64,000 nucleotides of DNA, taken from Thermosynechococcaceae cyanobacterium Okahandja (GTDB taxonomy: Bacteria; Cyanobacteriota; Cyanobacteriia; Thermosynechococcales; Thermosynechococcaceae). Positions 1 through 64,000 of the stretch are shown here, piece by piece. How positions within the stretch are numbered: position 1 is the first letter of the stretch; each line of letters starts with the position of its first letter. The stretch is from assembly GCA_041530395.1 (NCBI GenBank), contig CP136945.1, positions 62,001 to 126,000 on the forward strand. Reading direction: 5' to 3'. The notes under the pieces are model-generated. The model was not told where the DNA came from. It worked only from the letters and a program-made list of their open reading frames with translations, and made no database searches. A program made the translations under genes and the position numbers.

Positions 1-2866
1 CTCCCGGAGACACGAGGTAGGGACGCGCCAAGCGCAGGATGACGTGATCTTCCGCCACTTCCATCACAGCGGCTGTTTCGGGAGACTCGATGCCGGGGGC
101 AATGTCATCCCCGGGGCGTAGTAAATCGCCGACCTTGACGGTGGGGGGGGTGCCGTGGGTATCAATGCGCAGGCGATCGCTATCGGTAATCACCAGAATT
201 CGCCGCACCGATTCGCCACTGCGGAGAATCCCCTGCACTTGACCGGCCTGCTTGGCATTAATGGCGGTACGGGCAATCACCGCTCCGGGGCCAATATGAT
301 CCCCATCCTTCACCAACAGGGAGGTGAGGGTGCTGCCTTGGGTTTGATCCGCGGCCACATCGCGGCGAATCACCAAGGATTCTAAGATGACCAGTTGCAG
401 CCGCTGCGCTTCGGTGTCAGACTCATCCGCCACAATTTCAATATCCGCCGCCAGTTGGGGCGCTTCAGTGCCAATTTCAAGCACCAGTTGGGTCCGCAGC
501 AGATCCACCCCATCCACCGACTTCACCCGTTCATCGTGCTTGTAGGGCAAGCGCTGCACCGCCCGCAAACGAATCGACTGACCAGAGGCATCACTGGAGT
601 CTTGGCTGGGCACCGAGGGTTCATCGGGAACGCTAAACTCCTGCACCGGTCGCAGCAGTACCGCTGGCCCTTCCGGGCTATCCTCTAGGTAATCCACTTG
701 GCACAGGGTCTCGGCAGTTAACCCAGGCAGAATTTCTGTGCCGGGATGGGCAAGGCTGCCGTGTTTTTGGCGTGCCGCTTCTGGATCATCCACCAAGTGG
801 AGTTCGCCGGGCTTGATGATAATTTCCCGCAGGATGTCATTTTTTTGAACCACCTCCACTACACCGCTGTTTTGACAGAAGATGTCTTTGACTACCTCGG
901 TGCCCGCTTCAACGTACTGGCTGTCTTCCACCAGCAGCAGCGAAATATCCTTGTTGACTTCGTGGGTTTCCTCGGGCACCCACAGCAGCGTCCCGCCCTT
1001 GAGAACCTCATAGCCCTGTTTGGCTTTACCTTTTTTGGCCACTTCAATGTCGGCGTACTTGAGGATGCCGCCGGTGGCGGTGTGGTAGCGATCGTCAATG
1101 AGTTCCGCCACCACTTGACCGTTGGCCACTTTGGTGCCCGGGGCTGCCTTGAGGGAAAACCGCTGACCTGCTGCCGTTTCAATAATGTAGTGTTCGCGAC
1201 CCTGCTGCGTTTCCTTGAGCACTTTGGCTTTGTCTAGCATCACCGAAGCGGTAATAATTTCCACTTCGCGGCCACTTTTACTTTCCTGCTGCTCCGGCAG
1301 GCGCACGACGCCACCGTGCTCCGTTTTCACGGTGGTTTCGGCCAACACTGTCCCGGCTTCAACAAAGTCACCATTTTTAACGACGGGTTCTGCCCCCGGA
1401 GGTAGGTTATACACTTCACCCGAGAGCACCCAAATCAAGCCGCCTTTGGGAGCAACACGAGTGGTCGTGCCTTGGCGATCGCGCTTTTCTTCCGCCTCAA
1501 GGTTGACAAACCGCACTTGCCCCGCCAAGTCGGAGGCCACGTCTTTGGTAACTTTCTCGGTGGACTTGCGCACACTGCGGGAGGTTTGAGCCACCTCCGC
1601 CAAGAGTTGACCCGCTTCAACGGCCTCCCCATCGGTGACCAGCAGAATCGAGCCTTGAGAAAGATCAAACTCTTGACTTTTCTGGCCAGATTTAACACTC
1701 AGCTTCCCTGAGGTCTCCACCAGGAAAGCATCCTCACCATGCCGCGTTCGGAAGGGGCGCACCCGCAATTTCTTGCCGTACTCCACCGTGCCTGCAAAGG
1801 GGGCGCGCTCTTGGCGGGCCACTTCACCGGTAAACACCCCACCGGTGTGGAAGGTACGCATGGTTAGCTGCGTACCCGGCTCACCGATCGATTGGGCGGC
1901 AATGATGCCCACCGCTTCTCCCATATCCACCAGTTGGGCATGGGCAAGGCTCCAACCGTAGCACAGCCGACACACGGAGCCGGTAGCTTCGCAGGTGAGG
2001 GGCGATCGCACCACCACCTCCTCAATACCCGCATTAACAATCTGCTTGGCCAGTTCAGCCGAAATCGGTTGATTTTTTGCCACTAGGAGATCGCCCGTCT
2101 GGGGATGATAGACATCATTGAGGGCAACTCGCCCCAGCAGGCGATCCTCCAAAGCAAGAACCTTGTCCCCCACCGTCATACTGCGCAGAGTAATGCCCCG
2201 CTCCGTTTCGCAATCCTCTTCGCGGATAATTACATCCTGCGAGACATCCACCAGCCGCCGCGTCAGATACCCAGAGTCCGCCGTGCGCAGCGCCGTATCC
2301 ACCAACCCCTTACGGGCACCGTAGGAGGAAATAATGTACTCGGTAACCGTTAACCCCTCACGGAAGTTTGTCTTAATCGGCAGGTCAATGATTTCCCCTT
2401 GGGGATTGGCCATTAGCCCCCGCATCCCCACCAACTGCCGCACCTGGGACAAATTCCCCCGCGCCCCCGAAAAGGCCATCATATAGACCGAGTTCAGCAC
2501 ATCGGTACTGCGGAAGTGGCGCACCACCTCATTTTTGAGTTCTTCGTTGGTGGTATTCCAGGTATCAATTACTTTTTGGAATCGCTCCACCTCCGTAATT
2601 TCACCGCGGGAGTAGCGATCTTGGGCAATTTTAATTTCCTTTTCAGCCGCCTGGAGTAACTCCTGCTTCTTCGGTGGCACCAGCAGGTCATCCACACTAA
2701 TGGAGACCCCCGCCCGGGTGGCATAGCGAAAACCCAGATCCTTGACCTTATCGGCCATTTCCGCCGTGCGGGCAGTGCCAAACTGGCTAAAAGACCACGA
2801 AATTAAGTTCCGCAACCCTTTTTTATCGATGATGCGGTTAAAGAAAACTGGCGTTGTCTCAGTCAT
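1..2866 (-). CDS. rpoC2: RNA polymerase subunit beta'' (RpoC2), 3' end beyond window
   Basis: C-terminal half of the split cyanobacterial beta' subunit of RNA polymerase. It starts at ATG 2866 and stays open for 955 codons to the window edge; cyanobacterial RpoC2 is usually longer than 1200 residues, so the 3' end is missing. Around residues 133-150 lies the conserved SGARGN..Q..QLVGMRG block of the bridge-helix/trigger-loop region, followed by [23 protein letters not shown] zinc site is visible as [13 protein letters not shown] plus an upstream Cys. The rest is the long cyanobacterial insertion rich in beta-barrel sandwich hybrid motifs (repeated DGEXVEAGQ/LAE-like segments). It is last in rpoB-rpoC1-rpoC2 and begins 19 bases after the rpoC1 stop, so it is surely cotranscribed. 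Confidence 0.97.
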
Positions 2867-2885
2867 GGTGATGGGGTCTCCCAAA

Positions 2886-4754
2886 TTAACTGGCTAAGGC
2901 TTCTTGGATCGTTTGGTTATAAATAATGCGACCCGGGGTGGTGCGGATGTACTGGGAAATGAGTTGGCCGTTCGCATCTTCGCGCCGCCGCCGCAGGCGG
3001 TACTCCAGCAACCGTGAGCCATCCTCGTAGGTTGTTACCGTTGGCTCGCTGGTGTCGCCATCCTCCACCGAACCGTCATAGCGCACCCAGACGAAGGCGT
3101 GTAGGGGTAACGTGCCCTGCTCGTAGGCCATGACAACGTCTTGGAAGTTGGCATAGTAGCGATCGCCGTAGTCCGGCAGCTTCGGATTCTCCGCCGTCAG
3201 GTAATAGCACCCCAAGACCATATCTTGGCTGGGGGTGATAATGGGTTTGCCCGTCGCCGGGGACAAAATATTATTCGAGGCCAGCATCAGCATCCGTGCC
3301 TCCGCCTGCGCCTCAATCGAGAGGGGCACGTGAACCGCCATCTGGTCACCGTCAAAGTCAGCGTTAAAGGCCGGGCACACTAAAGGATGTAGTTGAATGG
3401 CACGCCCCTCCACCAGAATGGGTTCAAAGGCCTGAATGCCCAAGCGGTGTAGGGTTGGCGCGCGGTTGAGGAGCACCGGATGCCCGTCAATCACCTCTTC
3501 AAGCACATCCCAAATCACCGGATCGTTGCGCTGAATCATCCGCTTCGCCGCCTTAATGTTGTTGACAATCTGCTGGCGGATAAGGCGGTGAATGACAAAG
3601 GGCTGGAATAACTCAATGGCCATCTCGCGGGGCAGGCCACACTGGTGCATTTTTAGGTTTGGCCCCACCACAATCACCGAGCGACCGGAGTAGTCCACCC
3701 GCTTACCGAGGAGGTTTTGGCGGAAGCGCCCCTGCTTGCCCTCAATAATATCGGAGAGGGACTTCAGGGGACGGTTATTGGCCCCCACCACCGTGCGACC
3801 CCGCCGACCATTGTCAATGAGGGCATCCACCGCTTCCTGTAGCATCCGCTTTTCATTGCGGACAATAATTTCCGGTGCCAGAATCTCCTGTAGGCGCGCA
3901 AGGCGATTATTGCGGTTAATGACACGGCGGTAGAGATCGTTGAGGTCAGAGGTGGCAAAGCGCCCCCCATCCAACTGCACCATTGGCCGCAAGTCCGGCG
4001 GAATAACCGGAATCACCGTGAGTACCATCCACTCCGGCTTCGCGCCCGTGCCAATGAAGTTATCAATGACCCGCAGGCGTTTAATGAGCTTAGACCGGCG
4101 TTGACCGCGGCAGTTGAGGATCTCTTCCCGCAACTGTTCCGCCTCTTGGGCAAGGTCAAGGTCCTGCAGCAGCCGCTGAATGGCCTCAGCACCAATCCCC
4201 ACCTCAATATCTTCGAGTTCCGAATCTTCGCTGTAGATTTGCTCCTCGATTTCCTGCCACTGGTCTTCGCTCAGGAGTTGCTTATAGGTCAACTCTGGGT
4301 GATTGCCGGGGTTGAGCACCACATAGGAGTTGAAATAAACAATTTGCTCCACATCCCGCAGCGGCATATCAAGGAGAATGGCCATGTAGCTGGGAATCCC
4401 CTTGAGGTACCACACATGGGTGACGGGTGCAGCCAGCTTAATGTAGCCCATGCGATGCCGTCGCACCCGCGATTCGGTGACCTCCACGCCGCAGCGTTCG
4501 CAGACAATACCGCGGTGGCGCACCCGCTTGTACTTACCGCAGTGACACTCCCAATCCTTGGCAGGACCAAAAATGCGCTCACAAAAGAGACCATCCATTT
4601 CCGGCTTGAGGGTGCGGTAGTTGATGGTTTCTGGCTTGGTGACTTCACCCACCACTTGCCCGTTGGGTAAGGTGCGCTCGCCCCACTGGATAATCCGTTC
4701 GGGGGAGGCAAGGGACACCTTTACATAGTCAAAGCGTTGCTCGATTCTGGGCAT
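2886..4754 (-). CDS. rpoC1: RNA polymerase subunit gamma (RpoC1)
   Basis: N-terminal part of the split beta' subunit (622 aa, the usual cyanobacterial length). The zinc ribbon is visible at Cys70, Cys72, Cys85 and Cys88, and the active-site NADFDGD motif supplies the Mg2+-binding Asp466, Asp468 and Asp470. The lid/rudder region and the [13 protein letters not shown] block are intact. It starts with [13 protein letters not shown], the family start. It sits between rpoB (71-base gap) and rpoC2 (19-base gap) on the same strand, forming the standard operon. No anomaly seen. Confidence 0.98.
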
Positions 4755-4825
4755 AAACTCACGAATCCTCTGGCAGTAAATAGGTTCAACGGCGAGGGAA
4801 TGGCTCCGCCAACGGAGCGATTAAT

Positions 4826-8152
<3,327 letters not shown>

Positions 8153-8511
8153 GTATATCCTCTAGAGGGTATCGCTAAAACGCGGATCTTGTATCTTAGG
8201 ACATATGTGTCAACGCTGTCAAATAAACAGCAAAAAGCCTCCATGCCGCTCGAGTGCCGCTGGAGAATCGGGAAAAATGCCTAAGGGACGACCAGAGGTG
8301 TTGACACGTGTCACTACTGCGCTGACAAGCCGCTCACCCTGTTAGGGTAGCACAAAAGATATGCCAGTGTGTCCTTTGCCGTTTGCCGATGGGACACAGC
8401 AGAGGATTGATTCTACTATAGGGATCTGATTGTGGGGATTCCCCGACTTGCGTATGATGGATAGTACCGTTTGCTTTTTTGACACTTTTGACACTTTGGA
8501 GGCATCTCAAC
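8153..8511. promoter_or_regulatory. rpoB/psbE divergent intergenic region with repeated TTGACA hexamers
   Basis: This 359-base spacer separates rpoB (minus) from psbE (plus) and holds no credible gene. It contains a perfect 12-base palindrome TGACACGTGTCA at 8302-8313. It has two TGTCAA hexamers 9 bases apart on the rpoB side (8208-8213, 8217-8222). A tandem 9-mer TTTTGACAC (8477-8485 and 8486-8494) lies just before the psbE ribosome-binding site. TTGACA recurs at 8301-8306. A short palindrome GGGGATTCCCC lies at 8434-8444 inside the psbE promoter candidate. Some hexamers may be -35 boxes; others may be regulator sites. Function is inferred only. Confidence 0.5.
8430..8458 (+). promoter_or_regulatory. 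Candidate promoter of psbEFLJ
   Basis: TTGTGG (8430-8435), a 17-base spacer and TATGAT (8453-8458) form a sigma70-like promoter. This would give a leader of roughly 45-50 bases before the psbE GTG at 8512. The leader would carry the duplicated TTTTGACAC sequence. No start-site data are available. Confidence 0.45.
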
Positions 8512-8766
8512 GTGGCTGGAACGACAGGAGAACGACCATTTTCCGACATTATTACTAGCGTTCGCTATTGGGTGATTCACAGTATCACGATTCCGGCACT
8601 GTTTATTGCTGGCTGGTTGTTTGTGAGCACTGGCTTGGCCTACGATGTCTTTGGCACGCCGCGGCCCGATAGCTACTTTGCCCAAGAACAGCAGGCGATT
8701 CCCCTCGTAACCGATCGCTTTGAAGGCAAACAACAGGTTGAGACGTTTTTACAACAGGTAAAGTAG
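8512..8766 (+). CDS. psbE: Cytochrome b559 subunit alpha (PsbE)
   Basis: PSII core subunit that shares one haem with PsbF across the thylakoid membrane. The protein is 84 aa and starts [24 protein letters not shown]. The haem-ligand His is in [11 protein letters not shown], followed by one transmembrane helix (about residues 20-42) and the lumenal [10 protein letters not shown] tail. The GTG at 8512 is chosen over an upstream TTG because GGAGG (8498-8502) is correctly spaced from it and the protein then matches the family N-terminus. It is first gene of psbEFLJ, transcribed divergently from rpoB. Confidence 0.97.
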
Positions 8767-8773
8767 GACTGCT

Positions 8774-8911
8774 ATGACGAGTAACACACCAAACCAAGAA
8801 CCCCTTTCTTACCCTATCTTTACGGTCCGCTGGTTGGCCGTTCACACCTTAGCCGTGCCTACCATTTTCTTCTTGGGGGCGATCGCGGCCATGCAATTCA
8901 TTCAACGTTAA
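8774..8911 (+). CDS. psbF: Cytochrome b559 subunit beta (PsbF)
   Basis: 45-aa PSII subunit, too short for most ORF callers. It reads [45 protein letters not shown]. The His in VHTLAVP is the second axial ligand of the cytochrome b559 haem, and a single transmembrane helix follows. It lies 7 bases after psbE and 14 before psbL, the conserved psbE-F-L-J order. Length and sequence agree with the known family. Confidence 0.97.
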
Positions 8912-8925
8912 CGTCAGGTGCTGTT

Positions 8926-9039
8926 ATGGAACCGAATCCCAATCGTCAACCGGTTGAGCTCAACCGCACATCCCTTTACCTAGGGCTGTTGCTGATCTTT
9001 GTCTTGGCGCTACTATTTTCTAGCTATTTCTTTAACTAA
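8926..9039 (+). CDS. psbL: Photosystem II protein PsbL
   Basis: 37-aa single-helix PSII subunit, beginning [18 protein letters not shown] and ending in a helix and SSYFFN. It sits at the PSII monomer interface and is needed for dimer stability and acceptor-side electron flow (family knowledge). It is the third gene of psbEFLJ. The length equals the usual 37 residues. Confidence 0.96.
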
Positions 9040-9080
9040 TTGAGCGTTATCATCACTTATTTGCTTAGGAGGATCTCAGA

Positions 9081-9200
9081 ATGTCTGAAGGTGGACGCAT
9101 TCCCCTGTGGGTCGTTGCCACAGTAGCGGGAATGGGGGTCATTGTGATTGTAGGGCTATTTTTCTATGGTGCCTACGCTGGGCTTGGCTCCTCGCTTTAG
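9081..9200 (+). CDS. psbJ: Photosystem II protein PsbJ
   Basis: 39-aa single-helix PSII subunit, [19 protein letters not shown] followed by a Gly-rich transmembrane helix and AYAGLGSSL. It contributes to the plastoquinone exchange region beside cytochrome b559. An AGGAGG ribosome-binding site lies about 8 bases upstream of the ATG. Its TAG stop (9198-9200) overlaps the TAA stop of the convergent ABC permease (9197-9199), so there is no room for a terminator. Confidence 0.96.
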
Positions 9201-10099
9201 GACGACGGCTCTTGGCGGGTACGCAATTGCAGCCACGTCAGAGCAAGGGTAAGCATCAGTAGCACCGTTGCGGCGGCGGCGGCATAGCCAAAGTCAAACA
9301 AGCCAAACGCCTGTTGGTAAATATAAAACACCAACAGGTTTGTTGTATTTAGGGGGCCACCACCGGTGACCACATAGACTTGCTCAAAACTGCGCAGGGT
9401 AAAAATGGTCGTGGTCACAAAAACAAGAATCAGGGTGGGGTGCAGCCCGGGCAGTGTAATGTAACGAAACTGTTGCCAAGGGTTGGCACCATCGAGTAGA
9501 GCCGCGTCGTAGCGATCGCCCGGAATGGTTTGCAGCCCTGCCAAAAAGACCACAAGGTTAAAGCCCAGTTGCTTCCAACTGCTCAGGAGAATCAGTACCG
9601 GCATGGCCCAGGTCGGGTCGCTTAGCCACGCGATCGGGGCAACCCCCAGCCGCGCCAGCAAATGATTTAGTGGCCCATCGACTTGAAACAACCAGCGAAA
9701 GCCCAAACCCGCCGCCACAATAGAGGTCACACTGGGCAAAAAGTAGGCCGTGCGCAGCAGCGTGCGACCGATCGCCACCTGATTTAGCCCCACCGCCAAA
9801 ACCAGCGGTATGGCAATGGTGGGCACGACGGTTGCGGCGGTGAAGTAGAGGGTGTTGCCCACCACTTGCCAAAAATCGGGACTTTGCAGGAGTTGCTGAT
9901 AGTTTTTAACCCCCACCCAGCGCACCCCCGCTTGGCTAAAACTGCCGCTGGTAAAACTCAGATAAATAACGTACAAAATTGGGGCAAACACAAAAATTGT
10001 TAAAAGCAGCAGCGCCGGTAACAAGAATAACCACGCGGCCAACTCGGGACGGTGCTTGGCATCCCCCAATCGGGGGAGTTGCGATCGCTCCTGCAACAA
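9197..10099 (-). CDS. Sugar-type ABC transporter permease (MalF/UgpA family)
   Basis: 300-aa inner-membrane permease with about six transmembrane helices (first near residues 21-48). It carries the BPD_transp_1 EAA loop as [25 protein letters not shown]. This loop contacts the ATPase of carbohydrate-type (CUT1) importers. No ATPase, binding protein or second permease is adjacent. The matching MalG-type permease is at 32684-33508 and a MalK-type ATPase at 53013-54206, so the importer genes seem dispersed. Substrate unknown; osmolyte (glucosylglycerol, trehalose) or sugar uptake are options. Its stop is interlocked with that of psbJ. Confidence 0.85.
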
Positions 10100-10209
10100 A
10101 TGTTATGCCCCCTGAATCAAAGCTGCCATAAATTCAATCTTAGAAGAGATGCGCTCGAAATTGAAAATGATAAAATAACGTCAAATGCACGCCATCTTGG
10201 GGAGATGCT

Positions 10210-11199
10210 GTGATTCGCACTGTTCCACTGCCCGCTACAACTCCCTCTTACCTTGCTGACCACAGCCGCCTAAAGCTTTTTGCCGGTTCCGCCAATATTC
10301 CCCTTGCCCAAGAAATTGCCCGCTATCTTGGCATTGACCTCGGGCCAATGGTGCGCAAGCGGTTTGCCGACGGCGAGCTTTACGTCCAAATTCAAGAATC
10401 TATTCGCGGCTGCGATGTTTACCTGATTCAGCCCTGCTGCCATCCGGTTAACGACCATCTCATGGAACTGTTAATCATGGTCGATGCCTGCCGCCGTGCC
10501 TCGGCGCGACAGGTGACGGCGGTGATTCCCTACTACGGCTACGCTCGGGCCGATCGCAAAACCGCCGGTCGCGAGTCAATTACCGCCAAGCTGGTGGCCA
10601 ACCTGATTACCCAAGCGGGAGCCAGTCGCGTCTTAGCCATGGATCTGCACTCAGCCCAAATTCAAGGCTACTTTGATATTCCCGTGGATCACGTCTATGG
10701 CTCGCCGGTACTCCTTGACTATCTGCGCAGTAAAAACCTCGCAGACATTGTCGTGGTCTCACCGGATGTGGGGGGGGTAGCCCGCGCCCGCGCCTTTGCC
10801 AACAAGCTCGACGATGCCCCCTTGGCCATTATTGACAAGCGCCGCCAGTCCCACAACGTGGCCGAAGTCATGAATGTGGTGGGGGATGTGAAGGGGAAAA
10901 CAGCCGTACTTGTAGATGACATGATTGACACAGCGGGCACGATTTTGGAAGGGGCACGCCTGCTGCGGCGAGAGGGAGCCAAGGAGGTGTATGCCTGTGC
11001 CACCCATGCGGTCTTTTCGCCCCCGGCCATTGAACGGCTCCAGGGGGGTGATTTTGAAGAGGTGATTGTCACCAACACCATTCCCGTACCGGAAACCCAG
11101 CGCTTCCCGCAGTTAACGGTGCTTTCGGTGGCCAGTATTCTGGGGGAAACTATTTGGCGGGTACACGAGGATAGCTCGGTGAGCAGCATGTTCCGCTAA
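10210..11199 (+). CDS. prs: Ribose-phosphate pyrophosphokinase
   Basis: Makes PRPP from ribose 5-phosphate and ATP, feeding purine, pyrimidine, His, Trp and NAD synthesis. It is 329 aa, with the flexible catalytic loop region RKRFADGELYVQ, the ATP-binding YYGYARADRK segment, the divalent-metal MDLHSAQIQGYFDIPVDH signature and the PRPP loop VLVDDMIDTAGT. It starts at GTG 10210 with GGGGAG just upstream. purH follows 39 bases after the prs stop, so two purine-pathway genes are coupled, and rpiA, which supplies the substrate, is elsewhere in the window. Confidence 0.96.
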   Translation: MIRTVPLPATTPSYLADHSRLKLFAGSANIPLAQEIARYLGIDLGPMVRKRFADGELYVQIQESIRGCDVYLIQPCCHPVNDHLMELLIMVDACRRASARQVTAVIPYYGYARADRKTAGRESITAKLVANLITQAGASRVLAMDLHSAQIQGYFDIPVDHVYGSPVLLDYLRSKNLADIVVVSPDVGGVARARAFANKLDDAPLAIIDKRRQSHNVAEVMNVVGDVKGKTAVLVDDMIDTAGTILEGARLLRREGAKEVYACATHAVFSPPAIERLQGGDFEEVIVTNTIPVPETQRFPQLTVLSVASILGETIWRVHEDSSVSSMFR

Positions 11200-11238
11200 A
11201 ATTGAGCTTCTGGGCTCTGTAATTTGGAGGGACAATCC

Positions 11239-12783
11239 ATGGGGCGCACTGCCTTACTCAGCACCAGCGATAAAACCGGACTGGTGGATTTTGCAGCAGC
11301 GTTGGTGCGGGAGTTTGGCTTTACGCTCCTCAGCAGTGGTGGAACCGCAAAAACCTTGCAGGCAGCGGGTATTCCGGTCACTCCTGTGGCTGAGTACACC
11401 GGCGCACCCGAAATTCTTGGCGGGCGAGTGAAAACGCTGCATCCCAAAATTCACGGCGGCATCCTTGCCCAGCGCGATCGCCCCGAGGATAGGGCGGATC
11501 TGGCCGCTCAAGGGATTGACCCCATTGACTTGGTGGTGGTGAATCTGTATCCCTTTGCCGAGACAATTGCCCAACCGGATGTCACCCTAGCCGAGGCGAT
11601 CGAGCAAATTGACATTGGTGGCCCCACCCTATTGCGGGCGGCAGCAAAAAACCATGCTCACCTCACGGTACTGGTGCAGCCGAGTCAGTACGAGAGCTAT
11701 CTACAGGAATTGCGCCTCTACGAGGAACCGCGGCCCGAGTACCGTCTAGAGTGCGCCCAGCGCGCCTTTGCCCTGACGGCCAGCTACGATCAGGCGATCG
11801 CCACCTACTTGGCACAAATCGCCGCGCCACCCCGTGAGGACATGAACTTACCCGCTGTCTTTCACCTGAGTGGTCAGCGAAAAGAAGTGCTGCGCTATGG
11901 CGAAAACCCGCACCAAGTTGCCGCTTGGTACACAACGGCTGCCAACGGTTGGTCTGCCGCCACACTGCACCAAGGGAAAGAACTCAGCTATAACAACCTA
12001 CTTGACCTTGAAGCCGCTCGCGCCACCATCAGTGAATTTACCGACACACCCGCAGCGGTGATCATCAAGCACACCAACCCCTGTGGTGTAGCCGAAGGGA
12101 ACACCCTACTTGAGGCCTACGAGCGCGCCTTTGCCGCCGATAGGGTTTCGGCCTTTGGTGGCATTGTTGCCCTCAACCAGCCCATTGACGTAGCCACCGC
12201 AAAAGCCCTCACCAGTACTTTTTTAGAGTGTGTTGTCGCGCCGGAGTGTACGCCAGAGGCGCTAGCGATTCTGAAAACAAAGCCCAAGCTACGGGTGCTC
12301 ACCCTTACTGACCTGAACCAAGCCCCCGAGGTGTCGCTCCAGACCATTGCGGGGGGCTTTCTGGTGCAAGATATTCGACCGACCCCCATTCTGCCCGAGA
12401 CATGGCAGGTGATGACCGCAACCGAGCCTTCCCCAGATCTCATGGCAGAGTTGCTCTTTGCTTGGAAAGTGGTCAAGCACGTCAAGTCCAATGCCATTGT
12501 TGTCAGTCGCGATCGCCAAACCCAAGGTATTGGCGCAGGCCAAATGAACCGGGTCGGGGCTGTGCAAATTGCCCTTGCCGATGCGGGTGACGCGGCTCAG
12601 GGCGGTGTATTAGCCAGTGATGGATTTTTCCCCTTTGCCGATTCCGTCCAAGCTGCTGCCCTCGCGGGGATTGCCGCCATTATTCAACCGGGTGGCAGCT
12701 TACGGGATAATGATTCCATTCAGGCCGCTAACGAAGCAGGGATTGCCATGGTCTTTACCAGTCGGCGGCACTTCCGTCACTAG
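11239..12783 (+). CDS. purH: Bifunctional AICAR formyltransferase/IMP cyclohydrolase
   Basis: Last two steps of IMP synthesis. It is 514 aa from ATG 11239, which follows GGAGG at 11226-11230; an in-frame TTG at 11224 is rejected because it overlaps that ribosome-binding site. The N-terminal MGS-like cyclohydrolase domain (about 1-190) shows STSDKTGL and GGRVKTLHPKIHGGIL. The C-terminal transformylase domain contains the family motifs RYGENPHQ, IIKHTNPCG and KSNAIVV. It lies directly downstream of prs and its stop codon is part of the ribosome-binding site of the next gene. Confidence 0.97.
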   Translation: MGRTALLSTSDKTGLVDFAAALVREFGFTLLSSGGTAKTLQAAGIPVTPVAEYTGAPEILGGRVKTLHPKIHGGILAQRDRPEDRADLAAQGIDPIDLVVVNLYPFAETIAQPDVTLAEAIEQIDIGGPTLLRAAAKNHAHLTVLVQPSQYESYLQELRLYEEPRPEYRLECAQRAFALTASYDQAIATYLAQIAAPPREDMNLPAVFHLSGQRKEVLRYGENPHQVAAWYTTAANGWSAATLHQGKELSYNNLLDLEAARATISEFTDTPAAVIIKHTNPCGVAEGNTLLEAYERAFAADRVSAFGGIVALNQPIDVATAKALTSTFLECVVAPECTPEALAILKTKPKLRVLTLTDLNQAPEVSLQTIAGGFLVQDIRPTPILPETWQVMTATEPSPDLMAELLFAWKVVKHVKSNAIVVSRDRQTQGIGAGQMNRVGAVQIALADAGDAAQGGVLASDGFFPFADSVQAAALAGIAAIIQPGGSLRDNDSIQAANEAGIAMVFTSRRHFRH

Positions 12784-12794
12784 GAGCCAGTAGG

Positions 12795-13889
12795 GTGCTG
12801 CGCCTCGGCATTATTAGCGACCCCCACATTGCCCTGCCGGAAACCATTCCGACAGATTATCCACCCATCTTTCTCTACGGTGTCAGTATTCCCGCCTTTG
12901 AGGCAGCGGTCACCGATCTGCTCGACCGGGGTATTGATGCGCTGCTCATTCCCGGCGACCTCACCCGCGATGGCGAAGTAGTGAATCATCAGTGGTTGCA
13001 GGCTTACTTAGCCACGGTGCCGGTTCCCTGCTACGTGATTCCGGGCAATCATGACGTACCGCAACTTAGGGCGGGGGGCGATCGCATTGGTTGGGCCGAG
13101 TTCCCCCACTATTACACCCATGCCGGTTACCGCCGCCGCACCGCCCACTACTACGTCACGCACCTGAGCGAGAGGGTGCAACTCATTGCCTTAAATTCCA
13201 ATCAGTTCAGTAACAGCGGCAAGCAACTCGGGGAACTGGATGACCCACAACTGCGGTGGTTACAGGAGGTGCTGGCACAGCCCTTTGTCGGCTTGCGACT
13301 GGTGATGGTTCATCATAACCTGTTAGAGCACTGGCCACAGCAAGGCCTCAGTCCGATGGGGGAGCGATACCTGCTCAAAAACCGCTTAGCCCTTCAGCAC
13401 CTGCTGCAAACTGCTGGTGTTTCTCTGGTACTGACTGGCCACCTCCACGTGCAGGATATTGCCTATGCCGATGGCATATTTGACCTCACCACTGGCTCGT
13501 TGGTGAGCTACCCCCACCCCTACCGCCGCCTCACCTTAACGGAAGAGGGCGCTGGCCAGTGGCAGGTTCAGGTAGAATCCTTTCGGATTAAATCCTTAGC
13601 CGCCTATCCCAACTTGGCGGAGGAGTCTCGCGCTTGGATGTTGCAGCGGGGTGCCGGGTTTATGGCCCGCTTTTTAATGCTACCCCCCTTTAACTTGCCG
13701 GAAAGTCAAGCCGTCACCCTCGCCAAACCCCTATCTACCCTCTGGCCAGAGATTGCCCAAGGCGACACCCACGTCACGTTGCCCGCCTTGCCCCCTCCCT
13801 TGGATGGCTACTTTGCCCAATTTAATCATTGCCCACCGCCGCAGTTTCCCCAGTTGCGGGACAATAACACCACCTTTGTTCTGGGCTAA
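12795..13889 (+). CDS. Calcineurin-like metallophosphoesterase
   Basis: 364-aa protein with the complete dinuclear metallophosphoesterase motif set: DPH near residue 9, GDLTRDGE, GNHD, an isolated His in MVHHN and GHLH. The layout resembles Icc/CpdA cyclic-nucleotide phosphodiesterases and related phosphoesterases, with an extra C-terminal region of about 110 residues of no recognised type. The GTG start at 12795 uses AGGAG (12782-12786), which overlaps the purH stop, so translation is probably coupled to purH. Natural substrate cannot be told from sequence; cAMP turnover is one possibility. Confidence 0.85.
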   Translation: MLRLGIISDPHIALPETIPTDYPPIFLYGVSIPAFEAAVTDLLDRGIDALLIPGDLTRDGEVVNHQWLQAYLATVPVPCYVIPGNHDVPQLRAGGDRIGWAEFPHYYTHAGYRRRTAHYYVTHLSERVQLIALNSNQFSNSGKQLGELDDPQLRWLQEVLAQPFVGLRLVMVHHNLLEHWPQQGLSPMGERYLLKNRLALQHLLQTAGVSLVLTGHLHVQDIAYADGIFDLTTGSLVSYPHPYRRLTLTEEGAGQWQVQVESFRIKSLAAYPNLAEESRAWMLQRGAGFMARFLMLPPFNLPESQAVTLAKPLSTLWPEIAQGDTHVTLPALPPPLDGYFAQFNHCPPPQFPQLRDNNTTFVLG

Positions 13890-13898
13890 TCCCTTGGG

Positions 13899-14369
13899 TT
13901 AGGCCTGTCGCCATGCAGACCACAGCAAGCAGGCAATACCCACATTAATCGCTACATCCGCCAGATTGAAGACCGGAAATTGAATCCAGCGCAGGTCTAA
14001 AAAATCAACAACTTCGCCGGTTAAAAAGCGATCAATCCCATTGCCAAGGGCACCGCCCAGTACGCAGCCGTAGCCCACCTGCTGCCAGCGGTTGAGTCGA
14101 GGTCCCCAAACAGCCCAAGCCATGAGGACTAAACTCACGATCAGCGATAGCCACCGCAACCAAACGCTCCCATTGGCAAAAAGGCTAAAGGCAGCACCGG
14201 TGTTAGTGACGTAGGTAATGTGAAAGATGCCCGGCAGAATCGGGGTGGTTTGCGGCGGTACCGTTAGGACGTAATTGGCCACAACCCATGCCTTTGTCAG
14301 GCGATCTAGCGCCAAACAGAACAGGGCAGTCCACCAAAAATTGGCATTTTTTAACCTTTTTGCCGTCAT
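13899..14369 (-). CDS. lspA: Lipoprotein signal peptidase (signal peptidase II)
   Basis: Membrane aspartic protease that cleaves prolipoprotein signal peptides. It is 156 aa with four predicted helices. The catalytic Asp113 lies in GNGIDRF and Asp138 in FNLADVAIN; the conserved N-terminal Asp22 of LALDRLTK is also present. Its start overlaps the mrp stop by 4 bases (ATGA), so the two are translationally coupled. At least one lipoprotein candidate lies in the window (23977-24621). Confidence 0.95.
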   Translation of the reverse strand: MTAKRLKNANFWWTALFCLALDRLTKAWVVANYVLTVPPQTTPILPGIFHITYVTNTGAAFSLFANGSVWLRWLSLIVSLVLMAWAVWGPRLNRWQQVGYGCVLGGALGNGIDRFLTGEVVDFLDLRWIQFPVFNLADVAINVGIACLLWSAWRQA

Positions 14370-15445
14370 CCCACTGCACTGAGGGCGGCCACTGAGACAC
14401 GGGCAGCCACCTGCTGGGCGATCGCCCGCAGAGCCTGAGCGGAAGCAGACTCCGGATAGTTCAGTAAAATTGGCAGACCCACATCTCCCCCTTCCCGCAC
14501 CGTTAGCTCAAGGGGTACCTGCCCGAGGAGGGGCACGCCCATTTCCGCCGCCAAGGCATCACCGCCGCCGGTACCAAAAATGTCGTAGCGGCGATTCGGT
14601 AAATCCGGCGGGATAAAGTAGCTCATATTTTCCACCAGTCCCAGTACGGCCACGCCCAACTGTTGGAACATGCGTAGGCCACGCCGCGCATCCCCCAAGG
14701 CCACGGTTTGGGGGGTGGTGACAATCACGACACCTGCCATGGGCACCGCTTGGGCAAGAGTTAGCTGGGCATCGCCCGTGCCGGGGGGTAAATCGACAAT
14801 GAGATAGTCGAGGCTGCCCCAGTCACTCTGGTAGAGAAATTGGCGAATGATGCCATTGAGCATGGGGCCACGCCAAATCACGGGCTGATCCCGATCAATT
14901 AAAAAGGCCATCGACACCACCTTGAGGCCATGAGCCACAGGGGGCAGCAGCACATCGCCGCTGGCCTCCTTACGAACCTCCACAATTGCATTCTCAAGCC
15001 CCAGCATGGTGGGGACGTTGGGGCCGTAGATATCCGCGTCAATAATCCCCACACTGGCACCCGCTTGCGCCAAGGCAACCGCCAAATTCACCGCGACTGT
15101 ACTTTTGCCCACCCCGCCTTTGCCACTGGAGACGGCAATAATGTTTTTCACCCCCGGTACATCGGTGCGATCCGGTAGGCTTTTTTGCTGCGGCGTTTCT
15201 GCTGTTACGGTCACTTCTACATCCATGACCCCCGGTAGCGTAAACACGGCTTTTTTACAGTCTTCGACAATGAACTCCCGCAGGGGACAGGCAGGAGTGG
15301 TCAGAACCAAGGTAAACTGCACTCGCCCGTCATGGATCTGCACATTGCGGATCATGTTGAGTTCCACAAGGGAGCGCTGCAGTTCTGGGTCTTCGACAGG
15401 GCGCAAAACAGCCAGTACAGCGTCGGTGGTGAGGGAGGCAGTCAT
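14366..15445 (-). CDS. mrp: Mrp/NBP35 family Fe-S cluster carrier ATPase
   Basis: 359-aa P-loop protein that in related systems carries and transfers Fe-S clusters. It has an N-terminal MIP18 (DUF59) domain with PACPL at 51-55, then a deviant Walker A SGKGGVGKST at 107-116 and the Mrp signature LIVDLPPGTGDAQLTL. The C-terminal CxxC that bridges the cluster in ApbC/Mrp homologs is replaced by FIPPDLPNRRYD, so cluster binding may use other ligands; this seems usual for the cyanobacterial branch as far as I recall. It is first in an mrp-lspA pair. Confidence 0.93.
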   Translation of the reverse strand: MTASLTTDAVLAVLRPVEDPELQRSLVELNMIRNVQIHDGRVQFTLVLTTPACPLREFIVEDCKKAVFTLPGVMDVEVTVTAETPQQKSLPDRTDVPGVKNIIAVSSGKGGVGKSTVAVNLAVALAQAGASVGIIDADIYGPNVPTMLGLENAIVEVRKEASGDVLLPPVAHGLKVVSMAFLIDRDQPVIWRGPMLNGIIRQFLYQSDWGSLDYLIVDLPPGTGDAQLTLAQAVPMAGVVIVTTPQTVALGDARRGLRMFQQLGVAVLGLVENMSYFIPPDLPNRRYDIFGTGGGDALAAEMGVPLLGQVPLELTVREGGDVGLPILLNYPESASAQALRAIAQQVAARVSVAALSAVG

Positions 15446-15686
15446 GAAGGTACGCTAAGTGACGAATCTAGTGCGATCGTACCATTGGTTGCCGATCGCC
15501 TCAAAGCTAGACCATTGCTGATTTTTGCCCTCAGCCCACGACTTCTTCTATCCCTACAGCGGCTGAATGGGGGTTGAAATTTTTAGACTCACCAGTTGCT
15601 CGTCAGCATTCTCAAGGCACGTCATGGCGCATATAAGGGGCATATAATAAGTTTTGTAACAGCCTGCCGAATTCTGTGGATCCAGC

Positions 15687-16154
15687 ATGATTGAACTTCC
15701 TGCTCCGCTGCAGCCAATTATCACCTTTGCCCACCCGGTGTTGATGTGGGTCTTATTTGCCTTAACCCTCTACGCCGCTTATCTGGGGATTCAAACCCGC
15801 CGCCTGCGCTCCCTCACGGGTGATGAAAAAAAAGCACTGGTGCAAGCCAAGGTGAATATCAAGCACCACCAAGTGGGTGCGGTGCTATTAGCATTGATGG
15901 TTTTAGGAACGATTGGCGGGATGGCGGTCACCTACATCAACAACGGTAAGCTCTTTGTTGGCCCCCATCTTTTGGTGGGCTTGACGATGACGGCATTGGT
16001 GGCCATTTCCGCGAGCTTGACCCCCTTTATGCAAAAGGGTAGTGAAGTGGCACGGGCACTGCACATGACCCTCAATATGCTCTTGGTGGCCTTCTTTGGC
16101 TGGCAGGCCGTGACCGGCGTGCAAATTGTGCAGCGTATCCTAAACGCGAACTAG
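15687..16154 (+). CDS. DUF4079 family membrane protein
   Basis: 155-aa integral membrane protein with about four helices (near 14-31, 62-80, 90-108, 128-146). It carries His residues in FAHPVLMW, KHHQVG and GPHLLVG that could bind haem or metal. It matches the cyanobacterial/plastid DUF4079 family, whose role is not established; a b-type cytochrome-like fold has been suggested for such His-bearing four-helix proteins (inference). A -10-like TATAAT is at 15643-15648. It stands alone between mrp and an ABC ATPase. Confidence 0.8.
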   Translation: MIELPAPLQPIITFAHPVLMWVLFALTLYAAYLGIQTRRLRSLTGDEKKALVQAKVNIKHHQVGAVLLALMVLGTIGGMAVTYINNGKLFVGPHLLVGLTMTALVAISASLTPFMQKGSEVARALHMTLNMLLVAFFGWQAVTGVQIVQRILNAN

Positions 16155-16248
16155 TGCCGCTAGCGCCCCTGTGGGCAATTGCAAAATCTCCGCAACAAGC
16201 AGCGTCTTTTATGCCAGAATAAGACTGTTTAGATTACTGCAAATGATT

Positions 16249-16275
16249 CCTAGGGGTATATGGCCCTAGGGGTAT
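16249..16275. repeat. Direct repeat upstream of FutC-like ATPase
   Basis: CCTAGGGGTAT occurs at 16249-16259 and again at 16265-16275, a 16-base step. The second copy overlaps the palindrome CCCTAGGG (16264-16271). It lies 28 bases before the ATG of the FutC-like gene. Operator or chance is not decidable here. Confidence 0.5.
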
Positions 16276-16302
16276 TGGCGGACAGTTTATTTTCTGGCAG
16301 CG

Positions 16303-17376
16303 ATGACAACTCTTTCTCCGATAACTTCTACGACCACAGCCGTAGAACTAACAAATGTACGCAAGACCTTTGGTACGGTTCCCGCCGTTAACGATGTCAG
16401 CCTGAGGGTACAGGAGGGAGAAATTCTCGGCTTGCTTGGGCCGTCTGGCTGTGGCAAGACCACGTTACTGCGATTGATTGCCGGTTTAGATACCCCCGAT
16501 GGGGGCATCATTGCCATTGGCGATCGCCCCGTGAGTGCCACCAACCTCTTTGTGCCGCCGGAGCAGCGATCGCTCGGGATGGTGTTCCAAGACTTTGCCC
16601 TTTTTCCCCACCTGACCGTAGCTGAAAATATTGCCTTTGGCTTGCAGCAACGCTTAACGAAAAAACAAATCCACGAGCGGGTAGCGGCGGTACTGGCCCT
16701 AGTGCATTTGCAGGGACTCGAAAAGCGCTATCCCCACGAACTCTCGGGCGGTCAGCAGCAGCGGGTGGCCTTAGCGCGGGCGATCGCTCCCCAGCCGGCG
16801 GTGATTCTCTTAGATGAACCCCTGAGTAACCTCGATGCCCAAGTGCGGCTCCAGCTTCGGGAGGAATTGCGCTCCATTCTGAAGGCTGCTGGCACCACGG
16901 CCATTTTTGTAACCCACGATCAAGAGGAAGCCCTGAGCCTCTCGGATCGCTTAGCCGTGATGCGTCACGGTTGCCTCGAGCAGGTGGGCACCCCTGAAGA
17001 GATTTACTGTCACCCCGCCTCCCGGTTTGTGGCGGGCTTTATTAGCCAAGCCAACTTTTTGAGTGCCTGTGCCCAAGGGGCTTGTGTCCTCACCGATGTG
17101 GGCACCTTTCCCCTGCCAGAGGTGCTGCCGCCTGTCGAGGGTGAATTAATGATCCGCGAAGAGGACCTAAAACTAGCGCCCCAGAGCGATTCTGGCTTGC
17201 CCCTCGTGGTGCGCGATCGCCAGTTCTTGGGGCGGGAATACCGCTACTGTGTGCAGACCCCCTCCGGCAAAGAACTTCACGCCCGCGCCCCCATGGATGT
17301 GGTGATTCCCATTGGCGCAACGGTCTCCTTAACGGCTGCCGCTGAAGCGGTGCGCTTTTTCCCCAAAGGGGCATGA
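16303..17376 (+). CDS. ABC transporter ATPase, FutC/FbpC-like (iron(III) type)
   Basis: 357-aa ABC ATPase. Walker A GPSGCGKT is at 46-53, signature LSGGQQQR from 147, Walker B VILLDEP at 167-173, and the D-loop, H-loop (FVTHDQEEA) and a C-terminal TOBE-like regulatory domain (about 240-357) follow. FVPPEQRSLGMVFQDFALFPHLTV is typical of ferric-iron (FutC/FbpC) importers, with spermidine/thiosulfate ATPases the next alternative. No permease or binding protein is adjacent, as is common for scattered fut genes in cyanobacteria. Two copies of a direct repeat precede it. Start at ATG 16303. Confidence 0.82.
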   Translation: MTTLSPITSTTTAVELTNVRKTFGTVPAVNDVSLRVQEGEILGLLGPSGCGKTTLLRLIAGLDTPDGGIIAIGDRPVSATNLFVPPEQRSLGMVFQDFALFPHLTVAENIAFGLQQRLTKKQIHERVAAVLALVHLQGLEKRYPHELSGGQQQRVALARAIAPQPAVILLDEPLSNLDAQVRLQLREELRSILKAAGTTAIFVTHDQEEALSLSDRLAVMRHGCLEQVGTPEEIYCHPASRFVAGFISQANFLSACAQGACVLTDVGTFPLPEVLPPVEGELMIREEDLKLAPQSDSGLPLVVRDRQFLGREYRYCVQTPSGKELHARAPMDVVIPIGATVSLTAAAEAVRFFPKGA

Positions 17377-17409
17377 GCTACAATGGGGGCAATCTCACAG
17401 GAGTGTGCT

Positions 17410-17622
17410 ATGGCCATCAAAAAAGGAGATTGTGTTAAGGTTATTGCCGAAAAACTGGCCAATAGTTTAGAAGCCCTTGCCAGCGATCGCCGCTATCCCC
17501 CCTACCTCTTTGAAGGCCGCGGCGAAGTAGTGGAGATTCGGGGTGACTACGCCCAAATTAAATTTCCGGTGCCCACCCCCACCGTTTGGTTACGCCTTGA
17601 TCAACTCGAAGTGAGCCAGTAA
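17410..17622 (+). CDS. ndhO: NAD(P)H-quinone oxidoreductase subunit O
   Basis: 70-aa peripheral subunit of the photosynthetic NDH-1 complex, found only in oxygenic phototrophs. It reads [19 protein letters not shown], then [30 protein letters not shown] and a WLRLDQLE tail, all family hallmarks. The ATG at 17410 is preferred over an upstream in-frame start because AGGAG (17399-17403) sits correctly before it. Its TAA (17620-17622) is immediately followed by the ATG of mdh with no gap, suggesting coupled translation. Confidence 0.95.
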
Positions 17623-18558
17623 ATGTCTAGCCGGGTCGCCGTCCTCGGTGCGGGGAACGTCGGCAGTGCCCTTGCCCAACGGCTGGTGGAGGGGAACATT
17701 GCTGATGTTGTCCTCCTCGATGTCATTGACGGGCGACCCCAAGGGCTTGCCCTTGATCTAACTCAATCGCGCTTACTGCAGGGACACGATCGCCAACTGT
17801 TGGGCACCACCAACTACGACGACATTGCCGGAGTTGATGTGGTCGTGATTACGGCAGGCTTTCCCCGCAAACCCGGTATGAGCCGCGATGACTTACTGAA
17901 GCTCAACGGCAACCTGATCCAAGAGATTACCCGGCAAGCCGTGGCGGTTGCGCCCGAGGCCGTCTATATCGTGGTCACCAATCCCTTGGATGTCATGACC
18001 CACGTCGCATGGCAGGTCAGTGGGCTACCCCCACAGCGGGTGATGGGAATGGCCGGGGTTTTAGACGCTGCCCGCTTTGCCGCCTTCATTGCCCTTGAGT
18101 TAAACATTTCTGTCAAAGACATTCGCGCCATGGTGCTCGGAGGGCACGGGGATCTGATGGTGCCCTTACCCCGCTACTCGAGTGTCAGCGGCATTCCCAT
18201 TACCGAACTGCTACCGCCTAACACCATTGAGCGGCTCATTCACCGTACCCGCCATGGCGGTGCCGAAATCGTTAACCTACTGCAAACGGGTAGCGCCTTT
18301 TATACCCCTGCCGCTGCCGCTGCCCTAATGGTAGAGGCCATTCTTGCCAATCATGCGCGGTTGTTACCCGTATGTGCCTACGTCCAGCAGGCCTACCATC
18401 TCAGGGAGATGTACGTTGGGGTACCCGCCCGCATCGATCGCCAAGGGGTTGCCCAGGTCATCGAGTTACCTCTCACCGAAGCGGAGTTGCAGGCACTACA
18501 CGCTTCCGCCCAAGCCGTCCAAAAAGTGATTGCCACCACCCGCAACCTGCTTGCATAG
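17623..18558 (+). CDS. mdh: Malate dehydrogenase (LDH-like class)
   Basis: 311-aa NAD-dependent dehydrogenase of the LDH/MDH superfamily. The Rossmann GAGNVG is at 9-14, Asp33 ends beta-2 (NAD preference), RKPGMSR at 82-88 supplies the malate/oxaloacetate-binding Arg residues (Gln in place of Arg would mean lactate), and catalytic His175 is in GGHGD. It interconverts malate and oxaloacetate; cyanobacterial MDH serves the incomplete TCA route. It begins on the base after the ndhO stop, so NDH-1 assembly and NAD redox chemistry share a transcript. Confidence 0.94.
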
Positions 18559-18602
18559 CAATTTTCAGCATCCCTCGATATGATGGAGGCAATGCCGTTG
18601 CT

Positions 18603-18620
18603 TAACATTTAGTAATGTTA
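18603..18620. repeat. Inverted repeat over the start of the folate transporter gene
   Basis: TAACATT (18603-18609) and AATGTTA (18614-18620) form a perfect dyad with a 4-base centre that overlaps the ATG at 18615. A similar string, GCTTAACATTTAG, recurs at 42719-42731 before alr. It could be an operator or an mRNA hairpin hiding the start codon. Confidence 0.4.
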
Positions 18621-19985
18621 GTACAACCTTCGCAACCCCAACGTGGGCTTCAGTGGCTTCAGAAAACGCTGCTGTTTGGCCAAGAACCCAGTGGCGAGCT
18701 GTTGGCCATTTTGCTGGTCTATTTTGTGCAGGGGGTGCTAGGGTTAGCACGGCTGGCCATTAGCTTTTTCTTTAAGGATGAGTTAGGGCTATCGCCTGCA
18801 GAAGTTGCCGCACTGATGGGGGTGGCCGCCCTACCGTGGGTGATCAAGCCCGTCTTTGGCTTAATCTCCGATAGCGTGCCCCTCTTTGGCTTTCGTCGCC
18901 GCTCGTACCTTGTTCTTTCCGGACTACTCGGCTGTGGCGCATGGCTCAGCTTAGGGACATGGGTGCAAACCCCCGCCCAAGCCACTCTTGCCATCGTGGC
19001 CGCCTCCATTGCCATTGCCCTCAGCGATGTGATTGTAGATTCGTTGGTCGTGGAGCGCGCCCGCCAAGAATCCGCGACGGAGATGGGAACCTTGCAGTCC
19101 CTGAGTTGGGCTGCCACCGCCTTGGGGGGTATTCTCACGGCCTACTTTAGTGGTCAACTGCTGCAATGGATGAGTACGCGCACCGTCTTTTTACTCACTG
19201 CCACGTTTCCACTGCTGGTGTCGGCAGTGGCCGGGGCGATCGCCGAAGCCCGCGTAAGCGCCGCGCCAGATCTACAGCAAACATGGCAGCACATTACCCG
19301 TGTGCGTCAGGCGATGATGCAAAAAAGTATTTGGCTACCGGTGGCCTTTCTGTTTCTTTGGCAGGCGACACCCGGGTCAGAATCGGCGTTATTTTTTTTC
19401 ACGACCAACGAGTTAGGATTTGAGCCAGAATTTTTAGGCCGCGTCCGCCTCGTTACCAGTGTGGCCTCCTTGCTGGGGATATGGCTCTTTCAGCGCTATC
19501 TAAAAACCTTGCCCATCCGCACCATCTTTTTCTGGAGCACCATTCTTTCGACCGTGTTGGGCTTGTCCAGCTTAATTTTGGTCACCCATCTGAATCGCCA
19601 GTGGGGCATCAGTGATCAGTGGTTTAGCTTGGGGGATAGCCTAATTTTAGCGGTGATGGGGCAAATTGCCTTTATGCCCGTGCTGGTGTTGGCAGCTCGC
19701 CTGTGCCCTCCCGGGATTGAAGCAACCCTGTTTGCGCTGCTGATGTCCATTAGCAACCTTGCCAATTTAGTCTCCCATGAACTGGGGGCACTCTTGACCC
19801 ATTGGCTAGGCATTACCGAGCATAACTTCGAGCAATTGTGGCTGCTGGTGCTCATTACAAACATGAGTACCCTGCTGCCGTTGCCTCTACTCAGTTGGCT
19901 GCCCCAGCAGATGACACCCCCCACCGCTGGTGTCGCTCAAGCGAAGTGTTCTACAGGTGTTGAATTGGAGCCAAGCGTTTCATGA
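18615..19985 (+). CDS. Folate/biopterin transporter family (MFS-like)
   Basis: 456-aa membrane protein with about 12 helices. It matches the folate-biopterin transporter (FBT) family known from cyanobacteria, plastids and trypanosomatids: FVQGVLGLARLAISFFFKDELGLSPA in the first repeat, KPVFGLISDSVPLFGFRRRSYL after helix 2, and ALSDVIVDSLVVERAR. Substrate is inferred from family (folates/pterins), not shown. It overlaps the downstream carotenoid oxygenase by 4 bases. No strong ribosome-binding site is visible before ATG 18615, which lies inside an inverted repeat. Confidence 0.85.
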   Translation: MLVQPSQPQRGLQWLQKTLLFGQEPSGELLAILLVYFVQGVLGLARLAISFFFKDELGLSPAEVAALMGVAALPWVIKPVFGLISDSVPLFGFRRRSYLVLSGLLGCGAWLSLGTWVQTPAQATLAIVAASIAIALSDVIVDSLVVERARQESATEMGTLQSLSWAATALGGILTAYFSGQLLQWMSTRTVFLLTATFPLLVSAVAGAIAEARVSAAPDLQQTWQHITRVRQAMMQKSIWLPVAFLFLWQATPGSESALFFFTTNELGFEPEFLGRVRLVTSVASLLGIWLFQRYLKTLPIRTIFFWSTILSTVLGLSSLILVTHLNRQWGISDQWFSLGDSLILAVMGQIAFMPVLVLAARLCPPGIEATLFALLMSISNLANLVSHELGALLTHWLGITEHNFEQLWLLVLITNMSTLLPLPLLSWLPQQMTPPTAGVAQAKCSTGVELEPSVS

Positions 19986-21448
19986 CCGGAGTTCTCGATC
20001 GCCCCTATAGCATGGCCGATTGGCGGGGGGGCACCCAATCCCTGCGGGAAGAATACGACTACTGGATTGATGAGGTGGAGGGCACCGTCCCCCCAGACCT
20101 GAACGGCACCCTTTACCGCAACGGCCCCGGACTACTCGAGCGTGGTGGCGTGCCTTTGGCCCATCCCTTTGATGGGGATGGCATGATCTGTGCCTTTCGC
20201 TTTGACCATGGCCGCGTTCACTTTCGCAATCGCTACGTGCGCACCGCCGGATTTCTGGAAGAGGAAAACGCAAATCGCCTCCTTTATCGGGGTGTTTTTG
20301 GCACCCAAAAGCCCGGGGGCTGGCTGGCCAATGCCTTCGATACGCGGATTAAAAATATTGCCAATACCCATGTGATTTACTGGGGCGGTAAGTTACTGGC
20401 CCTGTGGGAAGCGAGTCTGCCCCATCGCCTTGATCCGGTCACCCTAGAGACCCTAGGGTTAGATGATCTCAACGGCTTGCTCGGCGCTAACGATGCCTTT
20501 GCGGCGCACCCCCGCTTCGACCCCCAAACTCAGCGGCTGGTTAATTTTGGCGTCAAGCCGGGGCTGAGTACCCGCATTCACCTCTACGAATTTGCCGCCA
20601 GTGGCGAGTGTGTGTCCCAACCGGTCTTTCAGATTCCCGGTTTTGCCTTTATTCACGATTTTGCCCTCACCCCCCACTACGCCATTGTGTTTCAGAATCC
20701 GGTGCGGCTCAATCCGTTTCCGTACTTGCTGGGGTTGCGCGGCGCGGCACAGTGTATTGCCTTTAACGCTAACGAGCCAACCCGCATCTGGTTACTGCCG
20801 CGAGCGGGTGGAAAGCCGCAGCCGTTTACCATGCCCGCCTGCTTTGTCTTTCACCATGCCAATGCCTATGAGGTGGGGGACGAAATTCACATTGAGTCTA
20901 TTGCCTACAGCCATTTTCCCACCCTAGAGCCGGGAACAGATTTTCGTGAGGTCAATTTTGCTGCCCTGCCCGCCAGTCTGCTGTGGCAAATCACGATTAA
21001 TCGCTCGACTGGCAAGGTGCAATCCACCATTGTGGACGATCGCCCCTGTGAGTTTCCGGTCGTGCATCCGGCCAAGGTGGGGCAACCCTACCGCTATACC
21101 TATCTTGCGGCGGGCCATGATCCCAAGGTAAATGCTCCGTTGCAGGCGCTTTGGCGTTGCGATCGCGACACCGGCGAGCAGCAGTTTTGGTCCGCAGCTC
21201 CCAAAGGCTTTGTCAGCGAACCCATTTTTGTCCCCCGTGGCCTTGCGCCGCAGCAATTTCTCTGGCAGGGTGCCCAAGGGGAAGACGACGGCTGGCTCTT
21301 GCAGGTGATGTACGATGCCGGTTCTGGCAAATCCCAGTTATTAATTTTTGATGCCGCAGCCATTCATGCCGGCCCCGTTGCCCGCCTCACCTTAAAGCAT
21401 CATATTCCCTACGGCTTACACGGATCCTTTACAACCTACATGACCTAA
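19982..21448 (+). CDS. Carotenoid oxygenase (apocarotenoid-15,15'-oxygenase type)
   Basis: 488-aa RPE65-family non-haem iron dioxygenase that cleaves apocarotenals/carotenoids, e.g. to retinal. The four Fe2+-ligand histidines fit the family spacing: His176 (AHPRFD), His225 (FIHDFA), His291 (FVFHHANA) and His480 (GLHGSF). RNGPG near 46-50 and HPFDGDGM at 61-68 mark the beta-propeller entry. Size and motifs resemble the Synechocystis ACO (Diox1) more than NCED-type enzymes. Its ATG overlaps the transporter stop by 4 bases, giving a two-gene operon. Confidence 0.92.
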   Translation: MTGVLDRPYSMADWRGGTQSLREEYDYWIDEVEGTVPPDLNGTLYRNGPGLLERGGVPLAHPFDGDGMICAFRFDHGRVHFRNRYVRTAGFLEEENANRLLYRGVFGTQKPGGWLANAFDTRIKNIANTHVIYWGGKLLALWEASLPHRLDPVTLETLGLDDLNGLLGANDAFAAHPRFDPQTQRLVNFGVKPGLSTRIHLYEFAASGECVSQPVFQIPGFAFIHDFALTPHYAIVFQNPVRLNPFPYLLGLRGAAQCIAFNANEPTRIWLLPRAGGKPQPFTMPACFVFHHANAYEVGDEIHIESIAYSHFPTLEPGTDFREVNFAALPASLLWQITINRSTGKVQSTIVDDRPCEFPVVHPAKVGQPYRYTYLAAGHDPKVNAPLQALWRCDRDTGEQQFWSAAPKGFVSEPIFVPRGLAPQQFLWQGAQGEDDGWLLQVMYDAGSGKSQLLIFDAAAIHAGPVARLTLKHHIPYGLHGSFTTYMT

Positions 21449-21556
21449 AGGAAGGAAAAGGCAATCACCCGTTGTAGGGTCAACTTCTGTACTATACTTA
21501 TGCCGTGAGGCATGTCACTCAGCGACGTCAGGAACGAGCGTCAGGAAACGAAGCAC

Positions 21557-22033
21557 ATGAATGAATTTGACACACCACCATCCACCGAAACAACCCACAC
21601 GGAAGCGCCCCTTACTGGGTTAGATAGCACCCCAGCAGGGAGCTTAGCCGGACGCGAACTGGCAAAGCCAGCACCAGCAGCGGGTGGGTTAACGGATGAA
21701 CAGTGGCAGCAAGCTCGCGAAAAGCTCTACTGGCTGCTGACGGTTTTTCCCGATCAGGTGGGACATTTTTGGGGCGAGTATAAGCAGCCCCTCCGCACCC
21801 TTTTCATTATTTTGGCAACGGTTCCGTTTGTGGCACTGGCGATCGCCATTCTGGAAGTGGTCAACGCCATTCCGCTTCTAGCCCCTACCTGTCAACTCAT
21901 CGGCTTTGGCTACGGCACGTGGTTTCTCTATCGCTACGTGCTGTTTGACGCTGGGCGGCGCGAGTTCACCCAAAAAGTCAACGATTATAAGCAACGCATT
22001 CTAGGAGACATTAACTCCTCGAATCCGTCTTAA
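21557..22033 (+). CDS. CAAD-domain thylakoid curvature protein (CurT/CURT1-like)
   Basis: 158-aa protein with an acidic, Pro/Thr-rich N-terminus (about 1-60), then a CAAD domain: an amphipathic helix (LTDEQWQQAREKLYWLL), two closely spaced transmembrane helices (about 92-112 and 116-136) and a second amphipathic helix (RREFTQKVNDYKQRIL). This topology is that of CURT1/CurT proteins, which bend thylakoid membranes. ATG 21557 is chosen over an upstream in-frame start for its AGGAAA site and because the residues before it look non-coding. A CAAD domain also occurs in some aminoacyl-tRNA synthetases; none is attached here. Confidence 0.85.
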   Translation: MNEFDTPPSTETTHTEAPLTGLDSTPAGSLAGRELAKPAPAAGGLTDEQWQQAREKLYWLLTVFPDQVGHFWGEYKQPLRTLFIILATVPFVALAIAILEVVNAIPLLAPTCQLIGFGYGTWFLYRYVLFDAGRREFTQKVNDYKQRILGDINSSNPS

Positions 22034-22107
22034 CCTACCCCGTTGGTACAAGTAGTTACTGCTTCTTGTCGGCTCTTCTAGACGTGGGGTGAAAATGGTG
22101 CTGAACC

Positions 22108-22131
22108 TATCACCACATAACCAGAAGAGCC
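22108..22131 (+). repeat. Copy 1 of a short repeat flanking the HicAB locus
   Basis: TATCACCACATAACCAGA and following bases match 22767-22790 at 16 of the first 18 positions, same strand. It also contains one arm of an inverted repeat, GGCTCTTCT (22071-22079) with AGAAGAGCC (22123-22131), loop 43 bases. The 22034-22224 spacer holds no gene. Confidence 0.5.
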
Positions 22132-22224
22132 ATCTTAGTGTTGGCAATAACGATGAAGTTGAGCCACCGCATATAGCTTCTGATGCTCACGCATGTTTCC
22201 AATACGGTCGGTGCTAACGCAGTG

Positions 22225-22440
22225 CTAGGCGGCAACCTCGACATAGGCCGAAGAAGTGGTTGGTTGTGGAATTTCTAGCCCTTCCGACCTTAAACCATCC
22301 AAGTGGAACTCTACCGCCTCACGCATATTTTGTTCAACTTCTTCACGGGTTGCCCCTGTCGAGACACATCCCGGTAAATCTGGAGAATAAGCAGAATATC
22401 CAGTTTCCGTCTGCTCAATTACAATAAGATACTGCATCAT
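22225..22440 (-). CDS. hicB: HicB family antitoxin
   Basis: 71-aa HicB-fold protein: MMQYLIVIEQTETGYSAYSPDLPGCVSTGATREEVEQNMREAVEFHLDGL followed by a short tail. The SPDLPGC and T..E...N..EAIE-like motifs are typical. HicB binds and neutralises the HicA mRNA interferase. It lacks the C-terminal DNA-binding domain of long HicBs, so it is the short form. Its first ATG (22440-22438) overlaps the hicA stop (22439-22437). It sits in an AT-rich, repeat-flanked accessory pocket. Confidence 0.85.
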   Translation of the reverse strand: MMQYLIVIEQTETGYSAYSPDLPGCVSTGATREEVEQNMREAVEFHLDGLRSEGLEIPQPTTSSAYVEVAA

Positions 22441-22622
22441 TTCAGCCCTGCCTGTTTCAGGATGCTATTCAACGTTCCCTGCGCCAGAACATCACCCAGT
22501 TTTCCGGGTACAGTGACTAAACCTCGCTTGACAGAATGTTTATACTGACGATGACTACCCCGTATCCGAACCAGATACCAGCCATCTTGCTCGAGTAGTT
22601 TGATGACATCCCTAACCTTTAC
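22437..22622 (-). pseudogene. hicA: HicA mRNA interferase-like toxin, no standard start codon
   Basis: An open frame of 61 codons, VKVRDVIKLLEQDGWYLVRIRG.. SHRQYKHSVKRGLVTVPGK.. LAQGTLNSILKQAGLK, matches the dsRBD-like HicA fold, including the catalytic His of GSHRQYKH. The place where ATG is expected is GTA (22622-22620), preceded in frame by GGC and TGA, and no ATG/GTG/TTG occurs before the domain core. So it is either inactivated at the start codon, started at a rare codon such as ATC (sixth in-frame position on), or a sequence error. The rest of the frame is undamaged. Stop overlaps the hicB start. Confidence 0.75.
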
Positions 22623-22766
22623 GCCTCAAACTTACAAAATACGCAGGTATTTGTCAACGCGGATTTTCTGATTTCTTTGTAGAAATAACGAAGCTTATAT
22701 TAGTTTCTTTTGTACTAAGTGTTTGGAAAGTTTACCTTAACTAGGTTACAGGCTAGAAGCTCGGCG

Positions 22767-22790
22767 TATCACCGCATAACCAAAGACTCC
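22767..22790 (+). repeat. Copy 2 of the short repeat flanking the HicAB locus
   Basis: TATCACCGCATAACCAAA and following bases, related to 22108-22131. It lies in the spacer after the COG0523 gene (minus strand). The 22623-22825 stretch is AT-rich and otherwise featureless apart from a TTGACA (minus strand, 22657-22652) that could serve hicAB. Confidence 0.5.
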
Positions 22791-22825
22791 CTCCTGCCTT
22801 AACGCTGGGGGGGTAGCATTCGCCG

Positions 22826-23785
22826 CTAAGTAAGACAGGCGGTAAACCCTTGGCGCAACTGCTCGGCATTGAGGTTACGGCCAATAAAAACCAATTCGTT
22901 TCGCCAATGCTCAACCGGACGATCAAGAGGACGGCCATCAAACAGCATATGTACCCCCTGAAACACAAAGGGAGTCTGTTGCCCCGCAAGATGCAAAATC
23001 CCTTTCATGCGGAAAATATCGGAGCCTTGGGTTTGTAACAATTGGCTCAGCCATGCCTGAAAAGCCGCACCATCCAGCTTGCCTGTGGCCACAATAGCCA
23101 CCGAGCCAACAGTTTCATCGTGTTCGTGGTGGTCTTCACTTAAAAAATCGGGATCAAGCGCTACGGCTCGCTCCAGATCAAAGCCGCCCACATTCAGAAT
23201 ATGCTCCATGGGCACGGCAGCGTGCTGCGTGAAATGTACCCTTGCCAAGGGGTTCATTGTCCCAATGCGATCAGCAAGGGCTTGAAGTTCGTCTGCCCCC
23301 ACCAAATCCGTCTTATTCAGGAGAATGACATCGGCAAAGGCAATCTGCTCTTGGGCTTCTGCTGCGTCCCAGTGGAGTTGAATGTGCTTCGCATCAACAA
23401 CGGTAACGACTGCATCAAGGTGGGTTTGCTGGCGAATATCCTCATCCATAAAAAAGGTTTGAATCACAGGAGCCGGATCCGCTAGCCCCGTCGTTTCAAT
23501 CACCAAGTGGTCAAATTTATGGCGGCGCTTCATGAGATTGCCAATGATGCGGATGAGATCACCCCGCACCGTACAGCAAATACAGCCGTTATTCATTTCA
23601 AAAATTTCTTCATCGGTATTGACCACCAATTGATGATCAATACCCACCTCGCCAAACTCATTCACAATTACCGCGACTTTTTTGCCGTGCTCGTAGGTCA
23701 AAATCCGGTTTAGAAGAGTGGTTTTGCCAGCCCCAAGGTATCCTGTTAGAACGGTAACAGGAATTGTGCCATTGCTACTTGTCAT
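22826..23785 (-). CDS. COG0523 (CobW/YjiA/ZNG1-like) metallochaperone GTPase
   Basis: 319-aa G3E GTPase. Walker [10 protein letters not shown] is at 15-23, the metal-binding CICC motif (Cys68, Cys70, Cys71) at 68-71, guanine-specificity NKTD further on, and a CobW C-terminal domain at the end. A short His/Asp/Glu run (EDHHEHDE) in the linker is typical of zinc-handling members. The ATG at 23785 gives the family start [23 protein letters not shown]; 25 in-frame upstream codons look non-coding. Function is likely Zn2+ (or Co/Fe) insertion; no Zur box was recognised upstream and no cobalamin genes adjoin. Confidence 0.88.
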
Positions 23786-23976
23786 GGTTAATCTCGATAC
23801 AGTGCTGTGAGCCAACCGCTTGCTTTCAGCCAATTTTATCGTTTTTGCCCACCAGCACAAGACGCAACTAGCAAAAGCCGTGCTGCCACAACCGTCGCAA
23901 GGCTGTGACCATCTTGACCAAGACCACTAAGAGTAATTTGCAATCAACGGCATCGAGAATCAATGTATCCGCTTGT

Positions 23977-24621
23977 CTAGATAGTGGCTTGCTGCGCCGC
24001 CTGTGCGGTTGTCGGGGCACCTACGGGCACCCGCACCATTTGACCAAATTGCTCCAGAATAACGGCAGGGACAGCGTCATAGGCATCAATTGAGCGCACT
24101 AGCACCGTACCGGCAATGGTGTCTCCCACTTGCACTGTACGGGTCACATTTTCTTTAGGAGAGCGAATAACTGCCTGCAGGCGACCATTGATGGCGGCCA
24201 CACCAAACACTTTTACGGCCTGCGCATCTACTGGCGGTGGGGGCGGCGGAGGTGGCGGGGGGAGTGCCGTAGAGCCACCCGCGGTACCATTCCCATTAGC
24301 TCCATTCCCGTTGGCTGCGCCATTGCCATTGGTATTGCCGGTGCCGGGGGCAGGTATCGGCTCAAATGGATTAGAACGACCCGTATCTGACAGCCCCGCC
24401 ACATATTCTTTGGGGTTTGTGGGGGGGGTTAGCGTAGCAATTGCTGAGACGGATTCAACTGGAGCGGCTTCAGGAGGAGCTTCGGCACCAGCTACCGGCT
24501 GTTGCTGTTCGGACGGGGGTTCAACAACTTCGCTCTCGCTGACAAAAAGGCCGCAACCGCTCATGACGACGGCAACAAAGCCAGTCACGATCGCGGTGGC
24601 AATGGGACGCTGTTCTGACAT
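23977..24621 (-). CDS. Putative lipoprotein with PilP/GspC-like C-terminal domain
   Basis: 214-aa exported protein. A hydrophobic signal segment ends in MSGC (Cys23), an acceptable lipobox. Residues 24-85 are acidic/Pro-rich; then comes GRSNPFEPIP (about 81-90), an Asn/Gly repeat (NGNGAANGNGANGNG), ten consecutive Pro (121-130) and a compact domain (135-201) with INGRLQAVIRSP and VQVGDTIAGTVLV. The NPF..P motif followed by a small beta domain resembles PilP of type IV pilus machines and GspC homology regions. That is inference; no pilMNOQ genes adjoin, though a minor pilin operon lies 20 kb away. Confidence 0.65.
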   Translation of the reverse strand: MSEQRPIATAIVTGFVAVVMSGCGLFVSESEVVEPPSEQQQPVAGAEAPPEAAPVESVSAIATLTPPTNPKEYVAGLSDTGRSNPFEPIPAPGTGNTNGNGAANGNGANGNGTAGGSTALPPPPPPPPPPVDAQAVKVFGVAAINGRLQAVIRSPKENVTRTVQVGDTIAGTVLVRSIDAYDAVPAVILEQFGQMVRVPVGAPTTAQAAQQATI

Positions 24622-24785
24622 TGGTGCCTCACCCCTCTAAATGACTCTAAATGAATTGCCTAAGGTTGGGTATAGCCTCTTGCTGGCTACTATAAAACTT
24701 ACCGCGGCAGGCGATCGCCTATGCAGAGGCAGTTAGCAAAGTGTCCTGTCGTAAGCCTAGCAAACACAAGGAGGCCGCCGGAGCG

Positions 24786-25079
24786 TTAGCCACGATTAGC
24801 AAAGGCAAACACATGGGCACAAACATGAGCAATTATGGCCGCCTCTAGGCCATAGCGCCAGAATAGGTAACCAGCAATGAGGCCAAACAGCGCATTGCCG
24901 ATAATGATGTAGGCCGCCACATCTACCGACAGCGTCGCCAATAACTGGCCTACTGAGGGCAAGTGCAACATCCCAAAGACCAATGCACTGATGGCGATCG
25001 CCCCCCACATCACCGCGGGGGATGGCTGCTGCCGATCTCTGCCTAGAACCCTCTGGCCTGCCCAAGCCACTGCTGTCAT
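24786..25079 (-). pseudogene. C-terminal fragment of a CPBP intramembrane protease
   Basis: A 97-aa frame with FGMLHLP and GLIAGYLFWRYGLEAAIIAHVCAHV, the second and third motifs (His-bearing helices) of CPBP/CAAX-type proteases. The first motif, EExxxR, is absent, and no frame upstream (25080-25213) supplies it. So this is probably a decayed remnant rather than an active enzyme; an intact CPBP gene is at 26606-27202. It converges on nothing and stands beside the rpmB promoter region. Confidence 0.6.
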
Positions 25080-25213
25080 TAAATCCTGAGATCCTGAGTA
25101 GGCGATCGCCTTGGAACTCTTGTGGAGGGGGGTGGAGATAATTCTGCGCTTGTGTTACACTAGTAAACTTGGTTATGTAAGTAGCTAGTGATTGCCTTGC
25201 AAGGGAAAGATTT

Positions 25214-25450
25214 ATGAGCCGCGTGTGCCAACTGACCGGAAAAAAAGCCAATAACGCCTACGCCATTTCCCACTCCCATCGGCGGACAAAGAAACTGCAA
25301 GAAGTGAACCTGCAATGGAAGCGGGTATGGTGGCCGGAGGGGAAACGGTGGGTGCGGCTGCGCCTTTCGACGAAAGCTATTAAAACCCTTGAACGCAAAG
25401 GTTTGGCAGCTTTTGCCAAGGAAGCGGGGTTGAACCTGAATAAGCTGTAA
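25214..25450 (+). CDS. rpmB: 50S ribosomal protein L28
   Basis: 78-aa large-subunit protein: [26 protein letters not shown].. with [24 protein letters not shown] and a basic tail. Length and motifs are those of bacterial/plastid L28. A ribosome-binding site (GGGAAAG) lies upstream of ATG 25214. It is followed by a hairpin and then trmB. Confidence 0.96.
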
Positions 25451-25463
25451 GGCTTGACATCCT

Positions 25464-25483
25464 CCCCTCCTTAAGGGAAGGGG
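25464..25483. repeat. Hairpin between rpmB and trmB, possible IS200/IS605 end relic
   Basis: CCCCTCCTTAAGGGAAGGGG can fold (outer CCCCT/AGGGG, inner CCTT/AAGG) and is preceded by CTTGACATCCT. This type of string is familiar from ends of IS200/IS605 (tnpB) elements in cyanobacteria. No U-run follows, so a simple terminator is doubtful. trmB's GGAGG lies 6 bases beyond. Confidence 0.45.
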
Positions 25484-25499
25484 TCTGCCGGAGGTCTTG

Positions 25500-26162
25500 A
25501 TGAGCCATCGCGCCACGGGTGTGCGCTTACGCCAACACGTCAATCCCCTGAGTCGTACCTTTCAGCGGGAGATTACGGTACCAGAGTGGTCAAGTATTTA
25601 CGCCAATCCTGCCCAGCCACTCCATCTTGATATTGGATCGGCGCGGGGTTCCTTTTTGCTGCAAATGGCGGCGCTCTACCCTGAGCAAAATTTTCTTGGC
25701 CTTGAAATTCGCTACCCGCTGGTGGTGGCAGCCAATGAACGGCGCGATCGCCATCGGTTGTCGAACCTGCACTACCTTTGGGCAAATGCCAACGTTCACC
25801 TTGGGGCACTTTTAGAGAACTTGCCCCTCCAGACGGTAAGTATTCAATTTCCGGATCCGTGGTTTAAGCGGCGGCATCACAAGCGGCGGGTGGTCACCCC
25901 CGAGCTAGTCGATACCCTTGCGCGCCAATTACGCCCCCATGGCCGGGTGGTGCTCCAGTCTGATGTGCGAGAGGTTGCTGTGGCCATGGTGGCACAGTTC
26001 CGTGCTCATCCAGCCTTTGCCGCATCCCCTGCTGACTGGTTAAGCGAAAGTCCATGGCCAGTGGCCACCGAGCGGGAGGAGTACGTTTTAGCTCAAGGAT
26101 TGCCCGTTTATCGTTGGCAAGGGCAAGTGTTTCCAAAGAATGCCGTGATACCGTCAAAATGA
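25500..26162 (+). CDS. trmB: tRNA (guanine-N7-)-methyltransferase
   Basis: 220-aa SAM-dependent enzyme making m7G46 in tRNA. The SAM site is LDIGSARGSFLLQMA (about 44-58) and the catalytic/tRNA-binding motif QFPDPWFKRRHHKRRVV is intact. ATG 25500 is chosen; GGAGG (25490-25494) precedes it, and an in-frame TTG at 25497 is too close. It follows rpmB at 49 bases, giving a translation-related pair. Confidence 0.93.
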   Translation: MSHRATGVRLRQHVNPLSRTFQREITVPEWSSIYANPAQPLHLDIGSARGSFLLQMAALYPEQNFLGLEIRYPLVVAANERRDRHRLSNLHYLWANANVHLGALLENLPLQTVSIQFPDPWFKRRHHKRRVVTPELVDTLARQLRPHGRVVLQSDVREVAVAMVAQFRAHPAFAASPADWLSESPWPVATEREEYVLAQGLPVYRWQGQVFPKNAVIPSK

Positions 26163-26191
26163 TAGGGTCTTAGTTTTCGCTGACATTTGCC

Positions 26192-26229
26192 CCCCCTAGC
26201 AGCACCGCCAGCGATCGCCAACTAGGGGG
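26192..26229. repeat. Inverted repeat between trmB and ferredoxin gene
   Basis: CCCCCTAG (26192-26199) and CTAGGGGG (26222-26229) are a perfect 8-base inverted repeat around a 22-base loop that contains GCGATCGC. There is no T-run after it. It may be a weak terminator for trmB or a leader structure of the ferredoxin mRNA. Confidence 0.5.
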
Positions 26230-26270
26230 ATAATAGGGGGGATGTCGCGTATCAACTGCAACTATTGGTA

Positions 26271-26597
26271 ATGACCCAAACCTTCCACGTTGAACTTTTG
26301 CACCAAGGCCAAACCTACCACTTCACAGCAGCCGCCGATAAACCGATTTTACGCTCGGCCACCGCGGCGGGGATTGATCTACCGAGTTCCTGTAATGCAG
26401 GGGTCTGCACTACCTGTGCGGCTCAAATTCAGGCGGGTACCGTTGATCACGGAGATGCCATGGGTCTTAGCCCAGAACTACGGGAAAAAGGCTATGTGCT
26501 GCTGTGTGTAGCTCGCCCCTGCTCCGATCTGAAACTCATTTCGGAAAAAGAGGAAGAGGTGTATAACCTCCAGTTTGGTCAGTTCCAAAAATCGTAG
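26271..26597 (+). CDS. [2Fe-2S] plant-type ferredoxin
   Basis: 108-aa soluble ferredoxin. Cluster ligands Cys41, Cys46, Cys49 and Cys79 follow the C-x4-C-x2-C-x29-C pattern. It differs from the main photosynthetic PetF by a more basic N-terminus and a C-terminal extension (EKEEEVYNLQFGQFQKS), as seen in minor cyanobacterial ferredoxins. The ATG at 26271 is taken because upstream in-frame codons look non-coding. Partner unknown. The CPBP gene begins 8 bases downstream of its stop. Confidence 0.92.
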   Translation: MTQTFHVELLHQGQTYHFTAAADKPILRSATAAGIDLPSSCNAGVCTTCAAQIQAGTVDHGDAMGLSPELREKGYVLLCVARPCSDLKLISEKEEEVYNLQFGQFQKS

Positions 26598-26605
26598 CCG
26601 CTGCC

Positions 26606-27202
26606 ATGGATGAGTCGCCTGCCCCTGATTTTAACCCCCTCAGCCGCACCCAAGTGCTCGTGGCAATGGGGCTGACGGCTATTTTGTGGCTGATCTTGGC
26701 TCGTATTTGGCTATTTACCCCCTTTGCCGGGGGCTTGCTGCCGTTACGGTGGGATGGCGTTGCCTTTGCCGTTGGCTTGGGGGTGTGCTGTGGCATTATT
26801 GGGCTGAGTGGTCTGCTTTACACCCTTTGGCCTGCCTATCGTCGTGCCTCGGATACCTACCTCACTCTTGTTCTGACACCGTTGACGTGGCCCGACTTGC
26901 TCTGGATTGGCCTTTTACCCGGCCTGAGTGAAGAATTGCTGTTTCGTGGTGTGTTGCTGCCTAGCTTGGGGCTGAACTGGGCAGGCATTGTTGGCACATC
27001 GGTGTGTTTTGGCATTCTGCACGCGGGCGCGCGGGATCACTGGCCCTACGCCCTATGGGCAACGATTGTGGGGGGCTTTTTTGCCTATAGTGCCGTGGCC
27101 ACCCACAATTTACTCTTGCCGATTGTGGCTCACACCTGTACCAATTGGTTGGCCGCCAGCCTCTGGAAAGCGCAACATCGCGTCTCTGGCACCCCCACTT
27201 AA
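26606..27202 (+). CDS. CPBP intramembrane metalloprotease (CAAX-like)
   Basis: 198-aa membrane protein with the full CPBP motif set: [10 protein letters not shown] (Glu109, Glu110, Arg114), His139 in GILHAG, and His176/Asn180 in AHTCTNW. Five to six helices are predicted, the first at about 16-37. Such proteins process membrane substrates or prenylated peptides; in cyanobacteria their targets are mostly unknown. It is immediately downstream of the ferredoxin gene, so probably cotranscribed. A truncated homolog lies at 24786-25079. Confidence 0.88.
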
Positions 27203-27255
27203 GCGTTGCGCCCCTGTGGTATGGTGCTTTTTGGAAAATTCATCGGAGTCAGTGC

Positions 27256-27963
27256 ATGAGTCAAGAGGCTATTCAGCAAATGAAGCAGGCGGTGGCCAAA
27301 GCGGCGGCCGATCGCGTCGAGTCGGGTATGGTGGTGGGCTTGGGAACTGGCTCAACCACAGCCTTTGTGATTGAATTTTTGGGCGATCGCCTGCGCAAGG
27401 GAGACCTCAGCGACATTCGGGGGGTGCCCACCTCGTTTCAAGCCTCGGTACTGGCTAAACAGCACGGTATTCCCTTAGTGACCCTCGATGACATTACAAA
27501 AATTGACATTGCCATTGACGGTGCCGATGAAGTGGATCCCGCCAAAAACCTGATTAAAGGGGGCGGCGCAGCCCATACCCGCGAGAAAATTGTCGATTCC
27601 CTCGCCGATCAATTCTTGGTGGTGGTCGATAGCAGCAAGCTGGTGGAGCGGCTCGGTTCCACATTTCCCGTGCCGGTTGAGGTCTTGCCCCTTGCCCTAA
27701 GTCCAGTGAGCCGTGCCCTAACCGCCTTAGGGGGCATACCGGAGTTGCGCATGGGGGTGAAAAAAGATGGGCCTGTGATTACCGACCAAGGCAACCTTGT
27801 GCTCGATGTTAAATTTGCTGCGATAGAGGATGCGGCTGCCCTCGAAAAAACCATTAACAACATCCCCGGTGTGGTTGAAAATGGGCTGTTTGTCAATCTG
27901 GCGGATGTTATCTTGGTGGGAGAATTGGTGGCGGGGCAACCCCAAGTGCGGGAAGTGGTCTAA
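27256..27963 (+). CDS. rpiA: Ribose-5-phosphate isomerase A
   Basis: 235-aa enzyme interconverting ribulose 5-phosphate and ribose 5-phosphate in the Calvin-Benson and pentose phosphate cycles. Motifs [10 protein letters not shown] (substrate phosphate), DGADEVDP and [12 protein letters not shown] with the catalytic Glu/Lys residues are present. ATG 27256 follows GGAG (27245-27248); a much longer in-frame extension upstream is the shadow of the CPBP gene. dnaG follows 42 bases after the stop. Confidence 0.96.
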
Positions 27964-28005
27964 GATGACCCTACCGCCGCGGCGGATCGGCTAAGCTAAA
28001 GACCT

Positions 28006-30078
28006 ATGGATAGTCCCCGTCTCCACCCGGATACGATTGAAGCTGTACGGCAGGCGGCCAACATTGTGGATGTTGTCTCCGCCCATGTGGTTTTGCGCAA
28101 GCGGGGTCGGGAGTACGTGGGGTGCTGCCCCTTCCACGAGGAGAAAACCCCCAGCTTTACGGTTAGCCCCAGCAAGGGGTTTTATTACTGTTTTGGCTGT
28201 GGGGCGGGTGGCAATGCCATTAAGTTCCTGATGGAGCTACAAAAACGCTCCTTTGCGGATGTGGTGCTAGAGCTAGCCCAACAGCATCAGGTGCCCATCC
28301 AAACCCTAGATACGGCCCAACGGCAGGCGCTGCAAGCTCGCTTATCCCTGCAGGAACAACTCTACGAAATTCTGGCGATCGCCACCAGTTTCTATGAACA
28401 CGCCCTGCGCCAACCCACCGGTGAGGCCGCTTATACCTACCTGCGCCAGCACCGTCACCTCACGGAAGAGACCATCCAGCACTTTCGCCTTGGCTACGCG
28501 CCAGCGGGCTGGCAAGTGATCTATAGCTATCTGGTTGAGCAAAAGGGGTACCCCGCCCACTTGGTTGAGCAAGCCGGACTCATTGTGCCCCGCCGTAGCG
28601 CCGATGGTTACTACGATCGCTTTCGCGATCGGCTCATGATCCCGATTATGGACAGCCAAGGACGGGTGGTGGGCTTTGGCGGTCGCACCCTCAGTAACGA
28701 AGAGCCAAAGTACCTCAACTCTCCGGAGACGGCCATTTTTAATAAGGGGCAATTACTGTTTGGCCTAGATAAGGCCCGCCAAACCATTGCCCAAAAAGAT
28801 CAGGCGGTGGTGGTCGAGGGCTACTTTGATGTAATGGCTTTGCACCAAGCGGGTCTGACCCAAGTGGTGGCCAGTCTGGGGACGGCCCTCAGCCAAGCGC
28901 AAATTAAGCTCTTGCTGCGCTACACCGAGTCTAAGCAAATTATCCTCAACTTTGATGCCGATACCGCCGGCCAACGCGCCACCGATCGCGCCATTGGCGA
29001 AGCCGCCGACCTTGCCTACCGTGGCGATGTGACGCTGCGGATTTTAACCCTGCCTGCGGGCAAAGATGCCGCCGAATTTTTAGCCGCCGCCAGTGGCGAT
29101 CGCTACCAAGCCCTCCTTGATGCCGCCCCCCTGTGGCTCGATTGGCAACTGGAAACCACCTTGGCCCGCTACGACCTGAGTCAAAGTGATCAGTTCCAGC
29201 AGGCGAACCAAGCCCTCAGCCAACTCCTCGGCAAACTGCCCAACGCCGCCTTGCGCAGCCACTATATCCATCGCTGTGCCGAGCTCCTAGGGCGCAGTGA
29301 CAGCCGTCTTATTCTCCGCCTCGAAGAATCCCTGCGGCAACAGGTGCGGGGGCAACGGTGGCAGGGGCGATCGCAAAAATGGCAACGCCCGGCAGACTAT
29401 AACCTCCGCCAAGCGGCTGAAGAACAACTGCTGCGACTGTACCTGCACCGCGGTGAGTATCGCCCCCTGATTCGCCAAACATTGCAAGCGCGGGATATTG
29501 AGTTTAGCCTCTCCCACCACCGCTGGCTGTGGCGGCAAATTCTGGCCATTGAGGAGGAACTCTGTGCGGGCTTACCCGCTCCCGATGATCCCTATACCGC
29601 AGAATGGTTACTGCACCCAACGGCAGATACCGCCACCCGCCTCACAGAAGTGGATTTGATCCGCCGCCTTTTTGATGCCATGAGCGAAGCAGATCATGCC
29701 AGTATCATTGCGCCGCTGCTGCACCTCGATGAAGTGACCGCCCTCAGTTTAGAACGGCCAGAATTGACCATCCAAGCTACGGCGGCTGCCCTCGAGCGCA
29801 TTGCCGTAGAGAAGCGTTGCCGTTACCTGTTACAGTCGTGGCAAGAAACAGTTGATCTAATTTTGAGTGAGGCCAGTGCCAGTGACACCCTCCGCCACTA
29901 CCTTGAACGTTTGTTCACCCATCCAGACACGGCGATTCAAGAGATTCCCGGTGTGGCCGCAAATCGGCTGCAAGTGCTCGAGCAACTGCGCCACGATTAT
30001 TACCAGCACCGCCGCTACCTGCAGCAACTGGATCAGGAACGCTGCCCTCCCCTCAATGCCCTCCGCAGTCTGCCCTAG
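28006..30078 (+). CDS. dnaG: DNA primase
   Basis: 690-aa bacterial primase. The N-terminal zinc-binding domain has Cys41, His44, Cys62 and Cys65 (CPFH..CFGC). The TOPRIM catalytic core shows VVVEGYFDVMALHQ and LNFDADTAGQRA. A C-terminal region with DnaB-binding-like helices (about 480-690) completes it; length is normal for cyanobacteria. It starts at ATG 28006 with no clear Shine-Dalgarno. The next gene begins 34 bases after its stop. Confidence 0.96.
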   Translation: MDSPRLHPDTIEAVRQAANIVDVVSAHVVLRKRGREYVGCCPFHEEKTPSFTVSPSKGFYYCFGCGAGGNAIKFLMELQKRSFADVVLELAQQHQVPIQTLDTAQRQALQARLSLQEQLYEILAIATSFYEHALRQPTGEAAYTYLRQHRHLTEETIQHFRLGYAPAGWQVIYSYLVEQKGYPAHLVEQAGLIVPRRSADGYYDRFRDRLMIPIMDSQGRVVGFGGRTLSNEEPKYLNSPETAIFNKGQLLFGLDKARQTIAQKDQAVVVEGYFDVMALHQAGLTQVVASLGTALSQAQIKLLLRYTESKQIILNFDADTAGQRATDRAIGEAADLAYRGDVTLRILTLPAGKDAAEFLAAASGDRYQALLDAAPLWLDWQLETTLARYDLSQSDQFQQANQALSQLLGKLPNAALRSHYIHRCAELLGRSDSRLILRLEESLRQQVRGQRWQGRSQKWQRPADYNLRQAAEEQLLRLYLHRGEYRPLIRQTLQARDIEFSLSHHRWLWRQILAIEEELCAGLPAPDDPYTAEWLLHPTADTATRLTEVDLIRRLFDAMSEADHASIIAPLLHLDEVTALSLERPELTIQATAAALERIAVEKRCRYLLQSWQETVDLILSEASASDTLRHYLERLFTHPDTAIQEIPGVAANRLQVLEQLRHDYYQHRRYLQQLDQERCPPLNALRSLP

Positions 30079-30112
30079 GGGCTAGCCAGTCTTGTCGGGA
30101 TGAGCCTGTAGG

Positions 30113-31729
30113 ATGTCAAGCGTTCTGGAAACCCTTGCCCTGATTCTGCTGTTGGGCTTCTTTGGCGGTCAATTGGTGCGGCGGTTGGGGGCACCGGCCC
30201 TCATTGGCATGATTGTGGTCGGTATCCTCCTTGGACCGGCGGTCTTTAACCTGCTCCATCCGGCGGTACTAACGGCGGCACCGGTGTTTCGGTCGGTGGC
30301 GGTGATGGTCATCCTGATGAAGGCGGGGTTGGGTCTCGATCGCCAAAAGCTGGCTCAGCAGGGTACGGTAGCCCTGCGCTTGGGGGTTCTGCCGGCTCTT
30401 GGGGAAATGGCTGTCGTTGCTCTTGTGGCCATGGGGCTCCTGGGCTTTGATGTGCGGCAGGGGTTGTTACTAGGAGCGATCGTGGCACCGGAGTCTCCCG
30501 CCGTCATTGTGCCGGGCATGTTGCGGCTCAAGAGCTTAGGCTGGGGGGTGGACAAGGGAATTAGCGATGCCATTCTCTCGGGTAGTGCCCTCTCGGATGT
30601 GCTGGTGCTGGTGCTGTTTAGTTTACTGATGGGCACTGAGCAGGCTCTGCCCTTTGGTTTGAATGCATTGCCGCCCGCGATCGCCGGGCTGTTGCAGGCA
30701 TTGCTGGAAATTGGCGGTGGTGTCATTGTGGGCTATGGGGTGGCACGGGCGCTGGTATTTCTGCTGGTGCGGCAACAATGGGCGCAGAATCGGGTGCAAA
30801 TTACCCTCGTGGCGGCGGGAATCGCCTTGGCGGCAGTGGGCCTAGCCGATCGATTGCCCCTATTTTCTGGCTATTTGGCGGTCATGGGGGCGGGTTTTTT
30901 CCTGATTGAGATGGATGCTCCCTTGGCGCGGCAGTTGCGGGGAGGCTTTGATGTGTTGTGGCAGGTGGCAGAAATTTTTCTGTTTGTGTTGTTGGGAGCC
31001 AGCGTCCAGTTAGGGGTGCTAGAGCAGTCGCTGGGGGTGGGGCTAGTGATTTTGCTGGCTGGAACCCTCATCGGCCGCGGCCTTGGCTGGTATCTTTCTA
31101 CGTTGGGCAGTAATTGGACGGCGGCAGAGCGTTTATTTTTACTGCCCGGCAATTCGGCCAAGGCAACAGTACAAGCTGCCATTGGGGCACTTCCCTTGAG
31201 TACAGGCATTGCTGGTGGTGATACCATGCTGGCGATCGCTGTCCTTTCAATCCTTGTAACCGCCCCCTTAGGAGCTTGGGCCATTCCCACCTTTGCGCCA
31301 AAACTGTTGCAGCAGGGGCATGTGGATCCCACCAAAGTATTGCTGCAACCACGGGTCGTACTGCTCGCTCCCGTAGATACCTCTAGCGTCACCCCCTACG
31401 TCCTCCAAAAAACGGCGGAACTGGCCCGCCGGGCTGATGCGGAAGTCATTGTTCTGCACGTGCAGGATGTGCCTGACCCACGGGCGGTGGCTACCATTGA
31501 ACAGCAGACTCAGCAGTACCTTGCCGATATTCGCCATCGTTTGCTCGTGACGGCGGGTCCCATTACCCAAGCCATCTTGGATACGGCGGCGCTGTACAAC
31601 GTGGCAGAAATTATTCTCGGCAAGCACGGCCACGCTGGGTTAAAACGGGTGTTGATGGGTTCAGTGTGCCAGAGTATTCTTGAGGCCTCTACCCGTCCGG
31701 TCCTGATTGTGGAGGAACCGCGCTCGTGA
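30113..31729 (+). CDS. Cation:proton antiporter with C-terminal universal stress domain
   Basis: 538-aa protein. Residues 1-400 form about 12 helices of the CPA (NhaP/Kef-type) family: GQLVRRLGAPALIGMIVVGILLGP near the start and an APESPAVIVPG motif where NhaP-type proteins carry the functional acid. Residues about 415-538 are a UspA domain: VVLLAPVDTSS.., then VAEIILGKHGHAGLKRVLMGSVCQSILEASTRPVLIVE, the G-(2x)-G-(9x)-G(S/T) nucleotide-binding pattern. The Usp tail likely senses ATP/AMP or another ligand. Its stop overlaps crcB, tying Na+/H+ (or K+/H+) exchange to fluoride export. Confidence 0.85.
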   Translation: MSSVLETLALILLLGFFGGQLVRRLGAPALIGMIVVGILLGPAVFNLLHPAVLTAAPVFRSVAVMVILMKAGLGLDRQKLAQQGTVALRLGVLPALGEMAVVALVAMGLLGFDVRQGLLLGAIVAPESPAVIVPGMLRLKSLGWGVDKGISDAILSGSALSDVLVLVLFSLLMGTEQALPFGLNALPPAIAGLLQALLEIGGGVIVGYGVARALVFLLVRQQWAQNRVQITLVAAGIALAAVGLADRLPLFSGYLAVMGAGFFLIEMDAPLARQLRGGFDVLWQVAEIFLFVLLGASVQLGVLEQSLGVGLVILLAGTLIGRGLGWYLSTLGSNWTAAERLFLLPGNSAKATVQAAIGALPLSTGIAGGDTMLAIAVLSILVTAPLGAWAIPTFAPKLLQQGHVDPTKVLLQPRVVLLAPVDTSSVTPYVLQKTAELARRADAEVIVLHVQDVPDPRAVATIEQQTQQYLADIRHRLLVTAGPITQAILDTAALYNVAEIILGKHGHAGLKRVLMGSVCQSILEASTRPVLIVEEPRS

Positions 31730-32157
31730 TGCCGTTGCACCCGCTCCTACGCCCTGTCCTTGCCGTCAGCCTCGGGGCCATTCCGGGAGCACTGAGCCGT
31801 TTTCTTTTGGAACGTTACATCGGCTCCTATTTACCGACCCATTTCCCCCTAGAAACTCTCATCGTCAACGTGAGTGGTTGCTTCCTGATGGGTGTGATTG
31901 TCCCCTTGGGGCTGGCGCGCACGTTTAGGCTACACCCGGATCTGCGGCTGCTGCTGACCACGGGGTTTTTGGGGTCTTACACCACCTTCTCCTCCTATGA
32001 GTTGGATGTGGAGCGGCTCTTTGCCGATCGCGATACCACTGGCGAACTGCTTTACTGGTTTGGAAGTACCACTTTGGGGCTGCTGGCCTTAGAGGTTGGC
32101 ACCCGGTTAGCTGTGCACTGCTTGACGTGGTGGGAGGGTGAGGATGCCGCCCCTTGA
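31729..32157 (+). CDS. crcB1: Fluoride ion channel CrcB/Fluc, copy 1
   Basis: 142-aa four-helix Fluc protein. GAIPGALSRFLLERY, the polar-track NVSGCFLMG and GFLGSYTTFSSYELD with the Phe-box residues are all present. Dual-topology Fluc channels work as dimers, and tandem pairs form heterodimers of opposite orientation. ATG 31729 overlaps the antiporter stop (TGA 31727-31729); a GTG one codon earlier is possible. The gene overlaps crcB2 by 14 bases. No fluoride riboswitch is visible. Confidence 0.92.
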   Translation: MPLHPLLRPVLAVSLGAIPGALSRFLLERYIGSYLPTHFPLETLIVNVSGCFLMGVIVPLGLARTFRLHPDLRLLLTTGFLGSYTTFSSYELDVERLFADRDTTGELLYWFGSTTLGLLALEVGTRLAVHCLTWWEGEDAAP

Positions 32158-32530
32158 GAGTGTCATTGCCGTGGCTGTGGGTGCGGTTCCGGGGGCGCTA
32201 CTGCGCTATTATGTGGGGCTGTGGAGCGATCGCCGCTTTGGGGTGCTCCTGTTTGGCACGTTAATCGTCAATCTTAGCGGTGCATTCCTGATGGGGCTAT
32301 TGAGCCATAGCTTGGCATACTGGGGGACACCCCCGTGGCTGGGCCATGGCATCACGGTTGGGTTTTTAGGGGCGTTAACCACCTTTTCTACCTTCACCCT
32401 TGAATCAGCGACCCTCTGGCGCCAACATCAGGCTGCATGGGCATGGCTCTATTGGCTCGGCACGCCCCTTTTGGGCTTTGGCTGTGTGGAGTTGGGGGTG
32501 GGGGTGGCTCGCTGGCTGTTGCCCACCTAG
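32144..32530 (+). CDS. crcB2: Fluoride ion channel CrcB/Fluc, copy 2
   Basis: 128-aa second Fluc subunit: GAVPGALLRYYVG, GTLIVNLSGAFLMG and GFLGALTTFSTFTLE. It shares clear homology with copy 1. ATG 32144 is favoured by GGAGGG at 32133-32138; GTG 32138 would clash with that site. The tandem pair, overlapping, fits a heterodimeric channel. It is followed after 55 bases by a 32-aa membrane ORF and an ABC permease. Confidence 0.92.
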   Translation: MPPLESVIAVAVGAVPGALLRYYVGLWSDRRFGVLLFGTLIVNLSGAFLMGLLSHSLAYWGTPPWLGHGITVGFLGALTTFSTFTLESATLWRQHQAAWAWLYWLGTPLLGFGCVELGVGVARWLLPT

Positions 32531-32585
32531 GGGACAGGATTCTCAAAAATATCTATTCCTAAAAAATATCTATAAGGAAGACATC

Positions 32586-32684
32586 ATGGAAACAACAACA
32601 CTTGATTGGGTCGTAGGAGGGCTAGCGATCGCCATCGTCATTGGCGGCCTCCTAATGATGTTCACAAACCTCTGGACACGGTGA
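32586..32684 (+). CDS. Unrecognised 32-aa single-helix membrane protein
   Basis: METTTLDWVVGGLAIAIVIGG followed by LLMMFTNLWTR and TGA. It has a well-placed AAGGAAG ribosome-binding site (32574-32580), one transmembrane helix (about 9-27), and Trp near each membrane edge. Its stop overlaps the ATG of the following permease (TGATG). The size resembles small subunits of photosynthetic or NDH-1 complexes, but it matches none I know (PetL, PetM, PetN, PsbM, PsbT, PsaM, PsbX, Psb30). It may be an accessory peptide of the permease. Function not known. Confidence 0.65.
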   Translation: METTTLDWVVGGLAIAIVIGGLLMMFTNLWTR

Positions 32685-33508
32685 TGAAACTGTGGCTGCG
32701 TGTGGGTCTCACCTATGGGCTACTGGTGCTGCTGGCCATCGTCATGCTCTTGCCGCTGCTGTGGCTGGTGAGCACGGCCTTTAAGTCTGCTAACGAAGAT
32801 ATTTTTGCCTTTCCACCCCAGTGGCTACCCCAAGAGCCAACTTGGCAGAACTTTGTTACCGTGTGGCAAACAAACCCCTTTGGTCAGTACCTATTCAACA
32901 GTACCCTCGTTGCCCTGCTTACGGTGGTCTGCAATCTGCTCACCTCGGCCTTGGCCGCCTATCCCCTAGCGCGGCTTGAGTTTCGCGGGCGGGGCATCAT
33001 TTTTGCAGCCGTACTGGCCACAATTATGATTCCGTTTCAAATTGTCATGATTCCGCTGTACATCCTCGCGGTGCAGTTGGGGTTGCGCAACACTTACCTT
33101 GGCGTTATCCTGCCCGGCTTGGCCTCGGCGTTTGGTATTTTTCTACTGCGGCAGGCATTTATGGGGGTGCCCAAGGAACTAGAAGAAGCGGCACGTCTCG
33201 ATGGCTGCTCGGAGTTGGGACTGTGGTGGTTTGTGATGCTGCCCGCCGTGCGTCCGGCCCTGGTCACCTTGGCTATTTTTGTGTTTATTGGCGCGTGGAG
33301 TGATTTCCTGTGGCCGCTAATTGTGCTGGATCAACCGGAGCTTTATACGCTGCCGATTGGGGTGGCGACCCTCGCGGGTACGTTTTCCCTCGATTGGCGC
33401 TTAATTGCGGCTGGCTCGGTCATTTCGGTGGTGCCGGTCTTTATTGTGTTTCTGTTTTTGCAGCGGTATATCATTCCCTCTGAGGCAGCCAGTGGGGTCA
33501 AGGGCTAG
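32684..33508 (+). CDS. Sugar-type ABC transporter permease (MalG/UgpE family)
   Basis: 274-aa permease with six helices. The EAA loop reads EEAARLDGCSELGLWWFVMLPAVRP, typical of the MalG half of CUT1 importers, and STAFKSANEDIFAFPPQWLPQEPTWQNF at the periplasmic N-terminal region is diagnostic. It is the probable partner of the MalF-type permease at 9197-10099. ATG 32684 overlaps the stop of the 32-aa ORF. Its TAG stop shares CTAG (33505-33508) with the stop of the convergent RCK gene. No binding protein is nearby. Confidence 0.87.
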   Translation: MKLWLRVGLTYGLLVLLAIVMLLPLLWLVSTAFKSANEDIFAFPPQWLPQEPTWQNFVTVWQTNPFGQYLFNSTLVALLTVVCNLLTSALAAYPLARLEFRGRGIIFAAVLATIMIPFQIVMIPLYILAVQLGLRNTYLGVILPGLASAFGIFLLRQAFMGVPKELEEAARLDGCSELGLWWFVMLPAVRPALVTLAIFVFIGAWSDFLWPLIVLDQPELYTLPIGVATLAGTFSLDWRLIAAGSVISVVPVFIVFLFLQRYIIPSEAASGVKG

Positions 33509-34278
33509 GAGGATAGCCCCCGCCCCCGATAGCGCATTTGGTAGCGATAGGCATTCTGCTGGAAAAAGAGACGGATATCGGCAAGGTGGCCAAGAGCAAT
33601 AATCGTATCGGCGGGTTCAAGCAAGGCAGTGAGTGGCGGATGAGTCACCAAATTGCCATTGGCACGGCGCAGGGCAACAATAATAAAATGGCCACGACCC
33701 CTCCCTTCAAGGTCAGCGATCGCCAGCCCCACCAACGGCGAATCTAAGGGCAGCGTAAACTGCTCAATCTGCACATCCAGTTGCGTCAGCAATTCAATTA
33801 AATGGCTGCGCTCCTCCTTGGCTTCTAGAAAATCCAGTACCGTAGGCCGGGTAATCAACTGCACCATCCGTTGGGCACTAATACTGGCGGGTAAAATCAC
33901 GTGGTCGGCCCCGGCAAAACGCAACTTAGATTCAGTGGCCGGTAAATCACCCCGCGCCAAAATTTGCAGATGGGGGTTGAGGCGGCGAGCCGTGAGGGTA
34001 ATAAACACATTGCTGGCATCATCGGGCAGCACCGCCACTAGGGTTTGCGCCCGCTCAATGCCCACCGCCAATAACTCGTTCTCGTCCATTAAGTCATCGC
34101 CGCGGTACAGGGGATGTCCCATCTGCTGGGCAAGGCGGACGTGCTCCTGCTGGTTATCAATGACAATAAAGGGAATGTGACCACTGGCTAAGTCAGCGGC
34201 CAAACTGCGCCCCAGAAAACCGTAGCCACAGATAATCACATGTTGCTGTAGCGCCGCTAGTTCAAAAGGGGCTGCCAT
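33505..34278 (-). CDS. RCK/TrkA-N domain protein without pore
   Basis: 257-aa cytosolic protein: RCK-N Rossmann domain (HVIICGYGFLGRSLA, glycine motif at 18-23, then FIVIDNQ) and RCK-C/TrkA-C domain (about 175-240). It is a close paralog of the regulator half of the K+ channel encoded just upstream (shared ADHVILP, ITLTAR and LPATE.KLR strings), but has no membrane segment. It probably assembles with that channel's RCK ring or regulates another K+ transporter (inference). The gap to the channel gene is 2 bases. Confidence 0.85.
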   Translation of the reverse strand: MAAPFELAALQQHVIICGYGFLGRSLAADLASGHIPFIVIDNQQEHVRLAQQMGHPLYRGDDLMDENELLAVGIERAQTLVAVLPDDASNVFITLTARRLNPHLQILARGDLPATESKLRFAGADHVILPASISAQRMVQLITRPTVLDFLEAKEERSHLIELLTQLDVQIEQFTLPLDSPLVGLAIADLEGRGRGHFIIVALRRANGNLVTHPPLTALLEPADTIIALGHLADIRLFFQQNAYRYQMRYRGRGLSS

Positions 34279-34280
34279 GG

Positions 34281-35354
34281 TTACCCCCGCGCCCCACGGT
34301 ACTGCACTTGACCACGGGCACTAATTTCCCGCACCAGTCTGGGGGTGTCGTGGGCATGCCCCAAGAGAATGAGGGTATCCCCCACCTCCATGATTGGATT
34401 GGCGCGGATCGGAAACAATTGGCCACTGCGTTTACGCAAGCCAATAATAATAAATTCCCCCTCCCCCCGCACTTCTAAGCTCCCTAAGCGCCACCCCACG
34501 TAAGGATACGCGGGGGTAATGTCCAGTTCCGCCAGTTGTACATCAATTTGGCCGAGGAGTTGGTTTAGCCCTTGGCGATCCTCCGTTTGTTCGAGAAAAT
34601 CAATACTCCGTGGGCGGCGAATCAGGTTGGCCATTTGGGTGGCACCAATGCGGGTGGGCAGCACCACATGATCGGCTCCGGCCATCCGCAACTTTGCCTC
34701 GGTTGCGGGCAGGTTCGCTCGCGACAGAATGAGTAACTCGGCGTTGCTATGCCGTGCCGTTAGGGTGATAAACACGTTCATCGTATCGTTGGGTAGTACC
34801 GTTGCTAGGGCGATCGCCCGGTCAATGCCCACGACCCGCAAGGCCGCTTCTTCCGTCGCACTGCCGAGGTAAGCCAAATAGCCTAGTTTTTCCGCCAAAC
34901 TAATGCGCTGCTCATCCACATCTAAAATCACGAACGGCATTTTAGCCTGAGCCAGTTCCTGCGCCATCACCTGACCAATGCGGCCAAAGCCACACACAAT
35001 CACATGGCGATTTAGCTTACTAATGTCGCGGGCTGCCCGCTGCACATCCAACAGGCGCTTAATTTCCCCTTCCGTAAACATTTGCAGAATGGCACCGACA
35101 ATATAGATAGCTGAAGCACTGCCGGCCACAATCACCACCATGTTAAAAATGCGCTGCTCAGGGGTCAGCAAGGGACGCACCTCACCGTAGCCTACCCCAA
35201 AAACCGTGATCACGTACATGTAAAAGGCATCCAGCCAGTTCCAGCCAAAGCTGACGTATCCCATCACCGCCACCGCCATGATCAGTAAAAAAAAGCTAAT
35301 ACCCACGACAACACGCTTTAGGGCAGGGGTCAGCGGGCGGCGTTCTGCACTCAT
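34281..35354 (-). CDS. Potassium channel with RCK domains (MthK/Kch-like)
   Basis: 357-aa 2-TM channel. TM1 is at about 14-34, the pore loop 42-58, TM2 71-93, then RCK-N (CGFGRIGQVM, about 117-240) and RCK-C (about 260-345). The selectivity filter is TVFGVGYGE (50-58): the GYG is intact, but the usual TVGYGD has Gly at the first Thr position and Glu at the end. Such GVGYGE filters appear in some cyanobacterial channels as far as I recall. It precedes an RCK-only paralog by 2 bases, forming an operon. Confidence 0.87.
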   Translation of the reverse strand: MSAERRPLTPALKRVVVGISFFLLIMAVAVMGYVSFGWNWLDAFYMYVITVFGVGYGEVRPLLTPEQRIFNMVVIVAGSASAIYIVGAILQMFTEGEIKRLLDVQRAARDISKLNRHVIVCGFGRIGQVMAQELAQAKMPFVILDVDEQRISLAEKLGYLAYLGSATEEAALRVVGIDRAIALATVLPNDTMNVFITLTARHSNAELLILSRANLPATEAKLRMAGADHVVLPTRIGATQMANLIRRPRSIDFLEQTEDRQGLNQLLGQIDVQLAELDITPAYPYVGWRLGSLEVRGEGEFIIIGLRKRSGQLFPIRANPIMEVGDTLILLGHAHDTPRLVREISARGQVQYRGARG

Positions 35355-35368
35355 AATGGCGAATGTCT

Positions 35369-37096
35369 TTAGTAGATGCGTTCTTGGGGCGCAAAGAGGG
35401 TAATGGTTACCGGAATGTAATCGATGGCCACTCCATCAGCACCATAGTAGGCCAAGGTATGGCGTAAAAAATTGGCATCATCCCGCTGTGGGTAATCTTC
35501 GCGGAAGTGGGCACCACGGCTCTCTTGGCGCGCTAGGGCACCACTTAAAATGACCTCCGCCACTACCAGCAGGTTGGCCAGTTCAAGGGCTTCTAGGAGT
35601 TCGGTGTTCCAATACCGACTGGAATCATCGAGGCGAATCTGGGCATACTGGGCTTTTAGTACCTGTAGTTCCTGCAATCCTTTTGCCATTAGTTCCGCCG
35701 TGCGAAAGACGCCACAGTACTGGGTCATGCAGTCTTGCACCTGCTGGCGAAGCTGCGCAATGCGTAAACTGCCCTGCTGGCTCACCAAGCCTTGAAGTTG
35801 TTGTTCAGCGGCGGCCAAGTACGGCTGGGGATCCAGTTCTGGCCATGGCAACTGGGCGAGATCTGCGGCAATGGAGCGGCCAGTACGCCGTCCAAAGACC
35901 ACACACTCTAATAGCGAATTACTGCCTAGGCGGTTGGCACCGTGGACAGAAACACAGGCACATTCCCCCGCCGCGTAAAAGCCGGTCACGGTTTCATCGG
36001 CGTTGGCACGCACATGACCATTCACAGTGACGGGAATGCCCCCCATCGAATAGTGAACGGTGGGACGCACGGGAATCGGCTCGACCACCGCATCAACGCC
36101 CGCTAAACGGTGGGCTTCTTCCCAGCAAAAGGGAATGCGACTCATGATCTTGTCCCGCCCCATGTGGCGCAAGTCCAGATAGACAAAGGGACCACCCGCA
36201 CTGCCATCCGGGTGTAGGCCACGACCTAAGCGGATTTCAGTAGCAATGGCACGGGACGTAATGTCGCGGGGAGCTAGCTCCATGCGGCTGGGGGCATAGT
36301 GGGCCATAAAGCGTTCCCCGGCGGCATTGATCAGGTACGCCCCTTCGCCACGCACCGCCTCGGAAATTAATACCCCTGCCGGATACAAGCCGGTGGGATG
36401 AAACTGGACAAATTCCATATCTTCGAGGGGTAGCCCTGCCCGCGCAGTCATCGCTAAGCCATCACCCGTGGAAGCAAAGTCATTGGAGGTGGTATTAAAG
36501 ACTCGTCCGTAGCCGCCGGTCGCAAAAAGAATGGCCTTGGCACGCAGCACCTCTAGCCGCCCGGTTTCAATGTGGTAGGCAACAACCCCCTTGGCCTGCT
36601 GGTTTTCAACAATGAGTTGCAGCACGTACCACTCACTCAAAAACGTAACGTTGTACTTCAGCAGATTGCAGTACAACTCGTGGAGAATGGCATGGCCGGT
36701 TTTGTCGGCGGCGTAGCAGGTACGCTGATGGCTGTGGCCGCCAAAGGGACGCTGGGCAATGCGCCCATCCGGCAAGCGGGAAAAGAGCACCCCCAAGTGC
36801 TCGAGGTCAATGACTACGTCGGGGGCTTCCTGAGTCAGAAGGGCAACCGCATCCTGATCCGCTAAAAAATCTGAACCTTTGACTGTATCAAAGGCATGAC
36901 TCTCCCAAGAGTCTTGGGTATCAACATTTTTGAGGGTGGCGGCAATGCCCCCTTGCGCTGCTACGGAGTGGGAGCGGATGGGATGAGTTTTGGCCACAAG
37001 GGCAATGGTGGTCTCGGGTGCAAGGCGGCAGATCTCCAAGGCAGCCCGACAGCCGGCCAGTCCACCACCGACAATAACTACCGCAAACTCCTGCAT
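35369..37096 (-). CDS. sdhA: Succinate dehydrogenase/fumarate reductase flavoprotein subunit
   Basis: 575-aa FAD enzyme subunit. VVIVGGGLAGCRAALEI is the dinucleotide site, RSHSVAAQGGIAA carries the covalent-FAD His, and HSHQRTCYAADKTGHAI with later HPTGLYP and GANRLGSNSLLE are family motifs. It feeds electrons from succinate to plastoquinone in cyanobacterial thylakoids. ATG 37096 gives the conserved N-terminus, but its GGGG is directly adjacent; ATG 37123, nine codons up, has a better-spaced GGGGGG and is an alternative. No sdhB is adjacent, as is usual in cyanobacteria. Confidence 0.93.
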   Translation of the reverse strand: MQEFAVVIVGGGLAGCRAALEICRLAPETTIALVAKTHPIRSHSVAAQGGIAATLKNVDTQDSWESHAFDTVKGSDFLADQDAVALLTQEAPDVVIDLEHLGVLFSRLPDGRIAQRPFGGHSHQRTCYAADKTGHAILHELYCNLLKYNVTFLSEWYVLQLIVENQQAKGVVAYHIETGRLEVLRAKAILFATGGYGRVFNTTSNDFASTGDGLAMTARAGLPLEDMEFVQFHPTGLYPAGVLISEAVRGEGAYLINAAGERFMAHYAPSRMELAPRDITSRAIATEIRLGRGLHPDGSAGGPFVYLDLRHMGRDKIMSRIPFCWEEAHRLAGVDAVVEPIPVRPTVHYSMGGIPVTVNGHVRANADETVTGFYAAGECACVSVHGANRLGSNSLLECVVFGRRTGRSIAADLAQLPWPELDPQPYLAAAEQQLQGLVSQQGSLRIAQLRQQVQDCMTQYCGVFRTAELMAKGLQELQVLKAQYAQIRLDDSSRYWNTELLEALELANLLVVAEVILSGALARQESRGAHFREDYPQRDDANFLRHTLAYYGADGVAIDYIPVTITLFAPQERIY

Positions 37097-37280
37097 CCCC
37101 TTAATGCACCCTCTTGTGAGCATGGTCATCCCCCCAAAGGGGTGAGGCGACCCTCTCTCTATACTAGGGTGGCTTTTGGGCAAACGGGGGCGCAAATCCG
37201 CTCAAACTGTAGCAAAATCAACTTGCGAGCCTAAAGAATTAATCGCTAAACTTGCAACATTGAGCGGGAGGCAGCGTTCC

Positions 37281-37811
37281 TTGAGTCGGTTTTTTCTACA
37301 GTATGGTAATGACTGCCGCGTGCGCCACTGGCAGCCGAGCGATCGCCCCGCTGTCATCCAGTTAATCCAAAGCGTACTGGCAGAATTTGGTCTCCACTGG
37401 CAACCGGAGGGGGCTGACTGTGATGTGGTTCACGTTGAGGACTACTACCAGCAGCGGGGTGGGCAGTTTTGGGTGGTCGAGCAGCATCAGGACATTGTCG
37501 GTACGATTGCTTTCTATCCGATTGAGCGGGGCGAGGCCGCGGTAGAAATTCGCAAGATGTATTTGCACCCGCGGATTCGCGGCCAAGGGTTAGGGACGTT
37601 TCTGCTGCACCACCTAGAGCAGGCCATTCAAGGGGCGGGTTATCGCAAAATTTGGATTGAAACCGCTTCTGTGATGACAACGGCGGTGCACCTCTACGAG
37701 AAGGCGGGCTACCAACCCACCAGTGGCGTTGAAACCCAGCGCTGCGATCGCGTCTATGTGAAGGATCTGCACCCCCATGGAGTGGCGGCGGTTGTTTCTG
37801 CCTCCTGTTAG
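37281..37811 (+). CDS. GNAT family N-acetyltransferase
   Basis: 176-aa acetyltransferase. The acetyl-CoA motif A reads MYLHPRIRGQGLGTFLLHHLEQ, with VEIRKMY before it and IETASVMTTAVHLYEKAGYQP after, as in small-molecule or amino-acid GNATs. Start at TTG 37281 is supported by GGGAGG (37266-37271); longer upstream frames lack support. Its 3' end overlaps dacB by 35 bases. Substrate unknown. Confidence 0.83.
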   Translation: MSRFFLQYGNDCRVRHWQPSDRPAVIQLIQSVLAEFGLHWQPEGADCDVVHVEDYYQQRGGQFWVVEQHQDIVGTIAFYPIERGEAAVEIRKMYLHPRIRGQGLGTFLLHHLEQAIQGAGYRKIWIETASVMTTAVHLYEKAGYQPTSGVETQRCDRVYVKDLHPHGVAAVVSASC

Positions 37812-39171
37812 GGGATTGTGCGCGGCGATCGCCCTCGGGCTGCTACCGCTCCCAGCGAATGCCCTGTGCCCGGCAAACTTGGCAACCGTCATCGAGCCGC
37901 AGCTCCAACATCCCCAGTGGCAAGCGGGACAGTGGGGCATTGACGTGCGGAACCTCAGCACGGGTGAGGTGCTCTACAGCTATCAGGCAGAAAAGCTCTT
38001 CTTAGTGGCCTCGAATGTGAAGCTGACAACCACCCTAGCAGCTTTGTCGCACTGGGGGGCGCAGCATCGCTTTCAAACCGTTATTAGTGCGGTGGGGCGA
38101 TCGCCTGCGCTTGAGCGACTGCGAATTCAGGGGGGGTTTGACCCCAGCTTGAGGGATCACGACCTTGCCCGGATGGCTCGCAGGTTGGCGGCTCAGGGAA
38201 TACAGCGGATTCAAACCCTAGAAATTGGCGGTGCCGCACCTGTTTGGACGGAGCCAACTTGGGCCATTGAGGATTTAAGCATGGGCTACGGGGCAACCGT
38301 CACCCGCCTGAGTGTGAATCAAAACGCCCTTGAAATTGATGCCACGCCCCAACAGATAGGGCAACCCCTTGCCTTGGCATGGCGGCAGCCCAGCGCAACC
38401 CTCGGGTGGCAGGTGGTCAATGAGACTCGCACCGTGGCCACAACAGAGCCAGAATTTCTTGAGAGTGAGGTCACTAATCGCCAAATTACCATTCGCGGTC
38501 AACTGCACGTTGGCAGCCCAGCGGGGGATATTCGAGTCCCCCTGCCGCACCCCGCGTCTTACATCCAAGCGCAGATTGAACAGGCTCTACAGGCAGCGGG
38601 CATCACGGTAGAGCGCAGCGTCTTTGTGGATAGTCCGGATCATCTGCCGCAGATTCTCCTGCGCCATGCCTCGCCGCCCTTGGCAGAGCTAATGGTGCCC
38701 ATCAATCAAGAGAGTGATAACTTCTATGCCGAGATGTTGTACGTGGCTCTTGAGCAGGCACAGCCCGGCTACCGTCAGCGGTATCTTGAAGGCCATCGCA
38801 TCGGGACGGCGGTGCTGGTGGATGGCTCCGGCCTCTCGCGCCAAAACTGGCTGACCCCCCGTGCGCTCACAACGCTCTTGGAGGCGGTATCGCGTCGTCC
38901 GGAGTTTCCCCTTTGGCGGCGATCGCTCCCCTTGGCGGGCACCTCCGGTACCCTGCGCCGCCGTTTTCAGAATACCCCTGGACGGGTTTGGGCGAAAACC
39001 GGTACCCTACGGGGTGTGGTTGCCTTATCTGGCTATGCAGAACCTACCCGTCATCCCCCCTTGGTGTTTAGTATTGTCTTGAATCAAGCGGGCACTTCTA
39101 CGGCCGAACTGCGTCGTGGGCTTGATGCAATTGTGTTGCAACTGCTAGAACTAACGGAGTGCAAAACTTAG
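37777..39171 (+). CDS. dacB: D-alanyl-D-alanine carboxypeptidase/endopeptidase (PBP4, S13)
   Basis: 464-aa periplasmic peptidase trimming peptidoglycan cross-links. A signal peptide (about 1-29, cleaved near ANA|L) precedes the S13 domain. Catalytic triads are SNVK (Ser79, Lys82), SDN (313-315) and KTG (407-409), with the large S13 insert between the first two. Alanine racemase, which supplies the D-Ala, is 4 kb downstream on the same strand. The start lies inside the GNAT gene's 3' end. Confidence 0.93.
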   Translation: MEWRRLFLPPVRGLCAAIALGLLPLPANALCPANLATVIEPQLQHPQWQAGQWGIDVRNLSTGEVLYSYQAEKLFLVASNVKLTTTLAALSHWGAQHRFQTVISAVGRSPALERLRIQGGFDPSLRDHDLARMARRLAAQGIQRIQTLEIGGAAPVWTEPTWAIEDLSMGYGATVTRLSVNQNALEIDATPQQIGQPLALAWRQPSATLGWQVVNETRTVATTEPEFLESEVTNRQITIRGQLHVGSPAGDIRVPLPHPASYIQAQIEQALQAAGITVERSVFVDSPDHLPQILLRHASPPLAELMVPINQESDNFYAEMLYVALEQAQPGYRQRYLEGHRIGTAVLVDGSGLSRQNWLTPRALTTLLEAVSRRPEFPLWRRSLPLAGTSGTLRRRFQNTPGRVWAKTGTLRGVVALSGYAEPTRHPPLVFSIVLNQAGTSTAELRRGLDAIVLQLLELTECKT

Positions 39172-39198
39172 CTGATGCTGGGATAGGAGTAAAAACGT

Positions 39199-40932
39199 TT
39201 GAGTAGAAGGTATTTTCGTCGCTGGGTGGTGGGAGCGATTGCCCTTTTCAGCGTTTGTGTGGTGTTGGTCTTGAGCGCCCCGGCTGTAGCTCAGGTAACC
39301 ATTCCGGGTCTCAACCAAGCCACCGTAGCTCCCCCCCCGCCGGGGGTGCATCGCATTGGCGAACTCGAAACCGCAGAGGTGCGCTTTGATGGCGATGTGT
39401 TATTTACCATTGCGGCTCCCACCGTGCGCGATCGCAATGCGCCGGGCGATCGCATTCCGGTAGAGTTGCGGGCTGAACTGATTCAATCGAATTTGCGGCG
39501 CATTCTCAATAATGCCCTTGAAAACCGCCGTCGTGCCCCCGAGGTGGTAAGTATTGGCGTTGCCCGTCTCAATAACGAGTTGGTAATTAGCGCCCGCCTT
39601 GGTCAGTCCGAGCGCACCACCCGTATCCTTACCATTACCGATGCGGACAGCGATTACCATCAATTGCCGCCAGAGACCCTTGCCGCAAACTGGCGGGATA
39701 TTTTGCAAACCCAAATGAACCAAGCCATTAGGGAACGCACCTATGCGGCCTTGATAGGCCAACTGCAAGCGGCGGCATGGATTGCCCTGAAAGTGCTTGC
39801 CGCCAGTACGCTCATGTTTTTAGGGCAGATCCTGCTGGCACGACAGCGCCGTTCCCTACAGCGGCGGTTGACCTCCCTGACGGTAGAGACCGCACCCAAC
39901 CCACCGGATCGCCTCCTGCCCCTGTTACCCAACTTAAGACCCGAATTTTTCTTGAGGCAGCGGCTGAAACTGATTCGCCTTGTTCAGTACTTACTATTGT
40001 GGGGGCAGATTGCCCTGTGGCTGTACGCAGTGGCGCTCATTCTCGGTTTGTTTCCGGCCACACGGGGGTGGAGTTCCCAGGTGTATGGCCTCCCCCTTCT
40101 CTGGGTAGCGGTGTGGTTTGGCACCGGTCTGGTGAATCAGGTGGCGGATTTGGCGCTGGATCGCATCCGGGTCTTCTGGGAGCAAAATAATCTAGTCAAG
40201 TTTGATGATGTACAGCGCAAGACTCTGCGCATTGGCACCACCATTGAAGTGCTGCGCAGCCTCAAGACGGTGCTGATTTACCTGACACGGATTGTGGTCA
40301 TTCTTAGTTCGTTGGGGGTGCCGATTTCCTCGATTTTGGCGGTGGGGGGTTTTCTGGCGTTGGCCATTTCCCTCGGCTCCCAGAACTTGGTCAAGGATAT
40401 TATTAACGGGTTGCTGATTGTCTGGGAAGATCAGTACGCCATTGGCGATGTGGTGGAAATTGAACCCTACGCTGGCATGGTGGAAAACCTCAACCTGCGG
40501 GTGACGCAACTACGGAATGCTGAAGGCCGCTTAATTACCATCCCCAACAGTACAATTACCAAGGTGGCCAACCTTACCCGCACGTGGTCGCGGGTTGACC
40601 TAGAACTGTGGGTGGACATCACCGCTGACCCTGACCGCGTCCTTGGTCTGCTGGCAGAGTTGAGTGAGGCGTTTTACGCTGATGCCGCATGGCAGGCAAA
40701 AACCCTAGCCCCCCCGGAAGTGTTGGGTATTGACCAGATTACCGCCAGTGGGCTGTTGGTACGCATCTGGATTAAAACCCAACCCGGTCAGCAATGGGCC
40801 GTAGCACGGGAATTTCGCCGTCGTGCCCTCAATGCCCTAGCCGCCAACGGTATCCCCATTGGTCGTCTGCACCAACAACTCCACTTGGTGCAGCAGGGGA
40901 ATGGCAAGTTGCGCCACGAGTTTGGAGAGTAG
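39199..40932 (+). CDS. MscS family mechanosensitive ion channel
   Basis: 577-aa protein with an N-terminal signal/TM segment (about 8-31, AVAQ), a periplasmic region to about residue 180, then several helices and the MscS core: TM3-like GGFLALAISLGSQNLVKDIINGLLI, then EDQYAIGDVVEIEPYAGMVENLNLRVTQLR and IPNSTITKVANLTRTWSR. It releases solutes on osmotic downshift. TTG 39199 is selected for its AGGAG (39186-39190) and proper signal peptide. A channel and K+ channel genes lie in the same region. baiN follows after 3 bases. Confidence 0.9.
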   Translation: MSRRYFRRWVVGAIALFSVCVVLVLSAPAVAQVTIPGLNQATVAPPPPGVHRIGELETAEVRFDGDVLFTIAAPTVRDRNAPGDRIPVELRAELIQSNLRRILNNALENRRRAPEVVSIGVARLNNELVISARLGQSERTTRILTITDADSDYHQLPPETLAANWRDILQTQMNQAIRERTYAALIGQLQAAAWIALKVLAASTLMFLGQILLARQRRSLQRRLTSLTVETAPNPPDRLLPLLPNLRPEFFLRQRLKLIRLVQYLLLWGQIALWLYAVALILGLFPATRGWSSQVYGLPLLWVAVWFGTGLVNQVADLALDRIRVFWEQNNLVKFDDVQRKTLRIGTTIEVLRSLKTVLIYLTRIVVILSSLGVPISSILAVGGFLALAISLGSQNLVKDIINGLLIVWEDQYAIGDVVEIEPYAGMVENLNLRVTQLRNAEGRLITIPNSTITKVANLTRTWSRVDLELWVDITADPDRVLGLLAELSEAFYADAAWQAKTLAPPEVLGIDQITASGLLVRIWIKTQPGQQWAVAREFRRRALNALAANGIPIGRLHQQLHLVQQGNGKLRHEFGE

Positions 40933-40935
40933 CCA

Positions 40936-42180
40936 GTGGGTGAACCGCCGCGCGATCGCATCCTAGTGGTGGGGGGCGGGGCCGCTGGCATGTTCGGGGC
41001 GATCGCCTGTGCCGAGGTCAACCCCCATGCCCGCATTACCCTGCTGGACGCTGGCGCTCAGGTGCTAGCTAAAGTGCGTATCTCGGGGGGCGGTCGCTGT
41101 AATGTGACCCACCATTGCTTTGATCCGGCCCTGCTGGTGCAGCACTACCCCCGCGGTGGCAAGGCGCTGCGGGGCGCCTTTCATGCCTTTCAGCCCCGTG
41201 ATACCCTGCACTGGTTTGAGACGCGGGGAGTCCCCCTCAAAACCGAACCGGATGGGCGCGTGTTTCCGGTCTCGGATGATGCCAGCACCATTATTGACTG
41301 CTTAGTGGCGGAGGCAAAGGGCCTTGGGATACGCCTGCACACCCACGCTGCCGTTAAACGTATTACCAAAGTGGGGGCAGAATTTCAGGTGACGATAACC
41401 CAGCAACCCGATCCCCTTGTGGCCGATCGCCTTCTCCTTGCGACAGGGAGCAGTGCCCAAGGCTATCGTTTAGCGGCTGCCCTCGGCCACACCATTGTGC
41501 CACCGGTGCCCTCCCTTTTTACCTTTCAAATCGCTGATCCCAAGCTGCACGAGCGAGCGGGGCTAAGTGTGAATCCGGTTCGAGCCACCCTCAAGGTGGC
41601 CAATCATCCGCCTTTAACCCAAGAGGGAGCGCTGCTAGTGACCCATTGGGGCTTCAGCGGCCCAGTCATCCTGCGGCTCTCAGCTTGGGGTGCCCGTGCC
41701 TTGGCGGAGTCGAACTACCAAGCCACCCTCGTCGTTAACTGGTTGCCAAGGTTCACTGGGGATGAGATCCGCACTTGCTTAGAGACCTGTCGTACTGAAA
41801 TGCCCAAGCGGGCGATCCCCAACCACTGCCCCTTTCCGTTACCGCGCCGCCTCTGGAGCTATTGGCTCGAGACAGTGGCCCTTCCGCCCGATCAAACTTG
41901 GGCGCACCTCAGCAAAAAATCGGCGCAGCAGTTAGCCGCAGTACTCCACCGCAGTCAGTTCACCATTGTTGGCAAAGGGGTTTTCAAAGAAGAGTTTGTC
42001 ACCTGTGGTGGCGTGGACCTGAAGGACGTAGATTTTAAGACCATGGCTAGCCGCCGCTGCCCCGGCCTTTTTCTGGCCGGAGAAATTTTAGATATTGATG
42101 GCGTGACGGGTGGCTTTAACCTGCAAAGTGCCTGGACCACCGGCTGGATTGCGGGCCAGAATTTAGGCCGCCACGGGTAA
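40936..42180 (+). CDS. BaiN/HI0933-like flavoprotein (NAD(P)/FAD-dependent oxidoreductase)
   Basis: 414-aa flavoprotein. LVVGGGAAGMFGAI is the FAD-binding loop, KVRISGGGRCNVTHHC the HI0933 family signature, and GVDLKDVDFKTMASRRCPGLFLAGEILDIDG..GGFNLQ.AW the conserved C-terminus. Physiological substrate unknown; relatives reduce unsaturated steroids or other hydrophobics. GTG 40936 lies 3 bases after the MscS stop. The 3' end overlaps the convergent hypothetical by 18 bases. Confidence 0.9.
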   Translation: MGEPPRDRILVVGGGAAGMFGAIACAEVNPHARITLLDAGAQVLAKVRISGGGRCNVTHHCFDPALLVQHYPRGGKALRGAFHAFQPRDTLHWFETRGVPLKTEPDGRVFPVSDDASTIIDCLVAEAKGLGIRLHTHAAVKRITKVGAEFQVTITQQPDPLVADRLLLATGSSAQGYRLAAALGHTIVPPVPSLFTFQIADPKLHERAGLSVNPVRATLKVANHPPLTQEGALLVTHWGFSGPVILRLSAWGARALAESNYQATLVVNWLPRFTGDEIRTCLETCRTEMPKRAIPNHCPFPLPRRLWSYWLETVALPPDQTWAHLSKKSAQQLAAVLHRSQFTIVGKGVFKEEFVTCGGVDLKDVDFKTMASRRCPGLFLAGEILDIDGVTGGFNLQSAWTTGWIAGQNLGRHG

Positions 42181-42597
42181 CTGGAACGATCGCCACAGTT
42201 GCCGCCGCCCCAACTCCACATCCTCGGGTCGGCACTGCCAGTCAGGATGCGCCGTCATCAACAAACTTTCGAGGGCTTCCCGATCAAACAAATGCCAAAC
42301 GGGTGCTCCCGCCACTTCATCGGCAATGGCCAGCAAATTATCCCCCACGCAGTGGAGCTCAAAACAAGTGGCCGCCCGCTGAAACTGTACCCGCTGCCCC
42401 GGCAAGAGCGATCGCACCGTTGCCATGATCTCCCGCAACTCAGCAATACTTTGCACCGTTAGCCCCGGAATCGCCGCCAACTGCTGCGGATCGCCGTTGA
42501 TCTGTAACCAGTACTGGCGACTGGGATCAATCCCCAACAGCCATGGATCAGCATCATCTAAACGATAACGAGGGGCAAGCGAAAATCCGTGCATCAT
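42163..42597 (-). CDS. Conserved cyanobacterial hypothetical protein
   Basis: 144-aa soluble protein, MMHGFSLAPRYRLDDADPWLLGIDPSRQYW.., with no motif I recognise. It is acidic, contains RAATCFELHCVGDNLLAIADEVAGAPVWHLFDREAL and no signal peptide. GGATGG lies a few bases before ATG 42597. It converges on the BaiN-type gene with an 18-base overlap. The 42598-42865 spacer to alr is AT-rich with no gene. Function not inferred. Confidence 0.7.
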   Translation of the reverse strand: MMHGFSLAPRYRLDDADPWLLGIDPSRQYWLQINGDPQQLAAIPGLTVQSIAELREIMATVRSLLPGQRVQFQRAATCFELHCVGDNLLAIADEVAGAPVWHLFDREALESLLMTAHPDWQCRPEDVELGRRQLWRSFQLPVAA

Positions 42598-42865
42598 CTA
42601 TACCATCCTAAATACTAGTGTTTGTTGTAAATGCAAGTGTTCATGGTGGCGATCCCGAGGCGATCGCTGTTTAGTAGTGTGATAAGTCTTCTTTATTTGA
42701 TCAATTAGAGTTAATAATGCTTAACATTTAGATAATGCTTCTTAACAAATTACCCCTCTATTGGGTTGCCACCACCGCTCCAAAACGAACATTAATGCAT
42801 AAGATTGAGTTACCCATCGGTTATTGACACTAACCCATGGTTTTGGGTGTGAGGACAGGAACGGA

Positions 42866-44017
42866 ATGTTAAGTCAAGAGCGGCTCACCAGTTCCCACGA
42901 GTGTGAGCGGGCATGGATTGAGATTGATCTGGCGGCATTGGCCACCAACACACAGCACCTGCGGCAATGGCTAGGCCCCAACACTGGCCTCTTGGCGGTC
43001 GTAAAAGCCGATGCCTACGGTCACGGTGCCGTCCTTGTGGCACAGACGGTGCTCGCCCACGGTGCCACCGAGCTAGGAGTGGCCACCATTCCTGAAGGGA
43101 TTGCCCTGCGCCAAGCGGGCATTAGCGCCCCCATTTTAGTGCTGGGGTCAGTGAACCTGCCTGTCCAAGTGCAAACCATGGCGCAGTGGCAGTTACAGCC
43201 AACCCTTTCTACCCCCAAGCAAGCCCTTATTTTTTCTGACTATGCGGATCAGTTACAGGAACCCCTAGACGTCCAGTTAATGATTGATACCGGCATGGCA
43301 CGGCTAGGCTGCCCATGGCAAAACGCAGTGGAATTTATCCAATTTGTGCAGCGGTTACCCCACCTGCGGATTCAGGGGATCTATTCCCACTTTGCCAGCG
43401 CCGATGATCCCGACCCCACCCTAATGCAGCAGCAGCAGGCCGTCTTCGAGCAGATATTAGGCGAGCTAAAGCGCTTAGGTCTGGCGGACGTACGCTGTCA
43501 CATGGCCAACTCTGCCGCCACCTTGGCCAATCGCTCTTGCCACTACGACCTTGTGCGGGTGGGCTTAAGTTTGTACGGCATTTATCCAGCGCCCCATCTG
43601 CGCCATGTACTGCCCTTACGGCCAGTGATGCAAGTACGTGCCCGCATTACCCTCCTAAAAGATATTCCCGCCGGTGCAGGCATTAGTTATGGCCACCAGT
43701 TCATTGCCCCCAAACCGATGAAAATTGCCGTTGTCGGTATTGGCTATGCCGATGGGGTGCCGCGATTGCTCTCCAACAAACTAGACGTGTTAGTGCAAGG
43801 CCAGCGGGCTCGCCAAGTGGGTGCCATAACAATGGATCAACTGATGGTTGATGTCAGCGACATTGCCGGCCTACAGGAGGGGGATATTGTCACACTGCTG
43901 GGGGAAGATGGCCATGACTGCCTGACGGTGGAAACTTGGGCGCAAACCATTGGCACCATCCCTTGGGAAATCCTCTGTAGCTTTAAGAACCGCTTGCCCC
44001 GCATTCCCGTGGACTAG
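42866..44017 (+). CDS. alr: Alanine racemase
   Basis: 383-aa PLP enzyme giving D-Ala for peptidoglycan. AVVKADAYGHGAV contains the PLP Lys47; the C-terminal Tyr motif (GAGISYGHQF) and GYADGVPR are present. ATG 42866 follows AGGA and gives the family start; a longer frame from 42824 lacks a site. The TAG stop shares CTAG (44014-44017) with the convergent minor pilin gene. Confidence 0.95.
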   Translation: MLSQERLTSSHECERAWIEIDLAALATNTQHLRQWLGPNTGLLAVVKADAYGHGAVLVAQTVLAHGATELGVATIPEGIALRQAGISAPILVLGSVNLPVQVQTMAQWQLQPTLSTPKQALIFSDYADQLQEPLDVQLMIDTGMARLGCPWQNAVEFIQFVQRLPHLRIQGIYSHFASADDPDPTLMQQQQAVFEQILGELKRLGLADVRCHMANSAATLANRSCHYDLVRVGLSLYGIYPAPHLRHVLPLRPVMQVRARITLLKDIPAGAGISYGHQFIAPKPMKIAVVGIGYADGVPRLLSNKLDVLVQGQRARQVGAITMDQLMVDVSDIAGLQEGDIVTLLGEDGHDCLTVETWAQTIGTIPWEILCSFKNRLPRIPVD

Positions 44018-44685
44018 GGGGTTGGCGTTGCCGAGCCAGAGCGCACAGCGGCAAGGGTTTCCGTTTCATAAATCGTATTGGTGGGCATCACCATCCCAGC
44101 GATGCACAGCTTGACATTGCGCTGGTGCTGCACAAAAACGCGAAACCCCCCCTTACTGGTGCCACTATCCACAGCCCCAGATAGGTTGCTGCTGCAATTG
44201 GGACTCGTGGCCGCAAGGCCATCAATCAGCGCTTGGGGGGTTCCTTGGGGCGCATTCCCCGCCCCCTTTTGGCGGTAGAGGATCATTGGCCCGCGCCAGT
44301 TAATGCCGCTGGTTTTAGTGCGGGTGTAATAGGCTACTTGGGGCGTACTGGCCAAGGTGCCATCCTCCTGTTCTTCGAGGTTGTCCGCCGGCTTTTGGAT
44401 AAACATCACCAAGTTGTAGCCGCTGGGGGTGGTCCAACCACTAGGGGCGGTGGTGGAGACCGTCAGGGCCGAGCGAATGTCATCGGAGATAAAGTCTAGG
44501 GCACGGCTAAGGTTCATGCGCGTGGTGGCCTGCTCCTCAATCCGCTGGTTATTTTGCAGCAGTGCCACCATCCCCCAGCCTGCCATGGTGACCACAATCC
44601 CACCAATCAGTGCCGCCACCAGCAGTTCGGTAAGGGTAAAGCCCGTGCGAGCGTGATGCCAGCCCTTCATCCCTTGCGTGCGCAT
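44014..44685 (-). CDS. Minor (pseudo)pilin, PilW/HpsC-like
   Basis: 223-aa prepilin-like protein. The type III signal is MRTQGMKGWHHARTG|FTLTELLVAALIGG, cleaved after Gly15 with Glu at +5, followed by a hydrophobic helix. The globular part has Cys in SPNCSSNL and KLCIAG. ATG 44685 is served by AGGAG; ATG 44670 has none. It is last of four minor pilin genes on this strand. Related cyanobacterial operons (hps genes, pilA9-slr2019) act in motility, flocculation or polysaccharide release. Confidence 0.85.
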   Translation of the reverse strand: MRTQGMKGWHHARTGFTLTELLVAALIGGIVVTMAGWGMVALLQNNQRIEEQATTRMNLSRALDFISDDIRSALTVSTTAPSGWTTPSGYNLVMFIQKPADNLEEQEDGTLASTPQVAYYTRTKTSGINWRGPMILYRQKGAGNAPQGTPQALIDGLAATSPNCSSNLSGAVDSGTSKGGFRVFVQHQRNVKLCIAGMVMPTNTIYETETLAAVRSGSATPTP

Positions 44686-44715
44686 GCCTGTGTACTCCTA
44701 TGACGAGTGAACGAG

Positions 44716-45225
44716 TTAGGGTGTCCGACAATTACTGGCCGTATGCCCTGTCGCATCCGTAGGCGCGTACACGCCAGTGCGCATGATCCCCAAGCCGGGG
44801 GCAATGACCAAACAGCGTTGCAGGGCAGTGTTGCCGTTGAGGGCAAGAACCGTTGTACCACTGGTACTGGCGCGCCCCTGAAAGCCAAAACGCACGGTAG
44901 CCATGCCCGGGCCGCGGCGCAGGGTAACATTTTCCAACTGCCGCGGTCCTGTGGGCAAACAGGCGTCCGGGTTGGCGGTAATGGTGGGGTTGTTGCCTAC
45001 CGGAATGACCACTTGGCAGGCTTGGTTGCGCCGCATCGCTTCCCGTTGGGCTTCCCGCAGGGCACCTTCAAGTTTTTCTAGTTCTTGGTTCACCTGCTGG
45101 GTTTGCAGCCAGTACTGAAAACTCGGGGCAGCAGCCGTGGCTAAAATGGCGGCCACCGCCATCACAATTAAAATTTCAATCAGGGTCAGGCCCTGCTGGA
45201 CTCTACGGACAACGGAAAAAAGCAT
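44716..45225 (-). CDS. Minor (pseudo)pilin, GspH/FimT-like
   Basis: 169-aa prepilin-like protein: MLFSVVRRVQQG|LTLIEILIVMAVAAILATAA, cleavage after Gly12 and Glu at +5. The C-terminal domain resembles GspH/FimT pseudopilins (VTLRRGPG, ALNGNTALQRCLVIAPGLGIMRTGVY) and has three or four Cys. It overlaps the preceding pilin gene by 23 bases and is followed by the PilW-like gene 30 bases on. Confidence 0.87.
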   Translation of the reverse strand: MLFSVVRRVQQGLTLIEILIVMAVAAILATAAAPSFQYWLQTQQVNQELEKLEGALREAQREAMRRNQACQVVIPVGNNPTITANPDACLPTGPRQLENVTLRRGPGMATVRFGFQGRASTSGTTVLALNGNTALQRCLVIAPGLGIMRTGVYAPTDATGHTASNCRTP

Positions 45226-45961
45226 TGGGTACCACCTCGGTTGTGACTTGCGCCACGGTATTGTTATTGCTATCGCGAACGGTGTAGGCCAGTTCTAGGG
45301 TTTGAAAAGGCGCTTGATTTCGGGTTGTGGGGGTACGGGTCATGGTAAAGGTATCGTTCACAATGGGACGGTTATTGTTGCTACTGTTGAGGGCGGGCAG
45401 TAAGCTCTGCAAATAGGCCGCGAAGCCACCTTCGATGGCACCGGCTCGACAGCGGGCATAGACGCGGGTACCGGCTCCCCGATACGCCGTGATGGTATTG
45501 TTCAAGGTAATGGTGTTGCCGGAAATCGCCGTAATCCGATTCGTACCTGCATCAGAGCCAATCAAAAGTTCATCTCCTACCCGAAAGCCATCGGTGGCGG
45601 AGCTAAAGGGACACGCCCCCCCGCTGCGGTACTCGGGGGGCATGGCTTGGTCATAGTCGCTTTCCCCCGGCTGGATAAAGTCAACGGTGATGGTATTGGT
45701 ATTCTGAGCCGCAACGGCAAGCTTGCGCTGGGCAAAGCGGGTTTGGCAAATGTCGTAGGCAACAATTTTTACGTTTTCTAGGTCGTCTTGAATCCAGTTA
45801 CTGGCTTCGGCAAAGCGGCGGGCATTGGACTGAAACAGGGCAGCCACAACCACCGCCTGCATTGCGGCTACGGTAAAGAGGCTAATCACAAGGATGGAAG
45901 CGAGGACTTCCGCCAAGGTAAATCCTTTGTTGGCTGTGTTGGTTAGGGGGCGAGTCATCAA
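45203..45961 (-). CDS. Minor (pseudo)pilin, PilV-like
   Basis: 252-aa prepilin-like protein: MMTRPLTNTANKG|FTLAEVLASILVISLFTVAAM, cleavage after Gly13, Glu at +5. The body is Asn/Thr-rich with repeats of the kind NTITLNNTITAYRGAGTRV and at least four Cys (ICQ, CPFS, CRAG, CP end). PilV-type minor pilins often carry such beta-rich domains. It starts 24 bases after the PilX-like gene ends. Confidence 0.85.
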   Translation of the reverse strand: MMTRPLTNTANKGFTLAEVLASILVISLFTVAAMQAVVVAALFQSNARRFAEASNWIQDDLENVKIVAYDICQTRFAQRKLAVAAQNTNTITVDFIQPGESDYDQAMPPEYRSGGACPFSSATDGFRVGDELLIGSDAGTNRITAISGNTITLNNTITAYRGAGTRVYARCRAGAIEGGFAAYLQSLLPALNSSNNNRPIVNDTFTMTRTPTTRNQAPFQTLELAYTVRDSNNNTVAQVTTEVVPNAFFRCP

Positions 45962-45985
45962 CGTTATTCTCCAAATTCTCTAACC

Positions 45986-47626
45986 TTAGTACTGGGCAAG
46001 GCGATTCCAATTACTGGCCTCGGTGGTGCGAGCCACAACAATGGAGGCTTGGGCGTAGTCGCCGCCAAGGGCTTCGGGCAGGCGATCGGGGACGGAAATT
46101 TCGGCATTGTTCGAGCTAGAGCCATTCCACTCTTTTGCCCATACCGCACCGTAAATATCTGGGTTACTGCTGCCACCGTTAATACCTACCCGCGCATCGG
46201 GGGCATAGACAAACAAACTACCGGCGGTGGAGCCGCCACTGAGGGTAAACTGCTGATCGGCAACCGCATTGTTGGGATCCGGCGGATTACCGTAGATGCG
46301 CAGGCGATCCGGGGTGCCAACACCACTGGGTAGCCCCATGTTTGCGCCGGTACCACAGGTGTCGCTATTGGGGCTACAAATGTTACGGATGCCCGCTTGT
46401 CCACTGAGGGAGATGTTACCGGTGACAAAGAGGCGTACCGGAAAACGACTGGTGTTGAAGGTAAGGTTGTTGTTGCCGCTGAGGTTGATGTTGCCAATCC
46501 GATAGGCGTAGTAAATTCTGTCAGGGTGACCCACCGGCAGGCTGGTATCGACGTAGGGGCGATCGCCCGGACGCGGATAGGTGCCAGCGCCGATATTGCC
46601 AAGGCTATAAGCCCCTTCGCTATAGCGACCGTTGCTGCCAATGGTACCATCCGTCTCAGTTTTAGTGAGGGTGTTGGCCAACTCGGAACCCGCAGGCGCA
46701 GCCACATCCCCATTGATGGGGGGAGTTCCCGATGGATTTACGATGGGCGGTGTGGTCGGAAAGGTCGGTAAGGTAATTTTATTAACAGCAATTGTGCCTT
46801 CCACAATTGAGTTATTCAGGGCGCCCACGGCTGCCCTTAGCCCTGCATTGGTGGGCTGACCGTTCACACATTGGGCGGCAGGCACCTGACAGTTATTGGC
46901 ATTGGTGCAGATCACATTACCATTGACGGTGCCAAAAACATCGTTATTGCCCAAGTTAATACTTTGCGCCAGTAACCCCGGGAAGTTGGCGGGTACATTG
47001 CGATCCGTAATCACCATTTTTTGCAAGATGAAGGCATTGGCGGGGGAGTTGTTGGGGAGGCGGCCTTCAATAAGTAAGTGACCGGTTTCTGAGGGTTGGT
47101 CGTAAAGGTACGCCAAAATGCGGTAGTTACCTTGGGTGGGGTTGCCAATTTGACCGTTTAACAAAATATCGCTGACGTTATCGAGGGTAAAGCAGGGGGG
47201 GACAGCATCCCCAAGACTGGCGGCAGTCCATTCGTTGGTGGTGGCCACGGCAATGCCAGCGGTGTTGGGTTGACCCACTTTATTGGCATCCGCGGCACGA
47301 TCAATAAGATAGGCTTGACCCGTATTGGGGTTGACGGGGTTGTAGGTGCGCCGCAGCAGGATTTGGTAGTTGCCGTTGAGCAGACCTAAGGTGCGTGCCA
47401 TGCCCCCTTCCGCAACGGCAAAGGCTTGCTGGGTTTGTTTTTGCAGGCTAGCGGTGCTGACATCAAGCTGCGATCGCGAAATCAGGGTAAGGGCAACCAC
47501 CATCATGATCAGCCCCATGCCGAGGACTAGGGGTAGAGTAAAGCCGCGCTGCCGTCGCCGCCGATGCCCTGCCGGAGGATGGGATAGCTGCCGTGAGAGT
47601 ACGCGGAGAAGTTTCTTGACTTTCAT
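45986..47626 (-). CDS. PilX-like large minor pilin without canonical Glu5
   Basis: 546-aa exported protein. The N-terminal basic stretch HRRRRQRG|FTLPLVLGMGLIMMVVALTLI is prepilin-like, but +5 is Leu/Pro context rather than Glu, as in PilX-family members. Then RSQLDVSTASLQKQTQQAFAVAEGGMARTLGLL is the PilX N-terminal helix. The large C-terminal part is Asn/Gly-rich with imperfect repeats (NISLSGQAGIRNICSP, INLSGNNNLTFN, TLSGGSTAGSLFVYAP), beta-helix-like. ATG 47626 preferred over GTG 47635. First gene of the operon. Similar large proteins accompany cyanobacterial minor pilins. Confidence 0.8.
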   Translation of the reverse strand: MKVKKLLRVLSRQLSHPPAGHRRRRQRGFTLPLVLGMGLIMMVVALTLISRSQLDVSTASLQKQTQQAFAVAEGGMARTLGLLNGNYQILLRRTYNPVNPNTGQAYLIDRAADANKVGQPNTAGIAVATTNEWTAASLGDAVPPCFTLDNVSDILLNGQIGNPTQGNYRILAYLYDQPSETGHLLIEGRLPNNSPANAFILQKMVITDRNVPANFPGLLAQSINLGNNDVFGTVNGNVICTNANNCQVPAAQCVNGQPTNAGLRAAVGALNNSIVEGTIAVNKITLPTFPTTPPIVNPSGTPPINGDVAAPAGSELANTLTKTETDGTIGSNGRYSEGAYSLGNIGAGTYPRPGDRPYVDTSLPVGHPDRIYYAYRIGNINLSGNNNLTFNTSRFPVRLFVTGNISLSGQAGIRNICSPNSDTCGTGANMGLPSGVGTPDRLRIYGNPPDPNNAVADQQFTLSGGSTAGSLFVYAPDARVGINGGSSNPDIYGAVWAKEWNGSSSNNAEISVPDRLPEALGGDYAQASIVVARTTEASNWNRLAQY

Positions 47627-47635
47627 GATTTCCAC

Positions 47636-47956
47636 CCTATTGTGCCAATGCTACAGTTCCATATCAGCGCCCACACCGAGCATGTTATCTGTTTTATCTC
47701 AATCAATTACCCAACTTAAGGATACCCCGCAGGTTTCTATAATGCTGATTCAACAATCAACAATTAAAGTCAAGGATAAAGATGGTGACTTGGCGCATGT
47801 CGCCATACCTTACGGTATAGGTAAGATGATTATAACAAAGCGGTTTGTCCTCTTTAGGGCGGTGACGATGGCGAGTATGCTAACCCTCCACCCTCAGGTT
47901 TACATAAATGTGGTAACAAATTATGAACTATACAAAGAGCTATTGAGGGGGCGATC
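47636..47956. promoter_or_regulatory. Divergent intergenic region, pilin operon / purine permease
   Basis: 321 bases with no supported gene. It holds overlapping dyads ATACC-TTAC-GGTAT (47805-47818) and CTTAC-N7-GTAAG (47809-47825), plausible operators. The right part carries a promoter candidate for the permease. Most of it is AT-richer than the flanking genes. Confidence 0.5.
47899..47927 (+). promoter_or_regulatory. Candidate promoter of the purine permease
   Basis: TTTACA (47899-47904), 17-base spacer, TATGAA (47922-47927). The GTG at 47957 with GAGGGGG (47945-47951) follows closely, so the leader would be very short. Confidence 0.4.
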
Positions 47957-49303
47957 GTGCGGTCACTGTGGCAGTCGCGGCTAAATGGATGGTTTCAACT
48001 GGAGCGAGCTAAAACAACCCTATCGACGGAACTGCTGGCGGGGCTGACCACGTTTTTGACCATGGCCTACATTCTGCCGGTGAATGCTCAAATTCTCTCG
48101 AATGCAATTTTTTTGCAGCAACCCCAAGATTTGCGGGGGGAACTGATTATTGCCACGGCGGTTTCGGCGGCAGTGGGCAGTATTCTCATGGGCTTGTGGG
48201 CCAATTATCCGGTGGCGCTAGCACCCGGGATGGGCATCAATGCTTTCTTTGCGTTTGCAGTGGTGCAGCAGTTGCAGATTCCGTGGCCGCTAGCCTTGAG
48301 TTCTGTTTTTATTGAGGGGTTTATCTTTATTCTGTTGACTTTTACCGGCGTGCGATCGCTGGTGGTGAATATGATTCCCCTATCGCTGAAGGTGGCGATC
48401 GCGGCGGGGGTGGGGTTATTTATTGCCTATATTGGCTTGGCCAACGCCGAAATTATTGTTCTAGATCCGGTAACTAAAACTACCCTGACTCAGTTTCATA
48501 CTTGGCCGCCGATTTTGGGGGCGGTGGGCACGTTTGTAACGGCGATGCTCTGTGCCAAAGAGATCAAGGGGGCGATTTTTTGGGGAGTACTGGGCACCGC
48601 TTTTGCCGGTTGGGTGGTGGGGGCAGCCCCTTGGCCCACGGGTTTGGTGGACTGGCCGCAGTGGCCGACGCACTTGTTTGGTCAGGCGTTGGTGGGGTTG
48701 GGGTCACTACGCCTCCATCAGGTGAGTTCGTTTTTGCTGGTCACACTGGTGCTGTTGTTTACCGATTTGTTTGATACGGTGGGCACGTTGTCGGCGGTGA
48801 GTGTGCAGGCTGGGTTTCTCAACCGTCAGGGGCATCTGCCGCGATCCTTAGGCGCTTTCATGGCGGATGCGGTGGCCACGGTGGTGGGGTCACTCTTTGG
48901 CACCTCGACGGTGACCACCTACATTGAGTCGGCAGCGGGGATTGCCATTGGTGGGCGGACGGGACTAACGGCGATTGTGGTGGGTGGCTTGTTTGTGCTG
49001 TCCTTGCTATTTCTGCCGATTGCGACGGCCATTCCTGCCTTTGCGACCACCCCAGCCCTTGTCTTGGTGGGGGTGTTTATGGTGCGCTCGATTCGCGAGA
49101 TTCCTTGGGAAGACCTCACCGAGGCCATTCCTGCCTTTTTGGTGATGCTGGTGATGCCCTTGAGTTACTCCATTAGTGAGGGGTTGGCAGTGGGCTTTAT
49201 TAGCTATCCCTTGGTGAAGTGGGCCAGTGGCAAAACGGCAGAGGTGCATCCGGCCCTGTGGGTCTTGGCCATTATCTTTTTGGGCCACTACTTTTGGCGT
49301 TAA
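47957..49303 (+). CDS. NCS2 family purine permease (AzgA/PbuG-like)
   Basis: 448-aa membrane protein with about 12-14 helices. [38 protein letters not shown] and [17 protein letters not shown] match the adenine/guanine/hypoxanthine branch rather than the uracil branch. It starts at GTG 47957 with GAGGGGG at 47945-47951. The next gene, apt, converts adenine to AMP, so the pair is a purine salvage unit. Confidence 0.88.
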
Positions 49304-49379
49304 ACGTGCCACGGAATCAACTATCGGCGGGCAAAGTAGGTTAGGATGCTTCTGGATTGCATTGGTCGCCAAGGGTGAT

Positions 49380-49892
49380 ATGGACTTAAAATCCCTCATT
49401 CGTGATGTCCCCGATTTTCCCAAGCCCGGCATTTTGTTTCGGGATTTAACGACGCTGCTGCAAAACCAAGCAGGGCTGCGCTATGTGGTGGATCAACTGG
49501 TGGAAAAGCACCGCCATGATGGTCTTGACTACATTGCAGGTATTGAATCGCGGGGCTTTATTTTTGGTGCGCCCTTGGCCTATCACTTGGGGGCGGGATT
49601 TATCCCCCTACGCAAGCCCGGGAAACTCTGCCGTCCAGTTTATACGGTGGAATATACCCTCGAGTACGGAACCGATCGCCTCGAAATGCACCAGGATGCC
49701 ATCCAGCCGGGGCAGCGGGTGCTGATTGTAGATGACTTAATTGCCACTGGTGGGACGGCAGCCGCCGCCGCAGGGTTAATGGCCCAAGCCGACGCAGATT
49801 TGCAGGGGTTTGCCTTTATCGTGGAGTTGGCAGACTTGGGTGGGCGGCAAAAACTGCCGGATGTGCCCATTACAACCCTCGTCACCTATTAG
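49380..49892 (+). CDS. apt: Adenine phosphoribosyltransferase
   Basis: 170-aa enzyme: adenine + PRPP to AMP. The PRPP motif [17 protein letters not shown] and the substrate loop [14 protein letters not shown] are intact. ATG 49380 follows AAGGGTG (49371-49377) and gives [22 protein letters not shown], the family start; longer frames run into the permease. It lies 76 bases behind the permease gene and uses PRPP made by Prs. Confidence 0.96.
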
Positions 49893-49901
49893 CCCACAGC
49901 G

Positions 49902-50501
49902 TTGAGCAACAATCCTTTGGCATGTTCGGCAGATGGGCAGCAAGGGGAACTGTTCTCGGCGCAGGAGCAGTGGCGGTTGCGATCGCCCGCAGGGAGCTAT
50001 GGCCCAACGCTAGACCTAACAGCCGCTACCCTTGAGCAGTGGAAAGCCCCAATTCGCACCTACCAGCAGGAGCAGCGGCAGGCCATACAGCAACCCAGTT
50101 TATTTGCCCTAGCCGAGGGGCACCCGCCCATTGTGGATCCGTGGTCACTGCCGCCCCACAACTCCCTCTTTTGGCGGCAAAAACCGTTCGGGGGCGATCG
50201 ACCTGCCATTTACTTTGTGATTGACTATGCCTATCCCCTACTGCTCTACGTGGGTGAAACGGGACGCGGACAACAGCGCTGGCAGCAGGCGCACGACTGC
50301 AAACGCTATGTGCAGCGCTACCTGTTTGCCCATCACCAAGGACACGTGGCAGTTGCGGTGGGAATTGCCTTTGACTATACTGCCCCCACTCACCGCAAAC
50401 AGCGCCAACAGCGGGAGCGGCAGTTAATTGCCTACTGGAAATCCCCCTTCAACAAAGAAAACTGGATCTATTGGCGCACCCCCTTTGTTACCGAGGAATA
50501 A
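49902..50501 (+). CDS. GIY-YIG-like nuclease domain protein
   Basis: 199-aa protein. After about 95 residues of unassigned sequence, AIYFVIDYAYPLLLYVGETGRGQQRW.. matches a GIY-YIG fold (GIY as AIY, YVG as YIG, then Arg), with a downstream RQQRERQLIAYWKSPFNKENW containing the Glu and Asn. This is a cyanobacterial type known near mobile genes, function unknown. TTG 49902 has no clear ribosome-binding site, so the start is uncertain. It ends 22 bases from the tnpB stop, facing it. Confidence 0.7.
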   Translation: MSNNPLACSADGQQGELFSAQEQWRLRSPAGSYGPTLDLTAATLEQWKAPIRTYQQEQRQAIQQPSLFALAEGHPPIVDPWSLPPHNSLFWRQKPFGGDRPAIYFVIDYAYPLLLYVGETGRGQQRWQQAHDCKRYVQRYLFAHHQGHVAVAVGIAFDYTAPTHRKQRQQRERQLIAYWKSPFNKENWIYWRTPFVTEE

Positions 50502-50522
50502 GTAAACTACCCGACTCCGACC

Positions 50523-51731
50523 TTACCCCCTTGCCCCCGCGTGCGGGGGTTTGGGGGTACGGAGCGGGCTTTCAGCAGCCCTCAAGACAACATCTTCCAA
50601 AGAGCAAGACATTGCCTCGGAACCTCCAGGGCGGTTTACAATCGCCCCCAATGTAGCGATATTTTTCGCTCCATTCACATCCGCATCACCGACCCAACCA
50701 CAGGATAGGTTTAAGCACTCAAATGTTTTGCCATGGCGATCGCCAATCACCTTGCAGCAATGGCACGTCTTTGAGGTGTAACGCGGATCAACCAAACGGA
50801 CATCCACGCCAAACTTCACACCTTTGTAAATCAGGAATTGGCGGAGCTGGTAGAACGCCCAACTGTTAGACCGTCGTCGCTCCGTCTTGGAGCGGGGCAG
50901 TTGGTTCAGACGTTCCCGAATGCCCGTCAAGTCCTCTAGGGCAATCGCTTGGTTCGACTCCTTTGCCTGCTGGATCAGTCGATAGCTGATAGTATGGTTT
51001 ACCCATGTCTGGAATCTTCGTTCACGTCCACTCAACCGTTGCAAAATCTGACGACAACGCCGCCGACTCGACCTTGTGCCTTTGGACGCTTTGCGTTGCA
51101 ACGAAGCCCGTACACGGCTGTGTTTATCTCTAGTCTGTGTGATCTGCTTTCCGCTAAATGTTCCTCCCTCTGATGTTACAGCAATATCTCTACGCCCCAA
51201 GTCAACCCCCAGCACGTCGTCCGTGTCTGGAATAGCGGGTGGTTCAGACTCCAATTGGATGTGCAAGTAAAAGCTGCCATCCTTGCGCTTAATCAACGTT
51301 GCCGACTTGGGGCTTTGCCCTTGCAGCAAATGCTTCTGGTAATGACCGATGTGCAGCTTGAACTTCTCCCTGCCTTTCAGCATGGTTAGACTGACCGTCC
51401 AGTCGGACTCCCTGAACGTGAAGGTGCGACGGTCATAGGTGGCGGAGGTTGGGGCAAACCCCTTAACTGGCCTGCCCTTCTGTTTCGCTGTCTTCCGGTT
51501 CGCACAGACACGTCGAATAGCATGGATGGTCATTTGGGCGGACAACCCAGAATGCGCCTTAGCTTCCTTGTAAATCAAGGACTGCACGGCCATCTGGTTG
51601 GTCAGCTTTTCGGGAGTCTTTGTATTCACGAACTCACAGCACTTTGCAAAAGCGGAAAGCACCGCCTCCAGTTTTTCAACCTGCTGGGGCGTGACCGTCA
51701 ATTTACAGGAAACCGTGAGGACTTGAGGCAT
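50523..51731 (-). CDS. tnpB: RNA-guided endonuclease TnpB
   Basis: 402-aa TnpB/IS605 OrfB protein. The RuvC triad is intact: Asp177 (LGVDLGRRDIA), Glu266 (ALEDLTGIRE) and Asp351 (GDADVNGAKNIA). The zinc finger is Cys323, Cys326, Cys339, Cys344. The N-terminal part holds the WED/REC-like region with the basic helix. TnpBs are omega-RNA guided DNA nucleases that keep their transposon in place (family knowledge). It appears full length and undamaged. No tnpA nearby. Confidence 0.93.
   Translation of the reverse strand: MPQVLTVSCKLTVTPQQVEKLEAVLSAFAKCCEFVNTKTPEKLTNQMAVQSLIYKEAKAHSGLSAQMTIHAIRRVCANRKTAKQKGRPVKGFAPTSATYDRRTFTFRESDWTVSLTMLKGREKFKLHIGHYQKHLLQGQSPKSATLIKRKDGSFYLHIQLESEPPAIPDTDDVLGVDLGRRDIAVTSEGGTFSGKQITQTRDKHSRVRASLQRKASKGTRSSRRRCRQILQRLSGRERRFQTWVNHTISYRLIQQAKESNQAIALEDLTGIRERLNQLPRSKTERRRSNSWAFYQLRQFLIYKGVKFGVDVRLVDPRYTSKTCHCCKVIGDRHGKTFECLNLSCGWVGDADVNGAKNIATLGAIVNRPGGSEAMSCSLEDVVLRAAESPLRTPKPPHAGARG
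50524..50559. repeat. Nested hairpin at the 3' end of tnpB (candidate omega-RNA scaffold)
   Basis: TACCCCC (50524-50530) pairs with GGGGGTA (50553-50559), and inside CCCCCGC (50534-50540) pairs with GCGGGGG (50543-50549) around two bases. It overlaps the last tnpB codons, where TnpB guide-RNA scaffolds begin. Only about 22 bases lie between the stop and the GIY-YIG gene. Confidence 0.5.
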
Positions 51732-51790
51732 TTTCAGGGAATGAAGTTTATTGCTTGGATTCTAGCTGATTTGGCAGGCTTAGGGACATC

Positions 51791-51850
51791 GAGTCCCGTT
51801 GCCTGCCGCGCATTCCTGCCGGCGCTCGGCTTTGCCAGAGCGCGGGACTC
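51791..51850. repeat. Subterminal hairpins at the 5' side of tnpB
   Basis: GAGTCCCG (51791-51798) and CGGGACTC (51843-51850) form a perfect outer stem; inside, GCGCTC (51822-51827) pairs with GAGCGC (51838-51843), extended by GGC/GCC. Such imperfect hairpins mark IS200/IS605 left ends. The remaining 51851-52029 shows no gene. Confidence 0.55.
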
Positions 51851-52029
51851 CTGCTGCTCTAGTTGACTTATAAAATGGAATTGTTGCCTCGTATTTTCTC
51901 TTTGTACTTGGCGGAGTGAGCCAAGGTCATACTGATGCAACAAGGGTGAAACCTCAGTGAAACCCTATATCTATAGAATGATTCTGTATCAGGTATATGT
52001 TTCAGCGCATTTGGGTAACCTAACTGAGT

Positions 52030-53016
52030 ATGACTCCTCCGGCTGCCGCGCGGTTGCTCCCCAGCGACCAAGACCTCTTTCAGGCTCTCCTCAATTACGG
52101 TAGCCTTGCGACCAAAGCGGAGAAGCAGGAGGCTCTGTTGGCCCTACTCCAGCGCGATCGCGCCCAAGTAATGGTAAAAAGCATTGCCCAAGCAGCTTTT
52201 CCCCAAACGGCCTTTAACGTTGCCCTGTGGATGCTCAGCCATGATTTGGTAACGCTGGATTGGCTCTACGATATTACCTATCGCATTTCTACCCATGGCA
52301 GTCAAGAAACAATTGATCTGCGGTTACTCTACAGTAGCCTCAAGCAATTAACCGTCCTTGATGAAGCGGTAATACTGGGGCAAACGGAGGCGTGTCTGAA
52401 GGCAATTCGCCTCGATGATCTGGATTTAGATGCCTTCATCACTGCCCTAGACCCAGGGATCGCCCTCAGTTTACTCTCGTGGTTTGTCACGTTCAAAAAA
52501 GTGACCACGGTAGATTTAGAGTACATCAGCCAAATTGTCCAAAAGGTCAAACCAACGGACACCGCCCCGAACGACGCTAGCGAAACAACAGAAGTTCATT
52601 CACAGCCCCTAAGGCCAGAGCCGCAGATCATTGAGCACACCCTAGAAGATAAGCTGCTTGATTTGAACTTAGAACTTGGCGGCACCGAGACAGAAATTCT
52701 GCCTAGGGTGCTGGATCGCTTTTTGTTTAAGCGGACGCGCGATCGCCAAACGGGAGAAGACCAAGTGGTTTACCGACCGGATACTGCCGTTGTGCGCCTA
52801 GCCTGTGTGGGGGAGGAGCGCCGCGATGTCCCCGTCCCTGTCCGCAGTGCCAAGACATGGCCGCCGGGGGTCTATGTCATTTATCGCGAAGAGGAATCGC
52901 TACAACTGATGCGCTTGCCCGAAAATGACTTCTATGAGATTCTACCCGCTGGCCCTGACCCCTATCTGCGGGCAGAAACCATTGCCCGTATGGTCAAGGA
53001 AGGACAGCGATCGTGA
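52030..53016 (+). CDS. Conserved cyanobacterial hypothetical protein
   Basis: 328-aa soluble protein. Residues 1-175 are helical with many Leu/Asp (WLYDITYRISTHGSQETIDLRLL, LDDLDLDAFITALDPGIALSLLSWF); an Asp/Glu/Pro linker follows (about 176-210), then a domain VYRPDTAVVRLACVGEERRDVPVPVRSAKTWPPGVYVIYREE. I recognise no family. The stop overlaps the GTG of a MalK-type ATPase, so it may be linked to that transporter's expression. Start ATG 52030 has no obvious ribosome-binding site. Confidence 0.7.
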   Translation: MTPPAAARLLPSDQDLFQALLNYGSLATKAEKQEALLALLQRDRAQVMVKSIAQAAFPQTAFNVALWMLSHDLVTLDWLYDITYRISTHGSQETIDLRLLYSSLKQLTVLDEAVILGQTEACLKAIRLDDLDLDAFITALDPGIALSLLSWFVTFKKVTTVDLEYISQIVQKVKPTDTAPNDASETTEVHSQPLRPEPQIIEHTLEDKLLDLNLELGGTETEILPRVLDRFLFKRTRDRQTGEDQVVYRPDTAVVRLACVGEERRDVPVPVRSAKTWPPGVYVIYREEESLQLMRLPENDFYEILPAGPDPYLRAETIARMVKEGQRS

Positions 53017-54206
53017 GTGGTGTACGTCTGGAGCAGTTAACCAAAATTTATCGCGATCCGCAGCGGGGCGGTGAGGTGACCGTGCTCGACCGGATTGATC
53101 TAACCGTTGCTGAGGGCGAATTTCTGGTTTTGGTTGGGCCTTCCGGCTGTGGGAAAAGCACGCTCCTGCGCTTAATTGCAGGGTTAGATCAGCCAACCCA
53201 GGGCACCATTTGGGTGGGCGATCGCATCGTCAATGGCTTGCCCCCCAAAGCCCGCGATATTGCCATGGTGTTTCAAAGCTATGCCCTTTACCCCCACCTC
53301 ACGGTCTATGACAACCTTGCCTTTGGTCTGCGTCGCAGTCCGCAAATGAAGGGCAGCAGCCTTTTGCCAGCGCCGCTGGAAGCCACCCTGAGCCGCTGGA
53401 CGCGCCCTCTCCCCAAATCCTTGCAACTCTCCTTTGCGCGGGAGCGGGCCATTCATCAACGGGTCCTGAGCATTGCCCAGATGCTACAAATTGATTCCCT
53501 ATTGTGGCGTTACCCCAAGCAGCTTTCCGGGGGGCAGAAACAGCGGGTTGCCCTCGGACGGGCGATGGCTCGCAATCCCCAAGTCTTTTTAATGGATGAA
53601 CCCCTCTCGAATTTGGATGCAAAGCTGCGCACCGAAACCCGCAGCCAAATTGTCCAACTTCAGCAGCAGTTAGGGGTGACCACCCTCTATGTCACCCACG
53701 ATCAAACGGAAGCCATGACCATGGGCGATCGCATTGTGGTGCTCAATCAAGGGACAATTCAGCAGGTTGCTGCTCCCCTCGAACTGTATGAGCGCCCCGC
53801 CAATCGCTTTGTGGCGGAGTTTATTGGCTCGCCCCCCATGAATTTTGTAGCCGTGACCGTGACCGCCGCCGGTGTTGAGGTGGCGGGTCAGCCGCTGCCC
53901 CTCACCAGCGAACAGCAAACCCAGTTAGCCCCCTACCGCAATCAACCCCTGTGGCTAGGTATCCGGCCTGAGCACCTCCATCTCGGCAGTGCCAATGACC
54001 CCACAACCATTGCCGTCACCGTGATCCTCGTGGAAACCCTAGGTCACGAAACGGGCCTGACGGTTCAGCTTGCCCACGCCCCCTTAGCGTGGCGGGTACG
54101 TCTCAGCGGCCAGCACCCCATCCAGCGGGGCGATCGCCTCCACCTGCACCCCGACCCCGCCCACCTGCACTTTTTTGACCTTGAGAGTGGTCAGCGCCTC
54201 CTGTAG
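53013..54206 (+). CDS. Carbohydrate-type ABC transporter ATPase (MalK/UgpC family)
   Basis: 397-aa ATPase. Walker A GPSGCGKST, signature LSGGQKQR, Walker B VFLMDEPLSNLDAKLR, H-loop TLYVTHDQTEAMTMGDR and a TOBE-containing C-terminal regulatory domain (LGIRPEHLHL) identify the MalK/UgpC type. An insertion of roughly 35 residues (SPQMKGSSLLPAPLEAT..LSFARERA) follows FGLRR where most relatives are short. It could energise the permeases at 9197-10099 and 32684-33508. GTG 53013 overlaps the stop of the previous gene by 4 bases. Confidence 0.9.
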   Translation: MSGVRLEQLTKIYRDPQRGGEVTVLDRIDLTVAEGEFLVLVGPSGCGKSTLLRLIAGLDQPTQGTIWVGDRIVNGLPPKARDIAMVFQSYALYPHLTVYDNLAFGLRRSPQMKGSSLLPAPLEATLSRWTRPLPKSLQLSFARERAIHQRVLSIAQMLQIDSLLWRYPKQLSGGQKQRVALGRAMARNPQVFLMDEPLSNLDAKLRTETRSQIVQLQQQLGVTTLYVTHDQTEAMTMGDRIVVLNQGTIQQVAAPLELYERPANRFVAEFIGSPPMNFVAVTVTAAGVEVAGQPLPLTSEQQTQLAPYRNQPLWLGIRPEHLHLGSANDPTTIAVTVILVETLGHETGLTVQLAHAPLAWRVRLSGQHPIQRGDRLHLHPDPAHLHFFDLESGQRLL

Positions 54207-54208
54207 CC

Positions 54209-54883
54209 ATGTCCCTTGCCCATAAACTGCAAACCCGCCTAGCCCGCCACGGCATTACCTGCAAAACTCACCTGCGCCGCCACGGCTTCAGTCGCGGCCA
54301 AGCCCATGCCATCTGGACAGGCGAGCTACACCGCTTGCGCCTGCAAACCATTGAACAACTGGCGGCGCTATTGGCGTTTTCCCCCTTAGCCTTTTGGCAG
54401 TGGCTGTATGAGGACACCACCTCGCCAGCGGCAGAGCTGCAATACCGCGCCCTCAACACCCTAGAGCCATTTTTGCGTTTTTGGCCAATGGCTGCCTATG
54501 CGGCCAGCCAGAACCCCACCGCCCCGGCGCAGCGGATTCTGCCCCTCGTGAAACCCGTCTTTACCCTCTTAGAGCAGTGGGGAGTCACCCCCATTGGCGA
54601 GGTGGGGGCTGTGGTTCCCTTTGACCCGCGGCAGCACCAAAGCAATGTCGGTCACCTTGCAGCCGGTCGCCCCGTTCGCATCAGCCATCCGGGCTATTGG
54701 TGGGGCGATCGCCTCCTGTTTCGCGCTCAGGTAACGCCAGCAGATACTCCCGCACAATCTGCCCCCCCAGCACATGCTCCTGCAGCACCCGCTCAATTAC
54801 CTCAGGGGTTGCCGAATGGTACCACACCCCATCGGGATAAACCACCAAGATCGGCCCTTGCTGACACACCCGCAGACAATTAG
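54209..54883 (+). CDS. HTH domain / GrpE-like head fusion protein
   Basis: 224-aa protein starting 2 bases after the ATPase stop. Residues 1-70 look like a helix-turn-helix domain (FSRGQAHAIWTGELHRLRLQTIEQLAALL). After a linker, GVTPIGEVGAVVPFDPRQHQ and PVRISHPGYWWGDRLLFRAQVTP resemble the beta head of GrpE-like Hsp70 exchange factors (inference). The last ~47 residues are Pro/Ala-rich and run antisense over the ferredoxin gene for 203 bases, so the original stop may have been lost. Hsp70 partner not seen. Confidence 0.65.
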   Translation: MSLAHKLQTRLARHGITCKTHLRRHGFSRGQAHAIWTGELHRLRLQTIEQLAALLAFSPLAFWQWLYEDTTSPAAELQYRALNTLEPFLRFWPMAAYAASQNPTAPAQRILPLVKPVFTLLEQWGVTPIGEVGAVVPFDPRQHQSNVGHLAAGRPVRISHPGYWWGDRLLFRAQVTPADTPAQSAPPAHAPAAPAQLPQGLPNGTTPHRDKPPRSALADTPADN

Positions 54884-55088
54884 CCTTGGTGCGGAAAATG
54901 CACCCTTCAGGGCGGGGTTGATCCATCCCCAACTCCTTAAGGCGCTTTTTCAGGTAGTCCCACGCCGCCAGCCCCACCTCCTTTGAGCAGCAGAGGGGTT
55001 TTGTCTGATCGGCACAGAGAAAAAGATGCCGTCGAATGCGGCCAATCCCGAGGGCGCTCAACTGTTCCGCCAAAGAAACATTGGTCAA
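54681..55088 (-). CDS. Thioredoxin-like [2Fe-2S] ferredoxin
   Basis: 135-aa protein of the (2Fe-2S) ferredoxin domain family. HLFLCADQTKPLCC gives Cys25 and Cys33/34, and CLRVCQQGPILVVYPDGVWY gives Cys71 and Cys75; the GPILVVYPDGVWYHSATPEVIERVL block is the family hallmark. Role in cyanobacteria unclear. It is 12 bases after anbu (same strand) and its 3' third overlaps the convergent HTH/GrpE-like gene. Confidence 0.87.
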   Translation of the reverse strand: MTNVSLAEQLSALGIGRIRRHLFLCADQTKPLCCSKEVGLAAWDYLKKRLKELGMDQPRPEGCIFRTKANCLRVCQQGPILVVYPDGVWYHSATPEVIERVLQEHVLGGQIVREYLLALPERETGGDRPTNSPDG

Positions 55089-55100
55089 GGGTGTCCCCTC

Positions 55101-55892
55101 CTAATCAGCAGGGATGGTTTCGGGGGTGGGCAGCACCATCGAGGAGGTGGGGGAGGGCTGCCGCCGGTTCCACTCGATCTCGGGCATTTCCTCAAACGCC
55201 CGCCGTAAAGAAGCTTCCCAAAATTTGCGCACCTTCACCAGAAAGGGATCCCCCAAAACAAACTCAGCCCGATGGCAGATTTCAAAGCTATCGGTGCGGT
55301 ACATGATCAAATCTAAAGGCGGGCCAACAGAGATATTCGACTTCATCGTGGAGTCAAGGGAAAGCAGCGCATACTTGGCCGCCGCATCCACAGAGGTATC
55401 AAACCGCAACGTCCGGTCTAGAATCGGCTTGCCATACTTCGTTTCGCCAATTTGCAGGAATGGCGTTTCCGGCGTGGCCTGCAGGAAATTACCTTGGCTG
55501 TAAATGAGGTACAAATAAGGCTCCTCACCGCGAATTTGACCCCCCACCAAGAACGTACACTGATGATCAATATTGTCCTTGCTCAGCCATGGCCGATGGG
55601 CTTCGCTCACCTCCCGTAGCTTACTGCCCACGTAGCGAGCCACCTCGTACATATTGGGCAGTGTGTTCAGGCTGTGCTCCAACTGACCCTTGAGATCGCG
55701 ACGGATAAGCGTTAAGACCTCTTGGGTAATTGAGAGATTACCGGCAGTGCAAATGACAATCACCCGCTCGCCGGGAACAGAAAAATCAAACAGTTTTTGA
55801 TAGGTAGAGATGTAATCGACCCCCGCATTGGTGCGAGAATCTGCCGCCATCACCAACCCCGAGGTGGTGAGAATGCCTAAGCAGTATGTCAT
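55101..55892 (-). CDS. Anbu-type proteasome-like peptidase (bacterial 20S-related)
   Basis: 263-aa protein of the Ntn-hydrolase Anbu branch: MTYCLGILTTSGLVMAADSRTNAGVDYISTYQKLFDF, where Thr2 is the expected catalytic N-terminal Thr after Met removal. Anbu is often clustered with transglutaminase, alpha-E and ATP-grasp genes; none is here. It forms an operon-like pair with the downstream ferredoxin gene. The in vivo substrate is unknown. Confidence 0.9.
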   Translation of the reverse strand: MTYCLGILTTSGLVMAADSRTNAGVDYISTYQKLFDFSVPGERVIVICTAGNLSITQEVLTLIRRDLKGQLEHSLNTLPNMYEVARYVGSKLREVSEAHRPWLSKDNIDHQCTFLVGGQIRGEEPYLYLIYSQGNFLQATPETPFLQIGETKYGKPILDRTLRFDTSVDAAAKYALLSLDSTMKSNISVGPPLDLIMYRTDSFEICHRAEFVLGDPFLVKVRKFWEASLRRAFEEMPEIEWNRRQPSPTSSMVLPTPETIPAD

Positions 55893-56003
55893 TGCGAGCG
55901 CGCTCCGCCAAATTAGCCAGCATCAATAGAGTATGGACTAGCATATCGGGGATTGCCGGGGAATGCTAGCAGGCCTGAGGCGGCGCGGCCAACCCCATAG
56001 GGG

Positions 56004-56294
56004 CTAGAAGATGGCGCTGATACACTCTTGGGTTGCTGCCTTGAGTTCCGGCGGTTCCTCGTCCGGAGCAAGTTGACGAAACTGCTCGTAGGGCATGGTC
56101 GCTTGTAGGCGGTTAATGACGCAGGTGCAGTAGCGATCGCCAAAGCCGGGGGGAGCCTGCGCCGCAAATTTAGATTGGCAGTCCGTCATAAACGTCGCCA
56201 CCGCCTCAGGTGGGTAGGCATTGTCCGCTGTTGCCAAGGCAGGTAGCACCCCTAGGCAAAGGCTTAGCCCCATCATCCGAGCAATCCAGTTCAC
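56004..56294 (-). CDS. Small secreted Cys-containing protein
   Basis: 96-aa protein with a Sec signal peptide (MNWIARMMGLSLCLGVLPALATA|DNAYPPE) and a 70-residue mature part with Cys in TDCQSK, RYCTCV and QECIS that could form two disulfides. No family recognised. The 56295-56564 spacer upstream is about 270 bases with no gene. Confidence 0.65.
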   Translation of the reverse strand: MNWIARMMGLSLCLGVLPALATADNAYPPEAVATFMTDCQSKFAAQAPPGFGDRYCTCVINRLQATMPYEQFRQLAPDEEPPELKAATQECISAIF

Positions 56295-56564
56295 GGCCAG
56301 TCTCCATCTAGACGTTACAATGAAAACCCCATAACCCCATTTTGGCAGAGGGGTTCTGCGGCAGCAGCAAATTCAAACTTTCATTGCAGTCATGGACAAG
56401 GCTAACCGCTTTGCCTATACTTATCTTCTAAACCTTAATAGCTGACAGCCGCCTATCTGGAAATTATCGAGTATCTGTGGTGCCTAAGCACTGCGGTGGA
56501 TTCCTAAACTACTATTGGCGTTCCAGAGGGTGTATAAAATTGATTGCATTTGTGTGTTTAGCCA

Positions 56565-56960
56565 TTGGCGAAGGAGGCTCTCATTTCTGAACCACTCTCC
56601 CTGACCCAAAGCCTACGGGGTACCCGCGAAGTCCGTGACGACTACCAAGTCTTTCGGCTGACGGGTCTAATTGATGCGTTCTCTGAATCTGCCTTTCGTA
56701 AGGTCATTAGTAAATGCTTTGACGATGGGCCGGCCAATATTATCCTTGATCTCTCTAAGATTGAGTTTATTGATAGTTCCGGCTTAGGGGTACTGGTGCA
56801 ACTGGCCAAAAAAGCCCAAGAGCATCAGGGGCAACTGCAAATTGTGACCAATCCACGGGTGACCCAAACGGTTAAAATGGTGCGCCTAGAGAAATTCTTA
56901 CCGCTACAGCCCGATTTGGCCACGGCGATCGCCCAAATTAAAGAGCAACCGTCCGCCTAG
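56565..56960 (+). CDS. STAS-domain anti-sigma factor antagonist-like protein
   Basis: 131-aa (or 125-aa) protein. The STAS core reads IILDLSKIEFIDSSGLGVLVQLAKKA, with the phosphorylatable Ser of DSSG. In such proteins a partner kinase/anti-sigma is regulated by Ser phosphorylation; the partner is not in the window. TTG 56565 has no ribosome-binding site, while AAGGAGG (56571-56577) is ideally placed for an in-frame ATT at 56583. So initiation at ATT is quite possible. Confidence 0.85.
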   Translation: MAKEALISEPLSLTQSLRGTREVRDDYQVFRLTGLIDAFSESAFRKVISKCFDDGPANIILDLSKIEFIDSSGLGVLVQLAKKAQEHQGQLQIVTNPRVTQTVKMVRLEKFLPLQPDLATAIAQIKEQPSA

Positions 56961-57019
56961 GGCGTGTCATGTTCAATCGTTCTGATCGCGGGGCGTTCTG
57001 AGCGCTCACACGTCAACGT

Positions 57020-57451
57020 ATGGTCTCTGAGTCATTTCTGCCACTTGCACCGAGTGCCATTGCCCCGCAGCAGTTGTCCCCTGCTGCCCTCGCCTACTTT
57101 GGCGATGCGGTTTATGAACTCTTTATTCGCTTTATCTTTTTGACCCCACCCCAACGCATTAGCGCCTATCACCATCAGGTGGTTGCCCACGTCCGTGCCG
57201 AGAGCCAAGCCCGCTACATGGAGGTGTTATGGCCCCACTGCACCGCCGACGAGCTAACGATTTTCCGCCAAGGGCGCAATGCGGCTGCCGATGGCCCCAA
57301 GCGCGTATCCGCCAAAATCTATCGTCAAGCCACCGGCTTTGAAACCCTCCTCGGCTATTTGTACCTCAGCGATCCACCGCGACTGCAAAGCATTCTTGCC
57401 CTGCTTGAGCGCCACATTCGGGCAGAATTAGCCGCCACTGAATCTCCGTAA
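57020..57451 (+). CDS. mrnC: Mini-ribonuclease III
   Basis: 143-aa RNase III-like nuclease without ds[15 protein letters not shown] holds the first catalytic Asp/Glu and the later [14 protein letters not shown] and [13 protein letters not shown] contain the second signature. It matures 23S rRNA in bacteria and is common in cyanobacteria. It precedes atpI by 25 bases. Confidence 0.9.
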
Positions 57452-57476
57452 TGAAATGTAACCACAGCGTGATAGG

Positions 57477-57947
57477 ATGCTTAGTGGCCAGTTTAAGGCA
57501 TCTCAGGATGCTCCGCGTGCTGCTGTGACGGTTCCCAACTCGGCATCTGCGTCCTCCCCTGCCACCCCTAGTTCTCACCCGAACTCCAGTGGTGCAGCGA
57601 TGGAGGAATTTTATCAACTGTGTCGCGAGCTATTCACGACCAGCCTGATACTGATGGCGATCGCCTTTGGTGCCGTCTGGGTCATTTACGGCCTTAACAC
57701 AGCCTTGAACTACCTATTGGGGGCAAGTGCTAGCCTGATCTATTTGCGCTTACTTGCCCGCAACGTGGAGCGCCTGGGCAATGACCAGAAAAAGCTCGGA
57801 AAAACGCAGCTTCTTGTGGTGGTGGTGGTCATCATTGCGGCTGCCCGCTGGCAGGAGTTGCACATTATTCCGGTCTTCTTGGGGTTCTTAACCTACAAAG
57901 CAGCCATTCTGGTCTATATGTTTCGTACGGTTTTGCCGTCCCCCTAA
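57477..57947 (+). CDS. atpI: ATP synthase subunit I (Atp1/AtpI)
   Basis: 156-aa membrane protein. After a Ser/Pro-rich N-terminus (about 40 residues) it has four helices (EEFYQLCRELFTTSLILMAIAFGAVWVIYGLNTALNYLLGA..) of AtpI type, linked with c-ring assembly. Gene order atpI-B-E is standard. The long N-terminus could be shorter if ATG 57600 (MEEFYQ..) is the start, since upstream residues look weakly conserved. Confidence 0.88.
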   Translation: MLSGQFKASQDAPRAAVTVPNSASASSPATPSSHPNSSGAAMEEFYQLCRELFTTSLILMAIAFGAVWVIYGLNTALNYLLGASASLIYLRLLARNVERLGNDQKKLGKTQLLVVVVVIIAAARWQELHIIPVFLGFLTYKAAILVYMFRTVLPSP

Positions 57948-57992
57948 GGCTGGCTGACTGTTGTCCTTAGAACATTTACGTGCGGAGGCATG

Positions 57993-58748
57993 ATGCCTTT
58001 GATCCACCTTTGGACCTCTCTCCCCTTCGCCAAGCTAGAGGTGGGGCACCACTTCTACTGGCATATTGGCAACCTCAAGGTTCACGGTCAAGTCTTCATC
58101 ACAACATGGATTGTGATGGCCATTTTGATCGTGGCCGCCGTGGCCGCCTCGCGGAATATTCAGCGTATTCCTAGCGGTATCCAAAACCTAATGGAGTATG
58201 CCCTTGAATTTATCCGTGACTTGACCAAAGGTCAGATGGGGGAACACGAGTATCGGGCGTGGGTTCCGTTTGTAGGAACCTTGTTCCTGTTCATCTTTGT
58301 CTGTAACTGGTCGGGTGCACTGGTGCCGTGGAAACTCATTGAGCTGCCGGAAGGGGAGTTGGCAGCACCCACCAACGACATCAATACCACGGTTGCCCTT
58401 GCCCTGTTGGTCTCCTTGGCCTACTTTTATGCGGGGCTGCGTAAGCGCGGGCTAAAGTATTTCACCAAATACATTGAGCCAACGCCGGTACTGCTTCCAA
58501 TTGCCATTCTGGAAGATTTTACAAAGCCTCTTTCCCTAAGCTTCCGTCTTTTTGGCAACATCTTGGCGGATGAATTGGTGGTGGGGGTCTTGGTGTTGCT
58601 TGTGCCCCTATTTGTGCCGCTACCGGTCATGGCGCTGGGGTTATTTACCAGTGCGATTCAAGCCCTTGTCTTTGCAACCTTGGCGGCCACCTATATTGGC
58701 GAAGCCATGGAAGGGCATGGGGGAGAGCACGAAGAAGCCCACTCCTAA
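57993..58748 (+). CDS. atpB: ATP synthase subunit a
   Basis: 251-aa membrane subunit of Fo with the essential Arg in [21 protein letters not shown]. Other helices match. Tandem ATGs at 57990 and 57993; GGAGG (57984-57988) favours the second. It is the proton-channel stator partner of the c-ring, located in thylakoid membranes. Confidence 0.95.
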
Positions 58749-58818
58749 AGGGGTACATACCCTGCTATTGTTATCTCTGGAAATTTTGTTTTCGTCCCAC
58801 TACAGTCTGAGGAAATAA

Positions 58819-59070
<252 letters not shown>

Positions 59071-59140
59071 CTAACCCTTGGTGGGGAAGGCTCAGTTTTT
59101 GCGCTTTCCCCCTTTGTTCTGCCCCATTCTGGAGAGGCTG

Positions 59141-59557
59141 ATGTTTGATTTTGATGCCACCCTACCTCTGATGGCTGTGCAATTTTTAATCTTGACGGTC
59201 ATTTTGAATGCACTGCTCTACAAACCGCTGGGTCAGGCACTGGATAATCGGGATGAGTACATCCGCACTAACTTGCAACAGGCCAAGGAGCGGTTGCAGG
59301 AGGCTACGGCGCTAGCCAATCAGTACGAGCAGGAGTTGGCGAGTACACGCCGTGAAGCCCAAGCCATCCTGGAGGAGGCGCGCGCAGAGGCACAAAAAAT
59401 TGCCACAGCGGAAATTGCCGCAGCCCAGCAGACGGTGCAAGCAGAATTAATGCAGGCTCAAGCAGAAATTGATCAGCAAAAGCAGGCCACGTTGCAAGCC
59501 CTTGAAGGTCAAGTGAGCAGCTTGAGTGAGCAGTTGTTAGCCAAGTTACTGGCCTAG
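59141..59557 (+). CDS. atpG: ATP synthase subunit b'
   Basis: 138-aa b' stator subunit: one N-terminal helix ([23 protein letters not shown]) and a long charged coiled coil. ATG 59141 follows GGAGAGG (59131-59137) and gives MFDFDATLP, the expected start. Photosynthetic organisms have b and b' in place of a b homodimer. Confidence 0.94.
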
Positions 59558-59568
59558 GAGTTTGGGTC

Positions 59569-60099
59569 ATGGACGCAGTGATTTTACTGGCAACGGAAGA
59601 GGTCGGGCATTTTGGGTTGAATACTAATTTGCTTGAGACCAATGTCATTAACCTTGCCATCATTATTGGGGTACTGGTTTATTTTGGCCGGGGGGTGCTG
59701 GGTAAAACCCTTGGCGATCGCCAGCAACAAATTGCCACCGCCATTGCCGAGGCGGAGGAGCGGCAACGGACAGCCGCCGCCCGCTTGGCTCAGGAGCAGC
59801 AAAAACTTGCCCAAGCCAAGGAGGAGGCTGAGCGGATCCGTGCGGAGGCGTTGGTGCGCGCCAAAGCGGCAAAGGAAGAGCTAATTGCTCAAGCGCGGCA
59901 AGAAATTGAGCGGATTAAGCAAACGGCCTCCCAAGATACCAGTGCGGCCACGGAGCGGGCGATCGCCGAAATTCGCGAACGCATTGCCACCCTTGCCCTT
60001 GCCCAAGCAGAGCAAAAATTAAAGGAGCGTTTAAGTCACGATGCGGAGCTTCAGCGCACCCTTGTTGATCGCAGTATTGCCCTACTAGGAGGCAAATGA
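59569..60099 (+). CDS. atpF: ATP synthase subunit b
   Basis: 176-aa b stator subunit: short N-terminus, one helix ([19 protein letters not shown]), then a coiled coil rich in Ala/Glu/Gln/Arg. Overlaps atpH by 4 bases. Length normal. Confidence 0.95.
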
Positions 60100-60653
60100 T
60101 GCAGACCACTGTCCGTGGTGAACTTGTTGAACCCTACGCCGAAGCCTTACTGTCCTTGGCACAGTCCCATCATCTTGCGGATCAGTTTCAGCAGGATACG
60201 GGTGTCATTTTGGAACTGCTGGCAACCTCAACGGAACTGCAACAATTTTTGGCGCACCCCTTAATTCAGGCGGATGCCAAAAAGAACGTTCTGCGGCAGC
60301 TTACGGTCGATAAGGTACACGGTTATTTTCTCAATTTCCTGATGTTGCTGGTGGATCGGCGGCGGATCAACCTGTTGGCCGCGATCTGTGAGCAGTACCG
60401 TGCCCTGCTGCGCAAACAGCGGAATATTGTGTTGGCGGAAGTGACGAGCGCGGTGGAATTGACCGAGCCGCAACGGCAAGCGGTGATTGATAAGGTCAAA
60501 GCCATGACCGGTGCCGCCGATGTGGAACTGGCGATCGCCACGGAGCCGGAGTTAATTGGTGGTGTGGTCATTAAAGTCGGCTCACAAATTTTTGATGCCA
60601 GCCTGCGTGGTCAACTGCGGCGCTTGAGCGTCAGCTTGGCACAGCCTATTTAA
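60096..60653 (+). CDS. atpH: ATP synthase subunit delta
   Basis: 185-aa delta subunit (OSCP) joining b/b' to F1. Motifs [12 protein letters not shown] and [12 protein letters not shown], and the C-terminal [23 protein letters not shown] are conserved. ATG 60096 overlaps atpF by 4 bases; ATG 60099 is the other choice. Called atpD in chloroplast naming. Confidence 0.95.
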
Positions 60654-60686
60654 CGTCTCCCTTCTCAACTGTTGTAAACTGTCTAA

Positions 60687-62216
<1,530 letters not shown>

Positions 62217-62246
62217 GCGCTCATCTAACTCATTCTCATTGACATG

Positions 62247-62278
62247 AACCTGCTCTTGTTTTTAGGGCAGGTTTTTTT
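62247..62278 (+). terminator. Rho-independent terminator of the atp operon
   Basis: AACCTGC (62247-62253) pairs with GCAGGTT (62267-62273), then a T-run to 62278. The stem can be extended inward with TCT/AGG. It lies about 30 bases after the atpA stop, so it closes atpI-atpA. Confidence 0.85.
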
Positions 62279-62366
62279 GTGCGTGGCGCAGGCGGGATAC
62301 CTTTAGGGCACCCACCAGCAGCAGGGAAACGTCAATAATAGGAGTAGATGTTATAAGGTTTGCCCC

Positions 62367-62633
62367 ATGGCCGCATTTTACAACTGGTATCGGACACTGC
62401 TGCGCCACCCCAAATACCGCTGGCTGATCATTATTGCCAGTGTGGTTTATTTAATTAGCCCCATTGATATTGCCCCCGACTTGGTGCCTATCATTGGCCA
62501 GTTGGATGACGTGACCGTGATGCTCATTTTGGCCAGTGAGGTTACCCAAATTGTGATTGAGCACCTCAAACGCAAGAAAAATCCAGCAGATGTCTCGGGC
62601 ACCACGGTGGATGTGGAGGCGGAAGCTCTCTAG
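62367..62633 (+). CDS. DUF1232 (YkvA-like) protein
   Basis: 88-aa protein with the DUF1232 signature VVYLISPIDIAPDLVPIIGQLDDVTVMLI and one to two short hydrophobic segments. Function unknown; widespread in bacteria. It starts a small operon with the next two genes after the atp terminator. Confidence 0.88.
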   Translation: MAAFYNWYRTLLRHPKYRWLIIIASVVYLISPIDIAPDLVPIIGQLDDVTVMLILASEVTQIVIEHLKRKKNPADVSGTTVDVEAEAL

Positions 62634-62669
62634 ACCCTTAAAAGCCCTTAAAAGCAGTGTTGGAGGCCT

Positions 62670-63059
62670 ATGGAGCCACCCGTTTTTGACCCCGTTGATC
62701 GGGATGCCTTTACCAACCCCACCCTACAGCGGCTGTGGTTTTTTATCTATCTGCTGCCCATTTTTGGCCTCATCCCAGCCCTCTGGCAGTTAAGTCAGCG
62801 CAGTGGCGATCGCCATGCCCGGCGGGTGAGTCGCTTGGCCGTGCTCATTGCCTTGGTCTGGCTGCTGGGGTATGGCCTACTCCATGGGACGGCAGCCGCC
62901 ATGGAAACCCAATCCCTCTCCCATGGTTTGGTGCTCCTGCTGAATAGTCTTTGGGGATCGGGCTATTTTTTGCTGAACCTGTGGCTGATGGTGCGGCTGT
63001 GGCGGGGGCGCTCCCTCGAGGTGCCGCTCCTGAGTCGGCTAACCAAGTACTTGCCCTAA
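62670..63059 (+). CDS. Four-helix membrane protein of unknown family
   Basis: 129-aa protein with about three to four helices (LWFFIYLLPIFGLIPALW, LAVLIALVWLLGYGLL, LVLLLNSLWGSGYFLLNLWLMVRLW). It may be a cyanobacterial DUF-type protein; nothing more can be said. It is followed 10 bases later by the GTPase gene. Confidence 0.7.
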   Translation: MEPPVFDPVDRDAFTNPTLQRLWFFIYLLPIFGLIPALWQLSQRSGDRHARRVSRLAVLIALVWLLGYGLLHGTAAAMETQSLSHGLVLLLNSLWGSGYFLLNLWLMVRLWRGRSLEVPLLSRLTKYLP

Positions 63060-63069
63060 GTCTGCTGCT

Positions 63070-64000
63070 ATGACCCCTGCCCGCTGGTTTTGGCTGATCC
63101 TTGGCCTAGGTGTCATTCTCGGGCTGATGCTGTGGCTGGTGACGGCGCTACACTGGCTCTATATTCAGGTGGCCTTTACCACCCCTTTTTTGGCCAATAT
63201 CCTGTTGTTGCTGCTGATTGGCTTACTGGGGGGGCTGCTCTACGTTTTTTTCCGGTACCTTTACCTGCTCAACCGCAAAGGACGGCGGCGATCGCCCACC
63301 TTACAGGTGCCCGAGGCCAAAACCGAGGCGGCGGCTGAAAATTTGCAGGCACTGCGGCGGCAACTGAGCCAAATTGAAGACGAGGTGGCACGGCAAGCTC
63401 TGCTGGCGCGAGCGCGGGAGCTAGAGGAGGAATTCCATCGCCAAGAGTTACGGCTGGTGGTCTTTGGCACCGGCTCGGCGGGTAAAACCTCCTTGGTCAA
63501 TGCCTTAATTGGCGAAATGGTGGGGGATGTGGCGCCAACGATGGGAACCACCGAGGTAGGGCAAACCTACGAGTTTTGGCTCCCCAACAGCGACCAAGTG
63601 GTGCTGATTACCGATACGCCGGGGATCCTCGAAGCGGGGGTGGCGGGCACCTACCGGGAACAGATGGCACGCCAACTGGCAGCGGAAGCCGACCTGCTGC
63701 TGTTTGTCTTGGATGACGATCTGCGGCAGTCGGAATACACGCCGCTGGTGAATTTAGTGGAAATGGGCAAGCGATCGCTACTGGTGCTCAACAAAATGGA
63801 TCTGCGCTCGGAAGCAGATCAACTGGCCTTGCTAAAGCACTTACGGCAGCGGGTGCGGGGCTTAATTCCCCCCGAAGATGTGGTGGGGATTGCCGCCTCT
63901 CCCCAGCCCATTCAATTACCCACGGGGGAGTGGCTCGAGCCGGAACCCCACATTTTGCCCCTGATTCGCCGCATTACCGCGGTGCTACGGGAGGAGGGGG
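63070..64000 (+). CDS. Membrane-anchored GTPase (Era/DUF697-like), 3' end beyond window
   Basis: First 310 codons of a GTPase. Two N-terminal helices (about 6-27, 41-63), a coiled-coil stretch (90-125), then the G domain: G1 GTGSAGKTS (133-141), G3 DTPG (182-185), G4 NKMD (241-244). Cyanobacterial relatives usually end in a DUF697 membrane domain, which would be outside the window. Likely acts at membranes; role unknown. Confidence 0.85.
   Translation, partial: MTPARWFWLILGLGVILGLMLWLVTALHWLYIQVAFTTPFLANILLLLLIGLLGGLLYVFFRYLYLLNRKGRRRSPTLQVPEAKTEAAAENLQALRRQLSQIEDEVARQALLARARELEEEFHRQELRLVVFGTGSAGKTSLVNALIGEMVGDVAPTMGTTEVGQTYEFWLPNSDQVVLITDTPGILEAGVAGTYREQMARQLAAEADLLLFVLDDDLRQSEYTPLVNLVEMGKRSLLVLNKMDLRSEADQLALLKHLRQRVRGLIPPEDVVGIAASPQPIQLPTGEWLEPEPHILPLIRRITAVLREEG

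What the first reader, a model, noticed from the sequence alone, without database searches (positions are those of the whole stretch)
22437..22622. HicA toxin frame intact but with no ATG/GTG/TTG start
The frame encodes the whole HicA fold, including the His motif, and its stop overlaps hicB normally. Yet the expected ATG is GTA, and a TGA lies two codons upstream. If expressed, it would need a rare start codon; otherwise the antitoxin has been kept after toxin loss. Either case is unusual, because an intact frame suggests recent loss or continued use.
Basis: partly seen in the sequence, partly recalled or inferred. Interest (0 to 1): 0.6.

Follow-up and report, generated by a model that had tools for sequence, protein, structure and literature searches.

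The report
HicA toxin gene lacking start codon
In a cyanobacterium a small toxin gene is intact from end to end except that its start signal is missing, so it is most likely a recently switched-off toxin-antitoxin pair: an ordinary event, caught unusually early.

Summary
Minus strand 22622-22437 encodes a complete HicA (PF07927, 81 bits) overlapping an intact HicB (22440-22225) by 4 nt. The codon where relatives start is GTA; TGA closes the frame two codons upstream, and the first in-frame ATG/GTG/TTG is codon 51. Of 192 related HicA loci read, 189 have ATG/GTG/TTG at or upstream of the aligned start. One has it only at codon 5 (N-terminal part in another frame). Two have none: ACG in a cyanobacterium whose same-genus sister has ATG, and ATA in a viral contig.

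The protein is otherwise typical; D45V is the one odd residue. TTGACA-17-TAAGTT ends exactly 6 nt before GTA, a spacing that would make the mRNA leaderless. That spacing is over-represented in 81 relatives but not in 25 further, mostly cyanobacterial loci. hicB has no Shine-Dalgarno site, so it probably depends on hicA translation.

Best explanation: a recent start-codon loss (one substitution from GTG) that silences the toxin and probably much of the module. GTA as a very weak start, as with GTC in Streptomyces sigR, is not excluded; nor is a sequence error. Ten same-genus genomes lack the pair. Copies of a small dispersed repeat appear to flank it.

The parts
22437..22622 (-). hicA frame, GTA in the start position, 61 codons plus TGA stop
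   Evidence: PF07927 81 bits; start survey
22620..22622 (-). GTA codon where relatives have ATG/GTG/TTG
22626..22628 (-). in-frame TGA closing the frame two codons upstream
22225..22440 (-). hicB antitoxin gene, ATG start, 71 aa, overlaps hicA by 4 nt, no Shine-Dalgarno-like site
22652..22657 (-). -35-like TTGACA (6 of 6), 17 nt before the next hexamer
   Evidence: not listed by the stricter scan
22629..22634 (-). -10-like TAAGTT (3 of 6), ends 6 nt before GTA, so that transcription would start at or near the G of GTA (inferred)
   Evidence: not listed
22661..22790 (-). upstream copy of a dispersed repeat of about 130 bp; only 22717-22786 is supported by BLAST, the rest by eye in the alignment
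22071..22136 (-). downstream short (internally deleted) copy of the same repeat, with an inverted repeat at its ends; weak matches

Best explanation
This is a type II HicAB toxin-antitoxin module whose toxin gene lost its start codon recently. The simplest path is one transition from GTG, the start in 19 of the 80 relatives. Shown: the frame, the missing start, the otherwise typical protein, the overlap with hicB, and the promoter-like hexamers. Inferred: the mRNA would start at or within a base or two of GTA, so ribosomes would meet a leaderless 5' end beginning GUA. Leaderless initiation is poor even on GUG in E. coli, so almost no HicA would be made. hicB, which lacks a Shine-Dalgarno site and overlaps hicA as ATGA, would normally be translated by termination-reinitiation after hicA, so HicB would fall too. 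The module is then close to silent, which removes the danger of losing control of the toxin and leaves both frames to decay. The decay has hardly begun.
For: Start present in 189 of 192 related loci, absent here. Pfam HicA 81 bits, HicB 47.8 bits. Only one rare residue at a conserved column, D45V (77 of 80 relatives have D/E there, one has V), so the loss is recent (the 80 were chosen by similarity to the query, which favours a typical look). TTGACA-17-TAAGTT ending 6 nt before GTA; TANNNT at exactly that distance in 14 of 81 relatives against a mean of 1.25 at other distances, 0 of 500 column-permuted controls as high. hicB follows in 82 of 82 loci including this one, overlapping in 50 and 0-10 nt away in 26. 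Both HicAB loci of this genome look damaged. A parallel case with a same-genus sister shows start-only loss with both frames intact. Papers, passages seen: leaderless initiation is much weaker on GUG/UUG/CUG in E. coli (PMC9031893); overlap drives termination-reinitiation (PMC10666635); leaderless toxin-first TA loci exist in Synechocystis (PMC4963859).
Against: No expression data. The -10-like hexamer matches only 3 of 6, and the stricter promoter scan found no site (0 against 1.2 expected). The 6-nt spacing was not over-represented in 25 further loci (1 of 25), and the spacing test was framed after seeing and does not correct for relatedness. D45V is the only sign of decay. Synonymous sites are saturated against every relative compared, so relaxed selection since the loss cannot be tested. 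In the parallel ACG case hicA shows 6 synonymous and 2 replacement changes, which fits continued constraint as well as recent loss.
Confidence: 0.7

Rival explanations
1. GTA is a working but very weak start codon, selected because the toxin must be made in far smaller amounts than the antitoxin, as the GTC start keeps SigR below its anti-sigma factor RsrA in Streptomyces.
For: Intact, typical protein. Two other HicA frames with ACG or ATA in the start position, the ACG one with few replacement changes. sigR-rsrA precedent of a GTN start with the antagonist gene downstream (PMC5472188, passages seen).
Against: sigR has a strong ribosome-binding site; here GAGG lies only 1 nt before GTA and no correctly spaced site was found. 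The GTA is not shared by any relative read. If the mRNA is leaderless, a non-AUG start is weaker still (PMC9031893). hicB would be starved by the same weak start.
Confidence: 0.15
2. The assembly carries a base error at the start codon and the real gene has a normal start.
For: GTA is one base from GTG; the protein looks functional. No reads were available.
Against: Single-contig genome, completeness 100, contamination 0.13; 60 non-overlapping ORFs of at least 100 aa cover 87% of the window, so the assembly is not generally error-ridden. Against this, the second hicB of the genome is also interrupted, which could be decay or error.
Confidence: 0.11
3. HicA is made from another start: the internal ATC (codon 7), CTG (codon 17) or ATA (codon 20), or through the short upstream frame TTG ACA ... 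GCG TAA (22657-22619) by reinitiation or slippage.
For: These triplets are present, and the upstream frame's stop overlaps GTA.
Against: Internal starts remove the conserved first residues or more; the upstream frame begins at the -35-like hexamer and no Shine-Dalgarno-like site precedes it by eye. Folding of the region is unremarkable (z -0.12).
Confidence: 0.04

Closest known systems
HicAB type II toxin-antitoxin modules (PF07927 with PF15919)
   Same: HicA fold by profile, histidine motif, toxin-first order, short overlap with hicB; solved HicA chains 6g26_E, 4c26_A and 9svk_A match by sequence
   Different: No ATG/GTG/TTG start for hicA
Start-less hicA of an unnamed cyanobacterium, L237 (G112)
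   Same: Complete hicA frame and complete hicB; only the start codon is non-canonical
   Different: ACG instead of GTA; a same-genus genome (G127, L229) has ATG at that place
Streptomyces sigR-rsrA (PMC5472188, passages seen)
   Same: GTN codon in the start position of the active protein, antagonist gene downstream
   Different: Start proven by experiment, strong ribosome-binding site, GTC not GTA; unrelated proteins
Leaderless toxin-antitoxin loci of Synechocystis 6803 (PMC4963859, passages seen)
   Same: Toxin-first order; transcription start would fall at the toxin's first codon
   Different: There mapped by transcriptome data and for DUF497/RelE toxins, not HicA; here inferred from sequence

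Membership tests
HicAB toxin-antitoxin module | HicA domain over its curated cut-off | tested here: met
   PF07927 81 bits, cut-off 27
HicAB toxin-antitoxin module | Adjacent HicB antitoxin over its curated cut-off | tested here: met
   PF15919 47.8 bits, cut-off 27; 4-nt overlap
HicAB toxin-antitoxin module | Conserved histidine of HicA | tested here: met
   GSHRQYKH present and aligned with relatives; role of the histidine recalled
HicAB toxin-antitoxin module | Translatable toxin gene with a recognised start codon | tested here: not met
   GTA at the aligned start, no ATG/GTG/TTG before codon 51; so filed as a HicAB locus with a start-less toxin, not as a working module
HicAB toxin-antitoxin module | Toxicity of HicA and neutralisation by HicB | not testable with these tools
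   needs expression experiments
Genes with a functional non-canonical start codon | Protein made from the non-canonical codon | not testable with these tools
   no proteome or ribosome data
Leaderless transcripts | Transcription start at the first codon | tested here: inconclusive
   promoter-like spacing fits, the stricter scan finds nothing and 25 further loci do not repeat the spacing

The most novel reading that the evidence does not exclude
HicA toxins recurrently move to near-dead start codons (GTA here, ACG in L237, ATA in L189) while keeping the frame under selection: a translational rheostat that holds toxin far below antitoxin, comparable to sigR's GTC, and working on a leaderless mRNA.
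Probability: 0.12. Interest if true: 0.7.

Novelty: new member of a known kind. Interest (0 to 1): 0.3.

Why it matters
If it is a recent loss, the locus shows an early stage of toxin-antitoxin decay in which one base disarms the toxin while both frames stay readable; gene callers limited to ATG/GTG/TTG would report only an orphan antitoxin. If GTA works, it would be a natural toxin dosed by its start codon. The promoter spacing seen in part of the HicA relatives suggests that some hicA mRNAs are leaderless, which can be tested directly.

Tried and rejected
Rfam search of 21400-23000 found nothing. Promoter/terminator scan of 21950-22900 found no site of either kind. RNA folding at the hicA and hicB starts was unremarkable (z -0.12 and 0.21). 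NCBIfam had no match for HicA, HicB or the 173-aa neighbour. An empty site could not be compared: in five sisters where both flanking genes were found (G001, G003, G005, G006, G008) they lie far apart. pN/pS against relatives is uninformative because synonymous sites are saturated. The six family loci were read on the wrong strand; redid them, and only its values are used. L046 was dropped because of an internal stop.

Leaderless spacing was a chance find, tested and not repeated. The upstream frame 22657-22619 and readthrough of the TGA were considered and rejected by inspection. Near-identical viral copies were not collapsed. Thirteen other loci (L008-L020) were not surveyed for starts.

Literature: 8 searches ran. 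In their listings I saw no report of a start-less HicA or of leaderless hicA, but only 1 of the 24 papers holding both 'HicA' and 'leaderless' was newly opened for that question (PMC3598666, passages; PMC4963859 was already open), and 12 of 24 were listed. Hecht et al. 2017 on initiation from all 64 codons is not held; nothing is quoted from it.

Full report
What is there. The minus-strand frame 22622-22437 begins with GTA, follows TGA by two codons, and runs 61 codons to a TGA that overlaps the ATG of hicB. The protein is a full HicA by Pfam (81 bits, cut-off 27) and the next gene a HicB-like antitoxin (47.8 bits, cut-off 27). No ATG, GTG or TTG occurs before codon 51.

Is a missing start unusual? 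In the 80 nearest loci of the species-representative collection the aligned first codon is ATG in 52, GTG in 19, TTG in 6 and something else in 3; those 3 have a canonical start 2-4 codons upstream. Six loci from the same family or class all have one at or one codon upstream of the aligned place. In 80 loci from viral contigs, 79 have one; the exception, L189, has ATA behind a Shine-Dalgarno-like stretch. In 28 loci from a sample of 386 genomes of the phylum (54 had a match at E 1e-12 or better, the own genome included), 26 have one. L235 has one only at codon 5, and its N-terminal part lies in another frame. L237 has ACG where sister L229 has ATG. After removing two duplicates that is 189 of 192. 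Start loss is thus rare but not unique. Frames broken by stops also occur: 6 of 67 rows, and L004, L006 and L046.

How decayed is it? Against 80 relatives the protein is among the more typical (72nd of 81 from the least typical; one rare residue at a conserved column, D45V, where 77 of 80 have D or E and one has V). The relatives were found by similarity to this sequence, which biases that comparison. Synonymous sites are saturated, so the low pN/pS (second lowest of 81) says only that the gene was long under selection.

A parallel case. G112 and G127, of one genus, are 91% identical over 601 bp at their hicAB. hicA has 6 synonymous and 2 replacement differences over 62 codons after the start, hicB 8 and 7; a model with one neutral branch gives P = 0.015-0.026 for so few replacements in hicA. 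So ACG-hicA lost its start recently or is still used. Of the 5 genomes of that genus, three match only in the flank.

How it would work. TTGACA, 17 nt, TAAGTT ends 6 nt before GTA, which would put the transcription start at the G of GTA. Among 81 relatives a TANNNT stands at exactly this distance in 14, against a mean of 1.25 (maximum 4) at the other 59 distances tested; 0 of 500 column permutations reached 14. Close relatives L023 (TTGACA-17-TAGGCT) and L002 (TATACT) share it. Against this: the stricter scan lists no promoter, the hexamer matches only 3 of 6, the test was framed after the pattern was seen, and 25 further loci, from the phylum sample, show it in only 1. So leaderless transcription is plausible, not shown. 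In Synechocystis three toxin-first TA loci have transcription starts at the toxin's start codon (PMC4963859, passages). In E. coli leaderless initiation on GUG, UUG or CUG is much less efficient than on AUG (PMC9031893, passages), and GUA is expected to be worse (inference).

hicB follows hicA in 82 of 82 loci including this one: overlapping in 50, 0-10 nt away in 26, more than 10 in 5, no start found in 1; 36 of 81 have a Shine-Dalgarno-like site before hicB, this one none. Overlapping pairs depend on termination-reinitiation in the six native pairs tested in PMC10666635 (passages). I therefore infer that loss of hicA initiation lowers HicB as well, so the module is probably near-silent rather than an antitoxin-only locus.

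Alternatives. A weak functional GTA start has a real precedent in kind: sigR of Streptomyces uses GTC, keeping SigR below RsrA (PMC5472188, passages). But sigR has a strong ribosome-binding site, whereas here GAGG sits 1 nt before GTA and no well-spaced site was found. A base error cannot be excluded without reads, though the genome is one contig, 100% complete, and the window is densely coding.

Setting. The window lies in a 2.82-Mb genome. Its family includes a genome (G020) that appears to be the MAG named Thermosynechococcus sp. WC_1, by shared contig length and sequence, so the organism is probably a member of that family (inference). None of 10 same-genus genomes has this hicA or this hicB, so the pair was probably gained by this lineage. 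The repeat that appears to flank it on both sides has four clearer copies elsewhere in this genome and none found in the ten sisters. The window's own copies are too diverged to be listed by that query; they rest.

Verdict. A real, correctly read start-less hicA. Most likely an early-stage inactivated HicAB module; weak-start use and sequence error remain open.

Noticed in passing
L130 (G000:C1:1222357-1222524 region), 1242-1680: Second HicAB-like locus of the same genome, antitoxin first: hicA has a GTG start and 33.6 bits, but the hicB frame is interrupted after 26 codons and continues in another frame with only a weak HicB-like match (15.2 bits, below cut-off). Decay or sequence error.
   Followed up: partly
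window 22071-22136 and 22661-22790; L132, L133, L134, L135: Dispersed repeat of about 130 bp with inverted ends (GGTTCTTCTGG...CCAGAAGAGCC), MITE-like, four clear copies elsewhere in this genome, not found in ten same-genus genomes; diverged copies appear to flank hicAB.
   Followed up: partly
L237 (G112:C1:110188-110367) and L229 (G127): hicA with ACG where the same-genus sister has ATG, both frames intact: a parallel start loss.
   Followed up: partly
L189, from position 1501 (IMGVR_UViG_3300011771_000002): hicA of a viral contig starts with ATA behind AAAGGAG; an ATG in another frame lies just upstream, so an indel or sequence error is also possible.
   Followed up: no
upstream of hicA in 14 of 81 relatives: TANNNT exactly 6 nt before the start codon, across several phyla: possible leaderless hicA transcripts; not repeated in 25 further loci.
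   Followed up: partly
window 24786-25251, minus strand: ORFs in two frames, one resembling a CPBP-type membrane protein by eye: the gene may be truncated or frameshifted.
   Followed up: no
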